Source: Alcanivoracaceae bacterium
GTDB lineage: Bacteria; Pseudomonadota; Gammaproteobacteria; Pseudomonadales; Alcanivoracaceae
DNA length: 64,000 nt
Reading direction: 5' to 3'
NCBI GenBank assembly: GCA_002706085.1
Contig: PAJO01000062.1
Coordinates: 62,001 to 126,000, forward strand
Positions 1 to 64,000 of this stretch are shown one piece after another (position 1 is the stretch's first letter; every line of letters starts with the position of its first letter). The notes beneath the pieces were generated by a model. The model saw only the letters and a list, made by a program, of their open reading frames with translations. It did no database searches and was not told the DNA's origin. Position numbers and translations under genes: made by a program.

Positions 1-926
1 CTGGTGATGCTGTCAAAACCGTATTGGTCTGCCTGTTTATCGTGGTAGGCGACCCGGGCGCTTTTGATCAGCGCTTTGGAGGGAACGCAGCCAGTATTGA
101 GGCAGTCGCCGCCCATCTTGTGTTTCTCGATCAGGGTAACTCTCGCTTTTACCATGGCGGCAATGTAGGCACTCACCAGGCCTGCGGAGCCGGCACCAAT
201 GACGATCAGATTACGGTCAAAGGTTGTGGGTTTGCGCCAGCCGGCGTAAACCTTGCGGGCTTGCAACCGTGCCATGATGGCCTTGGCGATCCACGGGAAC
301 ATCCCGAGCAGGACAAAGGCGCCCAAGAGTTGTGGAGAAAGCAGGCCGCCAAGGCTGTCTATTTGCCCAAGCTGGGTGCCCGCATTCACGTACACAGCGG
401 TGCCGGCCAGCATGCCGGTTTGGCTGACCCAGTAAAATGTGCGTGTCTTGATGGGGGTAAGCCCCATGACAAGGTTGATTACAAAGAACGGAAAGGCAGG
501 CACCAGCCGCAGGGTGAAAAGGTAAAAGGCGCCTTCCTTTTCGATGCCCTGATTGATTTTTTTCAGGCGTTCGCCGAAGCGTTGCTGCACGGTATCCCTG
601 AACAGAAAACGGGAGGCCAGAAAGGCCAGGGTGGCGCCAATGGAAGAGGCAAATGACACCAGCACCAACGCAACGGCAAAACCGAACAGGGCGCCGGCGG
701 CGAGGGTCATGATGGCGGCGCCAGGCAGGCTCAGAGCCGTTACCGCGACGTAAACGGCAAAAAACGCCCCCAGCACCAGCGCGGGGTTGTCGGCATACAG
801 GGCATCAAAGGCACCTTGCTGCTCTTTCAGATACTCCAGGCTAAAAAACTGCCCCAGATCGAAGATAAAGTAGCTGGCAACGAGCGCGGCGATGATGACA
901 AGTAACAGCGCTTTTTTGAGGTTCAT
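1..926 (-). CDS. TVP38/TMEM64 membrane domain fused to FAD-dependent disulfide oxidoreductase (3' end outside window)
   Basis: The reading frame runs off the left edge of the window, so the C-terminal part is missing. The first ~230 residues are hydrophobic with several membrane segments and resemble the TVP38/TMEM64 (DedA/SNARE-associated) family. They are followed by a dinucleotide-binding motif GAGSAG and the redox-active disulfide motif GGDCLNTGCVPSK typical of mercuric reductase/dihydrolipoamide dehydrogenase-like enzymes. This fusion is known in proteobacteria and usually annotated as a mercuric reductase-like or pyridine nucleotide-disulfide oxidoreductase; its true substrate is unknown to me. 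The start at 926 has AAGGA six bases upstream; an in-frame ATG at 953 is possible. It lies 41 bp downstream of the ArsM-like gene and is probably cotranscribed with it, suggesting thiol or metalloid redox chemistry at the membrane. Confidence 0.85.
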   Translation of the reverse strand, partial: MNLKKALLLVIIAALVASYFIFDLGQFFSLEYLKEQQGAFDALYADNPALVLGAFFAVYVAVTALSLPGAAIMTLAAGALFGFAVALVLVSFASSIGATLAFLASRFLFRDTVQQRFGERLKKINQGIEKEGAFYLFTLRLVPAFPFFVINLVMGLTPIKTRTFYWVSQTGMLAGTAVYVNAGTQLGQIDSLGGLLSPQLLGAFVLLGMFPWIAKAIMARLQARKVYAGWRKPTTFDRNLIVIGAGSAGLVSAYIAAMVKARVTLIEKHKMGGDCLNTGCVPSKALIKSARVAYHDKQADQYGFDSIT

Positions 927-967
927 GGGGCGTCCTTGGTTAGTAGAAGTCATGCTCGCATGGCGAT

Positions 968-2008
968 TCAGCAGCAGCTGGCCGCGCCGCTATCTTCATT
1001 GTCCTCAAAAGGGACATTCAATCCGCAGCCTTCAAAGATGCCGTAGTGCGTATCGAAGTGTCCGATAAAGTTGAAGTGTTCCGCAAAACGGCTTTGTTCC
1101 AGCATGAGCCAGGTGTTGCCGCAGACCGGGAAAACTTTGCCGGTTTCGATAATGTGATGCTCGTCGAGCATGAAGGCATGCGGGCAGTTTTCCAGGGTGC
1201 CCTTGTAGATCACTGCCTGGCCGTAGTCTTCGCAGGCAGGCTCCAGGTTGTCGATGTTAAACAAGCGGTAGGTGGCGGAGTAAAAGCGAATGCGGCCAAG
1301 CTTTCTCTCAATGGCCGGGTTTTCGATGGTGAGGCGACGAGATTCCACCAGGCGCGGATCGGCAAAGCCGCAGCGTTTGCCAAGGTTGATAAAGTCGTTC
1401 CAGTAGAGCGCGCCGGAAAGGCACTCCCCGTAGAGTACGGGATCATTTACCAGTGCGGCAGGTACCCGTCGGTCAGCATAGACGTCAGAAAAATAAAACT
1501 CGCCGCCTGGTTTGAGCAAGCGTTTCACATCCCTGAGGACTTTTTCCTTGTCGGTGCTCAGGTTGATTACACAGTTGGAGATGACGATATCAAAATAGCC
1601 GTCTTCCAGATCCAGGGTGTCGAGCGCTTCAATATAGCCTTTTAAAAAACGCACATTGCTGTTGCTGTAACCGAATGCGTCACGATGGTAATCCTGATGG
1701 CGGCGAGCGACCTCCAGTTGTTCGTCGGTCATGTCGACGCCAACGACTTCGCCCTGCTCTCCGACCAGTGCAGACAGCAGGTACACATCGCGGCCGGAGC
1801 CGGAACCCAGATCCAGAATGCGCATCCCCTGAAGTTGTTCGGGGGCCACCAGTCCGCAGCCATAGTAGCGGCTGACGACTTCGTCATGCAGACGGGCAAG
1901 CAGGGGTTTCAGGTGTTCGGGGGGCGCCTGGTCACAACAGGCATTGGTCTGCAGGTCCTGGCTGGATTGCAGTTGCTTGCCGTAATACTCCTGAACATCT
2001 TCACGCAT
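968..2008 (-). CDS. ArsM-type arsenite S-adenosylmethyltransferase-like protein
   Basis: This is a 346-residue class I SAM-dependent methyltransferase. The SAM-binding motif LDLGSGSGRD sits at residues 65-74. Cysteines lie at 24/25, 51 (in YYGCG), 146 (in SNCVINL) and 196 (in GECLSG). Their spacing closely follows the four conserved cysteines of characterised ArsM enzymes, so the As(III)-binding set looks complete. The protein ends in two adjacent cysteines, an extra possible thiol ligand pair. ArsM enzymes methylate trivalent arsenic to volatile methylarsines in the cytoplasm. The gene is followed at once by the membrane FAD-disulfide reductase gene, which fits a metalloid or thiol-redox unit. 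No arsR, arsC or arsB is visible in the window, so arsenic as the natural substrate is inference; another soft metalloid is possible. Confidence 0.8.
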   Translation of the reverse strand: MREDVQEYYGKQLQSSQDLQTNACCDQAPPEHLKPLLARLHDEVVSRYYGCGLVAPEQLQGMRILDLGSGSGRDVYLLSALVGEQGEVVGVDMTDEQLEVARRHQDYHRDAFGYSNSNVRFLKGYIEALDTLDLEDGYFDIVISNCVINLSTDKEKVLRDVKRLLKPGGEFYFSDVYADRRVPAALVNDPVLYGECLSGALYWNDFINLGKRCGFADPRLVESRRLTIENPAIERKLGRIRFYSATYRLFNIDNLEPACEDYGQAVIYKGTLENCPHAFMLDEHHIIETGKVFPVCGNTWLMLEQSRFAEHFNFIGHFDTHYGIFEGCGLNVPFEDNEDSGAASCC

Positions 2009-2105
2009 CGAGCGCTCTCCCTGGCTGGTGAATGGCTAAAACAGCGTACCCTGTTGCCGCGGGCGTTGGGGCAAAACAGGGTAGGTGCTATGGCGGCGGG
2101 GCGGG

Positions 2106-2123
2106 AATGATAAGAATTGCATT
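2106..2123. promoter_or_regulatory. Weak Fur-box-like AT-rich palindrome upstream of the ArsM-like gene
   Basis: The 158-bp gap between the anti-sigma gene and the ArsM-like gene holds an AT-rich stretch, AATGATAAGAATTGCATT, in GC-rich surroundings. Its ends (AATG/CATT) are inverted and it loosely resembles the Fur consensus, but the inner positions match poorly. It lies about 100 bp upstream of the methyltransferase start and could equally be part of a promoter. Weak evidence only. Confidence 0.2.
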
Positions 2124-2166
2124 GCCTGGGTAGAAGACGTCAGCCGATGTGAAGGCGGCGTGAGTT

Positions 2167-2397
2167 TCAGGGGGCCTGGTCCAGGTTACGCATAATGCGA
2201 TCGACCTGCTCATCGCTGGCTGGCGGTGCCGCCGGTTTATGAAGGGAGGTGACCAGGGCGCCCAGCTGACGCACATAGCGCCGACAGTGGTGGCACATCA
2301 GTAAATGCAGGCGCAGGGCGACACGTTCCCGCCAATGGAGCGGGGTGCCATCCACGAGGGCGTCCGCTTTTTCAACGACCTCCTTGCACTTCAGCAT
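2167..2397 (-). CDS. Putative zinc-binding anti-sigma factor (ZAS type)
   Basis: This 76-residue soluble protein carries the HxxxCxxC signature (H31, C35, C38, in HLLMCHHC) of the zinc-binding anti-sigma domain. The start overlaps the 3' end of the sigma factor gene by 7 bp, a coupling typical of sigma/anti-sigma pairs. No membrane segment is seen, so it probably acts in the cytoplasm by binding its partner sigma factor and may sense redox or metal stress through the zinc site. The remainder is short and poorly conserved; function is inferred from the motif and context. Confidence 0.8.
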   Translation of the reverse strand: MLKCKEVVEKADALVDGTPLHWRERVALRLHLLMCHHCRRYVRQLGALVTSLHKPAAPPASDEQVDRIMRNLDQAP

Positions 2398-2993
2398 TCG
2401 CCTGTCTCCTGAAAATGATCAACCAGTTCAAACAATCGGGCCCGTGCCCGGTGCAACAGCACACGGACATTGGATGCGCTGACATCCAGCATGTTACAGA
2501 TAGCATCAAAATCCATGCCTTGCAGATCACGCAATTCCAGCACCAGTCGCTGGCTTTCTGGCATGCGCTCAAGGCACTTTGCCATGCACTGGCGCAGTTC
2601 ATCCCGGGTTAGCAGAGCATCCGGGCCGTCCAGGTCCCAATGCCTGGGGCCATCCTGCCAGTGGCCGCCTTCACGAAAGCGGTGTGCCAGTGGGTCCTCT
2701 TCGCTGCTGGGATCAAACTGAATTTCCCGGCCTTGCTTGCGTAGCATCATACGCGCCTGATTGATGACGATGCGGGTCAGCCAGGTGCGTAGCTGGCTGC
2801 GCCCCTCGAACTTGCCAATCGCACGATGAATGGCAATCCAGGCATCCTGCACCGCTTCTTCGGCATCGGCGTGGGACAACATGCTGCGCGCCGTGGCGAG
2901 CAGACGGTGGTGTTGATGCTGCACCAGTTCTGCGAAGGCTGCGTTGTCTCCCTGCTGCAGGCGGGCAAGAAAGTCTGGTGCTTCGATATCCAA
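2391..2993 (-). CDS. ECF-family RNA polymerase sigma factor
   Basis: This 200-residue protein has sigma-70 region 2 (about residues 10-80, including DAEEAVQDAWIAIHRAIGKF and RTWLTRIVINQA) and region 4 (about 130-190, including LPESQ-like MPESQRLVLELRDL and VRVLLHRARARL). Regions 1 and 3 are absent, as in ECF sigma factors. A polar, Asp/His-rich linker of about 40 residues joins the two regions. It begins 2 bp after the PilZ gene stop and overlaps the anti-sigma gene, so PilZ, sigma and anti-sigma form one operon. The regulated promoters cannot be told from this window; autoregulation is likely for the class. Confidence 0.9.
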   Translation of the reverse strand: MDIEAPDFLARLQQGDNAAFAELVQHQHHRLLATARSMLSHADAEEAVQDAWIAIHRAIGKFEGRSQLRTWLTRIVINQARMMLRKQGREIQFDPSSEEDPLAHRFREGGHWQDGPRHWDLDGPDALLTRDELRQCMAKCLERMPESQRLVLELRDLQGMDFDAICNMLDVSASNVRVLLHRARARLFELVDHFQETGEC

Positions 2994-2995
2994 GA

Positions 2996-3352
2996 CTAGC
3001 CCTCGTTTAGCATCGAGGCAGGATCGTCTTCGCCGTCGTCGCCCTGATGCAAGGCGACAAGGCGGCGCAAGTGCTGCATGGCATCGACACTGGGGCGCTC
3101 GAAGTGAATGCCTACCTCCATGGCGGCCTGGCGAATCACCCGGCCTGGGAGGGTCAGGGTCAGGTCGCTGTCATCAAAAGCGATTTCCAGCGTTACCGGG
3201 CCGTCGTCCGGGAGCGCGAGTGGCGTGGTGCAGATCACTCGTGCCCCGGAAATGGAGATGTCCTGGAGCTCAACATCATGACGGTCCTGCTGAAACAGCA
3301 GCACCGCCTCTCCGTCGAAATCGATGCGGCCGGCTCGGCGCCGTTCATTCAT
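2996..3352 (-). CDS. PilZ-domain protein (cyclic-di-GMP receptor)
   Basis: This 118-residue single-domain protein carries both PilZ signature elements: the RxxxR motif near the N terminus (R5, R9) and DxSxxG at residues 31-36 (DISISG). These are the residues that hold cyclic-di-GMP in the family. The start has AAGGA nine bases upstream. It is the first gene of a tightly packed PilZ-sigma-anti-sigma set and lies 48 bp behind ettA on the same strand. The context suggests that c-di-GMP level may feed into the ECF sigma pathway; that is inference. Confidence 0.88.
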   Translation of the reverse strand: MNERRRAGRIDFDGEAVLLFQQDRHDVELQDISISGARVICTTPLALPDDGPVTLEIAFDDSDLTLTLPGRVIRQAAMEVGIHFERPSVDAMQHLRRLVALHQGDDGEDDPASMLNEG

Positions 3353-3400
3353 GTGGTGCGTTCCTTGTCGTCACCTTGAGGCCCTGCCCGGGACTACGGA

Positions 3401-5068
3401 TCAGACGTCGATCCGCTTGTACTTCATGCGCTTGGGTTGCAAGGCTTCGTCGCCCAGCTGCTTGCGCTTGAACTCTTCGTACTCAGTATAGGAGCCTTCG
3501 AACCACTCCACTTTAGCATCCCCTTCAAAGGAAAGGATGTGGGTGGCGACACGGTCCAGGAACCAGCGATCGTGAGAAATGACAATGGCACAGCCGGGGA
3601 ATGCCAGCAGGGCTTCTTCCAGAGCCCGCAGGGTTTCCACGTCCAGATCGTTGGTGGGCTCATCGAGCAGCAGCACATTGGCGCCCTGCTTGAGCAGTTT
3701 GGCCAGGTGCAGACGGTTGCGCTCACCACCGGACAGGTCGCCGACCCGCTTCTGCTGGTCGCCGCCCTTGAAGTTGAAGCGGCCCAGATAGGCACGGCTG
3801 GGGACTTCGTAGTTGCCGATGCGCAGGATATCGTTGCCGTCGGACACTTCTTCCCACACGGTCTTCTTGCCTTCCAGGTCTTCGCGGCTCTGATCCACGT
3901 AGGCCATCTGCACAGTTTCACCGGTGGTGATTTCGCCCTTGTCCGGGGTTTCCTGGCCCGCCAGCATGCGGAACAGGGTGGTCTTGCCGGCCCCGTTGGG
4001 GCCGATGATGCCGACGATGGCGCCGCGTGGCACCTTGAAGCTCAGGTCTTCGTAGAGCAGTTTGTGGTCGAATTCCTTGGCCACCCCGTTCAGCTCAAAG
4101 ACCTGCTCACCGAGACGCTCGCCGGGCGGGATATACAGTTCCTGGGTCTCGTTGCGCTTCTGGAATTCCTGACTGGCCAGTTCCTCGAACGCCGCCACAC
4201 GGGCCTTGTTCTTGGCGCGCCGGCCTTTCGGGTTCTGGCGCACCCACTCCAGTTCCTTTTCCACTGTCTTGCGGTGGGCGGATTCGCTCTTGGCTTCCTG
4301 CTCCAGACGCTGCTCTTTCTGCTCCAGCCAGGAGGAATAGTTACCCTTCCAGGGAATCCCTTCACCGCGGTCCAGTTCCAGAATCCACTCACAGGAGTTA
4401 TCGAGGAAGTAACGGTCGTGGGTTACTGCCACCACGGTGCCGGGGAATTCGTGCAGGAAGCGCTCCAGCCAGGCTACGGATTCAGCATCCAGATGGTTGG
4501 TCGGTTCGTCCAGCAGCAGCATGTCCGGGGCGCTCATGATCAGGCGGCACAGGGCCACCCGGCGGCGCTCCCCCCCGGACAAGTTCTTGACGCTGGCGTC
4601 CCACGGCGGCAGACGCAGGGCGTCGGCGGCGATCTCCAGTTTGCGCTCCAGGTTATGGGCGTCACTGGTTTCAATGATGGCTTCGAGCCGGGCCTGCTCG
4701 GCGGCCAGCTTGTCAAAATCCGCGTCTTCCTCGGCATAGGCGGCATACACCTCTTCCAGGCGTTGCTGTGCCTCCAGGATCTCGGACAGGGCCTCTTCCA
4801 CGATTTCACGGACGTTTTTGTTCGGGTCCAGTTCCGGCTCCTGGGGCAGGTAACCAATGTTGGTGCCCGGCTGCGGCCGTGCTTCACCCAGGAAATCCTT
4901 GTCCACCCCGGCCATGATCTTGAGCAGGGTGGATTTACCCGACCCGTTCAGGCCCAGCACGCCGATCTTGGCGCCGGGGAAGAACGACAGGGAAATGTCT
5001 TTGAGGATGTGCTTCTTCGGCGGGACAACCTTGCCCACCTTGTCCATGGTGAAGATGTACTGGCTCAT
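3401..5068 (-). CDS. ettA: Energy-dependent translational throttle protein EttA (ABC-F)
   Basis: At 555 residues it has the usual length of EttA. Two ABC ATPase domains are present, each with Walker A (GLNGSGKST and GPNGAGKTT), signature (LSGGERRR and LSGGERNR) and Walker B ([11 protein letters not shown] and [11 protein letters not shown]). The basic interdomain linker and arm region seen in ABC-F proteins lie around residues 240-330, and there are no membrane segments. EttA binds the ribosomal E site and gates entry into elongation according to the ATP/ADP ratio. The start ATG follows a divergent gap of about 310 bp with the lipoprotein gene. Confidence 0.97.
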
Positions 5069-5379
5069 AAACTCCGACCGCAGTGTCTTTAAGTGTGCGG
5101 GGCGCGCGGACCCCGGCGGAATGGCGCCTAAGCTAACGGAAAGGGGGGAAAGATGAAAGGCACACAGGCAGCAAGCGGGCAGGTATACGTGTGTACGGTC
5201 ATTTGTTGCCGGTTAGCTCAAAGTTTGATCATCGGTGTAGGAGATATCACTCATTTGGTGTAGGACATTGGCTATACCTGCTTCTGTGGGCTAGGCGAGA
5301 ACTGCTTCACATTTAATACTTGTAGATCATTCGATCGGGGCGCAGGCAAGGGGCCTGCGGTACTTTCCAAGGAGAAGGC
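5069..5379. promoter_or_regulatory. Divergent intergenic region with paired 9-bp direct repeats
   Basis: This gap separates ettA (minus) from the first large lipoprotein gene (plus) and must carry both promoters. Two copies of GGTGTAGGA lie at 5234-5242 and 5257-5265, starts 23 bp apart, within slightly longer similar contexts. Spacing near two helical turns suits a tandem binding site for a regulator of the lipoprotein gene. AAGGAGAAGGC directly precedes the lipoprotein start and is its ribosome-binding site. No coding potential is seen. Confidence 0.4.
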
Positions 5380-8205
5380 ATGTTTAAGAAAACAGCATTG
5401 AGTCTTGCCGTTCTGGCCCTGGCGGCCTGCGGAGGCGGGGGTAGCAGTAGTGGTGGTGGCAGTGGCGGAAATGGAGGTCCGGCAGCGCCGGCGGCCAAGG
5501 CTGGCGGTACGGCGGCAAAAGGCATTATCGCCGGGGCGCTTGTGGAAGCCAAAAAAGCGGATGGTTCCGTTATCGGTACGGCTACCACCGCAGAAGACGG
5601 TTCGTACAGCATTGAACTGAATGGCTATTCGGGCACGGTGTTTCTGACCCTGAAAGCACCGGAAGCAGGCGATGCGCTGGTAACGTGCGATGTCGCTAGC
5701 TGTGGCGTGGCCGCAGATGGGGATATTGATGCTGATGAAAGCGGCACTATCGAGTTTGGTGAGCAGTATGCGCTGGATTACGAGCTGCGCTCGGTGATCC
5801 ATGCTGACTCCAGCGCCTCCAACGTGAGTGCACATATCACCCCTCTCACCACGCTGGTGGCCGACAAGGCTGGCGCGGGGGCTGACCAGGTAGCGGTTGC
5901 GGCAGCGAACAGCTTTGTGAAAAACATGCTGGGGCTGGATGCCAACCCCAGTGAGGTGAAGCCGGTGGACCTGACGCAAGGTAGCGGAGGTTCGGTTCAG
6001 GAGCTGACCTTTGCGTTGCTGAATGCAGCCATTGAGGAGCAGGCCCAAAGCGGTGCAACGGATATTGCCTCTGTTCTGGGCGGATTGTCCGGAAACTTTG
6101 AGACGAACCAGGTCGACAAAAGCGCGCTTGAGGCGCTGGTGGCGGGTGTTGCCAGTGTTGAAGCGGCGGTAAAAGCGGGTAATGAAGAGATCGATGTAGT
6201 TGCGGCCTCCAGTGCAGCGCAGTCCGGGGCGCAAAATGCTTGCGACCTTGAAGGTAGCGAGCAGCCGCAACCTAAAGTCGCCCTCAGTGAAGACGCTCCG
6301 TCAGAATATTGCTCTCCAGAAATTGAGTTTGAAGGGGCGTTGGGATCCAATCTGGATAAAGCCAAATCCCTGGTGGCCACCGCACGTAAAGTGTCCATCG
6401 AGGCAATTGAAGCCATTGAAGCCGAACTTGACGAAGAGAGTGAGGCCTATAATTCCGAAAACCTGATCGTCAAGATTGGCAACGTAGCTGATGATGTGGA
6501 TACCGATACCCGCAAGGTGGTTCAGACCTTTGGTGAGGTAGCTGGTGTATTGGTGGATCAGATTGTCCGCGGGGTTATCGATGGGGAAGATCTGACGACG
6601 GATCTTGGTGAAGCTGCATCGCTATACTATGATGCATCCTTCGAAAATGACTGCCAGTATTATTACCCGCAAGAAGCTGTTGATCAGTGTGAACTGGATT
6701 ATGAGGCTGATAAAAGTGCCTTCGTGTCCCACTTCGTGGGAGGGACCATTGAAAACAGTGGTGATGAGTGGTCTGTAACATCAGCCACCTTCGATCTGGA
6801 TGGAAATGAGGCGACCGCTGATGATCAGTTGATGGTTCACATGAACGTTGTGCTACCTACGGTTATTGGTGATGGTGAATCCGGCATCGGGCTCAATGCG
6901 GGCGTAAATACGCTTTCCGTTCACGGTTCGGCAGCGCTTCCAGATGTTGCCAGCTTTACGGTGAACGAAGGGTCGGGCCTGGTTGTTGAGCTGAATAATA
7001 ATTTTGTCGACGATGGCGAAAGTGAGCCAGAAGATGCTATTAAAAGAATAGCACTGGATGTAAGTGCGGAGCTGTCCAACAACGAAATGACCTTTAATGG
7101 TGGGGTGGAAGTTGTTGTTCGTGAGTCCAGCAAGCACCAGTCACTGAATGCCCCCGTACCGGAAGTCCTGTTGCCAGTACCTGAAAAGCTCGCGTTGAAT
7201 GGTGTGTTCGAAGAGGTAGGCACCGGAAACAGTCTGGATGCCAATGTGTTGCTGACGGTTTCCAATGTCAGCCAGTTCGGTTTCTACCAGGAAGGGTTTG
7301 AGCGCAACCTCGTTAGCTATAGTTTCGATCAAGAGACAGAGGTTCTTACGGTCACCATCAGTGAAGGAGAGAGTCAGGCGACGGTAGCATTTTCTCTGGA
7401 AGAAAATGACTACGGTGGTGGCTGGACAGAATTTGAGGTTGTCTCTGAATGTGTTTCTACGTCCGGTGATGCCTATTGCCCACGTGCTACCCGTTATTGG
7501 GTGTCGGGTTATAACATTGTCGTGGAGGGCATTAATAGTCAGGAAGATTGTGCGGACCCAGAGCAGGCGGGTTCAATCTATACCCGATGGGAGGATGATA
7601 GTCTCGAGTGTATCGCCTGGATCAGTTCCGGAGATGAGGGCTTCGAGAGCGATATTCGTAACTTCTTCACCGCAGACGCGGATTGGTATCTGGATGGTAT
7701 GCGTGCCTATGTGTCGGGTGAAGGCTGGTATCAGGTGGGCCCGGATGATTTCTACGATGACTATTCCGGAAGATCCCTGTTCCCCGCTGATAGTGGCACA
7801 GCTGTCGCGCACCTCGATGAGTCAGATATGGACTTCGATGCCGAAGGCCGTTATCTGAAAGGCACTCTCCTGGTTGAAACTCGTGGGAAGCTGTCAGCCA
7901 ATCTGCCAGAAATGGATGTCAAGCTGGTGGCTGCGCGTAGTGGCTACGCACTGGGTGAGGCGACACTGGATCTTTCCTGGGACGGTGATTCACTGAAAGT
8001 GATTTATCCTTATTCCGGTGACGGTAGCAATAGCGCGACGCTGGAAGATGGTGAAGGCACGATAATGACAGTGGTTTTCGATGATGGTGCTGAAACGGTC
8101 ACAGGTGATATTCGCAAGGATGACACCGTTTACGGGACCTTCCGTGAGGAAAATGGACAGTACATCATCAGCTGGATCGATAATACCATCGAGTCCTTGT
8201 ACTAA
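5380..8205 (+). CDS. Large Gly-rich lipoprotein (941 aa), surface/outer-membrane candidate
   Basis: The N terminus is a lipoprotein signal with lipobox LAAC and the acylated Cys at residue 17, followed by a Gly/Ser tether of about 16 residues. Residues 45-100 resemble a carboxypeptidase-regulatory-like beta sandwich (AGALVEAK, EDGSYSIEL). Residues 117-128 read as a canonical EF-hand loop (D-A-D-E-S-G-T-I-E-F-G-E). The rest is acidic with scattered paired cysteines and no enzyme motif that I recognise. It is predicted to be exported and lipid-anchored, perhaps surface exposed. It is followed by a strong terminator and then an outer-membrane-type protein and a second large Gly-tether lipoprotein. 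I do not know its function; adhesion or ligand binding would be speculation. Confidence 0.75.
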   Translation: MFKKTALSLAVLALAACGGGGSSSGGGSGGNGGPAAPAAKAGGTAAKGIIAGALVEAKKADGSVIGTATTAEDGSYSIELNGYSGTVFLTLKAPEAGDALVTCDVASCGVAADGDIDADESGTIEFGEQYALDYELRSVIHADSSASNVSAHITPLTTLVADKAGAGADQVAVAAANSFVKNMLGLDANPSEVKPVDLTQGSGGSVQELTFALLNAAIEEQAQSGATDIASVLGGLSGNFETNQVDKSALEALVAGVASVEAAVKAGNEEIDVVAASSAAQSGAQNACDLEGSEQPQPKVALSEDAPSEYCSPEIEFEGALGSNLDKAKSLVATARKVSIEAIEAIEAELDEESEAYNSENLIVKIGNVADDVDTDTRKVVQTFGEVAGVLVDQIVRGVIDGEDLTTDLGEAASLYYDASFENDCQYYYPQEAVDQCELDYEADKSAFVSHFVGGTIENSGDEWSVTSATFDLDGNEATADDQLMVHMNVVLPTVIGDGESGIGLNAGVNTLSVHGSAALPDVASFTVNEGSGLVVELNNNFVDDGESEPEDAIKRIALDVSAELSNNEMTFNGGVEVVVRESSKHQSLNAPVPEVLLPVPEKLALNGVFEEVGTGNSLDANVLLTVSNVSQFGFYQEGFERNLVSYSFDQETEVLTVTISEGESQATVAFSLEENDYGGGWTEFEVVSECVSTSGDAYCPRATRYWVSGYNIVVEGINSQEDCADPEQAGSIYTRWEDDSLECIAWISSGDEGFESDIRNFFTADADWYLDGMRAYVSGEGWYQVGPDDFYDDYSGRSLFPADSGTAVAHLDESDMDFDAEGRYLKGTLLVETRGKLSANLPEMDVKLVAARSGYALGEATLDLSWDGDSLKVIYPYSGDGSNSATLEDGEGTIMTVVFDDGAETVTGDIRKDDTVYGTFREENGQYIISWIDNTIESLY

Positions 8206-8224
8206 ACGTCAATGCTAGAGTCTG

Positions 8225-8249
8225 GGGCCGCCTGCGGGCGGCCCTTTTT
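8225..8249 (+). terminator. Rho-independent terminator after the first lipoprotein gene
   Basis: A perfect 8-bp GC stem (GGGCCGCC pairing with GGCGGCCC) closes a 4-base loop and is followed at once by five T residues. It lies 20 bp past the stop of the lipoprotein gene. The T run ends only three bases before the ATG of the next gene. Confidence 0.9.
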
Positions 8250-8252
8250 GTT

Positions 8253-9293
8253 ATGCGGTATCTCTTTTTTCTGTTGTTTTTTGTGGTCATGCCCCTTGGT
8301 GCGGAAGAGCTGGACTTTTCGGTATCAAGCCGTTCGGTGAGTGAACCAATGGCTATCAAGGGTTTTGCCGATCAGTGGAGCAATACGCTACATAGTGGCG
8401 ATATTGCCTGGACGAGAAACCGTCTTGAGGCCGGGGTGCGAAAGGGCGCTTTCAGGGTCGGCTACATTCAGCGCTATGACTATGCGTTGACGTTCAATGA
8501 TGAGACTGCGGATTTGTACTACCGCTCGGAAAATGATCTTCCTGAGCCAGAAGGGGATGTGCCTGTTCGCTTGAATGCCTGGCATATGCGAACACAGGGG
8601 GCGAAATTTTCCTGGCGTTGGACTGCAGGAGCGTTTCACGTAGAGCCGGCCTTGTCGCTGCTGTCTGGCTGGCAATTTCAGGACGGAAGCCTGGATGGAT
8701 TTCTGAGAAATGAGAGCGGCGAGTTGAGCGGTCAGGCCGAGCTGGACTACCGCTATTCTCAGGATTTGTTGCTCGATCATCAATTCGAGAGGCCAGCTGG
8801 TACGGGGTTGGCGTTGGACTTGACGTTGCGTTGGATCGGTGAAGGGCAGGGTGTCATTCTCGACATTCAGGATGCCTATGGCCGTATGTGGTGGCGAGAT
8901 GCACCTTATACAAAAGGGACGTTCAATACGGTGGATCGCGATACTCCCGGAGAAGTGAAACTGGATCCGGCGTTTACTGGCAAGAGAAATACTGAGGATT
9001 ATCAGCAAACATTGTCTTCCTATACCCGCGGAAGCTATTGGCTGGAGCAGTCAGGTTGGCGCTGGTCGGTAGAGGGCGAGTATTTTCTGGAGCGTCTATG
9101 GGTTCGCCCAGGAGTGAGCTGGACGCGCCTTTCTGGAAACCCCTATATGGGATATGAGCTGAGAGATAGGCAGTGGCTGCTGGGGCTGAAAGGTGATGAT
9201 GATCGCTGGTCTTTCGAGCTGGGTTCCGACACGTTCAAGCTCGAGGATTCTCGTTCGCTAACGGTAAGCGCGGGTTATTCATTGCTTTGGTAA
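8253..9293 (+). CDS. Predicted exported outer-membrane beta-barrel-like protein
   Basis: This 346-residue protein begins with a short hydrophobic signal peptide (MRYLFFLLFFVVMPLGA) and continues with alternating polar/aromatic stretches rich in Trp and Tyr. It ends in SLLW, an aromatic C-terminal residue as in many outer-membrane barrels. No domain is recognised. It lies between two giant lipoproteins on the same strand and may act with one of them. The start is odd: a terminator stem and T run end three bases upstream, leaving no room for a ribosome-binding site outside the hairpin. Expression would require read-through, or a later in-frame start that would delete the signal peptide. Confidence 0.65.
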   Translation: MRYLFFLLFFVVMPLGAEELDFSVSSRSVSEPMAIKGFADQWSNTLHSGDIAWTRNRLEAGVRKGAFRVGYIQRYDYALTFNDETADLYYRSENDLPEPEGDVPVRLNAWHMRTQGAKFSWRWTAGAFHVEPALSLLSGWQFQDGSLDGFLRNESGELSGQAELDYRYSQDLLLDHQFERPAGTGLALDLTLRWIGEGQGVILDIQDAYGRMWWRDAPYTKGTFNTVDRDTPGEVKLDPAFTGKRNTEDYQQTLSSYTRGSYWLEQSGWRWSVEGEYFLERLWVRPGVSWTRLSGNPYMGYELRDRQWLLGLKGDDDRWSFELGSDTFKLEDSRSLTVSAGYSLLW

Positions 9294-9669
9294 CGGTCCC
9301 TCAGAGGTTGGCTGATTGCAAGCATTACGTTTTTTTTGCCTGCTGTCCTTCGTCAGTAGCTGTTCTGCGTGGGAATGGTGACACGCGCTAGCGGGTTTTG
9401 CAGGCACTTTCGGTGCAAGGTTTGTCCCTTACATGTCGTTTTGCTGAATTCAGCGTCATTTCCTTCCGGCGTACCCCATATGGGTGATGCGCTTTGCTAG
9501 CCCCCCTTTCTATTATTGTTCAATCCCTCGTCTTTTTTGAGGGCATGCGCTGAATCTGTGATCAAGGTGACAACCGTCGTGACTGTACTTTTTCTGGCTT
9601 GCCGCAAGGCGGGTACGGGCGGATTGTGACTCTGGGCAGGCTCAATGGAATGAAAGATGCCACATCAGT
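9294..9669. other. 376-bp gap without a recognisable gene
   Basis: I see no coding region, tRNA or strong terminator here. It contains several T-rich runs and a NdeI-like palindrome around CCATATGG, and it must carry the promoter of the second large lipoprotein gene. Nothing in it can be assigned with confidence. Confidence 0.4.
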
Positions 9670-9702
9670 GTGCAGGGGATGCTCGCACACAAGGAGATAG
9701 TT

Positions 9703-12700
9703 GTGTTGTTTGATAAACGGGTACTGATTGTCGGGGGTGCGGTGTTGGCCGTGGGGTTGTCAGGCTGTGGCGGGGGCGGGGGTTCCTCTGGTGGTGCAGG
9801 GGGCAATACGGGCACGGCGCCGCTGGTTCAGGAAAGTATTGAGGTCGACATCCCAGCGGTGGCAGTGGACCCCGTCGCGTTAGTGGTTCAGGTCGTTGAT
9901 ACCGACGGCAACCCGGTCACCACCTCTGGTACCGTGACCGTGCTGGAAGACAGTGCCGGTGTGTTCGGGCAAAGCCAGTATCAGGTGGTGTCGGGTGTGT
10001 TGAATGTGGGCGCGGTGACCTTGCCCGCCGATGAGGACAACAATGGCATTCCGGATGTGCCAATCAAGGTAACGCTGAAGTTTGAAGGGTTTGACCAGTA
10101 TCTGGGGGTCAGCAAGAAATTCGAGATCACCGGCTTTGGCAGTAATACGCTTGAGGTAGCCCTGGTGTCACTGGCCGGCAGTGAAACGCTGTCGGTAAAA
10201 CAGGAAACCGCCACGCTGGCGAGCAAGACGGTCACCGTGTTGCCGGGCCAGGATGCTGCTGCAGCGTCTCCTGCTGTCGTGGTCGCCTTTGTGACCGAGG
10301 CGGAGTCGTCCAACAAGCCTTCATCGGCGGTGTACCTGTCACCGGAACTGGTGGCCTATGACGATGAAGGGACCGAGCTGGATACCGCATCCGTCACCGT
10401 GACCACGGTGGCAACCCCCGCCGGCGAAGTGAACAAAACCGGGGTGATTCAGCAGACAGGGGTGGTGTCAGTGACCAACCTGGCAGATCTGGAGGCGGAT
10501 GGACTGCTGTCGCAACCGGTTGGTGAAAAATCCAAAATTCAGCTGCAGAGTCTGGGCAATACCCAGGTCGTTATTACCGATGCGGCAGGAAAGAAAGTCA
10601 GCTCGGTTAACCCTGCCAGCCCGATCACGGTCGAAATTGAATTGCCAGCTGGCAGTGTTGACCCGAACACAGGAAATGACATCCTGCCTGGCGATCTGGT
10701 ACCGGTTTGGACCCGCTCCGATGATGGCGCCAGCTGGCAGTACATGGGTCGCTACGCGGTGCATGAGAACGCGGAAGGTCGTCTCAAGGTGTATGTGGCG
10801 ACCACCCACCTCAGTCACTTCAACGTGGCCTACGCGAATGTGGTTGATGCCTGCAGTGGCCGTATCTATGTCAAAAACCCGGCGGGCGAGAATTTCGCTA
10901 TCAATGGCATGTTGCGTTTGTCCAATGCCCGCTTTGACATGGACGACGCCTACCGGGGCAGCAGCGACGGTCAGCTGGTGTATACCGATATTCCGGATGA
11001 GCCCACCGACATTCTTTTTATTAGTGGTGACGGAGAGTCGGTGGCAGTGGTGCCGGAAGTGACAACGCTTGCCGTGACGGAGAACGGCGAGATTCGCGAA
11101 AGCGGGCTCCGTGGCGTTGATCTGTGTGGCAGTGATGGGGCCACGTTGACTCTGAACCGGGAGATAACAGAGCCGACCATCGTGGTGGAGGCCAGCAGAG
11201 GGTACCGCCTCGATGGTGGGTTCCAGCTCTACTCTATGTGGGAAGGCAACCCTCCTGCTGCCGGCAATGAGTGGGTGGTACCGATCAAGCTGATCAATGC
11301 CCCGGAGGAGCCGGTTGAGCTGAGCTACGTGTTCAATGGTTCTGGTGATTCGGTCGCTACAGAGGGTGAAGACTTTACGCTGTCTGGCGCGTCAGGCGGC
11401 ACGGTGACCCTGAGCAAGGACCAGCCGTCCGTAGAATTGCGCATCACAACGCTGCCTGACGATGAGGAAGAGACGCGATACAAGCGGTTTGGCATGACGC
11501 TGACCACCGGTGAGCAGGCGCTGTTTATGTCCGGGGGCACTACCTACACCCTGTCGAGCTCTATTTATGATGAAGACCGCCCGGTACTGGAATCCGTCTC
11601 GGTCACTGATGTCATCGAAGGGGAAAGCATTGAGGTGACGGTGACGCTGGATCGCCCTGCACAGGTATCCGGTACGGCTCATCTTTATCTCGGCATGGAT
11701 GATCGTGATGGAGTTGTGACGGCGCTGCCGGGTTATGACTATCACCCCAATGACATGTTGCTTGCAGGTGATATCACCAGGGCCCCGGACATGAATTTTT
11801 CATTGTATGGCGGGTATGGCTCTCATGCCTTTAGCCGTTTTGCAGGCGAGTTCAGCGTCTCTTTCGGGGCCGGTGACAAGGTTGCAGTGGCGCATGTGCC
11901 TACCCTCGACAATCCCTGGCTGGACCCTGATCGTACTGTCAAAGTGGCGGTAGGCTCCCTGTATGGGTTGTATTACCCCGACGACCGGACTGCTGCAGTC
12001 GCCTATGCCCGCATTGAAGACAACGATGTGCCTTCCGGGCTGGCGCCCACCGCGTATTCCCTGGACGTGCAGGATCAATACGGCGAGGCATTTTCTGCTG
12101 ATGCATTGAATGAGGGAAGTGACCTGCTGTATCTGTTGTCGCTGGACCAGCCTGCGCAGGCTGATCTGGCATTCCCGCTCTCCTTGAGCGGGGAGTCCGC
12201 TGCCCGTTTTCTGGTTGCGGAGGATGGGGTTCTGAGGCCGATTTCCGGTGATTCTGAGCTGGTGATCCCTGCGGGGGAGCAAACCGCGAAGATTTACCTG
12301 AATACCGAGGAAGACGGTTATGTACTGCCCGATTATTCCACCGGTGAGCTGGTCATCAGTCCGCCTGCCGGCTTTGCCGGCGGAAATATCCCGCTGGACT
12401 TGACCGTGCTCAATACAACGACGACGACAGTGAGCGTTTCTCTTGTCGCCAATAACTATGGGTATGAGTTTGTCGAAGGGGACAGCGATGGCTTCCCGGT
12501 TCGGGTCAGCTACAGATCCAACAACAGCGATGTCCTGGTCGCCATGAGCGATATGGTTGTTGGTCTTGATGATCTTCACCCGGCGGTGGACGGAGAGGAT
12601 TTTTCCATGCCGGACCGGGCTATGGGTACCTTCAGTGATTACTACGATTCACGTCATTTCATGGTCAACGTGATCGATGACGAGGAGAGTGAGTATTCCA

Positions 12701-13281
12701 AACGTCTGCATTTCCGAACCACGGTGTTGTCAGGCATTCCTGAAGGTCATGGTTATTATGAAAATGGCGATACGTTGTCAGAAACCGTCGTGATTACCGA
12801 TAACGACGGCGTGGTGATTTCCACCAGGGATCGGGCGTTTGAATTTGAATCCAACGGGGATTTTGCCGGTGAGGTGAAGGCCGGTGTCAAAATCAGTATC
12901 CCGTTGTCGGTGCCTTTGTCTTTCCTGGTAACGCTGGTGGGTACCGATCTGCCTTTTGATGTGCAGGAGCAGACGGTAACGGTGCCGGCAGGCGAGACCA
13001 TGGGTGAAGTCGTGTTTTCCCTTTCTGGTCTGACGCCTGCTTCCCTGGGGCTGGATACGGATAACCGGAAACAGGACTCAACCGTCAAGGCCACGGTAAG
13101 GCTGACGGAGGCCAGCCGGCAGGTGCTGGTGGAAGAGTTGGGGCTGCCCTTTATCATCTCCAAGGGTGATGCGGATTTAACCCTGAGTTTTGAGTATACG
13201 GGGCAAGCGCAGAGTGGCGGGAATAATCCGGGCACGGGCGCCACGGGCGGTACCAGCTCGTCGGGTACCGGGTTGTTCTAG
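9703..13281 (+). CDS. Very large lipoprotein with Calx-beta-like repeats
   Basis: I place the start at a GTG because AAGGAGA lies five bases upstream and it yields a clean lipoprotein signal (lipobox LSGC, Cys 22) of a 1192-residue product; a longer in-frame start at 9670 has no ribosome site. A run of five Gly and a Gly/Ser tether follow the Cys. The middle and C-terminal parts hold several beta-sandwich repeats with the pattern 'x-GEDF ... GTV ... V-x-DDEE', as in Calx-beta domains (for example EGEDFTLSGASGGTV and DGEDFSMPDRAMGTF). Such domains usually bind calcium. The C terminus is a Gly/Ser/Thr-rich tail. It is probably an outer-membrane, surface-facing adhesin-like protein; specificity is unknown. 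Confidence 0.78.
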   Translation: MLFDKRVLIVGGAVLAVGLSGCGGGGGSSGGAGGNTGTAPLVQESIEVDIPAVAVDPVALVVQVVDTDGNPVTTSGTVTVLEDSAGVFGQSQYQVVSGVLNVGAVTLPADEDNNGIPDVPIKVTLKFEGFDQYLGVSKKFEITGFGSNTLEVALVSLAGSETLSVKQETATLASKTVTVLPGQDAAAASPAVVVAFVTEAESSNKPSSAVYLSPELVAYDDEGTELDTASVTVTTVATPAGEVNKTGVIQQTGVVSVTNLADLEADGLLSQPVGEKSKIQLQSLGNTQVVITDAAGKKVSSVNPASPITVEIELPAGSVDPNTGNDILPGDLVPVWTRSDDGASWQYMGRYAVHENAEGRLKVYVATTHLSHFNVAYANVVDACSGRIYVKNPAGENFAINGMLRLSNARFDMDDAYRGSSDGQLVYTDIPDEPTDILFISGDGESVAVVPEVTTLAVTENGEIRESGLRGVDLCGSDGATLTLNREITEPTIVVEASRGYRLDGGFQLYSMWEGNPPAAGNEWVVPIKLINAPEEPVELSYVFNGSGDSVATEGEDFTLSGASGGTVTLSKDQPSVELRITTLPDDEEETRYKRFGMTLTTGEQALFMSGGTTYTLSSSIYDEDRPVLESVSVTDVIEGESIEVTVTLDRPAQVSGTAHLYLGMDDRDGVVTALPGYDYHPNDMLLAGDITRAPDMNFSLYGGYGSHAFSRFAGEFSVSFGAGDKVAVAHVPTLDNPWLDPDRTVKVAVGSLYGLYYPDDRTAAVAYARIEDNDVPSGLAPTAYSLDVQDQYGEAFSADALNEGSDLLYLLSLDQPAQADLAFPLSLSGESAARFLVAEDGVLRPISGDSELVIPAGEQTAKIYLNTEEDGYVLPDYSTGELVISPPAGFAGGNIPLDLTVLNTTTTTVSVSLVANNYGYEFVEGDSDGFPVRVSYRSNNSDVLVAMSDMVVGLDDLHPAVDGEDFSMPDRAMGTFSDYYDSRHFMVNVIDDEESEYSKRLHFRTTVLSGIPEGHGYYENGDTLSETVVITDNDGVVISTRDRAFEFESNGDFAGEVKAGVKISIPLSVPLSFLVTLVGTDLPFDVQEQTVTVPAGETMGEVVFSLSGLTPASLGLDTDNRKQDSTVKATVRLTEASRQVLVEELGLPFIISKGDADLTLSFEYTGQAQSGGNNPGTGATGGTSSSGTGLF

Positions 13282-13304
13282 TCCGCGCTGAGGTAGTGAA
13301 GCGT

Positions 13305-13337
13305 ACAGATAAGCGGCCCTCGAGGCCGCTTATCTGT
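13305..13337 (+). terminator. Perfect 14-bp inverted repeat after the Calx-beta lipoprotein gene
   Basis: Arms at 13305-13318 and 13324-13337 are exact inverted copies (ACAGATAAGCGGCC on the left) with a 5-base loop. No strong T run follows it directly, but a second terminator lies just downstream, so the pair probably ends the lipoprotein transcript. Confidence 0.7.
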
Positions 13338-13345
13338 TTAAGGGG

Positions 13346-13378
13346 CCGGAGATTGGCCTGGTTACCTCCGGTTTTTTT
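13346..13378 (+). terminator. Second terminator between the lipoprotein gene and glyA
   Basis: CCGGAG pairs with CTCCGG across a 14-base loop and is followed by seven T residues. With the upstream 14-bp palindrome it forms a tandem terminator that insulates glyA. Confidence 0.75.
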
Positions 13379-13522
13379 CAGGGGGCTGGTGAACGCTGTT
13401 TAGTTGGAGTGGATGTCTTGAGCCCGAGGCATCAGCCCATGAGGCGTCTTCATGTGTCTTTATGGCCGGTTTTGGTTAGAATACGCGCCCCTGAATCCAC
13501 CAATGACTGCGTAGGGTAGCCC

Positions 13523-14779
13523 ATGTTCCCGAAATCCATGTCCATCGCCGAGTTTGATCCTGAAATCCAGGCCGCCATCAAGGCCGAGGAAGTCCGTCAG
13601 GAAGAGCACATCGAGCTGATTGCCTCTGAAAACTATGCCTCCCCGCGGGTCATGGAAGCTCAGGGCTCCGTACTGACCAACAAGTACGCCGAAGGCTACC
13701 CGGGCAAGCGCTACTACGGTGGTTGCGAGAATGTGGACGTGGTTGAGCAGCTGGCGATCGACCGTGCCTGTGAACTGTTCGGGGCCGATTGGGCCAACGT
13801 GCAGCCGCACTCCGGTTCTCAGGCCAATGCCGCGGTCTATATGGCCGTCCTGCAGGCGGGCGATACCGTGCTGGGCATGAGCCTGGACGCGGGTGGTCAC
13901 CTGACCCACGGAGCCAAGCCGAACTTCTCCGGCAAGACCTACAATGCCATCCAGTATGGCCTGGACAACGAGACCGGCCTGATCGATTACGCGCAGGTAG
14001 AAAGCCTGGCCCGTGAGCACAAGCCGAAGATGATCGTGGCCGGTTTCTCTGCGTACTCGCAAGTGGTGGACTGGCAGCGTTTCCGCGACATTGCCGACGA
14101 AGTGGGCGCGATCCTGCTGGTGGACATGGCCCACGTGGCCGGTTTGGTCGCTGCGGGTGTGTACCCGAGCCCGGTGGGCATTGCCGATATCACCACCACC
14201 ACCACCCACAAGACCCTGGGTGGTCCCCGTGGTGGTCTGATCATGGGCAAGGCCAACGAAGATATTCAGAAGAAGATCAACTCTGCGGTTTTCCCGGGTG
14301 GTCAGGGTGGTCCGCTGGAGCACGTGATTGCCGCCAAGGCGATCTGTTTCAAGGAAGCCATGCAGTCTGACTTCAAGGGCTACCAGGAGCAGGTCGTCAA
14401 GAACGCCCAGGCCATGGCCGGCGTGTTCATCGAGCGGGGTTTTGACGTGGTCTCCAACGGCACCGAGAACCACCTGTTCCTGCTCAGCCTGATCAAGCAG
14501 GACATCACCGGTAAAGATGCCGACGCTGCCCTGGGCCGTGCCAACATCACCGTGAACAAGAACGCCGTGCCCAACGACCCGCGTTCCCCGTTCGTCACCT
14601 CCGGCCTGCGCATCGGCTCCCCGTCCATCACCCGTCGCGGCTTCAACGAAGCTGACGCCAAAGCGCTGGCCGGCTGGATTTGCGACATCCTCGACAATAT
14701 GGGCGATGAGTCTGTGATTGACGCTGTTAAGGGTAAGGTGAAGGAAATTTGTGCGCGGTTGCCGGTTTACGAGCGCTAA
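13523..14779 (+). CDS. glyA: Serine hydroxymethyltransferase
   Basis: This 418-residue protein matches the full length of bacterial SHMT. It shows [11 protein letters not shown] near the N terminus, [14 protein letters not shown], and the PLP-binding segment [14 protein letters not shown] with the Schiff-base lysine at residue 230. It interconverts serine plus tetrahydrofolate with glycine plus methylene-THF in the cytoplasm, supplying one-carbon units. A possible -10 element TAGAAT lies about 45 bp upstream. The gene is followed by a palindromic islet and nrdR. Confidence 0.98.
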
Positions 14780-14784
14780 GTCGT

Positions 14785-14816
14785 GAGTTGACAGTTGACA
14801 ATGGAAAGTTGACAGC
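14785..14816 (+). repeat. Left inverted terminal repeat of the four-helix-bundle islet
   Basis: This sequence is built from iterations of the word AGTTGACA and begins six bases past the glyA stop codon. Its outer TTGACAGTTGA and inner TTGACAGC recur inverted at 15221-15254, on the other side of the small gene. Together they frame a discrete 470-bp unit between glyA and nrdR. Confidence 0.7.
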
Positions 14817-14844
14817 GAAAAGCTAAACAATACGAGAGTCATGG

Positions 14845-15201
14845 ATGACTACGAAGTATGCAGCGCGGGAGAAATCCCGCGCTTTTGCTTTGCGGATAGT
14901 GAAGGTATTTCAGTATCTGCAGATGCAAAAGAAAGAGTATGTTTTGAGCAAGCAGTTGCTGCGAAGTGGTACGGCAATTGGTGCCTTGATAAGAGAGGCA
15001 GAGCAGGCTGAAAGCCGGGCTGACTTCATTCACAAGTTGTCCATTGCTCTCAAAGAGGCCAACGAAACAGAATACTGGTTGGAGCTGTTGACGGAATCTG
15101 GCTACCTGGAGCTTTCGGCAGGCCGATCGATAATGGCTGACGGCAAAGAAATCCTGAAACTGCTGACGGCAATTATCAAAACCACCAAGGCTCGCCGATA
15201 A
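14845..15201 (+). CDS. Four-helix-bundle protein (23S rRNA IVS-encoded protein family)
   Basis: This 118-residue, all-helical protein shows the family landmarks: EKSRAFALRIVKVFQYL, LSKQLLRSGTAIGALIREAEQAES, FIHKLSIALKEANETEYWLELL. Relatives are encoded within intervening sequences of 23S rRNA genes and as free-standing genes, often bounded by short repeats; their biochemical role is not settled. Here the gene sits between inverted repeats in a position where glyA and nrdR would otherwise be neighbours, which suggests insertion. The start has only a weak GAGAG upstream. Nothing suggests a metabolic link with glyA or nrdR. Confidence 0.85.
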   Translation: MTTKYAAREKSRAFALRIVKVFQYLQMQKKEYVLSKQLLRSGTAIGALIREAEQAESRADFIHKLSIALKEANETEYWLELLTESGYLELSAGRSIMADGKEILKLLTAIIKTTKARR

Positions 15202-15220
15202 TCGGAGGGCTCAGGTTTTA

Positions 15221-15254
15221 GCTGTCAATTATCAACTATCAACTGTCAATTGAG
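15221..15254 (+). repeat. Right inverted terminal repeat of the four-helix-bundle islet
   Basis: Its reverse complement shares TTGACAGTTGA and TTGACAGC with the left arm, differing mainly in the middle, where the word GTTGATA is iterated. It ends six bases before the nrdR start, so it replaces the nrdR leader and probably its original ribosome-binding region. Confidence 0.7.
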
Positions 15255-15260
15255 GTTTTC

Positions 15261-15731
15261 ATGTACTGCCCATTCTGCTCAGCCCAGGACACCAAGGTGA
15301 TTGATTCCCGTCTGGTTGCCGATGGTGGGCAGGTGCGTCGGCGGCGGGAGTGTTTGAGCTGTAATGAGCGTTTTACCACGTTCGAGACCGCTGAGTTGGT
15401 GATGCCCCGGTTGGTGAAGTCCGACGGCACTCGCCAGCCGTTTGATGAGGCCAAGCTGCGTGCCGGGATGCTGCGGGCGCTGGAGAAGCGGCCGGTGAGC
15501 ATGGAAGACCTGGAAGCGGCGATCAGCCGGGTTTGCCATCGTCTGCGGGCCACGGGCGAGCGGGAGCTGCCGGCCCGGGAGCTGGGTGAATTCGTGATGG
15601 AAGAGCTGCAGCAGCTGGACGATGTGGCCTATGTCCGTTTCGCCTCCGTATACCGCAGTTTCCAGGATATTTCCGAGTTCTCTGCCGAGGTGGACCGTTT
15701 GCGCAGCAAGGGTGGCAACAAGGACGAGTAG
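15261..15731 (+). CDS. nrdR: Transcriptional repressor NrdR
   Basis: This 156-residue protein has the N-terminal zinc ribbon (CPFC ... CLSC, residues 3-34) followed by an ATP-cone domain, the complete NrdR layout. NrdR senses ATP/dATP and represses ribonucleotide reductase operons. It lies upstream of the riboflavin genes, a common arrangement, but here is separated from ribD by a palindromic REP pair. Confidence 0.97.
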
Positions 15732-15760
15732 AGTCTGTGCATCCTGGCCTTGTGTTTGCT

Positions 15761-15826
15761 GTGGGAGCGGTCGTTCGACCGCGATCTTTCCCGGGGCAGG
15801 CTTCGCGGTCGAACGACCGCTCCCAC
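15761..15826. repeat. REP-like inverted pair between nrdR and ribD
   Basis: Arms at 15761-15784 and 15803-15826 are perfect 24-bp inverted copies, beginning GTGGGAGCGGTCG and separated by 18 bp. Each arm also contains its own small palindrome (GGTCGTTCGACC), as in REP/BIME elements. The GTAGGAGCG/GTGGGAGCG head is shared with four other intergenic elements in this window. Confidence 0.85.
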
Positions 15827-15885
15827 GGTAGATACCCCCGCGGGTTTTTGCAGCATCCCGCCACCTGATCCAGTAGAATAGTCCC

Positions 15886-17001
15886 ATGTTCACCGACGCT
15901 GATCGCCAGATGATGGCGCGGGCCCTGCAGCTGGCTCGCCGTGCTCTTTATACTACCGACCCGAACCCACGGGTGGGGTGTGTGCTGGTGCGTGACGGGG
16001 TGGTTGTCGGTGAAGGCTTTCATTTACGGGCCGGTGAGCCCCATGCCGAGCGGCATGCGTTGGCCGCAGCGGGTGACAAGGCCCGTGGTGCCACAGCCTA
16101 TGTCACTCTGGAACCGTGCTCCCACACGGGTCGAACGGGCCCCTGTGCCGATGCGCTGGTCGAGGCCGGTGTGGCACGGGTGGTGGCGGCCATGGAAGAT
16201 CCCAATCCCCAGGTGGCGGGTCAGGGTCTGCAGCGGTTGGCCGATGCTGGCATCGAGACGGCGTCCGGGCTGCTGGAAGCCGAGGCACAAGCGCTCAATC
16301 CCGGTTTTATCTCGCGCATGACCCGTCAGCGTCCCTTCATTCGTATCAAGATTGCCGCCAGCGTAGATGGCCGTACGGCCATGGCCAGTGGCGAGTCGCA
16401 GTGGATCACCGGACCGGCAGCCCGTGAAGACGTGCAGCGATTGCGTGCGCGCAGCTCTGCGGTCATTACCGGGGTGGGCACGGTGCTGGCGGACCGTCCC
16501 TCCTACACGGTGAGAGCGGAGCAATGGGCTTGCGTCGATTATGGCAGTGACTGGGTGCGCCAGCCCCTGCGTGTAATTCTGGACCGCACCCTGAAAACGC
16601 CGCCGGATGTGCCGGTGGTCAGTGCCCCGGGGCATTGCCTGGTGATTGCCGGTGAACAGCATCGAGGACGCCAGAATGCGCTGGAGTCGGCAGGGGCGGA
16701 GGTGATGCATCTGCCGGCATCCGGCTCGGGAATTGATCTGCAACAGCTGCTCAGGGAATTGCACCGGCGCGAATGTAATGAAGTACTGGTAGAATGTGGC
16801 GCCACGCTGGCAGGCGCGTTCGTGCGCGAAGGCCTGTTTGATGAACTGATTGTCTATATGGCACCCGCCTTGCTGGGGTCGTCGGCCCGCCCGTTGTTGG
16901 GCTTGCCGCAGCTGGCCAGCATGAGCGAAAAGGTGGCGCTGAAATGGCAGGACGTGCGGATGGTAGGGAATGACCTGCGTCTGACGCTGGTTCCGGCCTG
17001 A
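15886..17001 (+). CDS. ribD: Bifunctional diaminohydroxyphosphoribosylaminopyrimidine deaminase / 5-amino-6-(5-phosphoribosylamino)uracil reductase
   Basis: The 371-residue protein has an N-terminal cytidine-deaminase-like domain with the zinc motif (HAERHAL and PCSHTGRTGPC) and a C-terminal DHFR-like reductase domain (SVDGRTAMASGESQWITG). It catalyses the second and third steps of riboflavin synthesis in the cytoplasm. It is the first of four rib genes on this strand, each separated from the next by a long inverted repeat instead of being tightly coupled. Confidence 0.97.
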   Translation: MFTDADRQMMARALQLARRALYTTDPNPRVGCVLVRDGVVVGEGFHLRAGEPHAERHALAAAGDKARGATAYVTLEPCSHTGRTGPCADALVEAGVARVVAAMEDPNPQVAGQGLQRLADAGIETASGLLEAEAQALNPGFISRMTRQRPFIRIKIAASVDGRTAMASGESQWITGPAAREDVQRLRARSSAVITGVGTVLADRPSYTVRAEQWACVDYGSDWVRQPLRVILDRTLKTPPDVPVVSAPGHCLVIAGEQHRGRQNALESAGAEVMHLPASGSGIDLQQLLRELHRRECNEVLVECGATLAGAFVREGLFDELIVYMAPALLGSSARPLLGLPQLASMSEKVALKWQDVRMVGNDLRLTLVPA

Positions 17002-17012
17002 CAAACCCTGCT

Positions 17013-17150
17013 GTAGGAGCGTCGCTGGCGGCGCGATCAAGCAGTATCGAGCTGCGAGCTACGAGTTTCGAAAGGCAAAACCAAAAGATGGCACGGTCTG
17101 AAGGTTTTCGCTTCTCGCCTTAATTATCGCGCCGCGAGCGACGCTCCTAC
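17013..17150. repeat. REP-like inverted pair between ribD and ribE with nested iterated words
   Basis: Arms at 17013-17037 and 17126-17150 match as inverted copies at 24 of 25 positions (head GTAGGAGCGTCGCT). The 88-bp interior contains GAGCTGCGAGCTACGAG, a relative of the AAGCTGCAAGCTACAAG word family found at two other sites in the window. The whole 170-bp gap has no coding content. Confidence 0.85.
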
Positions 17151-17172
17151 GGAGAGAGGAAGAGGTTTTTGC

Positions 17173-17838
17173 ATGTTTACCGGCATTATTGAAGCCATGG
17201 GCAAGGTAGCATCCATGACCCCCAAGGGGGGCGATGTGACCCTTGTGATTCAAAGCGACGAGCTGGATTTCAGCGATGTGCAGCTGGGCGATTCCATTGC
17301 CGTGAATGGGGTCTGCCTGACGGCGACCGCCTTGCCCGGTGGGGCCTTCGCGGCGGATGTGTCCGGTGAAACCCTGTCACTGACGTCCCTGAAGCAGATC
17401 AGCGTGGGCAGCAAGGTCAATCTGGAAAAGGCGCTCACACCCACCACCCGTCTGGGTGGTCACCTGGTCAGCGGGCATGTGGATGGGCTCGGCAAGATCG
17501 TCGAAATGAAACAGGATGCACGCTCCGTACGCATCGATATTGAGGCCCCGGCCGAGCTGGCCAAGTACATCGCTCACAAGGGCTCCATTACGGTGGATGG
17601 CATCAGTCTCACGGTGAACAGTGTTGCCGGGGCGGTTTTTTCCCTGAATATCATCCCGCACACCCAGGATGTGACCACCATCGGCCAGTGGAAGGTGGGG
17701 ACGCCAGTGAACCTGGAAGTTGATATAATCGCCCGCTACCTGGAGCGTCTGTTGCTGGGGGAGAAGGCCGCCGAGCCCACCTCTGAAGGCATTTCCATGG
17801 CGTTCCTGGCGGAAAACGGGTTTATCAAAGGCGTTTGA
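17173..17838 (+). CDS. ribE: Riboflavin synthase alpha chain
   Basis: The 221-residue protein begins MFTGIIEAMGKV and has two tandem lumazine-binding barrels; each carries the conserved GDSIAVNGVCLT / GSITVDGISLTVN pattern. The enzyme dismutates two molecules of 6,7-dimethyl-8-ribityllumazine into riboflavin. Escherichia coli calls it ribC. It lies between ribD and ribBA and works directly with ribH downstream. Confidence 0.97.
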   Translation: MFTGIIEAMGKVASMTPKGGDVTLVIQSDELDFSDVQLGDSIAVNGVCLTATALPGGAFAADVSGETLSLTSLKQISVGSKVNLEKALTPTTRLGGHLVSGHVDGLGKIVEMKQDARSVRIDIEAPAELAKYIAHKGSITVDGISLTVNSVAGAVFSLNIIPHTQDVTTIGQWKVGTPVNLEVDIIARYLERLLLGEKAAEPTSEGISMAFLAENGFIKGV

Positions 17839-17849
17839 CGCCGCAGAAA

Positions 17850-17985
17850 CAAGCTGCAAGCAACAAGCTACAACGCGAGGATAGCGAGTTGCCACCATTT
17901 GCAGTCCGGAGTACGCGAACATTGTGTGCCCGAAATCAGGGTTTGCGCTGGTTTTCCTTGTAGCTTGAAGCTTGTCGCTTGCAGC
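17850..17985. repeat. Iterated-word inverted repeat between ribE and ribBA
   Basis: The left arm (17850-17873) and right arm (17958-17985) are imperfect inverted copies built from the words AAGCTGCAAGC and AAGCTACAA. The right arm contains one extra iteration. The same word family recurs at 55746-55883, after the large LuxR gene. Confidence 0.8.
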
Positions 17986-18051
17986 TCAGCACCGGTGAAA
18001 AATGCAGAGGAGGCGTTGTCAGCCTCCAGGCTTGAAAGGTCGAGTACCATT

Positions 18052-19161
18052 ATGCAGCTCAACACGATTGAAGAACTGATCGAAGATATCCGTCAGGGAA
18101 AGATGGTTATTCTGATGGATGACGAGGACCGGGAAAACGAAGGCGACCTGGTGATGGCGGCGGAGCATGTGGATGCCCAGGCCATCAATTTCATGGCCAA
18201 GTACGGCCGTGGCCTGATCTGTATGCCCATGTCCCGTGAGCGCTGTGAGCTGCTGGAGCTGCCGCTGATGGTGCAAAGCAACGGCAGTGGTTTTGGCACC
18301 AAATTCACCGTCTCTATCGAGGCTCGTGAAGGGGTGACCACCGGGATTTCTGCGGCAGACCGGGCTCGCACGGTGCAGGCTGCGGTAGCACGTAATGCGC
18401 GCGCCTACGACATTGTCCAGCCCGGGCACATTTTTCCGCTGATGTCCGAGCCAGGCGGTGTATTGCGCCGCGCGGGTCACACCGAGGCGTCCTGCGATCT
18501 GGCCCAGCTGGCCGGCTGTGAGCCTGCCGGGGTGATCTGTGAAGTCATGAATGAAGATGGCTCCATGGCCCGTCGGGAAGATCTGGAAGTGTTCGCCAAG
18601 GAGCACAATCTCAAGATCGGCACCATTGCCGACCTGATCCAGTATCGCGCCCTGAATGAGAAAACCATTGAACAGGTGTCCGATAATGAACTGGATACCT
18701 GGTATGGCGATTTCCGTTTGGTGGCGTTCCGCGACACCGTTGACGGCCTCACTCATGTGGCACTGGTGAAAGGCGAGATCAGTGAAGAGCAGGTGGTCAC
18801 CGTGCGCGTGCATCAGGTGGATCCGCTGCGCGACCTGATGAGCGCCAAGATGAATGGCCGCACCGGCTGGAACATGCACCGAGTACTGGAAGAAGTTTCC
18901 GGCTCGGATGCCGGTGTGGTGATTATTCTGGGGCAGGATTACGACTCCCAGGACATGGTCGATCGCCTTGATACGTTCTTCGGCGGCGGCACCCGCAAGC
19001 CCAAGGGCGAGTCCCGTGCTTATCGCAACATCGGTACCGGCTCCCAGATTCTCAAGGCCCTGGGTGTGCGCAAGATGCGCCTGCTGAGCTCTCCCATGCG
19101 CTTTAATGCCCTCAGTGGTTTCGACCTGGAAATCACCGAGTACGTGGAAGCGGATAGTTGA
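18052..19161 (+). CDS. ribBA: 3,4-dihydroxy-2-butanone 4-phosphate synthase with degenerate GTP cyclohydrolase II domain (RibBX type)
   Basis: The 369-residue protein starts [13 protein letters not shown]; a longer in-frame extension through the repeat is unlikely to be translated. The N-terminal DHBP synthase domain is intact, with the acidic metal site [10 protein letters not shown] and [13 protein letters not shown]. The C-terminal half aligns with GTP cyclohydrolase II, but the zinc-binding cysteine cluster (CLTGD...RCDC in active enzymes) is replaced by [23 protein letters not shown] activity is therefore probably lost, as in the hybrid RibBX proteins of other proteobacteria, and a separate ribA is expected elsewhere. 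A GGAGGC/GCCTCC hairpin precedes the start; no FMN riboswitch is seen. Confidence 0.93.
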
Positions 19162-19165
19162 GACA

Positions 19166-19238
19166 AGTCGGACGTCTGAGGTCGGACGTCCGACGACAAG
19201 TTCAAGAGCGTCAGACGTCAGACTTCCGACGTCCGGCT
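19166..19238. repeat. Iterated-word inverted repeat between ribBA and ribH
   Basis: Thirty-base arms at 19166-19195 and 19209-19238 match as inverted copies at 25 of 30 positions. Each arm is itself made from repeated GTCGGACGTC/GTCTGACGTC words. The element begins four bases after the ribBA stop. Confidence 0.8.
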
Positions 19239-19295
19239 CCAAGTTTAATACTGCGTCGGTAGCCGTGAGCCACCGGCACTGACAGGAAGGCAAGC

Positions 19296-19766
19296 ATGCA
19301 AAACATCAAGACTCTCGAAGGTACTCTGAATAACGTCGGCGGCCGTTACGGCATCGTTGTCGCCCGCTTCAACAGCTTTGTGGTGGAAGCCCTGCTGGAC
19401 GGCGCGATCGATGCGCTGGTGCGTCATGGTGTTAGCCGTGATGACATTGAAGTGATCCGCGTACCCGGTGCCTGGGAGCTGCCAGTGGCCGTGAAGAAAG
19501 TGATCGAGAAGCGTGACTACGATGCGGTGATTACCCTGGGCGCGGTCATCCGCGGGGGCACTGCCCACTTCGAATACGTAGCAGGCGAAGCCGCCAAGGG
19601 TCTGGCCGGTGTGCAGAATGCCACGGGCGTGCCGGTGATCTTCGGTGTACTGACGGTAGATACCATTGAGCAGGCCATCGAGCGTTCCGGTACCAAGGCG
19701 GGCAACAAGGGCGCAGAAGCGGCCATGTGTGCGCTGGAAATGGTTTCCCTGTTCAAATCCCTGTAA
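19296..19766 (+). CDS. ribH: 6,7-dimethyl-8-ribityllumazine synthase
   Basis: The 156-residue protein shows the family's [11 protein letters not shown] start, [25 protein letters not shown] and [16 protein letters not shown]. It condenses the RibD-derived pyrimidine with the RibB product to form the riboflavin precursor, and assembles as an oligomeric shell. It is followed by nusB, as in many Gammaproteobacteria. Confidence 0.97.
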
Positions 19767-19838
19767 GCCGGGCTTGGCCTTCTCGCGGGAAGCACCGCGT
19801 AAGGCCTTCCAGGCGTTAGACGCACCATAGAGAGTGTT

Positions 19839-20291
19839 ATGAGCGAAGCAACACCCGCCGCCCGTCGCAAGGCACGACGTTTTACCCTGCAGGCGCTGTA
19901 CCAGTGGCAGCTGGCCGGGGCCAGTGTGACGGATATTGAAGCCCAGTTTCTGGCGAACAACGATTTCGCCAAGGCGGATCGTGGCTACTTTCATGACCTG
20001 TTGCACGGAGTGCCCGGGCAGGTGAAGGAGCTGGACGAGTTGCTTACCCCTTTCCTGGACCGACGGGTGGAAGAGCTCTCCCAGGTGGAGAAGGCGATTC
20101 TGCGTATCGGCGCTTTCGAACTGAAAGAGCGCCAGGACGTTCCCTACCGGGTGGTCATCAACGAAGGGATCGAGCTTGCCAAGGTATTTGGTGCGGAAGA
20201 GTCCTTCAAATATGTCAACGGTGTGCTCGACAAGCTGGCGCGCAAGTTGCGCTATGCGGAAACCGCCGAGCGCCACACCCGCGACGAATAA
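19839..20291 (+). CDS. nusB: Transcription antitermination factor NusB
   Basis: The 150-residue all-helical protein begins [17 protein letters not shown] and ends with the typical [12 protein letters not shown]...[12 protein letters not shown]. NusB with NusE binds boxA RNA to support rRNA antitermination. It lies 8 bp upstream of thiL and is probably cotranscribed with it. Confidence 0.97.
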
Positions 20292-20299
20292 GCGTTGTC

Positions 20300-21241
20300 G
20301 TGAGTTCCCCGCCCACCTCTGTAGCGCTGGATGAGTTTGCTCTCATCCGGCGCTATTTTCATCATGCCCAGGGGGACTCGGTGGTCGCGGGTCCCGGTGA
20401 TGATGCGGCCATTGTGACTCCGCCCGTCGGGCACGAACTGGTGCTGACCCAGGACACCAGCCTGGCAGGACGGCATTTTCCGTTGGATATGGCTGCCGCC
20501 GACGTGGGGTATCGTTGTCTGGCAGTGAACCTGTCGGATCTGGCGGCCATGGGCGCGCAGCCATTATGGTTCCTGCTGTCGTTAACGCTGCCGGAGGTGG
20601 ATGAGACCTGGCTTGAAGGTTTTGCTGCCGGCCTGTTCGAATTGGCGGATGCCACGGGGATTTCGCTGGTGGGCGGCGATGTGACCCGTGGCCCCTTGTC
20701 GGTATCCATTCAGGCAACAGGTGCCGTGCCAGTCGGGCAGGCGCTGCGTCGCAGTGGTGCGCGGGTCGGTGATGCCATCTGCGTGGGGGGGGTCACGGGC
20801 GCCGGGCTGCTGGGGCTGCAACAGTGGCAGCAAGGGCAGCGCGAGGGCGCGGCGGTGGCGCATTTCCGGCGACCGGTTCCCCAGCTGGCGTTGGGGCAGG
20901 CGCTGCGGGGTACCGCAACAGCCTGTATTGATATCTCCGATGGCACCGTAGCGGATCTCGGGCATATTCTCGCCGCCTCCGGCGGGTTGGGTGCAGTGCT
21001 GGACGAAGCATTGTTGCCTGTAGGGACGGCATTGCTGGGTGACTGCGATGTGCAAACCCAGCGCCAGTTGCAGCTTCAGGGCGGGGATGATTATGTATTG
21101 CTGTTCACTCTCGATTCGCGCAAGAGGCTGCCAGAAGGATGCCATCGTCTTGGTACGGTGGAGTCGCAGCCCGGCGTCCGACTGAATAATTTGCAGGGTC
21201 AGCCTGTCCCGCTCACGCTGGGGGGGTGGCAGCATTTCTGA
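20300..21241 (+). CDS. thiL: Thiamine-monophosphate kinase
   Basis: The 313-residue protein has the ThiL landmarks GPGDDAAIV near residue 30, AVNLSDLAAMGA, GGDVTRGPLS and CIDISDG. It phosphorylates thiamine monophosphate to the active diphosphate, the cofactor that Dxs encoded nearby requires. Translation starts at a GTG 8 bp after nusB. Confidence 0.96.
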   Translation: MSSPPTSVALDEFALIRRYFHHAQGDSVVAGPGDDAAIVTPPVGHELVLTQDTSLAGRHFPLDMAAADVGYRCLAVNLSDLAAMGAQPLWFLLSLTLPEVDETWLEGFAAGLFELADATGISLVGGDVTRGPLSVSIQATGAVPVGQALRRSGARVGDAICVGGVTGAGLLGLQQWQQGQREGAAVAHFRRPVPQLALGQALRGTATACIDISDGTVADLGHILAASGGLGAVLDEALLPVGTALLGDCDVQTQRQLQLQGGDDYVLLFTLDSRKRLPEGCHRLGTVESQPGVRLNNLQGQPVPLTLGGWQHF

Positions 21242-21305
21242 GTGTTGCCGCCGCTCATGACAATAACACCCCGAAGCCAATGGCCCTGTGCCACCGAGGA
21301 ATGGA

Positions 21306-21791
21306 ATGGAACTGAAACGCCCCAAGATGAGTAACCCGGTGCACTTTCTGGCCTTTGGCTTCGGCTCAGGCTTGGCGCCGGTGGCGCCGGGTACCTTTGG
21401 GACGGTGGCAGCCATGCCCATCTGGTGGTTGTGTGCCCAGCTACCGTTGTGGGGTTACCTGGCCGTGACGGCGCTGGTGATCGTTGTCGGCCCTTACCTG
21501 TGCGGCAAGACCTCCCATGACATGAATGTGCATGATCACCCCGGCATTGTCTGGGATGAGATTGCCGGCCTGCTGGTGACCATGATTGCCATACCGGTTA
21601 CCCCCTGGGGGGCACTGGCCGGCTTTCTGGCGTTTCGCTTCTTCGACATTATCAAGCCTTGGCCCATTGGCTGGCTGGACCGGCGCGTGGAAGGGGGGCT
21701 GGGCATCATGGTAGATGACCTGCTTGCCGGTGTGTACGCGGCGGTCGTCATGCAGTTGCTGGTCGCCTTTGTGCCGGTGTTTGCCGGTTAG
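21306..21791 (+). CDS. pgpA: Phosphatidylglycerophosphatase A
   Basis: The 161-residue inner-membrane protein has four hydrophobic segments and the PgpA motif pattern (GFGSGLAPVAPGTFGTVAA, HDHPGIVWDEIAG, RFFDIIKPWPIGWLDR). It removes phosphate from phosphatidylglycerophosphate in phosphatidylglycerol synthesis. The chosen ATG has GAGGA five bases upstream; upstream in-frame codons lack one. Position after thiL matches the usual nusB-thiL-pgpA order. Confidence 0.94.
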   Translation: MELKRPKMSNPVHFLAFGFGSGLAPVAPGTFGTVAAMPIWWLCAQLPLWGYLAVTALVIVVGPYLCGKTSHDMNVHDHPGIVWDEIAGLLVTMIAIPVTPWGALAGFLAFRFFDIIKPWPIGWLDRRVEGGLGIMVDDLLAGVYAAVVMQLLVAFVPVFAG

Positions 21792-21964
21792 CCTGAAGTT
21801 GTCACCTTGTTGTCATGGTTGGGCCGCTTTTGCGGCGGCTGGCCTGATATCGTTTTGCTGGTACCGTTCACACTTTCCTGCTGGTCTGCGAGGCCATTCC
21901 TTTCTAGCCTGATATCATTAAGCAATTGCCTGTAGTTGCATACGGGCGGCGCAAAGGAATTGCT

Positions 21965-23197
21965 ATGTCAGGCACAGATCCCCGATTTCGTCGGGTGGTA
22001 GTGCCGGGGGTTCGCTGGTTACGGTTTCCCCGGCGGCTGGAACGTGAGTATCGCGATTATCATTGCCGGGAGGCCGTAACGGCATTCCGGGTGAATGCCT
22101 TTTATATTCTTCTTCTCTATGTCCTGCTGATTACCGGTATCTATGCCCTGGCTCCGGAGGCGGTGCGAGGGCGCTGGTTGGGGACGTATATCTGGGTGGG
22201 TGTGATTGTGCTGGTGGCTGGCTGCATGGCCCAGCTACGGCCTCTGGATCGCTGGTTTCCGATCTATGCGGGGATTGGCAGTTTTCTCGCCGTGGCGTTG
22301 TCCATGGCTATCCCGGGTTTTCTGCATGGGCCGGCAGAGACCCAGTTGGCCCACGTATCGGTGATTTATGCCCTGGTGATTGTCTATGCCATGGTCGGTC
22401 TGCGATTTTCCCATGCGGTGCTGGCTTGCTGGGGCGGTGGTGTGCTCGGCTGGGGAGTGGCCGAGGCCTTTGGCAGCGGTATTGACTGGCAAATCGCCCA
22501 CCGTACTTATACGGGCATCAGCTTGCTTGGCATGTTTCTTTGCTACACCGCAGAGGTGCGTGACCGATTACTGTTTTTTAACCAGCGCCAGCTTCACCGC
22601 CAGCAGCAGCGAACCCAGGCATTGGCAGACCGGCTTCACCGGCTTAGCCGCGAGGACAGTCTGACCATGTTGGCCAATCGGCGTTTCTTTGATGAGGCGC
22701 TGGAGCGTGAGTGGAGACGCTGCAAGCGCGAACAAAAACCGCTGGCGGTGATGCTGGTGGATGTGGATCACTTCAAGGATTACAACGATCACTACGGCCA
22801 TCTGCAAGGCGATGAATGCTTGCAGGCGCTGGCAACCGAACTGCGCCGCTATGGGCGACGAGGGGGAGATCTGGTAGCCCGGTTTGGGGGGGAGGAGTTT
22901 GTTCTGCTTTACCCTGGCGTCGAGGAGGCAGAGGCCATGCAGTTGGCGTCACGGCTGTGCCGTGCGGTACGGATGTTGGGCATGCCCCATAAACTCAACC
23001 CGAGGGTGGGGGAGGTGACCATCAGTGTGGGTGCGGCCGTGCTGATGCCCGGTGAGCGCAATCGCGCAGAACAGTTACTGGAGGCGGCAGACCGTGCCTT
23101 GTATCAGGCGAAAACGGCAGGGCGCGATACCTGGAAGCTGTACACGCCGCCACCACCGGTCCGCCTGGTGAGCGATACGGCCAAGCCGGAAGAGTGA
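21965..23197 (+). CDS. Membrane-bound diguanylate cyclase (GGDEF)
   Basis: The 410-residue protein has about six membrane segments between residues 45 and 200, a short coiled segment rich in Gln/Arg, then a GGDEF domain. The active-site motif GGEEF is intact at about residue 308, and an RxxD inhibitory site (RGGD) lies five residues before it, so product feedback is expected. It makes cyclic-di-GMP from two GTP. The start has AAGGA upstream. It is convergent with dxs with only 3 bp between stops, and may serve the PilZ protein upstream or others. Confidence 0.93.
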   Translation: MSGTDPRFRRVVVPGVRWLRFPRRLEREYRDYHCREAVTAFRVNAFYILLLYVLLITGIYALAPEAVRGRWLGTYIWVGVIVLVAGCMAQLRPLDRWFPIYAGIGSFLAVALSMAIPGFLHGPAETQLAHVSVIYALVIVYAMVGLRFSHAVLACWGGGVLGWGVAEAFGSGIDWQIAHRTYTGISLLGMFLCYTAEVRDRLLFFNQRQLHRQQQRTQALADRLHRLSREDSLTMLANRRFFDEALEREWRRCKREQKPLAVMLVDVDHFKDYNDHYGHLQGDECLQALATELRRYGRRGGDLVARFGGEEFVLLYPGVEEAEAMQLASRLCRAVRMLGMPHKLNPRVGEVTISVGAAVLMPGERNRAEQLLEAADRALYQAKTAGRDTWKLYTPPPPVRLVSDTAKPEE

Positions 23198-23200
23198 CGC

Positions 23201-25129
23201 TTACGGCTTGGCTTGTGCCACCGAAGTGGATTGTCGGCTGAGACGGGCGCGAATCTGCTCTTCGATCCCGGTTGCATCCAGCCCGGCTTCGGACAGCAGC
23301 ACATCGCGCTTGCCGTGATGAATAAAGTGATCCGGCAGACCCAGATTCAGCACATCCACCACGATACCTTCGTCGTGTAATAGCTCATTGACGGCAGAGC
23401 CGGCCCCGCCCATGCGTTGGTGATCTTCGACGGTGACCAGCAAAGCGTGCTGGGCTGCTGCCTTGATGATGGCGTCACGATCCAGCGGTTTTACCCAGCG
23501 CATGTCGATGACGGTGGCATCAAGCGCGTCACCGGCTTCGTGTGCGGCCGGGGTCAAGGCGCCAAAGGCAAGAATGGCGATCTGATGGCCCTGGCGCAGC
23601 GAACGCGACTGGCCCACGGGCAGGGCTTCCATGTTGTCTTCAATGACGACGCCGGGGCCGGTGCCGCGGGGGTAGCGGACCGCCGCAGGCCCTTCGTGCT
23701 GGTAGGCGGTGTAAAGCAGCTGGCGGCACTCATTTTCGTCGGAGGGCGCCGCCACAATCATGTTGGGGACTGTGCGCAAGTAGGCAAGATCAAAGACCCC
23801 GCCGTGGGTGGCGCCGTCCTCGCCGACCAGCCCGGCCCGGTCCAGGCCGAAGGTCACATCCAGCTCCTGCAGGGCGATGTCATGGATCAGCTGATCATAG
23901 CCCCGTTGCAGGAAAGTCGAATAAATCGCCACCACCGGTTTCTGGTTTTCACAGGCAAGCCCACCGGCGACAGTGACGGCGTGTTGCTCGCAAATCGCCA
24001 CATCGTGGAAGCGGTCCGGAAAACGCTGGCTGAATTCCACCATCCCGGAGCCCTCGCACATGGCGGGGGTGATGCCCACCAGGCGTGGGTCTTGTTCGGC
24101 CATGTCACACAGCCACTGGCCAAAGATGTCCTGATATTTCGGGAGCTTGGGTTTCTCGGCGGCAGGGGGGGCGGCCTGAACCTTGGGTTTGGGCTCGATC
24201 TTGTTGATGGCGTGATAACCCACCGGATCGACTTCTGCAGGGGCAAAACCCTTGCCCTTGGTGGTGTAGACATGCAGCAGTTGGGGGCCTTCCAGGGTGC
24301 GCATGTTGCCCAGGGTGCGCACCAGCTCGTCCAGGTTGTGACCGTCGATGGGACCGATGTAATTGAAACCGATGGCCTCGAACAGCATGTCCGGGCTCAC
24401 CATGTTTTTCATGCTCTCTTCGGTGCGACGAATGAAATCCCAGGCCGCCGGCATGGTCGAGAGCACCTTTTTGCCCCCTTCGCGCAGGGCGATATAGCTC
24501 TTGCTGGCCCAGATACGGGCAAAGTAGTTGGACAGCCCGCCCACATTGTGGGAAATCGACATGTTGTTGTCGTTGAGGATCACCAGCAGATTGGAGCGGG
24601 TATGGGCGGCATGGCTCATGGCCTCGAAGGCCTGCCCCGCGGTCATGGCACCATCTCCGATGATAGCGACCGCGCGACGGTCACTGCCGGCCATTTCAGC
24701 CCCCAGGGCCATGCCCAGCGCGGCGCTGATGGAGGTGGAGGAGTGGCCGACACCAAAGGTGTCGTACTCGGACTCGCTACGTTTGGGAAAGCCTGACAGG
24801 CCGTGCTGCTGACGAATGGCGGTGAGCCCTTCGCGACGACCGGTCAAAATCTTGTGCGGGTAACACTGGTGGCCTACATCCCATACCAGCCGGTCGTCAG
24901 GGGTGTTGTACAGGTAATGCAGGGCGACGGTGAGTTCGACGACGCCAAGGCCTGCTCCAAAATGGCCGCCGGACTGCCCTACGGAATACAGCAGATATTC
25001 GCGCAATTCATCCACTACCCGTTCCAGCTGGCTGGCGGGGAGGCGGCGCAAATCTGCCGGGCTGGCAAGGGTGTCCAGCAAGGGTGTGGCAGGGCGCGTC
25101 AGCGGTATCTGGGTAAAGGTCTTGGGCAT
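23201..25129 (-). CDS. dxs: 1-deoxy-D-xylulose-5-phosphate synthase
   Basis: The 642-residue thiamine-diphosphate enzyme has [13 protein letters not shown], the ThDP motif [14 protein letters not shown], and [15 protein letters not shown] of the transketolase-like pyrimidine domain. It condenses pyruvate and glyceraldehyde 3-phosphate, the entry step of the MEP isoprenoid pathway. It is the last gene of xseB-ispA-dxs, a conserved proteobacterial operon. Confidence 0.98.
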
Positions 25130-25195
25130 AATTCCGGGTGCCAGGTCAGTGCGTGCTGCAAGTGTGACAAGTATACAGGGCCGGGGGGGCGGCCG

Positions 25196-26092
25196 TCAGT
25201 GATTGCGGGCGATGATGTACTGTGCCAGTTGTTGCAGCGGCAGGGCGCTGGCGCCATAGCCTGACAGCGCCTGGCGGGCATCTTCACACAGTTGCTCGGC
25301 CCGTTCGCGGCTGGCGTCCAGCCCGATCAGGGAAGGGAAGGTACTCTTGTGGAGTTTTTCGTCCGAGCCCGCCGGTTTGCCAAGCTGGTCGGTGGCCATG
25401 GTGACATCCAGGATGTCGTCCTGGATCTGGAAGGCCAGGCCAATGGCATCGCCAAAGCGAGTCAGGTTCTCCAGCAGTTCAGGGCTGTCGCTCTGGGCCG
25501 CGAAGTAGCCCAGCTGCAGGCTGGCAGTGATCAGGCGCCCTGTCTTGAGGTAATGCATTGCTTCCAGTGCGGCCAGGGTTTGTTGTTGCCCTTGCGCCAG
25601 CATGTCCTGCATCTGCCCAGCGGCCATGCCGTCGACGCCTGCTGCCTGGCAAAGGTGCTGAATCATGGCGATACGGGTATCGCTGCGGTACTCCCCACGG
25701 GTGGCCAGCAACTCGAAGGCCTTGGTGTGCAGGGTGTCTCCGGCGAGGATGGCGGTAGCCTCGTCGTAGGCCTTGTGGCAGGTAGGCAGTCCCCGGCGCA
25801 AGTCGTCATCGTCCATGGCGGGTAAATCATCATGCACCAGCGAGTAGGCGTGAATCAGTTCAACCGCCGCCGCAGGAGTATCGGCCTGTTCCGGTGTGCC
25901 GCCGGCCAACGCGGTGGCGCCATAAACCAGCAGGGGGCGAATGCGCTTGCCGCCGCCCAATGCGGCGTAGCGCATGGCCTGACTGAGACGCGACGCGGCG
26001 CTGGAGGCAGGCAGAAACGTATCCAGACTCTGTTCCAGACGAGTCAGGCTGGTTTGGCGAAGCCCTTCCAGGGCGCTCAGTTCATTGCTCAT
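25196..26092 (-). CDS. ispA: Farnesyl diphosphate synthase / (2E,6E)-polyprenyl synthase
   Basis: The 298-residue protein contains both aspartate-rich motifs, DDLPAMDDDD (first) and DD of IQDDILD (second), that bind the magnesium-diphosphate substrates. It extends DMAPP with IPP to farnesyl diphosphate. The start used here (MSNELSALE) overlaps the xseB 3' end by 11 bp, indicating translational coupling; longer extensions would run far into xseB. Confidence 0.96.
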   Translation of the reverse strand: MSNELSALEGLRQTSLTRLEQSLDTFLPASSAASRLSQAMRYAALGGGKRIRPLLVYGATALAGGTPEQADTPAAAVELIHAYSLVHDDLPAMDDDDLRRGLPTCHKAYDEATAILAGDTLHTKAFELLATRGEYRSDTRIAMIQHLCQAAGVDGMAAGQMQDMLAQGQQQTLAALEAMHYLKTGRLITASLQLGYFAAQSDSPELLENLTRFGDAIGLAFQIQDDILDVTMATDQLGKPAGSDEKLHKSTFPSLIGLDASRERAEQLCEDARQALSGYGASALPLQQLAQYIIARNH

Positions 26093-26324
26093 CGCTATCG
26101 CCGGTGAATGGGGCGGGCTCGGCCTCGACAGATTGCTCCAGCAGAATACGGACCTTCTGTTCTGCTTGCTGCAGGGCTTGTTGACACTCCCGGGACAGGC
26201 GAACCCCTTCTTCAAAGGCCTTCAGGGATTCTTCCAGCGTCAGGTCACCGGATTCCATCCGTTCTACCAGGGTTTCCAGGTTATCCAGGGCGGTTTCCAG
26301 TGCCGGGGCGGTGTTTTTGGCCAT
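26082..26324 (-). CDS. xseB: Exodeoxyribonuclease VII small subunit
   Basis: The 80-residue protein shows ALDNLETLVERMESGDLTLEESLKAFEEGVRL, the full XseB signature. It partners XseA in single-strand exonuclease VII. The ATG chosen (MAKNT) has GGAGAG upstream. It heads the xseB-ispA-dxs operon. Confidence 0.96.
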   Translation of the reverse strand: MAKNTAPALETALDNLETLVERMESGDLTLEESLKAFEEGVRLSRECQQALQQAEQKVRILLEQSVEAEPAPFTGDSDEQ

Positions 26325-26974
26325 GCGTCTCTCCGGTAGACCGTAAGCGGGCATTTACGGCGGCAACAGTAATGCAGCATGGCAGGTGAATCAATCTTCA
26401 GACTCGCCCCGTCCCGGCGAATTCGCCGCTTTGGCGGGCGTGTCGGGTGCTGTGCTTCTTCGGCTATGGGGGCTGGCGCGCCAGGCTCCGGCGATCTGTT
26501 TTGGCTATTGTTCTGGCGCGTTTGAAAGGGGGTTGGTTCGTCGGCAACTGCTTGATAGTCGGTGACTTTTTTGAGTGTTGGGAGCGTTGGTCTGTTTGAT
26601 TCCAAATGGTTCTAATAAAAGGGGTTCCTGGCCGGGTGATGCCCTGCTTATAGTAAAGGGCCCGCCGGAAATCGCAGGCAGCTTCTTCCTCTGATCTCCT
26701 AAGCTATGGCGTTTCGTCTGCGACGCCGGCGGGGGTCTTCTTTCAAACCGCATTCCCCCTTCATGTAGGAGCGTGCTTGCACGCGAAGAACTTGGCTGCC
26801 GGGGCGCTGCCAAGTCTGAGTTCCCCCTTTCGCTTGCAAGCAAGCTCCCACAGTGGCGGCCGTGATGGCCCCGAACTGTGGGCATCTGCAGGGCGGCAGA
26901 ATCACTTGCTGGCAAGTGTTACCCAACACCAAGACTCTCCCACAACAACCCGGCTTCAACAGAATCCGGCTTGC
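26325..26974. other. 650-bp gap between xseB and the porin gene
   Basis: This carries the xseB operon promoter on the minus strand and the 3' region of the porin transcript. No gene is recognised. It contains a REP-like inverted pair (listed separately) and a CACTTGC/GCAAGTG palindrome at 26903-26918 close to the porin stop. No convincing T-run terminator for the porin is seen. Confidence 0.5.
26764..26852. repeat. REP-like inverted pair downstream of the porin gene
   Basis: Arms at 26764-26785 (TGTAGGAGCGTGCTTGCACG...) and 26831-26852 match inverted at 19 of 22 positions. They share the GTAGGAGC/GTGGGAGC head of the other REP-like elements in the window but have a different inner palindrome (GTGCTTGCAC). 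Confidence 0.8.
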
Positions 26975-28051
26975 TTAGAAGTCATAGCGGAGACCGACGG
27001 TAAATACTTGGCCGTCACTTTCTGATCCTGAATCCGCAAGGGTGACGTAAGAGCCGGAGAGCTCTTCTTCCCGGGTGTTGGGGGTGTAAATCGCGTAGCT
27101 TCTCTCTTCATAGAAATATTCCGCGAAGAACTTCAGGTTTTCCGTGTGCTGATAATCCAGGCCCAGCTGGTAGGAATCCCCCTGGAAGAAGGCGGCTGAC
27201 TCATCGGATTCCTCGCCGTTGGCAAACATGGCTCTCACTGTGTACTGGTCCCAGCTGTAGGAGCCGTACAGGTTGTAAGTCACCGGGTCTTTTTCCATGA
27301 CAGCATCATCATTGGTGAGCAGCTGTTCTACCTTGGCGGCAAAGCGCCAGTTGCCAGGAGCATAGACCAGTGAGGCGCCTAGCTGGTCGGCATTCTTGCC
27401 CGTGTCCTGTTCGGTATCCTGAAAAGCCATCCCGACGGTGAAATCACTGATGGCCCAGGACAGGGCGTACTGCCATGTATCCAGGTAGCTGGTGCCCGCT
27501 TCATGGGTGAGATCGACGGCGGAAACGGTCGCCGTCAGGCCGGCAATTGTGGGGGTCGTGTAGGTTGCTGCATCACGGCGGAATGTCGCCTGGGTAGCCC
27601 AACCAGAGTAAAACGAGCTAAAGAAGTCTACCGGGTAGGCAATGCTGTTGTAGTAGGCCAGCCATTGGGTGCCTACCCGCAGGCTCCCCATGTTGTCAGT
27701 GGTGGCGGTGATGTCAGCGACACGAGGTTTGTTGTTCCCTTTGTAGTAGGCCTGAAAAAAGGTGGGGTCTTCTGCCCGCAGTAATGCCGAGTTAATCGGG
27801 AATTCCACGGTGGCATTGAGATTGACCCAGTCCAGATCATTGTAGGCGGCGGTGACGCCCAGGCGGGAATAGGCGTCTCGCAATCCGGTGTAGGAATCGT
27901 CCTCTCCGGCTTTCGCTTCATCCACGGAAACGGCTTCTGACTGGATGCGCAGTGAGCCATAGGGGGTCACTTCCAGCTCAGCATGGGCAGGCATGGCGGC
28001 AAAACCGGCCAGTAGTGCCGATGACAGGGGTACAATGCGTGCATGTTTCAT
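26975..28051 (-). CDS. Gram-negative general-type porin
   Basis: The 358-residue protein has a signal peptide cleaved after PAHA and an N terminus ELEVTPYGSLRIQSE typical of 16-strand porins. Its body alternates aromatic strands and acidic turns, and the protein ends in YDF with a C-terminal Phe for BAM recognition. It should form a trimeric diffusion channel in the outer membrane; solute preference cannot be read. It is transcribed alone and divergently from dusC. Confidence 0.88.
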   Translation of the reverse strand: MKHARIVPLSSALLAGFAAMPAHAELEVTPYGSLRIQSEAVSVDEAKAGEDDSYTGLRDAYSRLGVTAAYNDLDWVNLNATVEFPINSALLRAEDPTFFQAYYKGNNKPRVADITATTDNMGSLRVGTQWLAYYNSIAYPVDFFSSFYSGWATQATFRRDAATYTTPTIAGLTATVSAVDLTHEAGTSYLDTWQYALSWAISDFTVGMAFQDTEQDTGKNADQLGASLVYAPGNWRFAAKVEQLLTNDDAVMEKDPVTYNLYGSYSWDQYTVRAMFANGEESDESAAFFQGDSYQLGLDYQHTENLKFFAEYFYEERSYAIYTPNTREEELSGSYVTLADSGSESDGQVFTVGLRYDF

Positions 28052-28403
28052 TCGTCTCTCCCTCGGGTGGTATTCAAATCAGGGCGGTGCATAAAGGGGT
28101 GCCGAAATCATTCCGGGAACATCGCGATGGCGTCGGAAGCGGGATGGGGTGAGGGTGTGCGCGACCGCTGAAAAGGCAGGGCCGGTGCCCGGCGAGATCA
28201 GAAGCCGGATGAAAAACCAGACCGGGTCTGGTGAAAGTGTTTGCGTTCCCGTTGTGTTCAACCCAGGTCCCGCGGCAGCCATAAAAGGTCCATTTTTTAT
28301 GTGCGTTGCGATACACCGTTGCAAAAGCGACAGATGATTGCAAGAAAATCGCCATCTTCGTTCTCGTGGCTGAGAGGTGAAGGATGCCGTTAGAATGCGC
28401 CCC
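28052..28403. promoter_or_regulatory. Divergent region between porin and dusC with a 17-bp palindrome
   Basis: A nearly perfect palindrome, ACCAGACCGGGTCTGGT, lies at 28216-28232, 165 bp upstream of the porin start. It is symmetrical about a single base and could be an operator of a dimeric regulator for the porin. The rest shows no gene or terminator. Confidence 0.35.
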
Positions 28404-29342
28404 ATGAAACTTATCCTGGCCCCAATGGAGGGTCTGGCGGACTTTTGGGTCCGTCAGGCGCTGACCGATGTGGGCGACTTCGATTGGTGTGTGAGCGAGT
28501 TTGTCCGTGTCAACGGGCAGCTGCTGCCGCCCCGTGTTTTTTATCGCTGGTGCCCGGAACTGAAAAACGGCGCGCGTACTCGTGCGGGCACGCCTGTGCA
28601 CTTGCAGTTACTGGGCTCGGATCCGTCTTGCATGGCGGACAATGCGGTGCGTGCCGTCCGATTGGGAGCGCCCGCCATTGATCTCAATTTTGGCTGCCCG
28701 GCAAAAACCGTGAACCGTCACCGGGGTGGCGCTGTGCTACTGGATGAACCGGATGTGGTACATGCGGTGACCGCGGCCGTGCGGCGTGCCGTACCCGCGC
28801 ATATCACGGTGTCGGTAAAAATGCGGTTGGGCAATGAAGACGATGGATTGGCGCTGGAAAATGCCTTGGCGGTGCAGGAGGCGGGTGTGGCCTGGCTGAC
28901 CGTGCATGGTCGTACAAAGCGGCAAGGCTATCGGCCACCGGCCTGGTGGGATCGTATCGGACTGATTCGTGAGGCAGTGTCGATCCCGGTGATTGCCAAT
29001 GGCGAGATCTGGACGGTCGACGATGCACAACGCTGTCAGCGAGAGAGTGGTTGTGACGATCTGATGCTGGGGCGTGGGGCGGTAGCGAACCCCTGGCTGG
29101 TGCGTGCCTTGCGCACCGGCCAGGCCAGTGACTGGGACGATATCGTGCCGGTGCTGCAACGGTTCCTGAATGATGTTATCGGCTCCGGTACCGATGCCCA
29201 GGTCGCCGGTAGAGTCAAACAGTGGCTCAGTTATTTGCGTCGTCGCTGGCCCCAGGCGGGGGCGCTGCTGGAGCAGGTGAAACGGGAGACTGACCCTGCG
29301 GCAATGGTGCCGTGGCTGGCGCAGCAGGCGGCGTCAGTGTAA
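28404..29342 (+). CDS. dusC: tRNA-dihydrouridine(16) synthase DusC
   Basis: The 312-residue flavoenzyme begins MKLILAPMEGLADFWVRQ and contains the catalytic cysteine segment NFGCPAKTVN and SVKMRLG. The pattern SEFVRV...RTKRQGYRPPAWW...GEIWTV follows DusC more than DusA or DusB. It reduces U16 of tRNA with NADPH and FMN. Two upstream in-frame starts (28377, 28395) are possible, but this one matches the family. Its last 116 bp overlap the 3' end of the opposing metallo-hydrolase gene. Confidence 0.93.
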   Translation: MKLILAPMEGLADFWVRQALTDVGDFDWCVSEFVRVNGQLLPPRVFYRWCPELKNGARTRAGTPVHLQLLGSDPSCMADNAVRAVRLGAPAIDLNFGCPAKTVNRHRGGAVLLDEPDVVHAVTAAVRRAVPAHITVSVKMRLGNEDDGLALENALAVQEAGVAWLTVHGRTKRQGYRPPAWWDRIGLIREAVSIPVIANGEIWTVDDAQRCQRESGCDDLMLGRGAVANPWLVRALRTGQASDWDDIVPVLQRFLNDVIGSGTDAQVAGRVKQWLSYLRRRWPQAGALLEQVKRETDPAAMVPWLAQQAASV

Positions 29343-30297
29343 ACGGCCTGAAGGGTTTCAGGACCACAAAATCTCCGTGATGCCGGTCTGCCAGTGCGTG
29401 GAAGGAGGCGTCGAGATTGTCGAGCATCCACGGCAACGGGCGAACGTCCGGCTCCAGTTTGCGGAAAAAATCATCCCAATGTACCGGGATAACCGTGTGT
29501 GCCCCGACGGCGCTGGCGGTTTCGTCCATGAAGGCCTGCTGGTAGGCCTCGCTCTGTTTGCCCAGGCTGGCACTGGCCAGCAGGGCGTAGTCGGCCTGAT
29601 AGCGGTCCAGCTCTCCTGGCTGCATTCCTGCGCTACCTTGAATCAGGATTGTTCCTGCGGGGTGCTCAACCACCAGTCCGTAACTCTGTCCTTCTTCCCA
29701 GGCTCCCAGCAGGGACGGTGGCGTGACCGGTTCGGTGATCTCGCCTTTACCTGTCCAGTTCTCGATGATACCGGGCAGGGGGACATGCCCCGCAGGGACA
29801 AAGTAGAGGGTAAAGTCACCGAACCGGTAAGGGTGGTGGGTTTGTACCGTGGTGATGCGCTTTTCTTCCAGTCCACTGCCGCGAGCCACCATGGCGGTCG
29901 ACGACGAGCCCAGAACCTGTGCTCCTGTGATCTGCGCGACAATGCCTGAATCCATGACATGGTCGAAATGGCTGTGCAGGACAGGGATGGCATCCAGGGC
30001 GTCAATACCTGCGAGAGCAAGGGCTTCGTCGATTCGCTCCCGGTTCGGGCTGATGGGGGTAAACAGACGGGGAATGCTGACGCGGGAAAAATAGCCATCG
30101 GTGAGTAGATGGGTTTTGCCGTCCGTGATCAGCAAGGTGCTGGTGCCCAGAAAGGTCAGGCTGACCTCTCCTGGCTTGGCCGGGGGGACTTCGGGGGCAA
30201 TGGGCCAGGGCTCAATATCGGGGGCAAATTGCAGGGCAATGGCTACCAGCAGGGTCAGGGCCAGCAAGAAACAAAGGGCCCAGCGAAGTAATTTCAT
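29227..30297 (-). CDS. Membrane-anchored metallo-beta-lactamase-fold hydrolase
   Basis: The 356-residue protein begins with one hydrophobic anchor (residues 4-24). The MBL metal motif HSHFDH is at residues 108-113, and the fold continues with further His/Asp sites. It resembles the UlaG/N-acyl-PE phospholipase-like branch of MBL hydrolases; the substrate is unknown. It probably faces the periplasm. The last ~40 residues are a Pro/Ala/Gly/Ser-rich low-complexity tail, and this is the part encoded antisense to dusC, so the tail may have arisen by loss of an earlier stop codon. Confidence 0.85.
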   Translation of the reverse strand: MKLLRWALCFLLALTLLVAIALQFAPDIEPWPIAPEVPPAKPGEVSLTFLGTSTLLITDGKTHLLTDGYFSRVSIPRLFTPISPNRERIDEALALAGIDALDAIPVLHSHFDHVMDSGIVAQITGAQVLGSSSTAMVARGSGLEEKRITTVQTHHPYRFGDFTLYFVPAGHVPLPGIIENWTGKGEITEPVTPPSLLGAWEEGQSYGLVVEHPAGTILIQGSAGMQPGELDRYQADYALLASASLGKQSEAYQQAFMDETASAVGAHTVIPVHWDDFFRKLEPDVRPLPWMLDNLDASFHALADRHHGDFVVLKPFRPFTLTPPAAPATAPLPQGQSPVSPAPAAPPPGASDDANN

Positions 30298-30601
30298 CAA
30301 GGGACGTCCGGTGTTGTTGTAGGGGAAATCTGCGCTTCCCGCGTTATCGTCAATCCTGACAGAACGCCGAATTATAGCCTGTTTGGTAAACGTATGCGGC
30401 AGTTTCATACGGTTTTACCTGCACCTTGCTGGTCTTTTTGGCCATTTTCTCCCGGTTGCGGTCTTGTGCTGGGCGGACCGCTGACGTCGGCGACTTCGAC
30501 TAAAGTCATACTGTGCCGCCGAATCCCTTTAGCTAGTCTTCCACAGTAAGCCTATCCATAGAGTGGATAGCCTGTTTAACGAGGACGCAGAGGGACGAGT
30601 A

Positions 30602-30859
30602 ATGAAAGAAGAAAATGCCCGCGCCTATTGGGCCGCCAACCTGCGATTGATTCTGACCTACCTGGCTATCTGGTTCGCTGTCTCCTATGGCTGCGGCATC
30701 CTGCTGGTGGACGAACTCAATCAGATTCAGATGTTCGGTTTCAAACTGGGATTCTGGTTTGCGCAACAGGGAGCTATCTACGTGTTCCTGGTGCTGATCA
30801 TCATGTACGCGCATTCCATGAACAAACTGGATCGCAAATTCGACGTCCATGAAGACTGA
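30602..30859 (+). CDS. DUF4212 protein, small subunit of a sodium/solute symporter
   Basis: The 85-residue protein has two hydrophobic helices (LRLILTYLAIWFAVSYGCGILL and GFWFAQQGAIYVFLVLIIMYA) and the DUF4212 pattern ending MNKLDRKFDVHED. This family is found beside VC_2705-type sodium:solute symporters and is regarded as their small subunit. It lies 13 bp upstream of that symporter gene here. Confidence 0.92.
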   Translation: MKEENARAYWAANLRLILTYLAIWFAVSYGCGILLVDELNQIQMFGFKLGFWFAQQGAIYVFLVLIIMYAHSMNKLDRKFDVHED

Positions 30860-30872
30860 GTGAGGCTGCCCG

Positions 30873-32669
30873 ATGGATATTCAAACGCTTACCTATTTGT
30901 TTGTGGGTGGTTCTTTCGCCCTCTATATCGGCATCGCCATTTGGTCGCGAGCCGGTTCAACCAAGGATTTTTATGTCGCGGGTGGCGGGGTGTCGCCTGT
31001 CGCCAACGGCGCCGCCACTGCGGCTGACTGGATGTCTGCTGCCTCCTTTATTTCCATGGCAGGAATCATCGCCTATGCCGGCTACGATGCGTCGGTCTAC
31101 CTGATGGGGTGGACCGGCGGTTATGTGTTGCTGGCCATGTTGCTGGCACCTTACTTGCGCAAGTTCGGCAAGTTTACCGTGCCGGATTTTATCGGTGACC
31201 GTTACTACTCCAATGTGGCGCGAACCGTGGCGGTGATCTGTGTGATCTTTGTGTCGTTCACCTATGTGGCCGGGCAGATGCGCGGCACCGGTATCGTGTT
31301 TGCCCGCTTCCTGGAAGTGGACGTGAATGTGGGTGTCGTCATTGGCATGGCCATCGTGTTCTTCTACGCCGTGTTGGGTGGCATGAAGGGGATTACCTAT
31401 ACTCAGGTGGCGCAGTACTGCGTGCTGATTTTTGCCTTCCTGGTACCGGCGGTCTTCCTGTCCATCATGATGACCGGGCATGTGTTCCCGCAGACCGGCT
31501 TCGGTGCCACGGTGCTGGATGCCGCCGGCAATGATTCCGGCGTATACCTGCTGCAGAAGCTGGATCAGGTGGTGACGGATCTGGGCTTTACCCAGTACAC
31601 CGAAGGCTCCAAATCCACGATTGATGTGTTCTTTATTGCCGCTGCCCTGATGTGCGGTACCGCGGGGCTGCCCCATGTGATCGTGCGTTTCTTTACCGTG
31701 CCGCGTGTCAAGGATGCCCGTATCAGTGCCGGCTGGGCGCTGTTCTTCATTGCTCTGCTGTACACCTCTGCCCCGGCGGTGGGTGCTTTTGCCCGCCTCA
31801 ACCTGATTGATACCGTTAACGAAACCCAGTACACCGAGCTGCCCGACTGGTTCTACAACTGGGAAAATTCCGGTTTGATTGGCTGGGTGGACAAGAATGG
31901 CGATGGTGCGGTGCAGATGCGTGCCGGTGCGCCGTTCGCCGGCAAGCCAAACTTTGCCGGCAGCCGTGACGAAGCCAAGGGCAGCCAGGGTGAGCGTGTG
32001 GTCACCAATGCGCCGACCGACAACGCCTCCGAGGTGTATATCGATCGCGATATCATCGTACTGGCCAACCCGGAGATCGGGAATCTGCCTGCCTGGGTAA
32101 TTGCCCTGGTGGCTGCCGGTGGGGTGGCCGCGGCCTTGTCCACAGCCGCCGGTCTGCTGCTGGTGATTTCCAGTGCGATTTCCCATGACTTGCTGAAGAA
32201 GACCATCAAGCCGGATATTACCGAGAAGCAGGAGCTGCTGGCGGCACGCGGTGCTGCGGTGGTAGCGATCTGTATTGCCGGTTACTTCGGGATCAATCCG
32301 CCCGGGTTTGTGGCACAGGTGGTGGCGTTCGCCTTCGGCCTGGCAGCCGCAAGCTTCTTCCCGGTGATTCTGATGGGCATCTTCTACAAGCGGATGAACA
32401 AGGAAGGGGCGATTGCCGGCATGCTGGTGGGTCTGACGTTCACCTTCTGCTACATCGTTTACTTCAAGTTTGTGTCGCCAGATCTGAATACGGCCGAGCA
32501 TTGGTGGCTGGGCGTGTCTCCGGAAGGGATCGGTACCCTGGGGATGGTGCTGAACTTCGCGGTCGCCTTCGCGGTGTCCCGTGTCACTGCACCGCCGCCG
32601 GAGCACATTCAGCACATCGTTGAGGATATCCGTATCCCGCGCGGTGCCGGTGAAGCTCACGCTCACTAA
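30873..32669 (+). CDS. Sodium:solute symporter, ActP/VC_2705-like (probable acetate uptake)
   Basis: The 598-residue inner-membrane protein has about 13 membrane helices and the SSS-family pattern (DFYVAGGGVSPVANGAATAADWMSAASFISMAG, YAGYDASVYLMGWTGGY, GGVAAALSTAAGLLLVISSAISHDL). A long hydrophilic insertion lies at about residues 320-390. The order DUF4212-symporter-DUF294-exonuclease-SSS kinase is conserved in relatives such as Vibrio and Pseudomonas, where the kinase controls acetate metabolism. Acetate or another short carboxylate is therefore the likely substrate, by inference. Confidence 0.9.
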   Translation: MDIQTLTYLFVGGSFALYIGIAIWSRAGSTKDFYVAGGGVSPVANGAATAADWMSAASFISMAGIIAYAGYDASVYLMGWTGGYVLLAMLLAPYLRKFGKFTVPDFIGDRYYSNVARTVAVICVIFVSFTYVAGQMRGTGIVFARFLEVDVNVGVVIGMAIVFFYAVLGGMKGITYTQVAQYCVLIFAFLVPAVFLSIMMTGHVFPQTGFGATVLDAAGNDSGVYLLQKLDQVVTDLGFTQYTEGSKSTIDVFFIAAALMCGTAGLPHVIVRFFTVPRVKDARISAGWALFFIALLYTSAPAVGAFARLNLIDTVNETQYTELPDWFYNWENSGLIGWVDKNGDGAVQMRAGAPFAGKPNFAGSRDEAKGSQGERVVTNAPTDNASEVYIDRDIIVLANPEIGNLPAWVIALVAAGGVAAALSTAAGLLLVISSAISHDLLKKTIKPDITEKQELLAARGAAVVAICIAGYFGINPPGFVAQVVAFAFGLAAASFFPVILMGIFYKRMNKEGAIAGMLVGLTFTFCYIVYFKFVSPDLNTAEHWWLGVSPEGIGTLGMVLNFAVAFAVSRVTAPPPEHIQHIVEDIRIPRGAGEAHAH

Positions 32670-32694
32670 AGAGCGACAATAAGAAAGGGAGAGC

Positions 32695-32731
32695 AGCCGG
32701 TGTGGATCGCGTATTCACACCGGCTTTTTTT
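32695..32731 (+). terminator. Rho-independent terminator after the symporter gene
   Basis: AGCCGGTGTG pairs perfectly with CACACCGGCT over an 11-base loop and runs into seven T residues. It separates the symporter pair from the DUF294 gene. Confidence 0.9.
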
Positions 32732-32763
32732 GCCCTGTATGCCATGACCTGTACGGAAACATC

Positions 32764-34575
32764 ATGATCGAACAGGAACTGCACCAACATCCGTTCAGCC
32801 TGCTGGATGAGACTGCCCGCTCACGGCTTCGGGACGGCGTGGACCTGGCCTACTTCGAGGCCGGCGACATTATCCTGGATGCGTCCAGTGCCAGTGAGTA
32901 CGTGTACGTAGTGCACAAGGGCAGTGTGGCGGAACTGGATGTGCAGGCTCCGGATGGTCGAGAGCAGGTAGGGGTCTATGCTGCAGGCGATGTGTTCGGT
33001 GCGATCAGTGTGCTCAATGGCAAAAGTCGCTATCGCTTTCGGGCAGAACAGCAAAGTTTGTGTTACCTGATTCCCGCTGCGCTGTTTCTTACCCTGTGTG
33101 AGGATAACGCAGATTTCGGTCGGCATTTTCAACAACGTCTGGTGGAAAAAGGCCAGCGCTTGGCAGAGCGTCGCGAGGGCGGCGTGACCATGGCCGGTTT
33201 TATGCTGGCCCGGGTGGATGCCTGTATGCGTGAGCCGCTGATCATGGCTGCCACGGCGACCCTGCACGACGCCGTGGTAGCGCTGAAGCAGCATGGTGTC
33301 GACAGTGTGCTGATCGAACATCAAGCGCAGTACGCGATCATCACCAAGACCGATCTGCTGACCGCACTGGTGTTGCAGCATCACGATGCCAGCACCGCTT
33401 TGAGTGTGGTGGCGGAAACCCGGCTGATCACCGTGTCGCCGTCGGATTATCTTTTTTCCGCGCTGACCCGCATGACCCGCCACAAGGTCGCGCGGGTGGT
33501 GGTGATGGAAGAGCGCAAGGCGGTAGGCGTAGTCGAGTTGACCGACGTGCTCAGCTTTTTTTCCAGTCGTTCCTACGTGGTGGGACTGGAAATCGAAAAG
33601 GCAGACAGTCTCGATGCCCTGCAGCTGGCCAGTGCCCGCTTGCCGGAACTGGTGGATGCGCTCATGGCCCAGGGCGTAAAGATGCGCTTTGCCATGGAGT
33701 TGCTGGCGGCCCTTAACGGTCGAGTCATGGGCAAGGCATGGGAGATGGTCATGCCGGCAGACCAGCTGCAAGGCTGCCTGATTGTCATGGGCAGTGAGGG
33801 GCGTGGTGAGCAGATTCTCAAAACGGATCAGGACAACGGTCTGATTTTGGGCGATCACCAGGCTTGGTCCGGGTTGCCGCGCGATGCCGAGCGGTTTACC
33901 CAGGCCTTGTTGTCGATGGGGTATCCGCCCTGTCCCGGCAAGGTAATGGTGAATAACCCCGATTGGCAGGGGCCGGTCCAGCAGTGGCAAGAGCGTGTCT
34001 ATCATTGGGCGGGGGAGGCGGCCGGCAAGGGGGTGTTGAACCTGACGATTCTGGCGGATGCTCACTGTGTCGCCGGGGATCGCAGCTTGCTGGAGGCAGT
34101 GCGCGAGACCTTGTTCGATCGCTGTAGCGGCGATGATCTGCTGATGGCGCATTTTGCCCGGCCTGTACTGCAGTTCGCCACGCCGCTGAACTTGTTCGGC
34201 TCCCTGAAAAAACCGCAGCACGGAATCGATATCAAGAAGGGTGCGCTGTTTCCCCTGGTGCATGGAGTCAGGGCCATGGCCTTGCAGCACCGCATCGCTG
34301 AGACCTCCACGCTGCGGCGGCTGAAAAAACTGGTGGCAGCCGGTGCCATGGAGGCGTCCTTTGCCGAGGATTTGGGCGAAGCCATGGAGCTGTTCAGTGA
34401 GCTGCGGCTTAACCAGCAATTGGCGCAGTTGCATGGCCAAGAGACAGAACTGCAAGACAACCACATTGTGGTGCAATCGTTGTCGTCGCTGGAGCGCGAC
34501 CTGTTACGCGATGCGCTGCATTTGGTCGGTGATTTCAAACAACGGTTGTCACGCCGTTTTCATCTGGAATATTGA
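32764..34575 (+). CDS. Cyclic-nucleotide-binding/CBS/DUF294 nucleotidyltransferase-like protein
   Basis: The 603-residue protein has an N-terminal cNMP-binding-like fold (about 10-130), two CBS domains (about 150-275) and a DUF294 nucleotidyltransferase-like domain with GSEGRGEQ and DQDNGLI, followed by the DUF294_C helical domain. The layout is that of predicted signal-transduction nucleotidyltransferases related to GlnD. It neighbours the symporter and CrbS genes and may modify or regulate one of them; the reaction is unknown. Confidence 0.9.
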   Translation: MIEQELHQHPFSLLDETARSRLRDGVDLAYFEAGDIILDASSASEYVYVVHKGSVAELDVQAPDGREQVGVYAAGDVFGAISVLNGKSRYRFRAEQQSLCYLIPAALFLTLCEDNADFGRHFQQRLVEKGQRLAERREGGVTMAGFMLARVDACMREPLIMAATATLHDAVVALKQHGVDSVLIEHQAQYAIITKTDLLTALVLQHHDASTALSVVAETRLITVSPSDYLFSALTRMTRHKVARVVVMEERKAVGVVELTDVLSFFSSRSYVVGLEIEKADSLDALQLASARLPELVDALMAQGVKMRFAMELLAALNGRVMGKAWEMVMPADQLQGCLIVMGSEGRGEQILKTDQDNGLILGDHQAWSGLPRDAERFTQALLSMGYPPCPGKVMVNNPDWQGPVQQWQERVYHWAGEAAGKGVLNLTILADAHCVAGDRSLLEAVRETLFDRCSGDDLLMAHFARPVLQFATPLNLFGSLKKPQHGIDIKKGALFPLVHGVRAMALQHRIAETSTLRRLKKLVAAGAMEASFAEDLGEAMELFSELRLNQQLAQLHGQETELQDNHIVVQSLSSLERDLLRDALHLVGDFKQRLSRRFHLEY

Positions 34576-34608
34576 GGTCTGGAGAGCGGCGCGGGCAATG
34601 ACGAGGCA

Positions 34609-35250
34609 GTGGAATTGGACAGGAGATTGGCACGCATGATCAGGCAGTTACGTCGCTATGCGGATCGTTACCGGCATGGCGCAGGCCCTTACGGCCACCT
34701 TTTTATGCCCTGCGAAGGGGATGAAGTGATCGCACTGGATTGTGAAACCACGGGCCTGGATAGCCGTGAGGCCGAGCTGGTGTCGGTGGCGGCGGTGCCG
34801 GTCAGGCAGGGGCGGGTGGCCAGCAGTGAGTGCCTGGACGTAAAACTTCAGGCACCCCGAAGTCTCGATGGAGACTCCATTCGTATCCACCGGCTGCGGC
34901 CAGTGGATCTGGAAGAAGGGTGCCAGGTGCAAGACGCGCTGGAGCAGCTGCTGGAAAAAATAGGCAACCGGCCCTTGGTGGGGTGGTGTATTGATTTTGA
35001 TGTGGCGATGATCAACCGTTACCTGCGGCCACTGATGGGGTTTGACTTGCCGAACCCCGTCATCGAGTTATCGGCGTTGTACCAGAAAAAACAGCGCCAC
35101 TGGCAGCCGGATATCACCCCGGACTTGCGCTTTGAGGCCATGGCCAAAGCCCTGCAAGTGCCCGTCATGGAGCGTCACACCGCTCGGGGTGATGCGGTTA
35201 CTGCAGGGCTGATGTACCTGCAATTGCAAAAATCGACCCTGGATAGCTAA
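34609..35250 (+). CDS. DEDDh-family 3'-5' exonuclease (DNA polymerase III epsilon-like)
   Basis: The 213-residue protein carries the ExoI motif LDCETTGLD, ExoII around WCIDFDVAMINRYL and the ExoIII His/Asp pair HTARGDA, the complete DEDDh set. Such proteins accompany DUF294 genes and may act on oligonucleotides rather than as a replicative proofreader. The GTG at 34609 has GAGG very close; an ATG at 34636 with AGGAG upstream is an equally good start. Confidence 0.88.
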   Translation: MELDRRLARMIRQLRRYADRYRHGAGPYGHLFMPCEGDEVIALDCETTGLDSREAELVSVAAVPVRQGRVASSECLDVKLQAPRSLDGDSIRIHRLRPVDLEEGCQVQDALEQLLEKIGNRPLVGWCIDFDVAMINRYLRPLMGFDLPNPVIELSALYQKKQRHWQPDITPDLRFEAMAKALQVPVMERHTARGDAVTAGLMYLQLQKSTLDS

Positions 35251-35465
35251 TGGAACAACTCGAATCTCTTTTTCTGGTACTGGGTATTGCGGTGGTTCTC
35301 TGCAGTTATCTCCATTACTGGCGTCGTACCGGGGACGCCCGCGGGGTGTTGCTGTTCTGGCGTCGCGCTATGGCCATGAGCGTACTGGAGTTCAAGTTGC
35401 AGCGGGCCGGGTTGTTATTGATGCTGGTGGCGGTAGTGCTGCGATTTATCGGCGCACTGGGGTAA
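35250..35465 (+). CDS. Small membrane protein of unknown function
   Basis: The 71-residue protein has two hydrophobic segments separated by a basic, Arg-rich loop (LHYWRRTGDARGVLLFWRR). Its ATG overlaps the last base of the exonuclease stop codon and it ends 25 bp before the CrbS start, so it belongs to the same operon. I do not recognise the family; a helper of the kinase or symporter is possible. Confidence 0.7.
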   Translation: MEQLESLFLVLGIAVVLCSYLHYWRRTGDARGVLLFWRRAMAMSVLEFKLQRAGLLLMLVAVVLRFIGALG

Positions 35466-35490
35466 GCTCGAAGAAAAAACAGGAGCCGCC

Positions 35491-38400
35491 GTGTTTTCTT
35501 TATGGGAGCTGAGTGGGCTGGCACTGGGCTACGTGCTGGTACTCTTTGTTATCGCGTGGCTGGGTGACCGCGCTGCCCGCCAGCGCAAACACACCTTTCA
35601 AAATGCCTGGGTGTACAGCCTTGGGCTCGGGGTGTATTGCACCTCTTGGACGTTCTACGGCGCGGTGGGTGAGGCCGCCCAGAATGGCTGGAATTACCTG
35701 CCGATCTATCTCGGCCCCATCCTCACTGTGCTGCTGGGTGGTTCGCTGATTTACAAGATGGTGTCGGTGGCTCAGCAGAACCACATTACCTCCATCGCGG
35801 ATTTTCTGGCGGCCCGTTATGGCAAGTCACGGCGGTTGGCAGTGCTGGTGACTCTGGTGGCGGTGATCGGTGTGCTTCCTTATATCGCCCTGCAGCTCAA
35901 AGCGGTGACTCTCTCATTCGATTATGTCCTCAAGGACAATTCCCCGGCGCAGATGGACACCGCGCTGATGGTGGCCATTCTCATGGCCCTTTTCACGTTG
36001 CTGTTTGGCACCCGGCATATTGATGCCACCGAGCATCAGTCCGGTCTGATGCTGGCAGTCAGTTTTGAGTCTTTTATCAAGGTCGTCGCTTTTGTGATGA
36101 TCGGGTTGTACTGCCTGTTCGGGCTGTTTGATGGCCCCGTGGATCTTTGGCAGGCGCTCAGTGAGCGCCAGGATGTCATGCAGACGTTCGAGCCGACGCT
36201 GTTCTCGCAGAGCTTTGTTACCGCGTTGCTGTTGTCCATGGTGGCTATCCTGTGTCTGCCGCGCCAGTTCCACGCCGGGGTGGTGGAAAACAACGACCTG
36301 CGTCATCTGCGCACCACCCGGTGGCTGTTGCCGCTGTATCTTTTTCTGTTCGCCTTGTTTGTGCTGCCGATCGTGATCAGTGGCGTGATTACCCAGCCCT
36401 ATCTGTTGGGGCAGGCAGATACCTACATGCTGTCGTTGCCCATGGCGCAGGGTAATTCGTTCATGTTGATGCTGTCCTTTATCGGCGGGATTGCGGCTGC
36501 CACCGGCATGGTGATTGTGTCCACCATCGCATTGGCGATCATGCTGACGAATGAGGTGCTGCTGCCGTTCTGGCTGCGCTCGCGGTTGCATGAAAAAGAG
36601 CAATTGTCCGATTTGGGGCGACAGCTACGGCTGCTGCGTCGGGCCAGTATCCTGGTACTGCTAGGCCTGGCATTTGCGTTTCATACCCTGATTGACCGTT
36701 TTGACGGACTGGCCAGTATTGGCTTGTTGTCCTTTGCCGCTGTGGCCCAGTTTTCCCCCGCCCTGATCGGCGCGCTGTACTGGCGTAATGGCCACAAACG
36801 GGGAGCGATCATCGGGCTTGGGCTGGGGTTCATGATCTGGTTCTACTGCTTGTTACTGCCGGTGATTCTGCCAGTGGAATGGGTTCTGTCGCTGAATGAA
36901 AACGGCTTGTTAGGGTTGGGGTTGTTGCGCCCCGAGGCGCTGTTTGGCATTGAGGGCCTGGAGCCGCTCACCCACGGCGTGTTCTGGTCGCTATCGGTGA
37001 ATACGGCGGCGTTTATCTCCTTTTCGCGCAGTGCGCAGCAGGATGCGCTGGACGAAGCCCAGGCGGCCCGCTTTGTGGATATGCCAACGGATTGGTGGCG
37101 TGAGGGCATGGGGCACCCCTCCATTACCACCGCCGAGCTGCTGGAAGTGTGCAAGCGCGGGTTGGGTAATCCTCGTGCCGAGCCGTTGTTCTTTGATTAC
37201 ATGCAGCGGCGCCATGTGTCGGAAGATCTTGCCCTGCCTGCCCCGCTGCACCTGGTGCGCTATGTGGAGCGCTTGTTGGCCGGCACCATGGGCGCGTCTA
37301 CAGCCCGAATCGTGATGAGCTCGCTGCTGCGCAAACAGAACAGCCGCCATGATGATGTCGTGCGGATGATGGATGAAGCCTCGGAGCTGATCCAGTTCAA
37401 CCATCAGCTGCTGCGTACCACCATCGAGACCATCAGTCAGGGTATCTGTGTGGTCGACCGGAACATGAAGGTGGTGGCATGGAATCAGGCCTATGTGAAG
37501 TTGTTCGATTATCCCGATGGTTTGATTCGGCTGGGGCGGCCTATCGAGGAGGTCTACCGTTATAACGCTGAGAGGGGGTTTTACCCCGGTGATGATCTGG
37601 ATGCCGACGTGGACAAGCGGGTGCAGCTGTTGCGCGATGGCCACTCCCATCAATTCGAGCGGGCGTTGCCCAGTGGTATTGTGGTTGAGGTTCGTGGCAC
37701 GCCAATGATGGGCGGGGGTTTTGTCAGTACCTATATGGACATCACCGAACGCAAGCGGGATGAGCAGGCACTGCGTCAGATCAACGAAAACCTGGAATAC
37801 ATGGTCGGTGAGCGAACCCGGAAACTGACGGAACTGAATGCTCGCCTGGCTCAGGCCAATGAGGGCAAGACGCGTTTTCTGGCCGCTGCCGGTCACGATT
37901 TGATGCAGCCTCTTAACGCCGCCCAGTTGTTTGCCTCGTCACTGCGCCAGCAACTGGGCAGCCAGACCGGATTCGACCGTGAAGTCGATGTGTTGGGACA
38001 TATCGACAGCTCGCTACAGGCGGCCGAACAGATCATCACTGCGCTGCTGGAGATCAGCAAACTGGATACCGATACCATGCCGGTCCATGTGCACCCGCTC
38101 AAGCTGGCACGGCTGATGGAGCCCCTGGGGCAGGAGTTTTCCGCATTGGCCCAGTCCCTGGGGCTGAACATGAAAATGCTGCCTTGCTCGGCGGTGGTGG
38201 AAACGGATGAAGTGCTGCTGCGGCGGGTGTTGCAGAATCTGCTTTCCAATGCGATCCGTTATACCGGGGAGGGGAGAATCCTGTTTGGTTGTCGCCGTGA
38301 AGCGGGGGTGATTCGCATTGATGTCTGGGATACGGGGCCGGGCATTCCTGATGATCAGCACGAAAAAATCTTTCGCGAATTTCAGCGCCTGCCGCAGCAG

Positions 38401-38955
38401 GGCAAGCAGGTGGTCAAGGGGCTGGGCCTGGGGCTGGCCATTGCGGATCGTATCTGTCGGCTGCTTGGGCATAAACTCACGGTTCGGTCCTGGCCCGGCA
38501 AGGGAACGGTCTTCAGCGTGACGGTACCGCTTTCCAGTGGCGAAGCGCCCCCCGTTCTGGCGGCAGAGCATCCGCCCTCACAGCGTGATGTCAGTGGCAT
38601 GCGGGTGTTCTGCGTTGATAATGATCCCGCTCTTTTGGCGAGTCTGGTGGCGGCACTGGAAACGCTGGGATGCGAAGTCGTGGCCGCCAGCGGTCTGGCC
38701 GAGGCCCGCCAGAAGGCAGCCCATTGCCCGGCGCCGGACCTGCTGCTGGTGGACTATCAGCTGGACCACGAAGACGGCTTTGCAGTGATTGAAGGCCTGG
38801 ATGACTGCTGGGACGACGTGGTGCCCGCTACCCTGATGACCGCCGATCGCCGCCCGGAAATCCGTCAACAAGCCGAAGAGCAAGGCGTCGCTTTTTTGCA
38901 GAAACCGCTGACGGAGATGATGCTGAAAAGAGCGCTGGAATTAATTAATAGTTAA
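35491..38955 (+). CDS. crbS: Hybrid sensor histidine kinase with sodium/solute symporter domain, CrbS/MxtR type
   Basis: The 1154-residue protein starts at a GTG with AGGAG five bases upstream. Residues 1 to about 520 form an SSS-transporter-like membrane domain. A PAS domain (about 640-755, TISQGICVVDRNMKVVAWN) and a HisKA domain follow, with His 802 in AAGHDLMQP, then an ATPase domain (NLLSNAIRYT, DTGPGIP, GLGLGLAIADR) and a receiver with Asp 1088. The architecture and length match CrbS of Vibrio and MxtR of Pseudomonas, which detect acetate-related signals and switch on acetyl-CoA synthetase through CrbR/ErdR. Here the response regulator gene is convergent and adjacent. The last 14 bp lie inside a long inverted repeat. 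Confidence 0.92.
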   Translation: MFSLWELSGLALGYVLVLFVIAWLGDRAARQRKHTFQNAWVYSLGLGVYCTSWTFYGAVGEAAQNGWNYLPIYLGPILTVLLGGSLIYKMVSVAQQNHITSIADFLAARYGKSRRLAVLVTLVAVIGVLPYIALQLKAVTLSFDYVLKDNSPAQMDTALMVAILMALFTLLFGTRHIDATEHQSGLMLAVSFESFIKVVAFVMIGLYCLFGLFDGPVDLWQALSERQDVMQTFEPTLFSQSFVTALLLSMVAILCLPRQFHAGVVENNDLRHLRTTRWLLPLYLFLFALFVLPIVISGVITQPYLLGQADTYMLSLPMAQGNSFMLMLSFIGGIAAATGMVIVSTIALAIMLTNEVLLPFWLRSRLHEKEQLSDLGRQLRLLRRASILVLLGLAFAFHTLIDRFDGLASIGLLSFAAVAQFSPALIGALYWRNGHKRGAIIGLGLGFMIWFYCLLLPVILPVEWVLSLNENGLLGLGLLRPEALFGIEGLEPLTHGVFWSLSVNTAAFISFSRSAQQDALDEAQAARFVDMPTDWWREGMGHPSITTAELLEVCKRGLGNPRAEPLFFDYMQRRHVSEDLALPAPLHLVRYVERLLAGTMGASTARIVMSSLLRKQNSRHDDVVRMMDEASELIQFNHQLLRTTIETISQGICVVDRNMKVVAWNQAYVKLFDYPDGLIRLGRPIEEVYRYNAERGFYPGDDLDADVDKRVQLLRDGHSHQFERALPSGIVVEVRGTPMMGGGFVSTYMDITERKRDEQALRQINENLEYMVGERTRKLTELNARLAQANEGKTRFLAAAGHDLMQPLNAAQLFASSLRQQLGSQTGFDREVDVLGHIDSSLQAAEQIITALLEISKLDTDTMPVHVHPLKLARLMEPLGQEFSALAQSLGLNMKMLPCSAVVETDEVLLRRVLQNLLSNAIRYTGEGRILFGCRREAGVIRIDVWDTGPGIPDDQHEKIFREFQRLPQQGKQVVKGLGLGLAIADRICRLLGHKLTVRSWPGKGTVFSVTVPLSSGEAPPVLAAEHPPSQRDVSGMRVFCVDNDPALLASLVAALETLGCEVVAASGLAEARQKAAHCPAPDLLLVDYQLDHEDGFAVIEGLDDCWDDVVPATLMTADRRPEIRQQAEEQGVAFLQKPLTEMMLKRALELINS

Positions 38956-39103
38956 TAATGAATAATTAATAACTGCGCATTCAGCGCTCTTGGAATTTTC
39001 AAGCAATGAGGCCGCGCCTAGGCTCTGGGCGCGCCCTCATGCGCTTAAAATCCTGAGGCGCGCATTCGCGCGTTATTAATTATTCATTATTAACTATTAA
39101 TTA
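38942..39103. repeat. 162-bp cruciform-type inverted repeat joining the 3' ends of crbS and crbR
   Basis: Two perfect 32-bp inverted arms lie at 38942-38973 and 39072-39103, built from AT-rich words (TTAATAATGAATAATTAATA). They overlap the last codons and the stops of both convergent genes. The 98-bp centre is GC-rich and holds a second palindrome (ATGAGG...CGCGCC / GGGCGCG...CCTCAT) and GCGCATTC/GCGCGCATTC at its flanks. A two-way transcription end is a plausible role. Confidence 0.85.
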
Positions 39104-39753
39104 CTGTCGACTGATGGCGGCTCAATCGCCAGATCCTTCAGCGCCAATACGGCTTGTGTGCGGTTGCGGACGCCGAGCTTTCGGAAGATGGCGGTCATGT
39201 GGGCTTTGATGGTGGCCTCGGAGACATCCAGTTCGTAGGCAATCACCTTGTTTTGCATCCCTTCCATTAGCATGCCCATGACCCGGAACTGTTGTGGGGT
39301 CAGGCTGGTGATGCGCTCGCTCATGGCAGAGTGATCGGGCAGGGTGGGGGGCATGGCACGACGGGCGTACTCAGGCAACCATCGCTCCCCGGCCATGATC
39401 TTCTCCATGGCTTCGGTCATGGTCTCCACCGACGCGGATTTGGGGATAAAGCCGTCGGCACCAAAATGAATGGCCCGTTGAATGACATCCACATCTTCCG
39501 TGGCGGATATCACCACCAGAGGGACCTTGCGGTATTGCTCGCGCAGATAAATCAATCCGGAAAAGCCGTGGGTTCCGGGCATGTGCAGGTCCAGCAGGAT
39601 GACATCAAAGGGCAGCGATTTCTGGCCGAGATCTTCAAGCCCGGCAAGCGAGTCGGCCTCGTGGATGTCGGCGTCGGTGAAGCTGGCCATGACTGCCTGT
39701 TTCAGGGCAGCGCGGAAGAGGGGGTGATCGTCAGCAATCAATATGGTTGTCAT
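39097..39753 (-). CDS. crbR: LuxR-family response regulator, CrbR/ErdR type
   Basis: The 218-residue protein has a receiver domain (ADDH at 7-10, phosphoacceptor Asp 55 in LLDLHMPG, Lys in IPKSAS) and a C-terminal LuxR HTH (SLTPQQFRVMGMLMEGMQNKVIAYELDVSEATIKAHMTAIFRKLG). It is the expected partner of the convergent CrbS kinase, by analogy with CrbS/R and MxtR/ErdR pairs. Targets elsewhere should include acs; a palindrome upstream of the divergent porin gene is a local candidate. Confidence 0.9.
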   Translation of the reverse strand: MTTILIADDHPLFRAALKQAVMASFTDADIHEADSLAGLEDLGQKSLPFDVILLDLHMPGTHGFSGLIYLREQYRKVPLVVISATEDVDVIQRAIHFGADGFIPKSASVETMTEAMEKIMAGERWLPEYARRAMPPTLPDHSAMSERITSLTPQQFRVMGMLMEGMQNKVIAYELDVSEATIKAHMTAIFRKLGVRNRTQAVLALKDLAIEPPSVDSN

Positions 39754-39818
39754 GATTCTGTTTTAGCGATTTTTTGTTGTTGTGTATAGCCCGGGGTAAC
39801 GGTCCTGTGGGTGGCAAT

Positions 39819-39846
39819 AAAAAAATGGCTGCCCGGGGAGGGCAGC
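39819..39846 (-). terminator. Hairpin plus T run on the minus strand in the crbR leader
   Basis: GCTGCCC pairs with GGGCAGC across a 5-base loop (39828-39846). Read on the minus strand it is followed, three bases later, by seven T residues. It lies about 70 bp upstream of the crbR start, so it is either a leader attenuator or the end of a short minus-strand RNA. Confidence 0.6.
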
Positions 39847-40035
39847 ACAGGGGGAAAGAAACTGTAATAACAACAGAATCTTTTCAGCGAAAACATTGCA
39901 GTCCACTGGTTGCCCGAAGAAAGGGCTGATACAGAAAAGGAGAAAAGGGGAGGAGATGACCCGTCCTTTCCCTGGACTGTATGCGGTCTGAAACAATGGC
40001 CAGTATTGTGCGCAGCAGACGTTCTCGCCGGTATT

Positions 40036-40047
40036 AGACCTTGGTCT
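40036..40047. promoter_or_regulatory. AGACC-TT-GGTCT palindrome, candidate CrbR operator
   Basis: A 5-2-5 palindrome with near-symmetrical flanks (TTAGACC/GGTCTTA) lies about 135 bp upstream of the porin start. LuxR-type dimers commonly bind such sites. The link to CrbR is based only on its position beside crbR. Confidence 0.3.
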
Positions 40048-40180
40048 TACGCAGGGGCTGACTGTGCCAGTGAAAGAAGGTTCCCTGTCTTCGACCTATG
40101 GCTAATGGAGAAGGTCTCGCCCTGACAGCAAGCTGTCTTCGGAGTCACTTGCAATTTGATGACAACAAGAGGACAGGGCC

Positions 40181-41377
40181 ATGAAAGCAATAACTCCCTC
40201 TCGCCTGTGTGCAGCGATACTGGTAGCACATGCGGGCATTGCCGGGGCAGCAACACTGGAAGAGCGCATCATCATTCTGGAAGAGCGTGTGGGTACCCCG
40301 GCAGAGGGGAAGACACAGATCGAGTTCGGTGGTTTTATCAAAGCCGACACCATGATCAGTAAATACAGTGACGGTGAAATTGCCGGAGGATCCGTCGGGC
40401 GTGATTTCATGGTTCCGTCGACGATTCCTGTAGGCGGAGAAGCCAGTTCTGCCGAGATCGACTTCAATGCCAAACAGAGCCGCTTCTGGTTAAAGAGTGC
40501 AACCATGACCTCAGCGGGTCTGGTAAAGGGGCATATCGAAATTGATTTCCAGACCAACGGCATTGGCGATGAGCGCATCAGTAACAGCTATGCGCCGCGT
40601 ATCCGTCATGCCTATCTGAGCTGGGACAAGTGGTTATTTGGCCAGACCTGGTCTACTTTCTTTAACGTCAGTGCACTCCCCGAGACCCTCGACTTCGTGG
40701 GTTCGTCCGGCACCATCTTTGAGCGCCAACCCCAGATTCGCTATACCCATGGCGGGTTGATGTTGTCGCTGGAGAATCCTTCTACCACCTTGTATGGCGG
40801 CACCCAGAATCCCTATGACGACAATGCCATGCCGGATATTGTCGCTCGTTATAACTTCACCGGTGACTGGGGCAACATGAGCTTGTCGGCCATGGGGCGT
40901 GAGCTTGCCTACCAGGACACCATTGGTGGGGTCGATCAGGACGAAAGCGAATATGGCTATGGCGTGTCCTTTGCGGGTCGCCTGATGCTTGGCGAACGGG
41001 ATGACATTCGTTTTCAGGCCAACTATGGCAATGCCATGGGTCGTTACTTCGTGCTCAACGCCTTCCGGGCGGGACAGATTGAAGCCAATGGTGATATTGA
41101 GCTGATCGATGCCTGGAGCGCGGTGCTGGCCTTGCGTCATCACTGGAGTGAGCGCTGGCGTTCCAACTTCGCGGTTTCTCTCAGCGAAGCGGATAACCCC
41201 GATACCGTGGCAGCAACAACCAACAAGACAGTGGAAACGGCCCACGCCAACCTGATCTGGCAGGTGGCCAAGCCCTTGTCACTGGGGGGCGAACTGATCT
41301 ACGGGAGTCGCGAGCAGGAAAATGGCGATGACGGTGATCTCAAGCGCGTGCAGTTCACTGCCAAGTATGCGTTTTAA
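40181..41377 (+). CDS. DcaP-family trimeric outer-membrane porin
   Basis: The 398-residue protein has a signal peptide ending AGA, then a short coiled-coil (LEERIIILEERV) followed by QIEFGGFIKADTM, the layout of DcaP-like porins. The body has alternating beta strands and the protein ends in KYAF with a C-terminal Phe. DcaP of Acinetobacter passes dicarboxylic acids; here the neighbouring acetate-sensing genes suggest carboxylate uptake, by inference. The start is preceded by AAGAGGA. Confidence 0.88.
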   Translation: MKAITPSRLCAAILVAHAGIAGAATLEERIIILEERVGTPAEGKTQIEFGGFIKADTMISKYSDGEIAGGSVGRDFMVPSTIPVGGEASSAEIDFNAKQSRFWLKSATMTSAGLVKGHIEIDFQTNGIGDERISNSYAPRIRHAYLSWDKWLFGQTWSTFFNVSALPETLDFVGSSGTIFERQPQIRYTHGGLMLSLENPSTTLYGGTQNPYDDNAMPDIVARYNFTGDWGNMSLSAMGRELAYQDTIGGVDQDESEYGYGVSFAGRLMLGERDDIRFQANYGNAMGRYFVLNAFRAGQIEANGDIELIDAWSAVLALRHHWSERWRSNFAVSLSEADNPDTVAATTNKTVETAHANLIWQVAKPLSLGGELIYGSREQENGDDGDLKRVQFTAKYAF

Positions 41378-41397
41378 CGAAGCGCACCCTGCGGAAA

Positions 41398-41426
41398 AAA
41401 GGGGCGCTTCGGCGCCCTTTTTTAGG
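41398..41426 (+). terminator. Bidirectional-looking terminator after the DcaP-like porin
   Basis: GGGCGC pairs with GCGCCC around a TTCG loop, flanked by an A run on the left and six T residues on the right. It lies 25 bp after the porin stop. Confidence 0.92.
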
Positions 41427-41460
41427 GTTCGCGGATTGGGAGTTTACTCTTCCCAACTGT

Positions 41461-41586
41461 CCGTAGGGGCGTCGGTTATTCGCTCCGCTCACCCTTCGGG
41501 CCGCCCTTCGGGCGTTCCTTCGTTGCGCTCGGTGGCGGCGCGATTCTATACGCCGGATAATCACGCCGCGAGCGACGCTCCTACGG
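41461..41586. repeat. REP-like element, long form (uninterrupted copy of the IS110 target)
   Basis: The left arm starts CCGTAGGGGCGTCGG and continues into GTTATTCGCTCCGCTC, Gly-codon-like GGGC/GCCC palindromes and GGTGGCGGCGCGAT. The right arm (41561-41586) is an inverted GTAGGAGCGTCGCTCGCGGCG copy. The same long form occurs at 60089-60279, where it is split from its first nine bases by an IS110 element. Confidence 0.85.
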
Positions 41587-41630
41587 GATGGTCTTGCTGT
41601 GGCCTATTGTCCCAAACCGGTGAACCATAA

Positions 41631-41653
41631 AAAAAGGGACGCTTAAGCGTCCC
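41631..41653 (-). terminator. Terminator of the ect operon
   Basis: GGGACGCTTAAGCGTCCC is a perfect 18-bp palindrome. On the minus strand it is followed by seven T residues. It lies 28 bp past the ectC stop. Confidence 0.9.
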
Positions 41654-41681
41654 TCTTTCGTGGCGTGCAGCGTCTCTGTTA

Positions 41682-42080
41682 TCAATCCAGATCCGCCGGG
41701 TATACGCCGTTTTCGTCGTGCACTTCCTTGCCGCTGAGTGGCGGGGGGAAGGCACAGGCAACGACCATGTCTTCGTTTTCGCCACCATACAGGTAATGTT
41801 CGTCATGCTGGTCGAGCAGGTAGATGGTGCCTGGGGTCAGGTCGTAGACCTTGCCGTCATCCAGGGTTTCGATCTTGCCGCTGCCAGAAATCACATAGAC
41901 GGATTCCCAGTGGTTGGCGTATTTGATGTGCGTCTTGGTGCCCTTGAAGATGGTGGTAATGTTGAAAGAGTGGCCCATCTTGTCTTCTTTCAGGGACAGG
42001 CGAACAGACTGCCAGTTACCGTTTTCGGCTTTGACACAGCGCTCTGATTTCTCGGCTTCCGCCAGAGTGCGAACGATCAT
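41682..42080 (-). CDS. ectC: L-ectoine synthase
   Basis: The 132-residue cupin protein begins [23 protein letters not shown] and carries the cupin metal/substrate region ([17 protein letters not shown]). It cyclises N-gamma-acetyldiaminobutyrate to ectoine. It is the last gene of the ectRABC cluster and is followed by a strong terminator. Confidence 0.98.
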
Positions 42081-42155
42081 GAATGCATTCTCCAGAGTAA
42101 GGGGTGGAAGGGCTGACCCGCCGAGACGGGCCAGCCAGGGGAGCTGGCGGTAAAA

Positions 42156-44052
<1,897 letters not shown>

Positions 44053-44056
44053 GGTT

Positions 44057-44602
44057 TCACTTATGGTCCGCTTTTGAATGGGTTGCCGCCTCATTGCCGG
44101 CAGCGCGTGCCGACAGCTCTACGGTGGGTTGGGCACGATCAATGGCGCCCAGATCCAGCACCGGTGAGGCATCGATATCCTCTGCATTCATCATAGCCGC
44201 GACGCGCTGCAGAGAACTGAGAATCAGTGATTGTTCCCAGTCTTCCAGTCGATCAAATCGAGCGATGAATTCGTCCTGCAGGGGGGTGGGAGCCTGGTCA
44301 ATGATGTCCAGGCCGCCCTGAGTCAGGCAGGCGTATACGCGCCGTTTGTCTGTCTCGCCGCGCTTGCGCTCAATCAGCTCGCGCTTTTCCAGACGGTCCA
44401 GAATGGTGGTGACCGTGGCCTGACTCAGCGATACCTCGCTGGCCAGATCGCCCATGGTCATCTCTCCCTTGCCCGCAATGGCCTGCATGATCAGCAGCTG
44501 CGGAGAGGTGAGGACAGAGACCTTGCTCAGCTTGCGCGAGTAAAGGTCGGTGGCGCGAATAATCTGTCGTAATGCAATCAGCACGTCTTCGTGTCTGGCC
44601 AT
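44057..44602 (-). CDS. ectR: MarR-family regulator of ectoine synthesis (EctR)
   Basis: The 181-residue protein has the MarR winged-helix domain (LTSPQLLIMQAIAGKGEMTMGDLASEVSLSQATVTTILDRLEKRELIERKRGETDKRRVY). Its sequence MARHEDVLIALRQIIRATDLYSRKLSK matches EctR regulators, which repress ect genes at low salt. The gene is first in the run ectR-ectA-ectB-ectC, so it probably regulates its own operon. Upstream starts at 44650 and 44698 are in frame, and no candidate has a strong ribosome site. An Ala/Glu-rich C-terminal tail of ~35 residues follows the domain. Confidence 0.9.
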   Translation of the reverse strand: MARHEDVLIALRQIIRATDLYSRKLSKVSVLTSPQLLIMQAIAGKGEMTMGDLASEVSLSQATVTTILDRLEKRELIERKRGETDKRRVYACLTQGGLDIIDQAPTPLQDEFIARFDRLEDWEQSLILSSLQRVAAMMNAEDIDASPVLDLGAIDRAQPTVELSARAAGNEAATHSKADHK

Positions 44603-44670
44603 TGCCGTGAGTTCTCTTGATAACAAAGTAATGTGACTAAAGTGAGACATGGTCTGTCTGGTATCAATTT

Positions 44671-44687
44671 GAAGTGTAAGTAACTTC
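44671..44687. promoter_or_regulatory. Candidate EctR operator upstream of ectR
   Basis: GAAGTGTAAGTAACTTC is a 17-bp imperfect palindrome (GAAGT...ACTTC) about 70 bp upstream of ectR, in AT-rich DNA between the divergent ectR and TRAP permease genes. Size and position suit a MarR dimer. If an upstream ectR start is used it would fall within or near the coding region. Confidence 0.4.
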
Positions 44688-44873
44688 TCTCCATGCAAAA
44701 TCAGGGCAATGGCAAGTAATTCCCTGCGAAAATTGGTAGGCTATTTTAGTGGTGTAATATTTAGATGTCAAAGTAAATGCGTGAGGGAACAGGCGCAAAC
44801 CGCGCTGAAGCCCGGCCTGTGCGGGGTGTAGCGCTTTTCGGCCCGGGCCAGTCCGACGCGAGGGGATACCTGA

Positions 44874-45458
44874 ATGCGAGAGACGTTGTTACGACTGCTG
44901 GGAGGTATGGACCGCGGTCTGCGCCTGCTCGAGCAATGTGTGGTGGGGGGCTGTATTTTGGCCATGGCCCTGCTGATGAGTGCCCATGTGGTGGGGCAGG
45001 CGGTGTTCGGGGAGGGAATTCCCGGCACCTATGAAGTCACCAAGATGCTGATTCTTGGTATTACCTTTGTCGGCCTGGGGTATGCGGCCCGTCAGGCCCG
45101 TCATATCCGGATGTCTGCCATTTACGAGCAGCTCAACGATCCCTCCCGCAAGGGGCTGCAGATTCTGATTGCCGCCGGCACCGCCGTGCTGATGTTCTTC
45201 TTCGCCTGGAAATCCGGACAGTACGTGATGGACATTCATGAGCGGGGGCGGGTCAGCGCGTCGTTGCAGATTCCCATGTGGACGGTCTATACCACCTTGC
45301 CGGCGGGGTTTGTGCTGGCCGGCATCCAGTACCTGCTGACTATCGTCCGCAACCTGACGACGGCAGGGGTATGGCGCAGTTTCACCGAGAAGGATGTCTA
45401 TGCCAGCGTGCCGGAGCAGAGCGGCAGTGATAACGATCAGGGAGGGGCGTCATGCTGA
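44874..45458 (+). CDS. TRAP transporter small permease (DctQ-type)
   Basis: The 194-residue protein has four membrane helices and the DctQ-family segment VTKMLILGITFVGLGYAARQARHIRM. It overlaps the large permease gene by 7 bp, a standard TRAP arrangement. It is divergent from ectR with about 270 bp between, and may share osmotic control. Confidence 0.93.
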   Translation: MRETLLRLLGGMDRGLRLLEQCVVGGCILAMALLMSAHVVGQAVFGEGIPGTYEVTKMLILGITFVGLGYAARQARHIRMSAIYEQLNDPSRKGLQILIAAGTAVLMFFFAWKSGQYVMDIHERGRVSASLQIPMWTVYTTLPAGFVLAGIQYLLTIVRNLTTAGVWRSFTEKDVYASVPEQSGSDNDQGGASC

Positions 45459-46735
45459 TTATCCTTGCCCTGATCATGTTGCTGCTGTTGCTAATGGGGT
45501 ACCCCATGATGGTGCCGCTGGCGGTGGGTACCCTGTTCATGATGTTCACGGACATGACGTTCTTCGGTCCGGACCAGGCGGTGACCTGGATGATCACCGG
45601 GGTCAGCAGCTGGGTGCTGGCGGCGGTGCCCATGTTTATCTTTGCCGCGGATATTCTCACCAAAGGGCACACGGCCAACCGGTTACTGGATCTGGTGGAC
45701 ACCTTTGTCCGCCATTTGCGTGGTGGGTTGCCGATCACAACGGCGGCGTCCTGTGCCGTGTTCGGTGCCGTTTCCGGATCCACCCAGGCCACAGTGGTTG
45801 CCATGGGTGGTCCCATGCGCCCGCGCCTGTTGGCCAAGGGGTATTCCGACAACTTTGCACTGGCCCTGATTATCAATGCCAGTGATATCGCCTTGCTGAT
45901 TCCACCCAGTATCGGATTTATCGTCTATGGCGTGGTGATGAAGACCTCCATCGGCGACTTGTTTCTGGCCGGGATCCTGCCCGGCATTCTGGTGTTGTTA
46001 ATGTTCTCGGCCTACTGCTGGGCCGGGGCGCATCTCAAGGGCATTGAGCCTGAGCCTCGTGCCCCCTGGTCCGAGCGGTTGCGGGCGCTTCGGGGGGCGG
46101 CCTTGCCGCTGGGGTTCCCGGTGTTGGTGGTCGGTGGCATTTACGGTGGCTGGTTCAGTGCGGTGGAGGCATCCGCCATTGCTGTGGCCTATGCCTTGCT
46201 GCTGGAAGTGGTGATTTACCGCAAAGTCAAAATCCGTGATCTCGGGCCGCTGGCGCTTTCCAGCGGCATGATTACCGCCGTGGTCTTTATTCTGGTGGCG
46301 ATTGGGGCAGCGTTCTCCCACACCCTGGGCACCGCCGGTATTCCCGAGCAGTTGCTGGGGCCGGTGATCGATTCCATCGGTGACAATCAGGTGGCGGCGC
46401 TGGCGTTGATTGCCGTGTCGTTTTTCATTGGCTGCATGTTTGTGGATCCCATCGTGGTGATCCTGATTCTGGTGCCGATTTTCAAACCGCTGATCCAGGC
46501 GGCCGGGTTGGACCCGGTCCACGTGGGGGTGATCGTCACCCTGCAGGCGGCCATCGGGTCGGCGACGCCGCCCTTTGGTTGTGACATTTTTACCGCCATC
46601 GCCGTGTTCCGTCGCCCCTATCTGGAAGTGATCCGCGGCACGCCCCCGTTTATTGCCATGCTGTTGTTGGCCACGGTCATCCTGATCCTGTTCCCGGAGA
46701 TTTCCCTGTGGCTGCCGTCGCTAGGCGGAGAGTAG
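45452..46735 (+). CDS. TRAP transporter large permease (DctM-type)
   Basis: The 427-residue protein has about 12 membrane segments and DctM landmarks (GHTANRLLDLVDTFVRHLRGGL, CAVFGAVSGSTQATVVAMGG, LLIPPSIGFIVYGVV). GGAGGGG lies just before the start. With the small permease it uses a sodium gradient to import the solute delivered by the periplasmic protein encoded convergently downstream. Confidence 0.95.
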   Translation: MLIILALIMLLLLLMGYPMMVPLAVGTLFMMFTDMTFFGPDQAVTWMITGVSSWVLAAVPMFIFAADILTKGHTANRLLDLVDTFVRHLRGGLPITTAASCAVFGAVSGSTQATVVAMGGPMRPRLLAKGYSDNFALALIINASDIALLIPPSIGFIVYGVVMKTSIGDLFLAGILPGILVLLMFSAYCWAGAHLKGIEPEPRAPWSERLRALRGAALPLGFPVLVVGGIYGGWFSAVEASAIAVAYALLLEVVIYRKVKIRDLGPLALSSGMITAVVFILVAIGAAFSHTLGTAGIPEQLLGPVIDSIGDNQVAALALIAVSFFIGCMFVDPIVVILILVPIFKPLIQAAGLDPVHVGVIVTLQAAIGSATPPFGCDIFTAIAVFRRPYLEVIRGTPPFIAMLLLATVILILFPEISLWLPSLGGE

Positions 46736-46776
46736 GCATGTGACATGCGGGATTCTATGGTGCCCGCAACAAGCAC

Positions 46777-46808
46777 AAAAAAGCCCGGCATCTCTGCCGG
46801 GCTGTTTT
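46777..46808. terminator. Bidirectional terminator between the TRAP permease and binding-protein genes
   Basis: AGCCCGGCA pairs perfectly with TGCCGGGCT over a TCTC loop, with an A run on one side and a T-rich stretch on the other. It can end transcripts from both convergent genes. Confidence 0.9.
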
Positions 46809-46825
46809 GTTCAGGGAAGCCGCAA

Positions 46826-47836
46826 TTATTTGGTTTCCTTGATTGCCTTCAATAGCGCTTTCATGGAGGCTTCGCCTCCGGCGCCAACCTCTTTAACGAA
46901 GGTCTTGCGAACGGGTTTGGCCATTTTTTCGAAGGCCTTGCGCTCTTTTTCGGTCAGCTCGATGATCTCGATATCGCTCTTGTCACGAATGATATCCAGT
47001 CGTTCCTTGTTGAACCGGGTCTGAATGTCGTGACCTTCCTTTACCAGCGTCCGGGTGACTTCATCGACCATGGTGCGCTGCTCATCGCTGAGCCCGTCAT
47101 ACCAGTCCGAGTTGCCGATCACGGTGGCAACAAACTGGGACTGGTCGGCAAAGATCATGTAGTCCTGTACCTCGTAGAACGCCATCTCTTCGTGGGCGAA
47201 AACGGGCTGAATGTTGCCTTCGGCCTGCCCTTGCTGGAGGGCGCTGTACAGTTCGCCATAGGCGATGGACGTGGGGGCGGCCCCGTAAGCCCGGTAGGTG
47301 GCGCGCAGCAAGGTGTTATCCATCACGCGGATGCCCAGGTTCTCCATGTCGGCAGGGGTGCGAATGGCCTTGTTGGCAGTCCATACCTGGTAGCCTTCGG
47401 CCAGCTCCGCCAGCGGTACCAATCCCCGTTGGCGGAAAGCGTTCTGCCAGGCCTCGCTTTTCAGGAAGGTGTCTGAGTTCAGGGCCTGGGCGGTACGCCA
47501 CTGGTCGGCGGGCATGATGTAGTTCAGGTTGAGTAACTGGCTTTCCGGCACGGTGCCGCCCAGTGCGCCTGAGGCGAAGCCGATCTGGATCGCGCCGCCC
47601 TGAATCGCGTCATACAACGCCGAATAGCTGGAGCCCCATTTGCCGTAGGGCAGGAGTTGCACATCAATGTCGCCATTGCTGCGTTCTTCGATGCGTTTTT
47701 CAAATTGCTCGGCGTAACGATGCTGGACACTGCCTTCAATTTCTTCCAGACCAAAGCGCCAGGTTTCAGCCATGGCGGTGGTAGAGAGAGTGAAAACGCC
47801 CAGCGTGGCGGCGCCAATCAGTCGTCGCAAGTGCAT
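46826..47836 (-). CDS. TRAP substrate-binding protein, TeaA/UehA-like (probable ectoine or related solute)
   Basis: The 336-residue protein has a signal peptide ending AMA and the DctP fold. Stretches such as TWRFGLEEIEGSVQ and IRVMDNTLLRATYRAYGAAPTSIAYGELYSALQQG align well by eye with TeaA of Halomonas, the ectoine-binding TRAP protein. The neighbouring ect operon supports ectoine or hydroxyectoine as ligand, but this is inference. It is on the opposite strand from the permeases, unlike the usual single operon. AAGGG precedes the start. Confidence 0.88.
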   Translation of the reverse strand: MHLRRLIGAATLGVFTLSTTAMAETWRFGLEEIEGSVQHRYAEQFEKRIEERSNGDIDVQLLPYGKWGSSYSALYDAIQGGAIQIGFASGALGGTVPESQLLNLNYIMPADQWRTAQALNSDTFLKSEAWQNAFRQRGLVPLAELAEGYQVWTANKAIRTPADMENLGIRVMDNTLLRATYRAYGAAPTSIAYGELYSALQQGQAEGNIQPVFAHEEMAFYEVQDYMIFADQSQFVATVIGNSDWYDGLSDEQRTMVDEVTRTLVKEGHDIQTRFNKERLDIIRDKSDIEIIELTEKERKAFEKMAKPVRKTFVKEVGAGGEASMKALLKAIKETK

Positions 47837-47990
47837 GCTTTTCCCTTTTGGTTGCCAAATGATTGAAACCACTACATGGCATCACAACATTACTGTCAAC
47901 CGACCGGGCCACATCCGTGACTGGAACCGGCGAGTCCAGAATGCGACCATTACCGCAATGGGTAGCGCAAGCGACGAGGACAAGACATTG

Positions 47991-48896
47991 ATGAAAACGT
48001 TTCTGCAGCAAGGTTTCGCAGTGCTGTTGGTGCTGTCTGCCATGACGGCCGCCGCTGAGCCTGACGCTGATACGGCCCAGGCCCCTCGCCCCGAAGCCCA
48101 GAGCGAAATCGAGAAGGGCCCGGTGATCTCCCAGTTCCGGGAGAACTGGATCCTTGGCGAGTTGCGAACCCTGCGTCAGGACATGATGGAATATCGCAAC
48201 CAGATGAACCTGCTGGTGACCGACCGGGAGCTGGAAGTGGCTGACAAGGCCATGGGCTATGCCACCAATACGGTGACCTACTTTTTCTACCTGATCGCCG
48301 GTGCGGCCTCCATCCTGGCGCTGGTGGGCTGGTCGACGATTCGTGATCTCAAGGATAATGTGCGGGTCTATGCCGAAAAGGAAATGGCGCGGCTCACCAG
48401 TGAATACGAAGCGCGACTGGCGGACCTTGAGCGCGAGCTGCGCAAGAAGTCGCGCACCATCGCGGAAAACCAGGAAGAGATCGAGCGTACCAACGAAATC
48501 CACAGCCTGTGGCTCAAGTCCACCAAGGAGCCCAGTGCCCAGGCCAAGATCGAGATCTACGACCGCATTCTGGAGCTTCGCCCGGATGATCCGGAAGCAC
48601 TGGCCTGGAAGGCCGACGCTGCTCTGGAGCTGGGAGAGCAACGCTGGGCGCTGAGCCTGTGTGACCGGGTGCTGGAAGTGGATGAAGAAAACGCCCATGC
48701 CCTTTACCAGCGTGCCTGCGCCTGGGCCGGGTTGGGAGAGATCGACAACGCGCTCAGTGACCTGGAGGCCGCGATCCAGACATCGGAAACCCTGGTGCGT
48801 CATGCCCGAGTGGAGGAGATGTTCCGGCCCCTGCAAGGGTTGGAACGTTTTGAGGTACTGGTCGGAAACGACGGTGACCCGACAGTCTCTGGCTGA
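47991..48896 (+). CDS. Exported/membrane-anchored TPR-repeat protein
   Basis: The 301-residue protein has a signal peptide ending TAAA, a membrane helix (about residues 90-110, TYFFYLIAGAASILALVGW), a charged coiled coil (about 120-165) and TPR repeats (about 180-275: EIYDRILELRPDDPEALAWKADAALELG, ALYQRACAWAGLGEIDNALSDLEAAIQ). Such proteins scaffold envelope complexes; partners are unknown. It is divergent from the TRAP binding protein. Confidence 0.8.
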   Translation: MKTFLQQGFAVLLVLSAMTAAAEPDADTAQAPRPEAQSEIEKGPVISQFRENWILGELRTLRQDMMEYRNQMNLLVTDRELEVADKAMGYATNTVTYFFYLIAGAASILALVGWSTIRDLKDNVRVYAEKEMARLTSEYEARLADLERELRKKSRTIAENQEEIERTNEIHSLWLKSTKEPSAQAKIEIYDRILELRPDDPEALAWKADAALELGEQRWALSLCDRVLEVDEENAHALYQRACAWAGLGEIDNALSDLEAAIQTSETLVRHARVEEMFRPLQGLERFEVLVGNDGDPTVSG

Positions 48897-48932
48897 TAGT
48901 CCTTTTCTGTCAGGTTGATAGGCGCGTTGTGG

Positions 48933-48955
48933 CCTGCAAATTGCCCCTTTGCAGG
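48933..48955. promoter_or_regulatory. Hairpin between the TPR gene and folE2
   Basis: CCTGCAAA pairs perfectly with TTTGCAGG over a 7-base loop, 37 bp past the TPR stop. No T run follows, so it may be a weak terminator or a folE2 leader structure. I found no Zur-like box nearby. Confidence 0.45.
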
Positions 48956-49079
48956 TCACTTTCTGCTAGACTTGCCCCCCTTGTAGGAAAGGGTGATGAC
49001 CCCCATATGACGTTTATATGGCCTGAATCTGCGATTTCACCGCAACCGGCCCATGTCATCACCCCCTGTGGAGAAACCC

Positions 49080-50039
49080 ATGACACGTGAAAACGGTGCC
49101 GGCGGCACCAAGCAGATGCCGGATGTGGCATCCAACTCCATGGTGGATCATATCCATAGCACCCTGGACTGGGTGGGCATGAGTGAAATTCACCTGCCCG
49201 CGCGGGTCAGCGATACCCTGGCCGGTGAGCGCCCGGTGAGCACCTCCATCCAGGCCTATGTGAATCTGGCAAATCCGGATGCCAAGGGCATTCACATGTC
49301 CCGTCTGTTCCTGATGCTGGAAGAGACCTTCGGCGACCATTCCGTCAGTGCTGCCTCTATCGAGCAGCTGCTGCGCAATTTCCTGGAAACCCACGAAGGG
49401 CTCAGCACCCGCGGCTTTGTGCAGCTGGATTTCGAATACTCCATGCGCCGCCCGGCCCTGAAGAGCAGCTACTCCGGTTGGAAAAGCTACCCGGTGAGCA
49501 TCAAGGGTACCCTGTGCGAACAGGGCATGCGCATTGAGATGTATGTGGAAGTGCCGTATTCCTCCACCTGTCCGTGTTCTGCAGCCTTGTCCCGTCAGCT
49601 GATTCAGGAGCAGTTCCGCAAGGACTTCCAGGAAGGCAAGATCGATGCCGAAGCCGTGTACGAATGGCTGGGCACCGAAGAGGGGATCGTGGCGACTCCG
49701 CACAGTCAGCGCTCCATTGCCCAGGTCCGGGTACTGCTGGACCACACGGAAGGCTCTGCCTTCCCCATCACCGCCCTGATCGATTCCATCGAAGGCGCGT
49801 TGAAAACCCCGGTGCAGACGGCAGTGAAGCGGGTGGACGAGCAGGAATTCGCGCTACTTAATGGCCAGAACCTGATGTTCTGTGAAGATGCGGCACGCCG
49901 CCTCAAGCAAGCCATCGACCCGCAATCCTGCTACAAGGATTTCTGGTTGCGGGTGAATCACCTGGAAAGCCTGCACGCCCACAACGCGGTGGCGATTGTT
50001 ACCAAGGAAGTGGACGGCGGCTACCTGCCGATTCCCTGA
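49080..50039 (+). CDS. folE2: GTP cyclohydrolase FolE2 (type IB)
   Basis: The 319-residue protein shows the GCYH-IB pattern, including [18 protein letters not shown] with the metal-liganding cysteine and [13 protein letters not shown]. It converts GTP to dihydroneopterin triphosphate, the first step of folate (and queuosine) synthesis, and in many bacteria serves when zinc is scarce because it tolerates other metals. The ATG used has GGAGA eight bases upstream; one at 49053 is less likely. Confidence 0.95.
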
Positions 50040-50067
50040 TCCTCAGCGCACCGTGTACAACGAGAAA

Positions 50068-50091
50068 GGGCGGCCAGTGGCCGCCCTTTTT
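50068..50091 (+). terminator. Rho-independent terminator after folE2
   Basis: GGGCGGCC pairs perfectly with GGCCGCCC over a 3-base loop, followed by five T residues. Confidence 0.93.
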
Positions 50092-50148
50092 CGTTATGTG
50101 AACCCGCACCTGAAGGGCTGAGCACGTAAGGCGTTATTCAGAGGCTCC

Positions 50149-51918
50149 CTAGATCCCTCGCTTGCCGCAGGCCAGACTGATGCGCGGATCAATGGAGGTC
50201 ACCGGCAAACGCCAATTGCTGACCCAGCCGTCACCGCCAAAATGCTTCTGCATGATTTTTTCGGCGGTACGGGTGGCGATGGCCTGGGTGGTCAGGGTGG
50301 GGTTGGGGCCACCGAGTGCGTTGGCCAGAGACGAGTTGTCGGCAATGTACAGCCCCTGCACGGCTCTGGCTTCACCATTCTCATCGACCACCGAGTTGGC
50401 GGGGTCCAGCCCCATGCGCATGCTCGATTGCATATGAATCAGCGAGGGCGGAGCCTTGGGGCGGATGACGCTGGTGGCGCCAGCGGCGCGCAGCAGGTCA
50501 ACGGCCTTGCGGGTCAGGTACTCGCGATTGCCCCGGGTGCGGTTGGTGAAGTTGCCGGTTTGGGCGGTTACCAGCGGGATCGGCCCGTTTTCGTCGGCGG
50601 GTTGTGTGGTGGACAGGGACACCGAGTTACGCGGGTCCACATCATCGTCGGTGAGAATCACGATGCTGACCAGCCGGTTGATATCACTCATGGTTTCCTT
50701 CAGCGCGGGGCCCACCAGGCGGCCCACCACATCGGCACCGGATTCATCGGTTTCGCCACTGTGATCGTAGGCACCGGCAATCCCGGCTTCACTGCCAAGG
50801 AAGGCGTTGGCGGCGTAGGCGCCCGGCATGCCACCGAAGGATTCCATGGAACCATAGCCCGGGAAGTCGGCACGCACGGCCGAGGCCGGGCCGAGACTGC
50901 TGCGGGTTTCAAAGGGCATGACCCCGGTCACCACTTCGGTGGCGTGGGTGGTGAGACCCTTGCCGACCCAGCCGTTGTCATTGGGCAGGCCGCTGTTCAG
51001 CCACAGACGTGGGGTTTCGATGGCGCCAGCAGCCATGACAATCACTTTGGCGGTTTCGACCTGGGTTTCGCCGGTGGCGCCGATGCGGAAACCGACGCCC
51101 ACCGCTTTCGGGCCGGCAGGGGTATTTTCCGTCATCACCTGGGTCACAAAGGCGTCGGCGATCACTTGCGCGGCCTTACCGTGGCGCGACCACAGGTCGG
51201 CGGTCAGGGCCATGGGGACGTAGCTGTTATAGGTGGAGCGCTTGGCTTTCAGGTTGCGCGGCGCGCGCATGGGCAGGGTGCAACCCTGGTAGCAGTGGCC
51301 ACAGTAAGTACAGCCCTGGGCAAAGGGAAATTTTAGCCAGTCCGGATTGTCAGTGCGCCCGGCGGTTCCGCGGGGCTGCAGGATGGCGTTTTCCTGCGGT
51401 CGGAAGCTGGCCACTTCAATGTCCTTGCCTTGCTGGTAATGCAGGCCAATCCCTTCTGCTCCACGGATGAAAACTTCTTCCTTGGTGCCCAGCGCCGCGG
51501 TTTGCACCGGCAGGATTTTTTCTACCCAGCGATAGTAGGGCTTGAGCTCGTCGTAGGAGAACGGGAACAGGTAATTGTTGTCGTAGCGTTGCTTGTCGGC
51601 GCCCGCATAGCCGACGAAACTGCCGGGCATGGCGCGAGGTGAGTTGCCGAAATACTGCAGGGTTGTCCCCCCGACCCCGGCTGTGCTGAAGGCGGTGGAC
51701 GCCTGGGCGTATTCGCGCCGCCAGGGCCCTTTGCTCGGGTCAGGTGCGCCCCAGCGAAGTACGCCCTGAGAGGCGCTTTCATATTTGGGCCATTCCTGTT
51801 CCGAGTCCTGGGCATGGGCCCCGGCTTCCAGAATAAGGACATCCAGCCCCTGTTCAGCCAGTTCTTTTGCTACCACGGCGCCACCACCCCCGGCACCGAT
51901 TACGATTACGTCACGCAT
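50149..51918 (-). CDS. GMC-family FAD oxidoreductase
   Basis: The 589-residue protein begins with the Rossmann motif VIGAGGGGAVVAKELAEQGLDVLILEAG and ends with the GMC C-terminal region (LYIADNSSLANALGGPNPTLTTQAIATRTAEKI). A cysteine cluster CTYCGHCYQGC at about residue 207 is typical of the gluconate-dehydrogenase/alcohol-oxidising branch. It probably oxidises an alcohol or sterol-like substrate, with electrons passed to the respiratory chain. It lies 50 bp behind a Tat-exported partner and faces a large LuxR regulator. Confidence 0.9.
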   Translation of the reverse strand: MRDVIVIGAGGGGAVVAKELAEQGLDVLILEAGAHAQDSEQEWPKYESASQGVLRWGAPDPSKGPWRREYAQASTAFSTAGVGGTTLQYFGNSPRAMPGSFVGYAGADKQRYDNNYLFPFSYDELKPYYRWVEKILPVQTAALGTKEEVFIRGAEGIGLHYQQGKDIEVASFRPQENAILQPRGTAGRTDNPDWLKFPFAQGCTYCGHCYQGCTLPMRAPRNLKAKRSTYNSYVPMALTADLWSRHGKAAQVIADAFVTQVMTENTPAGPKAVGVGFRIGATGETQVETAKVIVMAAGAIETPRLWLNSGLPNDNGWVGKGLTTHATEVVTGVMPFETRSSLGPASAVRADFPGYGSMESFGGMPGAYAANAFLGSEAGIAGAYDHSGETDESGADVVGRLVGPALKETMSDINRLVSIVILTDDDVDPRNSVSLSTTQPADENGPIPLVTAQTGNFTNRTRGNREYLTRKAVDLLRAAGATSVIRPKAPPSLIHMQSSMRMGLDPANSVVDENGEARAVQGLYIADNSSLANALGGPNPTLTTQAIATRTAEKIMQKHFGGDGWVSNWRLPVTSIDPRISLACGKRGI

Positions 51919-51968
51919 GGCTTGTTTCCTGTATTCGAATTTATTGTTTGGCGTTGCGTGTGGGCAAA

Positions 51969-52688
51969 TTACCGTTCACGGGCGTGGCGTCGGCCACGGT
52001 AGTACCCCTGGTAATCCTTGTGTCCAACGGAAATGCCGCCGTAGCCAGAAATGGACCACCCCACCGGATGGGCCAGCAGCTCGCCAGTCAGCGGATTCAG
52101 CACCCCCGCTTCGGAGTACGCCATCAGGCCGCTGTACAGCAGCAGGGCATTGGCCAGGGTGATCAGTTCGGCGCCGGCAAGACCGCTTTCCATAGCGCTG
52201 AATACCGCCACTTTTTCGTTCCAGCTGAGGTTGGCAAAGCGGGCACTGAACGGCCCCGTGACATCGGGATTGATAAAGCCGGTCACGTTATCCAGTGCAA
52301 AGGTGATGAGCTCGGACAGGGAGTCGAAAGGCGGCGGTGCCAGCCCGGCGGTATTGAGCCCGAATTCCAGTGGCAGCTGGGCGTTGGCCTCCACCCCGCC
52401 GGGTTGTTCATCGGTTAATTGTTGTTGCACCGAGAATGGATCCCCACCTGGCACTACAAATGCCAGCACGGCGTTCAGGGTGTCACTGATCATGACGGCG
52501 GGCAGGATGCCGGCATGGGCCTGGCGCGGTGCAACCAGAGCGGGAGCCGCCGCGACAGCCGCACTTGCCAGTGCCGAGCGCGCCAGAAACTGGCGCCGGG
52601 ACAGGTCGGCCTGGTGCCGCTTGTCCGTGCCTTGCTCTGCACAGGCATCCCCCTCGGGCTGAGTGATGTCACTCTGATACTTTGTCAT
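51969..52688 (-). CDS. Tat-exported small subunit of the GMC dehydrogenase (gluconate 2-dehydrogenase subunit 3-like)
   Basis: The 239-residue protein has a twin-arginine signal (SRRQFLARSALASAAVAAAPALV, RR at about 31-32) ending near AHA, and an all-alpha body like gluconate 2-dehydrogenase subunit 3 proteins. These form a complex with GMC oxidoreductases and help their Tat export. It is immediately upstream of the GMC gene in one operon. Confidence 0.85.
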   Translation of the reverse strand: MTKYQSDITQPEGDACAEQGTDKRHQADLSRRQFLARSALASAAVAAAPALVAPRQAHAGILPAVMISDTLNAVLAFVVPGGDPFSVQQQLTDEQPGGVEANAQLPLEFGLNTAGLAPPPFDSLSELITFALDNVTGFINPDVTGPFSARFANLSWNEKVAVFSAMESGLAGAELITLANALLLYSGLMAYSEAGVLNPLTGELLAHPVGWSISGYGGISVGHKDYQGYYRGRRHARER

Positions 52689-53098
52689 TATTCTTCTCCG
52701 TAAAGAGTAAAAAAGTCGTATCCCCAGTGCAGAAGCTAGTCAAAATTTTTTAGTAAAAAAAGGAAATTTATTTTCACTTTTTGTTGATGTCTGAACCGGG
52801 TTCTTGTGGCGATCTCTGATAAAAACCGGGGTGCACGAGGTGTGAGTGATTGCTTCGCGGCAGTAGAGAGGAAAAAAGAGCGGCAACAAAAACGATAAAA
52901 AAAGCGATTGCTCTGTGGTTTTCACAAGCCCCACCGTGTGCTGCTGACGCAATGAGCTATCAACAAGCGAACCGCGGTGTTGCATTCAGGGGGGGAACAC
53001 TTTTGGCGATATTGTGACCTTGCCCAGGGATTGGTACTCTCGTCTTGCTTATAGTCCGGTCATACCAACAAGAATAAACGCGCTAGGCAGGCACAGGC
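52689..53098. promoter_or_regulatory. AT-rich divergent region between the GMC operon and its likely regulator
   Basis: This 410-bp gap is visibly richer in A/T than its surroundings, with several A and T tracts near 52740-52800 and 52880-52900. It should hold both divergent promoters; TATAGT at 53051 is a possible -10 for the regulator gene. No gene is seen. Confidence 0.4.
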
Positions 53099-55744
53099 AT
53101 GGGCTCCACTGAGGCGTCGCCCCCGGTATCCGGGAGCTTCGAGCGTAGCGATCTGGTCGCACGGCTCGACGGTTGTGAATTTGTTCCCCTGACATTGCTG
53201 CTGGCTCCGGCCGGGTCCGGCAAGTCCACGCTGTTGCACCAGTGGCAACAACATATGGCTGCGACTCGAGCCGACGTCCATGTGGTGAGCTTTGCGGTGC
53301 AGCCCATGGATGACGAGCCGGTGCGCTGCCTGCGCCGTTTTGCCGAACAGACCCGCGCGGTCATCCCGGCATTCGATACCTCCTGGTTCATGCCGTTCGA
53401 TGTCTCGGAACTGCCACCTTCCTCGGTGGCTGAGGCGCTCTATGATGCGCTGGCGCAAATCCCTGAACCCGTCTACATCGTATTCGATGACTTCCAGCAC
53501 ATCACTAATGCGGAAACCCTGAACGTCATTAATGCATTGATTGCTCATCCACCAAAAGATGTGCGTCTGATAATCGCCAGCCGAAGCCGGCCTCCGCTGG
53601 ATGTGGGGCGGTTACGTCTTAGTGGCGAGCTGCTCGAACTGGATGCCTCGGCCTTACGGGTGAATCGCACGGAGGTTGTGGAGCTGAATGCTCGCCTCGG
53701 CGGTGACCCCTTGGATGACAGTGAGCTTGATCATCTGATGGCCATTACCGAAGGCTGGGTGGCTGGGGTAAAGATCGCCCTGATGGGGGCCATGGGAGCC
53801 GGTGTCGGCGCGTTGAAGAATTTCAATGCCAGCCAGCCGGAGATCATGGAGTACTTTGGCCATGCGGTCCTCAAAGGCTTGCCGGCGTTTGCCCGCACCC
53901 TGTTTCTGCAAAGCAGTTTGCTGGACAGCTTTGATGCTCCGCTGTGTGATGCCGTGCTGGATACCACCTACTCGGCCCGGTTGATGGAAGAGTTATCCCG
54001 ACGGGAGTTGTTCATTCTGGCGGTGCCCGGCCGGCCGGGTTGGTTTCGCTATCACGCGCTACTGCGTGAATTTCTGCAGACGAGGGTGGCGATCGACATG
54101 CCTGAGTGTGTGATTCCCATCCACCGCCGGGCCACCCAGTATTTTATTCGTCAGGAGGACTACGAGCAGGCGTTGTGGCACGCCATCCGTGCAGACGATA
54201 ACGAGGCGTTTCTCAATGCCCTGGCCCGTGCCTTTGATTACTGGTTACGTGAAGGCTATGCCAGCCAGATTCTTGAATGGGCTGAAGAGGTATCGGATAA
54301 CGCGCTGTTGGCGCGGATGGATCTGGCGGCCCCGTTGATCAGTACCCTGACGCTGTCACGACGGTTCTTCCGGGCCCGCTACTATCTCGATGCACTCAAG
54401 GTCGACCCGCCCCTGAATCACAAGGGGCGTTACAGCGACGAGCACTCGCTGGAATTTCTTGAGTTGCACTTGCAACTGTTTCAGCACGACACGGATTTCA
54501 TGGAAGGCGCCAACCTGTCGCTGTTGATGGAAACCAGCAGTCATCGTGATGTGCGAGCATTTTCGCTGGCCATGGTGGCGTATTACCACTTGCAGCACGG
54601 TCGACTGCAATCCGCGTTGGCGTTTTCCAGTCAGGCCCGTGAAGTGCTGATGCAGTTAGGGCACCGTTTTACCGCAGGCTATGCAGGCCTGATCACCGCA
54701 CTGGCGAACCAGCAGCTGGGCCACATTGCAGAAGCGGTGAGTTTCATTACCGAACACTTCAGTAAAACGCCGCGGGATTGTCCTACCTGGTCACTGTGGG
54801 CGACCGGGATGGTGGTGGTGCTGTACGACCAGAATCGCCTGGAAGAGGCCAGGCAGCTGTGTGAAGACCTGCTGCCAATGGTATCGACCGCCTCGGCTAC
54901 CGAGGTGATTTCCACTGTCTACCTGACGTTGTCGCGGTTGCATCACCTGCACGGTAATCGCAAGCATTCCGAGCGCATGCTGGAAAAACTGCTGGGCATT
55001 CTGCAGCTGGGAAACTACGAGCGTTTTGTCAGTATGGCGATGCTCGAAAGGGTGCGACAGGCTTACGTGAATGCCGACTGGCCCCAACTGGATGTTATTG
55101 CAGAGCGTTTTGCTCTGGCCGACTGGGTACGTATCAACCTGCCATTGCAGGACGTTCCTTATAGCCAGAGCTGGGAGCGCCGGGGGCTGGCAGCGGCTTA
55201 CTGGCTGATGGCAGTCGGGCGCCATGATGATGCCGAGACGGCACTGGTGTTATTACGCAAGGTGGTGAATGGCGCTGGGATTCGAACCCGAGGCTTGATC
55301 ATGGAAGCAAACCTGCTGGTCTTGCAGGGCCGCAAGCAGACGGAGAACGAGCAGGTGCGTCAGATTGACACCCTGATCAGCCGTTATGGCCTGCTCAACG
55401 TTAATCAGTCTGTCTTTGACGAAGCGCCAGGGCTGGCGTCGTTGATGCAGGCGTTGTGGCGCAAGGGCTGCCTGGTGCTGCCGGAGTTTTATACCCAGTT
55501 GTTCGGCGCCGTCTTCAAGGCCGTTTCTACGGGGCATGCGCCGCTGGAAGTCGATCCGGCTTCTGTATTGACCCCTCGTGAACACGAGATCTTCGAGCTG
55601 CTGCAAAGTGGCTTGAGTAACGCCCAGATCAGTGAGCAGACGGGGACCTCGGTCACCACCACCAAGTGGCACCTGAAGAACATCTACAGCAAGCTGGGTG
55701 TTTCCAACCGGACGGAAGCCGCCTTACGCGCCACGCCGCGATAA
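53099..55744 (+). CDS. Large LuxR-family ATP-binding regulator (MalT/AlkS type)
   Basis: The 881-residue protein has a Walker A motif APAGSGKST at residues 36-44, a STAND-type ATPase region, a long helical TPR-like middle, and a C-terminal LuxR HTH (VLTPREHEIFELLQSGLSNAQISEQTGTSVTTTKWHLKNIYSKLGVSNRTEAAL). Length and layout equal MalT and the alkane regulator AlkS. It likely activates the divergent GMC operon or the downstream peroxidase on binding an inducer, perhaps a hydrocarbon-derived alcohol; this is inference. Confidence 0.92.
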   Translation: MGSTEASPPVSGSFERSDLVARLDGCEFVPLTLLLAPAGSGKSTLLHQWQQHMAATRADVHVVSFAVQPMDDEPVRCLRRFAEQTRAVIPAFDTSWFMPFDVSELPPSSVAEALYDALAQIPEPVYIVFDDFQHITNAETLNVINALIAHPPKDVRLIIASRSRPPLDVGRLRLSGELLELDASALRVNRTEVVELNARLGGDPLDDSELDHLMAITEGWVAGVKIALMGAMGAGVGALKNFNASQPEIMEYFGHAVLKGLPAFARTLFLQSSLLDSFDAPLCDAVLDTTYSARLMEELSRRELFILAVPGRPGWFRYHALLREFLQTRVAIDMPECVIPIHRRATQYFIRQEDYEQALWHAIRADDNEAFLNALARAFDYWLREGYASQILEWAEEVSDNALLARMDLAAPLISTLTLSRRFFRARYYLDALKVDPPLNHKGRYSDEHSLEFLELHLQLFQHDTDFMEGANLSLLMETSSHRDVRAFSLAMVAYYHLQHGRLQSALAFSSQAREVLMQLGHRFTAGYAGLITALANQQLGHIAEAVSFITEHFSKTPRDCPTWSLWATGMVVVLYDQNRLEEARQLCEDLLPMVSTASATEVISTVYLTLSRLHHLHGNRKHSERMLEKLLGILQLGNYERFVSMAMLERVRQAYVNADWPQLDVIAERFALADWVRINLPLQDVPYSQSWERRGLAAAYWLMAVGRHDDAETALVLLRKVVNGAGIRTRGLIMEANLLVLQGRKQTENEQVRQIDTLISRYGLLNVNQSVFDEAPGLASLMQALWRKGCLVLPEFYTQLFGAVFKAVSTGHAPLEVDPASVLTPREHEIFELLQSGLSNAQISEQTGTSVTTTKWHLKNIYSKLGVSNRTEAALRATPR

Positions 55745-55745
55745 A

Positions 55746-55883
55746 AAAGCTGCAAGCTGAAAGCTTCAAGGCGCGGACAAGGCTTTGCTGTTATTGTTGG
55801 CCGTGCCCGCGGCAGTTCGCTCAAATGCGGGCAGAGCATTGCAGTAAAAACCCACTTTATCCGCGCCTTGTAGCTTGCAGCTT
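55746..55883. repeat. Iterated-word inverted repeat after the LuxR gene
   Basis: The left arm starts AAGCTGCAAGCTGAAAGC and ends CAAGGCGCGGA; the right arm (about 55860-55883) is the inverse of AAGCTGCAAGCTACAAG plus GCGCGGA. It begins within a few bases of the stop codon. The word family is the one found between ribE and ribBA. A G/C-rich tract of CCCCCTCC/GGGGGTGG follows at about 55938-55970. Confidence 0.8.
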
Positions 55884-56034
55884 GTTCCTGCTCTTCAAAC
55901 CTTGAACCGGTTCGCGATTTTCGCTCCCTTTTGCCGGCCCCCTCCCAGGGGAGGGGGTGGAGGGGGTGGTGCCATTGCTAGAGTGCTGTCGTTGTCTGTA
56001 ATTACCCCGAGAATAACAACGACGGAGGCTTCTC

Positions 56035-58782
56035 ATGGCTATGTCCCCCTGGGTCACCTGGCCGGCCCTGACCAAATTCGGCTCGCTGGGCGTAATGGCC
56101 GCGCTGCTGGTGTTGGCCGGCGAGCGCAGCGAACTGCTTGAAAACAACATGTTCGACACGGAAAACTGGGATGAAAAAAATGCCGGTATCACCTGTGACG
56201 AACGTAGTCTGACCGCCCGTACCGAAGACGGAACCTGTAACATCCTGGAAAACCCGGCAGAAGGGTCCGTGCACGTGAACTTCGGCCGTAATGTGGATCC
56301 GGCGTCTGTGTATGCCGAGTCCAACAGCGGCAACCTGCTGAACCCCAACCCCCGTGAAGTCAGTAACCTGATCATGTCCCGGGGCGGCGATTTCAAACCG
56401 GCCACCAGCCTTAACTTCATCGCCACCAGCTGGATCCAGTTCATGGTCCATGACTGGTTCGATCACGGCCCGCGTACCGATGCCGATCCCATCGAGTTTC
56501 CGATTCCTGCTGGGGATGTACTGGGTGGCGGCACCATGTCGGTGCAGCGTACCCGTCCGGATCCCTCTGTCAGTGGTGATGAAGGGATCATCACCTACGA
56601 AAACGTGAATACCCACTGGTGGGATGGTTCACAGCTGTATGGCAGCAGCAAGGAAACCAACGATGAAGTACGTTCCTTCGTGGACGGTAAACTCAAGGTG
56701 GATGGCAATGGTCGCCTGCCTACCGAGTTCCTGAGCGGCAAGCCCATCACCGGTTTCAATGAAAACTGGTGGGTCGGGTTGAGCATGCTCCACCATATTT
56801 TCACCCAGGAACACAACGCCATCGCCGACATGCTCAAGGCCAACCATCCGGGGCAATCAGACCAGTGGTACTTCGACAAGGCGCGACTGATCAACTCTGC
56901 GCTGATGGCCAAGATCCACACGGTGGAATGGACACCGGCGATTCTCGCCAACCCGGTACTTGAGCGTGCCATGTACGCCAACTGGTGGGGCCTGGGTGGG
57001 GATCGCGATACCCGTGACAAATTCCAGGACGATCTCGACAACCTGAACAACAACATCGGCCAGTTGGGTGCGCTGTTCAATGCTGTCGGCATCGACAATG
57101 ATCTGGGGCAGCAAGACACTGGTTCCATCGAGCATGCCCTCGCTGGCCTGGTGGGTTCCCGCACCCCCAACAACTACGATGTGCCCTATACCCTGACCGA
57201 GGAATTCGTGTCGGTGTATCGGATGCATCCGTTGCTGCGTGACGAGATCAAGGTATACGACATCGGCTCCAACGTGGTGGATCAGGAAATCGCCCTGCAG
57301 GACACCCGAAACGGTGATGCCGAAGACCTGATGGATGATATTGGCCAGGACCGCCTGTGGTACTCCTTCGGTATTACCCATCCGGGTGCGCTGACGCTGA
57401 ACAACTACCCGGACTTCCTGCGTAACCTGTCCATGCCGCTGATTGGCGACATCGATATGGCCGCTATCGATATCCTGCGTGACCGTGAGCGTGGTGTGCC
57501 GCGTTACAACGAATTCCGACGCCAGATCGGCCTCAAGCCGTTGACCAGCTTCGAGCAACTGACCAACGACCCGCAGCTGCTGGCGGACCTGAAGTCGCTT
57601 TACAACAATGACATCGAATTGATCGATACCCTGGTCGGGCAGCTGGCTGAAGAAACCCGTCCAGAAGGGTTCGGCTTTGGCGAGACATCGTTCCAGATCT
57701 TTATCCTGAATGCGTCTCGTCGTTTGATGACCGACCGTTTCTTCACCACCGATTACACCGACGAGGTGTACACCGCCGAGGGTATCGACTGGGTAGAAAA
57801 CAACACCATGGTGGATGTGATTCGTCGTCACTTCCCGGCCCTGGCGTCGAGTCTGGTGGGCATGGACAACGCGTTCAAACCCTGGGGTCTGAAGATTCCT
57901 TCTGACTATCAGGATTGGGATGCCGAAACCAAGCAGAACCACCTGTGGGTCAATGGCGCACTGCGTACCAGTTACGAAGAGGGTGAGGTCCCGGCTATCG
58001 AGCCTATCGATATTGGCGGTCTGATCAATTCCATCCTGTGGAAGAAAGTGCAGGACGTGACCGATGTGGCTCCCCCGGGTTACAGTAAGCCGATCCACCC
58101 CCGTGGTGCTCTGGCCAAAGTGAAGTTTGTCCCCAGTTCCGGGCATGATTTTACCGGGCTGTTCCAGGGGGCGGATCATGGTCTGCTGCGCCTGTCTGTC
58201 ACCGGTGATCCGTCTGATCGTGGCTTTGCCCCAGGGCTGGCACTGAAACTGTTCGTGGACGGTAAGCGCTCTGAAAACGTCTCTGCGCTGTATACCCTTA
58301 GTGGTCAGGGAGACAATCACAATATCTTCGCCAACGAATTGTCCAACTATGTTCAGGCAGAAGTGAACGAAACCCTGGGAACCACGACCTTGTTCTCTCT
58401 GGTATCCAGCAAGCCGACCCTGCTGGTGATGAGTGACATGGCCAAAGTGAATCAGGATGGCTCAACGGTTGGCAGTGCGAAGACACCATCGCAGATCTAT
58501 TTCGTACCCAACAGCAGCCTGAAAAACAGCACCAGCGCCGCGCCGCACGATTTCCGCGACGACCTGGCCGCGATTCCTGCTGGCACCAAGGTGTATGACG
58601 TCTACGGCACCACCAAGAGCATCAAGACCTCGATCTGGCCTTGGGTCACCGAGCGTTATGCCCGCGAGCGTCGCAACAGCGCCGTCAAGATTGGTGAACT
58701 GGTAACTGACTCTGCATTTACCCTGTCCCAGTTCGGTGACACCGGTATCTTCTTCAAGCATCAGCGGTACGAAGACCGTTAA
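56035..58782 (+). CDS. Animal-type haem peroxidase / alpha-dioxygenase-like protein
   Basis: The 915-residue protein has a hydrophobic N-terminal segment (about 10-29), then a cyclooxygenase-superfamily haem domain: distal His 139 in WIQFMVHDWFDHG, the calcium/haem region THWWDGSQLYGSS (about 194-205), HHIFTQEHNAIADML, and proximal His 398 in VYRMHPLLRDE. The distal motif resembles plant and bacterial fatty-acid alpha-dioxygenases more than myeloperoxidases. It may oxygenate fatty acids or peroxidise substrates at the envelope; substrate is unknown. GGAGG lies eight bases before the start and a strong terminator follows. Confidence 0.88.
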   Translation: MAMSPWVTWPALTKFGSLGVMAALLVLAGERSELLENNMFDTENWDEKNAGITCDERSLTARTEDGTCNILENPAEGSVHVNFGRNVDPASVYAESNSGNLLNPNPREVSNLIMSRGGDFKPATSLNFIATSWIQFMVHDWFDHGPRTDADPIEFPIPAGDVLGGGTMSVQRTRPDPSVSGDEGIITYENVNTHWWDGSQLYGSSKETNDEVRSFVDGKLKVDGNGRLPTEFLSGKPITGFNENWWVGLSMLHHIFTQEHNAIADMLKANHPGQSDQWYFDKARLINSALMAKIHTVEWTPAILANPVLERAMYANWWGLGGDRDTRDKFQDDLDNLNNNIGQLGALFNAVGIDNDLGQQDTGSIEHALAGLVGSRTPNNYDVPYTLTEEFVSVYRMHPLLRDEIKVYDIGSNVVDQEIALQDTRNGDAEDLMDDIGQDRLWYSFGITHPGALTLNNYPDFLRNLSMPLIGDIDMAAIDILRDRERGVPRYNEFRRQIGLKPLTSFEQLTNDPQLLADLKSLYNNDIELIDTLVGQLAEETRPEGFGFGETSFQIFILNASRRLMTDRFFTTDYTDEVYTAEGIDWVENNTMVDVIRRHFPALASSLVGMDNAFKPWGLKIPSDYQDWDAETKQNHLWVNGALRTSYEEGEVPAIEPIDIGGLINSILWKKVQDVTDVAPPGYSKPIHPRGALAKVKFVPSSGHDFTGLFQGADHGLLRLSVTGDPSDRGFAPGLALKLFVDGKRSENVSALYTLSGQGDNHNIFANELSNYVQAEVNETLGTTTLFSLVSSKPTLLVMSDMAKVNQDGSTVGSAKTPSQIYFVPNSSLKNSTSAAPHDFRDDLAAIPAGTKVYDVYGTTKSIKTSIWPWVTERYARERRNSAVKIGELVTDSAFTLSQFGDTGIFFKHQRYEDR

Positions 58783-58808
58783 ATAACAACAAGAAAGGTA
58801 CCCCTGAT

Positions 58809-58841
58809 AGCCCGGGACTGCGTCGCAGCCCGGGCTTTTTT
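58809..58841 (+). terminator. Rho-independent terminator after the haem peroxidase gene
   Basis: AGCCCGGG pairs with CCCGGGCT; the enclosed bases add CTG/CAG pairing, and six T residues follow. Confidence 0.92.
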
Positions 58842-58916
58842 GGGTTCACCGCGGATTAACGGGAATCGTCTACAGAAAAGCCCCTTCCGTAGGAGATTCT
58901 ATGTTGTCCATCCCTT

Positions 58917-59855
58917 TTATGAGGCTGGGCTAGATACGTAGTCGGAACGGTTCTTCATCAACGCGAAGGCAATACGGACCAGCTTGCGTGCGAGGATGAC
59001 CAGGGCCTGCGTTTTCGCCAGACCACGGTCGAGATACCCTTGGTAGACCCCCATCCAGCGGGCGCTTTTGCAGGCGGCCATGGCCGCACAGTACAGCAGT
59101 CTGCGGGTCTCTGAGTCGCCTTTCTTGGTCAGCTTGCGCTTGCCCGTTCTCGTGCCCGAGTCTTTGACATGGACATCCATTCCCAGGAAGGCCACGAAGG
59201 CATCGCTGTTGCGGAAGTCTCCTCGCAGGAAGGCCATGACCAAGGCGTAAGCCGTCAGATCGCCCACGCCTTCCAGCCCTTTGCACCGTTTCACCTGATC
59301 ACAGAGCCCTGCCTCTCTGACGGTGTTGCGAAGATGCTTCTGAATGAGTGTATCCAGGCTGTTGATCTGTGAAATCAACTTTGTCAGGTTCGCCTTGAGA
59401 ACCTTTTCGCCACTCAAGCTCTGCTGGATCATGGTTCGTGCCTTGATCAGCGCCGCGCGGCGGCGCAGCAGTGTCTGCAATGTTCGATACGCCTTGGGCG
59501 GCGGACTCCAACGGCGTAGATCCTCCTTCTCCCTCTGCAGATGGCGGGCGAGCAGCTGGGCATCAGAGGCGTCTGTTTTGGCTCGACCGCCTGTTCCCTT
59601 GCGGTAGCTGCTGAGCCGTGAAGCATCAATGACGTAAATGTGGTGCCCTTTGGCATGGGCCAACTCAATGACCGCCATGTGATAAGTCCCCGTGGCCTCA
59701 ATGGCGATCTCACAGGAGCATGGCAGGCTCTTTAGCCAGCGTTTGATGGCTTGGGGTGTATTCTCAATGGTGAGCGTCCTGCCCTGGAAATGAATGACCA
59801 ACTCGGCCTTGGCGACGTCGATGCCGACGATGGATCTTGCTACTTGCATTGCCAC
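58917..59855 (-). CDS. IS110-family transposase (DEDD recombinase)
   Basis: The 312-residue protein has the N-terminal DEDD domain (GIDVAKAEL with D13, IEATGTYHM with E53, KTDASDAQLLARHL with D95/D98) and the C-terminal transposase IS116/110/902 domain (CKGLEGVGDLTAYALV, FVAFLGMDVHVKDSG, KLTKKGDSETRRLL). It appears intact. The GTG start has AAGGGG seven bases upstream; an ATG at 59849 is also possible. In this family the protein acts with a bridge RNA to join element and target. Confidence 0.95.
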   Translation of the reverse strand: MAMQVARSIVGIDVAKAELVIHFQGRTLTIENTPQAIKRWLKSLPCSCEIAIEATGTYHMAVIELAHAKGHHIYVIDASRLSSYRKGTGGRAKTDASDAQLLARHLQREKEDLRRWSPPPKAYRTLQTLLRRRAALIKARTMIQQSLSGEKVLKANLTKLISQINSLDTLIQKHLRNTVREAGLCDQVKRCKGLEGVGDLTAYALVMAFLRGDFRNSDAFVAFLGMDVHVKDSGTRTGKRKLTKKGDSETRRLLYCAAMAACKSARWMGVYQGYLDRGLAKTQALVILARKLVRIAFALMKNRSDYVSSPAS

Positions 59856-59889
59856 TGAACTGCCCCTTGAGCTAGGTTACACATGCTTG

Positions 59890-60072
59890 TCGGGGCGCAC
59901 CTGAACGCTGGCTTGCTGGTATCGTCGGTCTGAGGTGCGACTCAGCCGATGGATTCTTTATCGGCGTATGAATAGGTGCGGGGTGGGGCCAAGTCTCCTA
60001 CCGTCTGTACCCTTAGGTCAGATGCGTCATTGGTCCCTCCACCCCGGCAAGTCCTGCATCGTTGCAGGAGGG
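59890..60072 (-). ncRNA. Candidate IS110 bridge RNA
   Basis: Reading the transposase strand, a 5' hairpin CCTGCA/TGCAGG (60068-60053) is followed by two stem-loops. In the first, GGGGTGG (60045-60039) pairs with CCACCCC (59986-59980), extended by CCAA/TTGG; it holds a two-sided internal loop below an apical CTG-CC/GG-CAG hairpin. In the second, GCACCT pairs with AGGTGC, ACGC with GCGT, and the apical stem is TCGGCTGAG/CTCAGACCGA. The first loop carries GACGC and GTAGGAG, matching both halves of the occupied target. The second carries AGAATC, matching the element's end. The size, near 180 nt, fits the 177 nt known for IS621. The fold was done by hand. Confidence 0.7.
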
Positions 60073-60088
60073 GCATTCAAACATACAA

Positions 60089-60279
60089 GCGTCGGTTATT
60101 CGCTCCGCTCACCCCTGCGGGCGTTCCTTCGCTGCGCTCGGTGGCGGCGCGATCCCAGACCAGGATCAAAAGCATTTTAATCACAGAGGGCAAAGGGTCC
60201 ACAGAGGAAGACGGTTTTCCTCTGTGGAAAATCATTCTTAACGACGAGGGTTATCGCGCCGCCAGCGACGCTCCTACGG
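60089..60279. repeat. REP-like element, long form, split by the IS110 insertion
   Basis: The sequence GCGTCGGTTATTCGCTCC ... GGTGGCGGCGCGAT is the continuation of CCGTAGGAG on the far side of the IS. The inverted right arm ATCGCGCCGCCAGCGACGCTCCTACGG ends at 60279. Its centre contains a separate perfect 12-bp hairpin, TCCACAGAGGAA/TTCCTCTGTGGA (60198-60228). Together with 60280-60445, this region holds no gene. Confidence 0.8.
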
Positions 60280-60445
60280 CATGGGGCGTGCTGCGAGCCA
60301 TTCCCTCAAATCTGCGATGAACCTTTTTTGTCCAACCTGATTAGCGGGAAAGCAATCCGCTATATGGAAGGGTTGAGGTCGATAGTCTATAGCGATGACA
60401 GTGTGTAAGATCAGTGTTTTGTCGCTGTTGCGGGAATGGATGCCA

Positions 60446-60829
60446 ATGAAAAAGTGGATTTTTGGTTTGGCTTTTTCTGTTTCGGTTTTGATTAATGTTG
60501 TTTTTATATTGGGGTGGATAGTAGACAGCCTTAATGCACCGTTTGATCGTGTAGGCAGGCTTCAGGAGAGCATTCCCTTGGCAAAGTTCGGGGATCAGTC
60601 AGGCGTTTATGTGACCCTGCCAGAGGGATTGGTCGTTCGTGACAGCTCGCCGAACTTTATTGCCGCAGCAGGTATGTTTGAGCCGTATCGCTTTCAAATA
60701 GAAATTACCAGCGATAGACAATTGGTGAATTGGGATGCTGACACAAGAGATGTTCCATATGGAGAGTATTACTCTGCAGATAGCTACTTCGATTTCGAAA
60801 AGGGTGAGTACTCCAGGAATCGACCATAG
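60446..60829 (+). CDS. Small membrane-anchored protein of unknown function
   Basis: The 127-residue protein begins MKKWIFGLAFSVSVLINVVFILGWIV, a single N-terminal membrane anchor or uncleaved signal, followed by a short polar domain. Its 5' part is visibly A/T-rich compared with neighbours, and it sits just past the IS110 element, suggesting recent acquisition. The ribosome site is weak. I do not recognise the family. Confidence 0.6.
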   Translation: MKKWIFGLAFSVSVLINVVFILGWIVDSLNAPFDRVGRLQESIPLAKFGDQSGVYVTLPEGLVVRDSSPNFIAAAGMFEPYRFQIEITSDRQLVNWDADTRDVPYGEYYSADSYFDFEKGEYSRNRP

Positions 60830-60959
60830 TCAGTCGCGCAAATAGGGGAGCTCTTGGATATTGAGTGTAAGGGAAAACAGGCAAGAAAAGATTGTCGTTG
60901 ACTCTGCCCATGTCCTTTGCAGCATGAATATATCGTCCTCCAGGCAACCGGAATAGACC

Positions 60960-61316
60960 ATGTTATTTCAGACGATACCCGTGCTTCGCATCTTTGATGT
61001 GGAGAAAGCAAAAGCCTTTTATCTCGATTTTCTCGGCATGAAGATGGATTGGGAGCACCGCTTCGGTGCGGATTATCCCGTTTATATGCAGGTGTCGAGG
61101 GGCGAGTTGGTGTTTCACCTGAGTGAGCATTCCGGCGATGGCACACCGGGGACCAAGTTGTTCGTGAATACGGCGGATCTGGACGGGGTGTACCAGGACA
61201 TCATGTCCAAAGGGTATCGGTACTGCCGCCCGGAAATTTCCGTTGCCCCTTGGGATAGTCGCGTGTTCGAAGTTGTGGACCCGTTTTCCAACCGGATTCT
61301 TTTTAGCGAAGGTTAG
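60960..61316 (+). CDS. VOC-superfamily (glyoxalase/bleomycin-resistance-like) protein
   Basis: The 118-residue single-domain protein shows the VOC fold pattern (IPVLRIFDVEKAKAFYLDFLGMKMDWEHRF and EVVDPFSNRILFSE). It resembles the bleomycin-resistance-type 'glyoxalase superfamily' proteins. Drug binding or small-molecule metabolism is possible; substrate is unknown. A terminator follows. Confidence 0.88.
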   Translation: MLFQTIPVLRIFDVEKAKAFYLDFLGMKMDWEHRFGADYPVYMQVSRGELVFHLSEHSGDGTPGTKLFVNTADLDGVYQDIMSKGYRYCRPEISVAPWDSRVFEVVDPFSNRILFSEG

Positions 61317-61358
61317 GGCTTCATGGCGCGGGATCCTTGGCGCTGTATCGCCATTCAT

Positions 61359-61386
61359 AAAAAACCGCGCGACGGCGCGGTTTTTT
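61359..61386. terminator. Bidirectional terminator between the VOC and beta-barrel genes
   Basis: CCGCGC pairs with GCGCGG over a GACG loop, flanked by six A and six T residues. It serves both convergent genes. Confidence 0.93.
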
Positions 61387-61408
61387 ATGGGCAATGTTCT
61401 GATCTGGA

Positions 61409-61927
61409 TCAGAAGCGACCGTTCAGGCCCAACCCGAGGTTGGTGACTTCATCGCCACTGCGGTCGACAACTCGCATGTACTCGACGCTGACGAACATGT
61501 TGTGGGTGATGGTGACATCCACACCAAGGCCGAGGGAGATGTCCTTGTAGTTTTCCCCGTCACTGCTACCGAAGCGGTTTTCTTCGGTGGTTTCCATGTA
61601 GGTGAGGCCGATAAGGCCATAAGGACGTACTGGCATGGTGTTGGGGAACTGGCCGCGGAAGTAGGCGCCGTAGTAGCGATCAATTTCCACGTCGACGCCG
61701 TTGGTCAGCTCGTCGTCACCCATGCCCAGGCCTAGGCGCAGCTCGCCGCCCAGGGTTTCATCCTTGTTGATCCAGCTACCGAATTTGAATTGCAGGGCTT
61801 CGGGTTTGGCACTGGCGGTGGTGTTGTCCGGTTCGATCTTGCTGCTGATGTAGTCGAGGCCGGCAAAGCCGCCTGCGTTGGCACAAAGGGGCAGTGCCAG
61901 GGTGGCGGCAATCAGGGCTTTCTTCAT
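61409..61927 (-). CDS. Small outer-membrane beta-barrel protein (OmpA/OmpW-like fold)
   Basis: The 172-residue protein has a signal peptide ending CANA, about eight predicted amphipathic strands (GELRLGLGM, RPYGLIGLTYMETT, DISLGLGVDVTI, FVSVEYMRVV) and a C-terminal GRF with terminal Phe. This fits a porin-family 8-strand barrel. Function is unknown. Confidence 0.82.
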   Translation of the reverse strand: MKKALIAATLALPLCANAGGFAGLDYISSKIEPDNTTASAKPEALQFKFGSWINKDETLGGELRLGLGMGDDELTNGVDVEIDRYYGAYFRGQFPNTMPVRPYGLIGLTYMETTEENRFGSSDGENYKDISLGLGVDVTITHNMFVSVEYMRVVDRSGDEVTNLGLGLNGRF

Positions 61928-62011
61928 GTTGTCTCCCGCATGGTCTGTAGTAACAACGATGTCATGTGAGCGATTGTAGTGAAAAGCAGCGCGTTGGGCG
62001 ACCGCGGAGAG

Positions 62012-62035
62012 ATTGCGCCCCGGACGGGGCGCAAT
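62012..62035. terminator. Perfect 10-bp hairpin downstream of the AztD-like gene
   Basis: ATTGCGCCCC pairs with GGGGCGCAAT over a GGAC loop, 16 bp after the AztD-like stop on the minus strand. No T run follows in either direction, so termination may be inefficient or protein-assisted. Confidence 0.5.
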
Positions 62036-62050
62036 GGGAGGGATCAGTGC

Positions 62051-63382
62051 TTAGTGATCATGGTCGTGATCTTCACCTTCTTCATGGGCTTCGCCGAGGC
62101 CGGCCCAGGCCAGTGCCGCGGGCGGGAAGTTCAGGGCAAGGGGGGATTCCACGCTGCCTTCCTCGAGATGTACGACAACAATGGACTGGTTCCCCGCATC
62201 GGATAGAAAGGCGTGAGCGGGTTCACCGGCGACGGTCATGGAAACGCGACTGCCGTGGCCGCTGGCCGGCGGCGCCGCGCTGGCGGGGTCAATGGCGTCT
62301 TCAACGTGGGCGTGCTCGCTCCAGTCGGCAGTATCGATGATGCGCAGGTCGCCAGCATCATCCAGCAGCACCAGGTGCTCGCCATGGGGATCCAGGCTGT
62401 GATTATCCAGGGTCACTGCCGCTCCTTCGGTCCAGTCCAGCTCGGTTACGCCTGCCGTTTCAGGATCAATGATCAGGATGCGGTCGCCTGCGTAGCCAAC
62501 GAACTCTGCCAGTTCATGGTGGCTGTCGAAGCTGCCGACGCGTTCGCTGCCGGTGAGGCCAAGGGTGGCGTTGGTCACATGTTGGGCAGTGAAGTTCTCG
62601 CCATCCTGATGAACGATCAGTACGCCATCGCTGCAGCCAAAGATGGAGTACTCCTCATTGGAGCCCGCACCGTGAAGATCCGGGCAATCCAGGCTGAGCG
62701 TATCTTCCTTGTGATAGTGATCGTTGTGCTGGTGGTAGACGTCTACCTTTTCCGGCAGGCCAGAGGCGGCGGTACGGAATGTGGCCAGCAGGATGTCGCC
62801 ACGGGGTTCGGCTACGCCATGATGAGCGCTGTCCAGGGTCTGACTGGCTACGCTGCTGGCTGACTCAAGGGTGTCGTCGGTGAGAACGTCCACTTCGGCC
62901 ATGAGACTGCTGCCCGAATCTCCATCGTAGAACAGGGCCGCTTGTTCGCCGTGAACGCGATAGTGGGTGGGCGCGGGGCCCGACAAGGTGCCGGCGAAGC
63001 CGGGTGCCACTTCGTCTACGTGATCGTCATGGTAGTACAGGCCGCCATCAATAATCTGAACCTGATTGGCGGTTCTCTGCAGCGCAAGTACGAACCGCTT
63101 TCCAGGGCTGGTGTAAAGCGCGCTGGGGGCGTTATCCAGAGCCAGGGAGCCGGGCAGAAGTGCGCCTTCCTCAAGGTCATAGACGTACAACTGGTCGCCA
63201 GCGCCATCACGGGAGGCGATGACCAGCCGGCCGGGATGTTCGCTGCTGGCGTGGTCATGTTCGTCTTCGGCGCTTCCCAATGAGCTGGTGCCCGTTTCAT
63301 TACAGCCAGCCATCGCCAATACGACGGCCAGTGACAGGGGCAGGGCGGCGTGGTGTTTCAGGTTTTTCATCATGCGCTGCAT
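62051..63382 (-). CDS. AztD-like zinc-binding lipoprotein (beta-propeller metallochaperone)
   Basis: The 443-residue protein has a lipoprotein signal (lipobox MAGC), a His/Asp/Glu stretch just after it (EDEHDHASSEH) and a His-rich C terminus (EEGEDHDHDH). The middle shows repeated propeller-like strands and VQIIDGGLYYHDDHVDEV, resembling AztD, the periplasmic zinc chaperone of AztABCD-type importers. The ATG used has GGAG six bases upstream. It lies 74 bp behind a ZnuD-like receptor gene, consistent with an outer-membrane-to-periplasm zinc route. The AztD assignment is by eye. Confidence 0.75.
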   Translation of the reverse strand: MQRMMKNLKHHAALPLSLAVVLAMAGCNETGTSSLGSAEDEHDHASSEHPGRLVIASRDGAGDQLYVYDLEEGALLPGSLALDNAPSALYTSPGKRFVLALQRTANQVQIIDGGLYYHDDHVDEVAPGFAGTLSGPAPTHYRVHGEQAALFYDGDSGSSLMAEVDVLTDDTLESASSVASQTLDSAHHGVAEPRGDILLATFRTAASGLPEKVDVYHQHNDHYHKEDTLSLDCPDLHGAGSNEEYSIFGCSDGVLIVHQDGENFTAQHVTNATLGLTGSERVGSFDSHHELAEFVGYAGDRILIIDPETAGVTELDWTEGAAVTLDNHSLDPHGEHLVLLDDAGDLRIIDTADWSEHAHVEDAIDPASAAPPASGHGSRVSMTVAGEPAHAFLSDAGNQSIVVVHLEEGSVESPLALNFPPAALAWAGLGEAHEEGEDHDHDH

Positions 63383-63456
63383 GGTGTTCTCCAATTTGGT
63401 GTTGTCGTGCCTGGCGGATAAAGGCGCCCGGCAGGTTGCCGTTGTGATATGCGGCG

Positions 63457-64000
63457 TCAAAATTCGATGCGGGTGCCTACCGTGAGATTGCGACCCGGTT
63501 CCGGCACGGTGCTGGCCAGGAAGGAGGCGTGATTGAATACCTCTTCGCCAAGCAGGTTGTTGCCCCGCACAAAGAAGGTGTAACGCTGGTCACCCCGCAG
63601 GCGGTAGCTGAGGGTGGCGTTCACCATGTCGTAGGAGGGGGTCGTTTCCTCGAAGCCTGCGATCTGGTCCTGGGCAAAGCTGCGGTAGAATTCGAGCTCG
63701 CCGTCGAAGTGCCCCACATAGGTATTTAGGCGGGTGCCCAGTCGCTTGGCGGGAATGCGTGGCAGGTAGCCGCCATCATCGAAGGTGGCGCGGACCATGT
63801 CGCCGAACACGGTGACGCCCAGCGGCTCAATGCCGTAGTAACTCACTGAGGCTTCTGCGCCGGTAAAGGTGGCATCGCGCTGGCTGTACTTGATCAGCCG
63901 GAAGTCTTCCTGCTGGTCCAGAGTACGGGCATAGATGTAATTGTTGATCCGGTTCTCAAACACGCCCAGATCAAACAGCCAGTCGCCTTCTGTTTTACGC
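63457..64000 (-). CDS. TonB-dependent receptor, ZnuD-like (5' part outside window)
   Basis: Only the last ~180 residues are in the window and the frame is open to the right edge. It shows outer-membrane barrel strands and the receptor ending FFVRGNNLLGEEVFNHASFLASTVPEPGRNLTVGTRIEF with C-terminal Phe. The NNLL...V..HASFL...VP..GRN pattern is characteristic of ZnuD zinc receptors. It is upstream of the AztD-like gene in the same direction. Confidence 0.82.
   Translation of the reverse strand, partial: RKTEGDWLFDLGVFENRINNYIYARTLDQQEDFRLIKYSQRDATFTGAEASVSYYGIEPLGVTVFGDMVRATFDDGGYLPRIPAKRLGTRLNTYVGHFDGELEFYRSFAQDQIAGFEETTPSYDMVNATLSYRLRGDQRYTFFVRGNNLLGEEVFNHASFLASTVPEPGRNLTVGTRIEF

What the first reader, a model, noticed from the sequence alone, without database searches (positions are those of the whole stretch)
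59890..60072. A candidate bridge RNA whose target loop matches the site actually occupied
Upstream of the IS110 transposase, on its strand, a ~180-nt stretch folds by hand into a 5' hairpin and two stem-loops with two-sided internal loops. In the first loop the 5' side reads TGACGC and the 3' side CGGTAGGAG. The occupied target on that strand is CCGACG-CT-CCTACGG. The left guide shares GACGC with the target's left half, and the right guide is complementary to CTCCTAC, with 8 of 9 matches counting flanking bases. The second loop contains AGAATC, identical to the element's end (AGAATCT), and CAAG, complementary to the CTTG at the other junction. Order and position agree with bridge RNAs of IS110/IS621 elements. 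That family is known; this particular RNA and its REP specificity appear worth describing.
Basis: partly seen in the sequence, partly recalled or inferred. Interest (0 to 1): 0.85.

Follow-up and report, generated by a model that had tools for sequence, protein, structure and literature searches.

The report
IS110 bridge RNA aimed at REPs
A small jumping DNA element in an Alcanivorax-type bacterium appears to carry a guide RNA that steers it into the genome's own short hairpin repeats; this is a well-supported new example of a mechanism already known from the E. coli element IS621, not a new mechanism.

Summary
An intact 1,196-bp IS110-group element (58894-60089, minus strand) lies in one arm of a REP doublet. 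Its left end encodes a bridge-RNA-like structure: 5' hairpin, target loop, donor loop; the letters claimed for both loops are present. Thirty-three elements (window included; transposases 39-100% identical to it) give the decisive test. Of 1,914 left-flank/RNA registers the best is the claimed left guide; of 1,566 right-flank registers the best five are the claimed right guide. Permuting guides and targets never reached the observed match in 100,000 trials. The fold has 20 of 38 pairs with compensatory changes (shuffles 7.8). In one related genome, two copies 97.8% identical over 996 nt carry different left guides and sit in correspondingly different sites. The target 11-mer occurs 95 times in the host genome, a reversed control once. 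Bridge RNAs, guide/target covariation, REP targeting and natural retargeting are already published, so this is a new member of a known kind. Expression and activity are untested; a covariance model of these RNAs does not detect IS621's RNA, and a conserved extra helix is unexplained.

The parts
58894..60089 (-). Whole IS110-group element (1,196 bp counting both CT core copies), minus strand: CTTGTATG...AGAATCT
   Evidence: Same end strings in the 32 of 33 elements for which both ends were located
58917..59855 (-). DEDD/Ser IS110 recombinase (transposase), 312 aa, GTG start
   Evidence: Pfam PF01548+PF02371 above cut-off; NF033542 192.6 bits, cut-off 140; IS621 chain 8wt6 E 2e-22; DEDD/Ser motifs at D13, E53, D95, D98, S233
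59891..60068 (-). Predicted bridge RNA: 5' hairpin + target-binding loop + donor-binding loop (true RNA ends unknown)
   Evidence: Alignment and covariation; model R1 covers 59891-60049 (the window is a member of the model)
60053..60068 (-). 5' hairpin CCTGCA-ACGA-TGCAGG
   Evidence: Fold and sequence
59980..60045 (-). Target-binding stem-loop (TBL)
   Evidence: Helices 1-3
60023..60029 (-). Left target guide (LTG) TGACGCA; matches left target CCGACG + core
   Evidence: Top register of 1,914
59995..60003 (-). Right target guide (RTG) CGGTAGGAG; complementary to CTCCTAC(G)G
   Evidence: Top register of 1,566; 8 of 9
59897..59979 (-). Donor-binding stem-loop (DBL)
   Evidence: Helices 4-6; helix ACGC/GCGT has 98.4% of cells paired and both-side changes in 3 of its 4 pairs
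59952..59957 (-). Left donor guide AGAATC, same letters as the element's right end AGAATCT
   Evidence: GAATC invariant in 20 of 20 rows
59912..59915 (-). Right donor guide CAAG, complementary to the left end CTTG
   Evidence: CAAGC invariant in 20 of 20 rows
60088..60089 (-). Core dinucleotide CT at the left junction (second copy at 58894-58895)
60090..60095 (-). Left half of occupied target, CCGACG (side of the REP stem arm)
58887..58893 (-). Right half of occupied target, CCTACGG (complement of the REP head CCGTAGG)
60253..60279 (+). Intact partner REP of the doublet, ATCGCGCCGCCAGCGACGCTCCTACGG
   Evidence: (G000:C62:122267)

Best explanation
This is an intact IS110-group insertion sequence whose left end encodes a bridge RNA. 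The recombinase would excise the element as a circle joined at a CT core. The transcribed leader folds into a target loop and a donor loop. [quoted passage not shown] The donor loop pairs with the joined element ends (AGAAT-CT-TGTATG). Strand exchange at the CT core puts the element into the foot of the REP. Shown here: element ends, target, conserved RNA fold, guide/target covariation, conserved catalytic motifs. Inferred from IS621: transcription, RNA-protein binding, circle formation, donor pairing and chemistry.
For: Recombinase family and catalytic motifs. The 32 elements with both ends located share CTTGTATG...AGAATCT and a CT core (ends were located by these strings). Unbiased scan: the best of 1,914 left-flank registers (z 8.6) is the predicted LTG with the core in register; the top five of 1,566 right-flank registers (z 5.6 to 4.4) are the predicted RTG, the sixth, elsewhere, has 4.2; wrong-sense scans peak at z 4.6 and 3.4. 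Permutation of 14 distinct guides: 0 of 100,000. RTG 7 of 7 in 27 of 32 elements, 6 of 7 in the other 5. Fold: 20 of 38 pairs with both-side changes against 7.8 in shuffles, 0 of 500. Target is a high-copy repeat, 95 sites against 1 for the control. No terminal inverted repeat.
Against: No transcript data. Left-guide match is imperfect in several elements: 23 of 33 match at least 4 of 5 non-core positions, 6 match 3, 3 match 2 (L014, L017, L009) and 1 matches none in register (L035) (L037/L038, counted with 3, fit better one column over). Model R1 gives no match to the three IS621-type loci at E up to 10. In one search one of five measures (further pair types, 33 against 29.7) is reached by 59 of 500 shuffles. 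The IS621-like junction promoter (-21 position) is not evident in the Alcanivorax clade: best score 9 of 12 at another position, reached by 138 of 5,000 shuffles.
Confidence: 0.95

Rival explanations
1. The guide matches are chance: the recombinase itself recognises the REP hairpin and the leader is only an mRNA 5'-UTR.
For: RTG and its target hardly vary within the genus, so on their own they could be coincidence; some LTGs match poorly (L014, L017, L009, L035). [quoted passage not shown]).
Against: LTG and site change together: L022 vs L025 in one genome, 97.8% identical over 996 nt, CGACGCA at CCGACG against AGGTGCA at AGAGGTG; L037/L038 in one genome CCCTGG against CCTTGG in both guide and site; permutation 0 of 100,000; right guide also follows (CCCAC and CATCG sites).
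Confidence: 0.02
2. The stretch is a bridge RNA but belongs to a decayed, inactive element: a single fossil copy in this genome.
For: Only one copy in the host genome; LTG first base differs from the site (T against C).
Against: Open transposase with the catalytic motifs, exact ends, 161.5 bits to model R1 (the window is in the model); a near relative is multicopy (13 in G012).
Confidence: 0.15
3. The leader also regulates transposase translation (an ISPpu9-like structured 5'-UTR), with target guidance as one of two functions of the same RNA.
For: A 9-nt segment overlapping the TBL's 5' side pairs with a segment near the start codon, 89.4% of cells paired, covariation score 0 of 500 shuffles; the MFE fold pairs the RNA's 5' part with AGGGGCA just before the start.
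Against: Columns 47/224 are unpaired in 10 of 20 rows; only 3 of 9 pairs have both-side changes, reached by 96 of 500 shuffles. IS621 has no such segment: its donor loop runs to the start codon. Not exclusive with guidance.
Confidence: 0.15

Closest known systems
IS621 of E. coli (bridge RNA, PMC11208160; structure PMC11208158)
   Same: DEDD+Ser recombinase; RNA in the long left end; 5' hairpin, TBL, DBL in that order (IS621 order from the papers); CT core; ends CTTGTAT...; GCAAG in the donor loop; inserts at the foot of a REP hairpin.
   Different: Recombinase only distantly related (phmmer E 2e-22); RNA not detected by model R1; different REP, and the core lies about 3 nt before the CTAC instead of inside it (by eye); longer right guide match (7 nt or more; IS621 natively 4); about 41 nt of leader between DBL and start codon, none in IS621; junction promoter not IS621-like in this clade.
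ISPpu10 and ISPpu9 of Pseudomonas putida
   Same: IS110 family, always in REPs (7 of 7 copies each; PMC1525189, passages); ISPpu10 is one of the elements drawn with predicted guides in PMC11208160 (legend); ISPpu9 has a structured 5'-UTR (PMC8450116, abstract and section 16).
   Different: Their sequences were not fetched here, so relatedness to this element was not measured.
seekRNA of ISEc21 (IS110 type) and ISEc11/ISXne4 (IS1111 type), PMC11187229
   Same: Non-coding RNA upstream of tnp in the IS110 type guides target choice; natural redirection by guide replacement reported for ISEc11/ISXne4 (passages).
   Different: Those elements have other targets; the mature ISEc21 RNA is 74 nt, so the mature length here is open.

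Membership tests
IS110 family, IS110 group (IS621-like) | DEDD RuvC-like domain plus Transposase_20 domain with conserved Ser | tested here: met
   motifs D13, E53, D95, D98, S233 aligned with IS621 (residue roles from PMC11208158; motif-to-residue assignment inferred)
IS110 family, IS110 group (IS621-like) | Long left non-coding end (upstream of tnp), short right end | tested here: met
   LE 234 nt, RE 23 nt, core included (coordinates)
IS110 family, IS110 group (IS621-like) | 2-bp core shared by target and ends; no terminal inverted repeats | tested here: met
   Core CT in the 32 elements with both ends located; none of 25 inverted-repeat pairs in the element joins its two ends
Bridge RNA | 5' hairpin then two stem-loops with internal loops, conserved by covariation | tested here: met
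   Two stem-loops. The 5' hairpin is not alignable across groups and is supported only by fold in the window
Bridge RNA | LTG pairs with bottom strand, RTG with top strand of the target, core in both | tested here: met
Bridge RNA | LDG/RDG pair with the element's own joined ends | tested here: inconclusive
   AGAATC and CAAG present and GAATC, CAAGC conserved, but the donor ends hardly vary (and were used to find the elements), so covariation cannot test it
Bridge RNA | Detectable homology to the IS621 RNA by covariance model (not a defining feature in print; my own test) | tested here: not met
   R1 finds nothing in L039-L041 at E up to 10; no Rfam family at gathering score
Bridge RNA | Transcribed from the RE-LE junction promoter | tested here: inconclusive
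   TGGACA-18-TTGAAT, 9 of 12, 138 of 5,000 shuffles reach 9; no RNA data
Bridge RNA | RNA binds recombinase and directs recombination | not testable with these tools
   Needs biochemistry
REP (RAYT-associated palindrome) as target | High-copy hairpin with GTAG head, often in inverted doublets, RAYT in genome | tested here: met
   95 sites, control 1; doublets; one copy folded, 6-bp hairpin; 7 Y1_Tnp matches, one at C34:112245 with such sites on both sides

The most novel reading that the evidence does not exclude
The two target guides divide the labour: the right guide is locked on the constant REP head, while the left guide follows the variable REP stem by small changes or exchange, so one lineage can retarget among REP classes inside a single genome. 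In addition, the leader may hold a second fold, exclusive with the target-loop stem (60051-60043 with 59894-59886, near the start codon), that switches the transcript between guide RNA and transposase mRNA.
Probability: 0.2. Interest if true: 0.5.

Novelty: new member of a known kind. Interest (0 to 1): 0.32.

Why it matters
It gives an independent confirmation that bridge-RNA guide/target logic holds in an Alcanivorax-type lineage far from IS621. It also supplies a natural series of elements (14 distinct left guides, two same-genome retargeting cases) with a 7-9-nt right guide, useful for choosing new programmable recombinases and for studying how guides change in nature.

Tried and rejected
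Rfam search of the window (none) and of the element at a relaxed threshold (four sub-threshold matches to unrelated families). Single-sequence folding mixes the bridge fold with long-range pairs and was not used as proof. RNAalifold on A1 found the TBL and much of the DBL, but not the DBL outer stem. Plasmid search with the window protein at E<=1e-40: no match. Phylum search: only the window's own genome of 398; family of G307: 2 of 7, both already known. Orthologous empty site: in nine fetched relatives the match to the joined flanks stops 54 to 113 bases before the junction, so no orthologous empty site could be shown; the empty-site evidence is paralogous (for example L052). The second left-guide class is not backed by an abundant exact site: AGGTGCTCCTAC occurs 3 times in G012 (control 1), 8 in G014, 4 in G008, 1 in G000, 0 in G018. 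In one search the RTG columns were off by one; RTG figures are taken. In one search, L037/L038 are counted one column out of register (against my reading). For A2/R1, 3 of the 20 distinct rows (L022, L024, L025) were left out; L015 has no right end (masked bases), so right-flank counts use 32 of 33 elements. L001-L006 are the window itself or second copies of loci already counted and were dropped. The second IS110-type gene of the genome (L043) was only searched with R1 (no match) and not studied.

Full report
What is there. On the minus strand, 58917-59855 encodes a 312-aa IS110 recombinase: Pfam PF01548 and PF02371 above cut-off, NCBIfam NF033542 'IS110 family RNA-guided transposase' 192.6 bits against a cut-off of 140, and solved relatives ISCro4 (E 1e-22) and IS621 (E 2e-22). 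The DEDD motif and the conserved serine described for IS621 (PMC11208158, passages) have counterparts at D13, E53, D95, D98 and S233 (assignment by motif, inferred). The element reads CCGACG | CTTGTATG ... AGAATCT | CCTACGG, 1,196 bp counting both CT copies. It is the only copy in its genome and has no terminal inverted repeat.

Target. With the element removed the site reads CCGTAGGAGCGTCGG... on the plus strand. The 11-mer GACGCTCCTAC occurs 95 times in the genome, against 1 for the reversed control. The four other stretches fetched show copies of the type C(C/T)GTAGGAGCGTCGC-T(G/C)-GCGGCGCGAT (one copy folded: a 6-bp hairpin) in inverted pairs, and many of the 95 lie in such pairs about 53 or 150-160 bp apart, with other spacings too. 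The element sits in one arm of such a doublet, in a variant with a longer loop; the same variant is occupied by 4 of the 13 G012 copies (L012, L020, L021, L022). The partner is intact at 60253-60279. Seven Y1_Tnp (RAYT-type) matches occur in the genome, and one (C34:112245-112478) has these sites on both sides. I therefore call the repeats REPs; that is inference from anatomy. The left half of the target lies on the stem-arm side, the right half is the complement of the constant head.

RNA. Homologues were collected from the genus (6 of 17 genomes), family (8 of 46) and class (8 of 369 at E<=1e-60), the window's own genome counted each time: 33 elements, 20 distinct left ends, transposases 39-100% identical to the window's. 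The 32 with a located right end have CTTGTATG...AGAATCT (L015 is cut by masked bases). The left ends align throughout. A structure of two stem-loops with internal loops has 90.6% of cells paired (shuffles 83.0) and 20 of 38 pairs with changes on both sides (shuffles 7.8), 0 of 500 shuffles reaching either; slid versions give 1-8 such pairs; one measure, further pair types, is reached by 59 of 500 (17 of the 20 rows, 16 distinct). On all 20 rows, 16 of 35 pairs have both-side changes (shuffles 6.6). Related sequences can exceed such shuffles without structure, so the slid control and the number of pairs matter most.

Guides against targets. Every register between the left flank plus core and the aligned left end was scored. 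The best of 1,914 is the predicted left guide with the core in register (z 8.6), the second best is the same register one base on (6.6), and the next is 3.5. For the right flank the top five of 1,566 are the predicted right guide (z 5.6 to 4.4); the sixth, elsewhere, has 4.2. Wrong-sense scans peak at 4.6 and 3.4. Over 14 distinct left guides the mean match is 3.5 of 5 non-core positions, 2.19 under permutation, and 0 of 100,000 permutations reach it. By element, 23 of 33 match at least 4 of 5, 6 match 3, 3 match 2, 1 matches 0. The right guide matches 7 of 7 in 27 of 32 and 6 of 7 in 5 of 32; of these 5, four place a guide G opposite a target T. Guides of the CCTAC-matching type (20 elements) are all at CCTAC sites; those of the CCCAC-matching type (10) are at CCCAC (6) or CCTAC (4) sites, as wobble pairing would allow.

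Natural retargeting. In G012, L022 (guide CGACGCA, site CCGACG-CT) and L025 (guide AGGTGCA, site AGAGGTG-CT) are 97.8% identical over 996 nt (974 of 996). In G085, L037 and L038 (866 of 996 identical) carry CCCTGG and CCTTGG both in the guide and at the site. These pairs argue against a mere phylogenetic correlation. Against: two of the nine L007-type copies (L014, L017) and L009 sit at sites matching only 2 of 5, L035 at 0 of 5 in register, and the exact AGGTG site is rare in G012 (3, control 1).

Donor loop. AGAATC (same letters as the right end) and CAAG (complement of CTTG) are present, and GAATC and CAAGC are invariant in 20 of 20 rows. Since the ends do not vary and were used to find the elements, this cannot be tested by covariation.

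How it most likely works. As in IS621 (PMC11208160, passages): excision to a circle joined at CT, transcription of the left end, RNA-recombinase complex, target loop on the REP, donor loop on the joined ends, strand exchange at CT. Only the anatomy and covariation are shown here; expression and chemistry are inferred. The promoter across the junction, found in IS621, is not clear in this clade (9 of 12 at another position, reached by 138 of 5,000 shuffles), while several distant relatives (for example L032, L037) have a TTG-17-TATGNT pattern at the IS621 position (without a chance control).

Comparison. Element ends, core, order of loops and REP targeting agree with IS621, whose sequence was read in L039-L041 (L040 is an 83% relative). 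Yet a covariance model of these RNAs finds nothing in these loci at E up to 10, so common descent of the two RNAs is inferred from position and function, not from the model. REP targeting by IS110-family elements is old knowledge (PMC1525189, passages). Guide/target covariation over thousands of elements is in PMC11208160; natural redirection is in PMC11187229 (passages). Searches for this element in print (listings only) showed no paper on an Alcanivorax IS110 bridge RNA; unlabelled inclusion in the large published data sets could not be checked, as supplements were closed.

Loose end. A segment at the 5' foot of the TBL (CTTGYCGGG, window 60051-60043) pairs with CCCGRCAAG (59894-59886) near the start codon: 89.4% of cells, covariation score above all 500 shuffles, but one pair is broken in 10 of 20 rows and the number of both-side pairs (3 of 9) is reached by 96 of 500 shuffles. 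It overlaps the TBL stem, so the two are exclusive. It may be a leader switch or a chance product of repeated C/G runs. Verdict: real, well supported, a new member of a known kind.

Noticed in passing
window 60051-60043 with 59894-59886 (minus strand): Conserved complementary segments (CTTGYCGGG / CCCGRCAAG) that exclude the TBL outer stem: possible alternative fold of the leader.
   Followed up: partly
window 60079-60069 with 59867-59856 (minus strand): In the single-sequence fold the RNA's 5' part (TGAATGCCCCT) pairs with AGGGGCAGTTCA just before the transposase start, which might hide a ribosome-binding site.
   Followed up: no
window 17013, 17140, 41574 and 60267: Further copies of the REP 11-mer GACGCTCCTAC in the window (the first two a doublet).
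   Followed up: partly
window 58831-58896: The flank next to the REP is itself part of a longer dispersed repeat (about 64 bp; 11 further partial matches in this genome).
   Followed up: partly
G000:C15:1796-2212 (L043): A second, different IS110-family transposase gene in the same genome; R1 finds no such RNA in its locus.
   Followed up: no
G000:C34:112031-112782: A Y1_Tnp (RAYT-type) gene flanked on both sides by the target REPs.
   Followed up: partly
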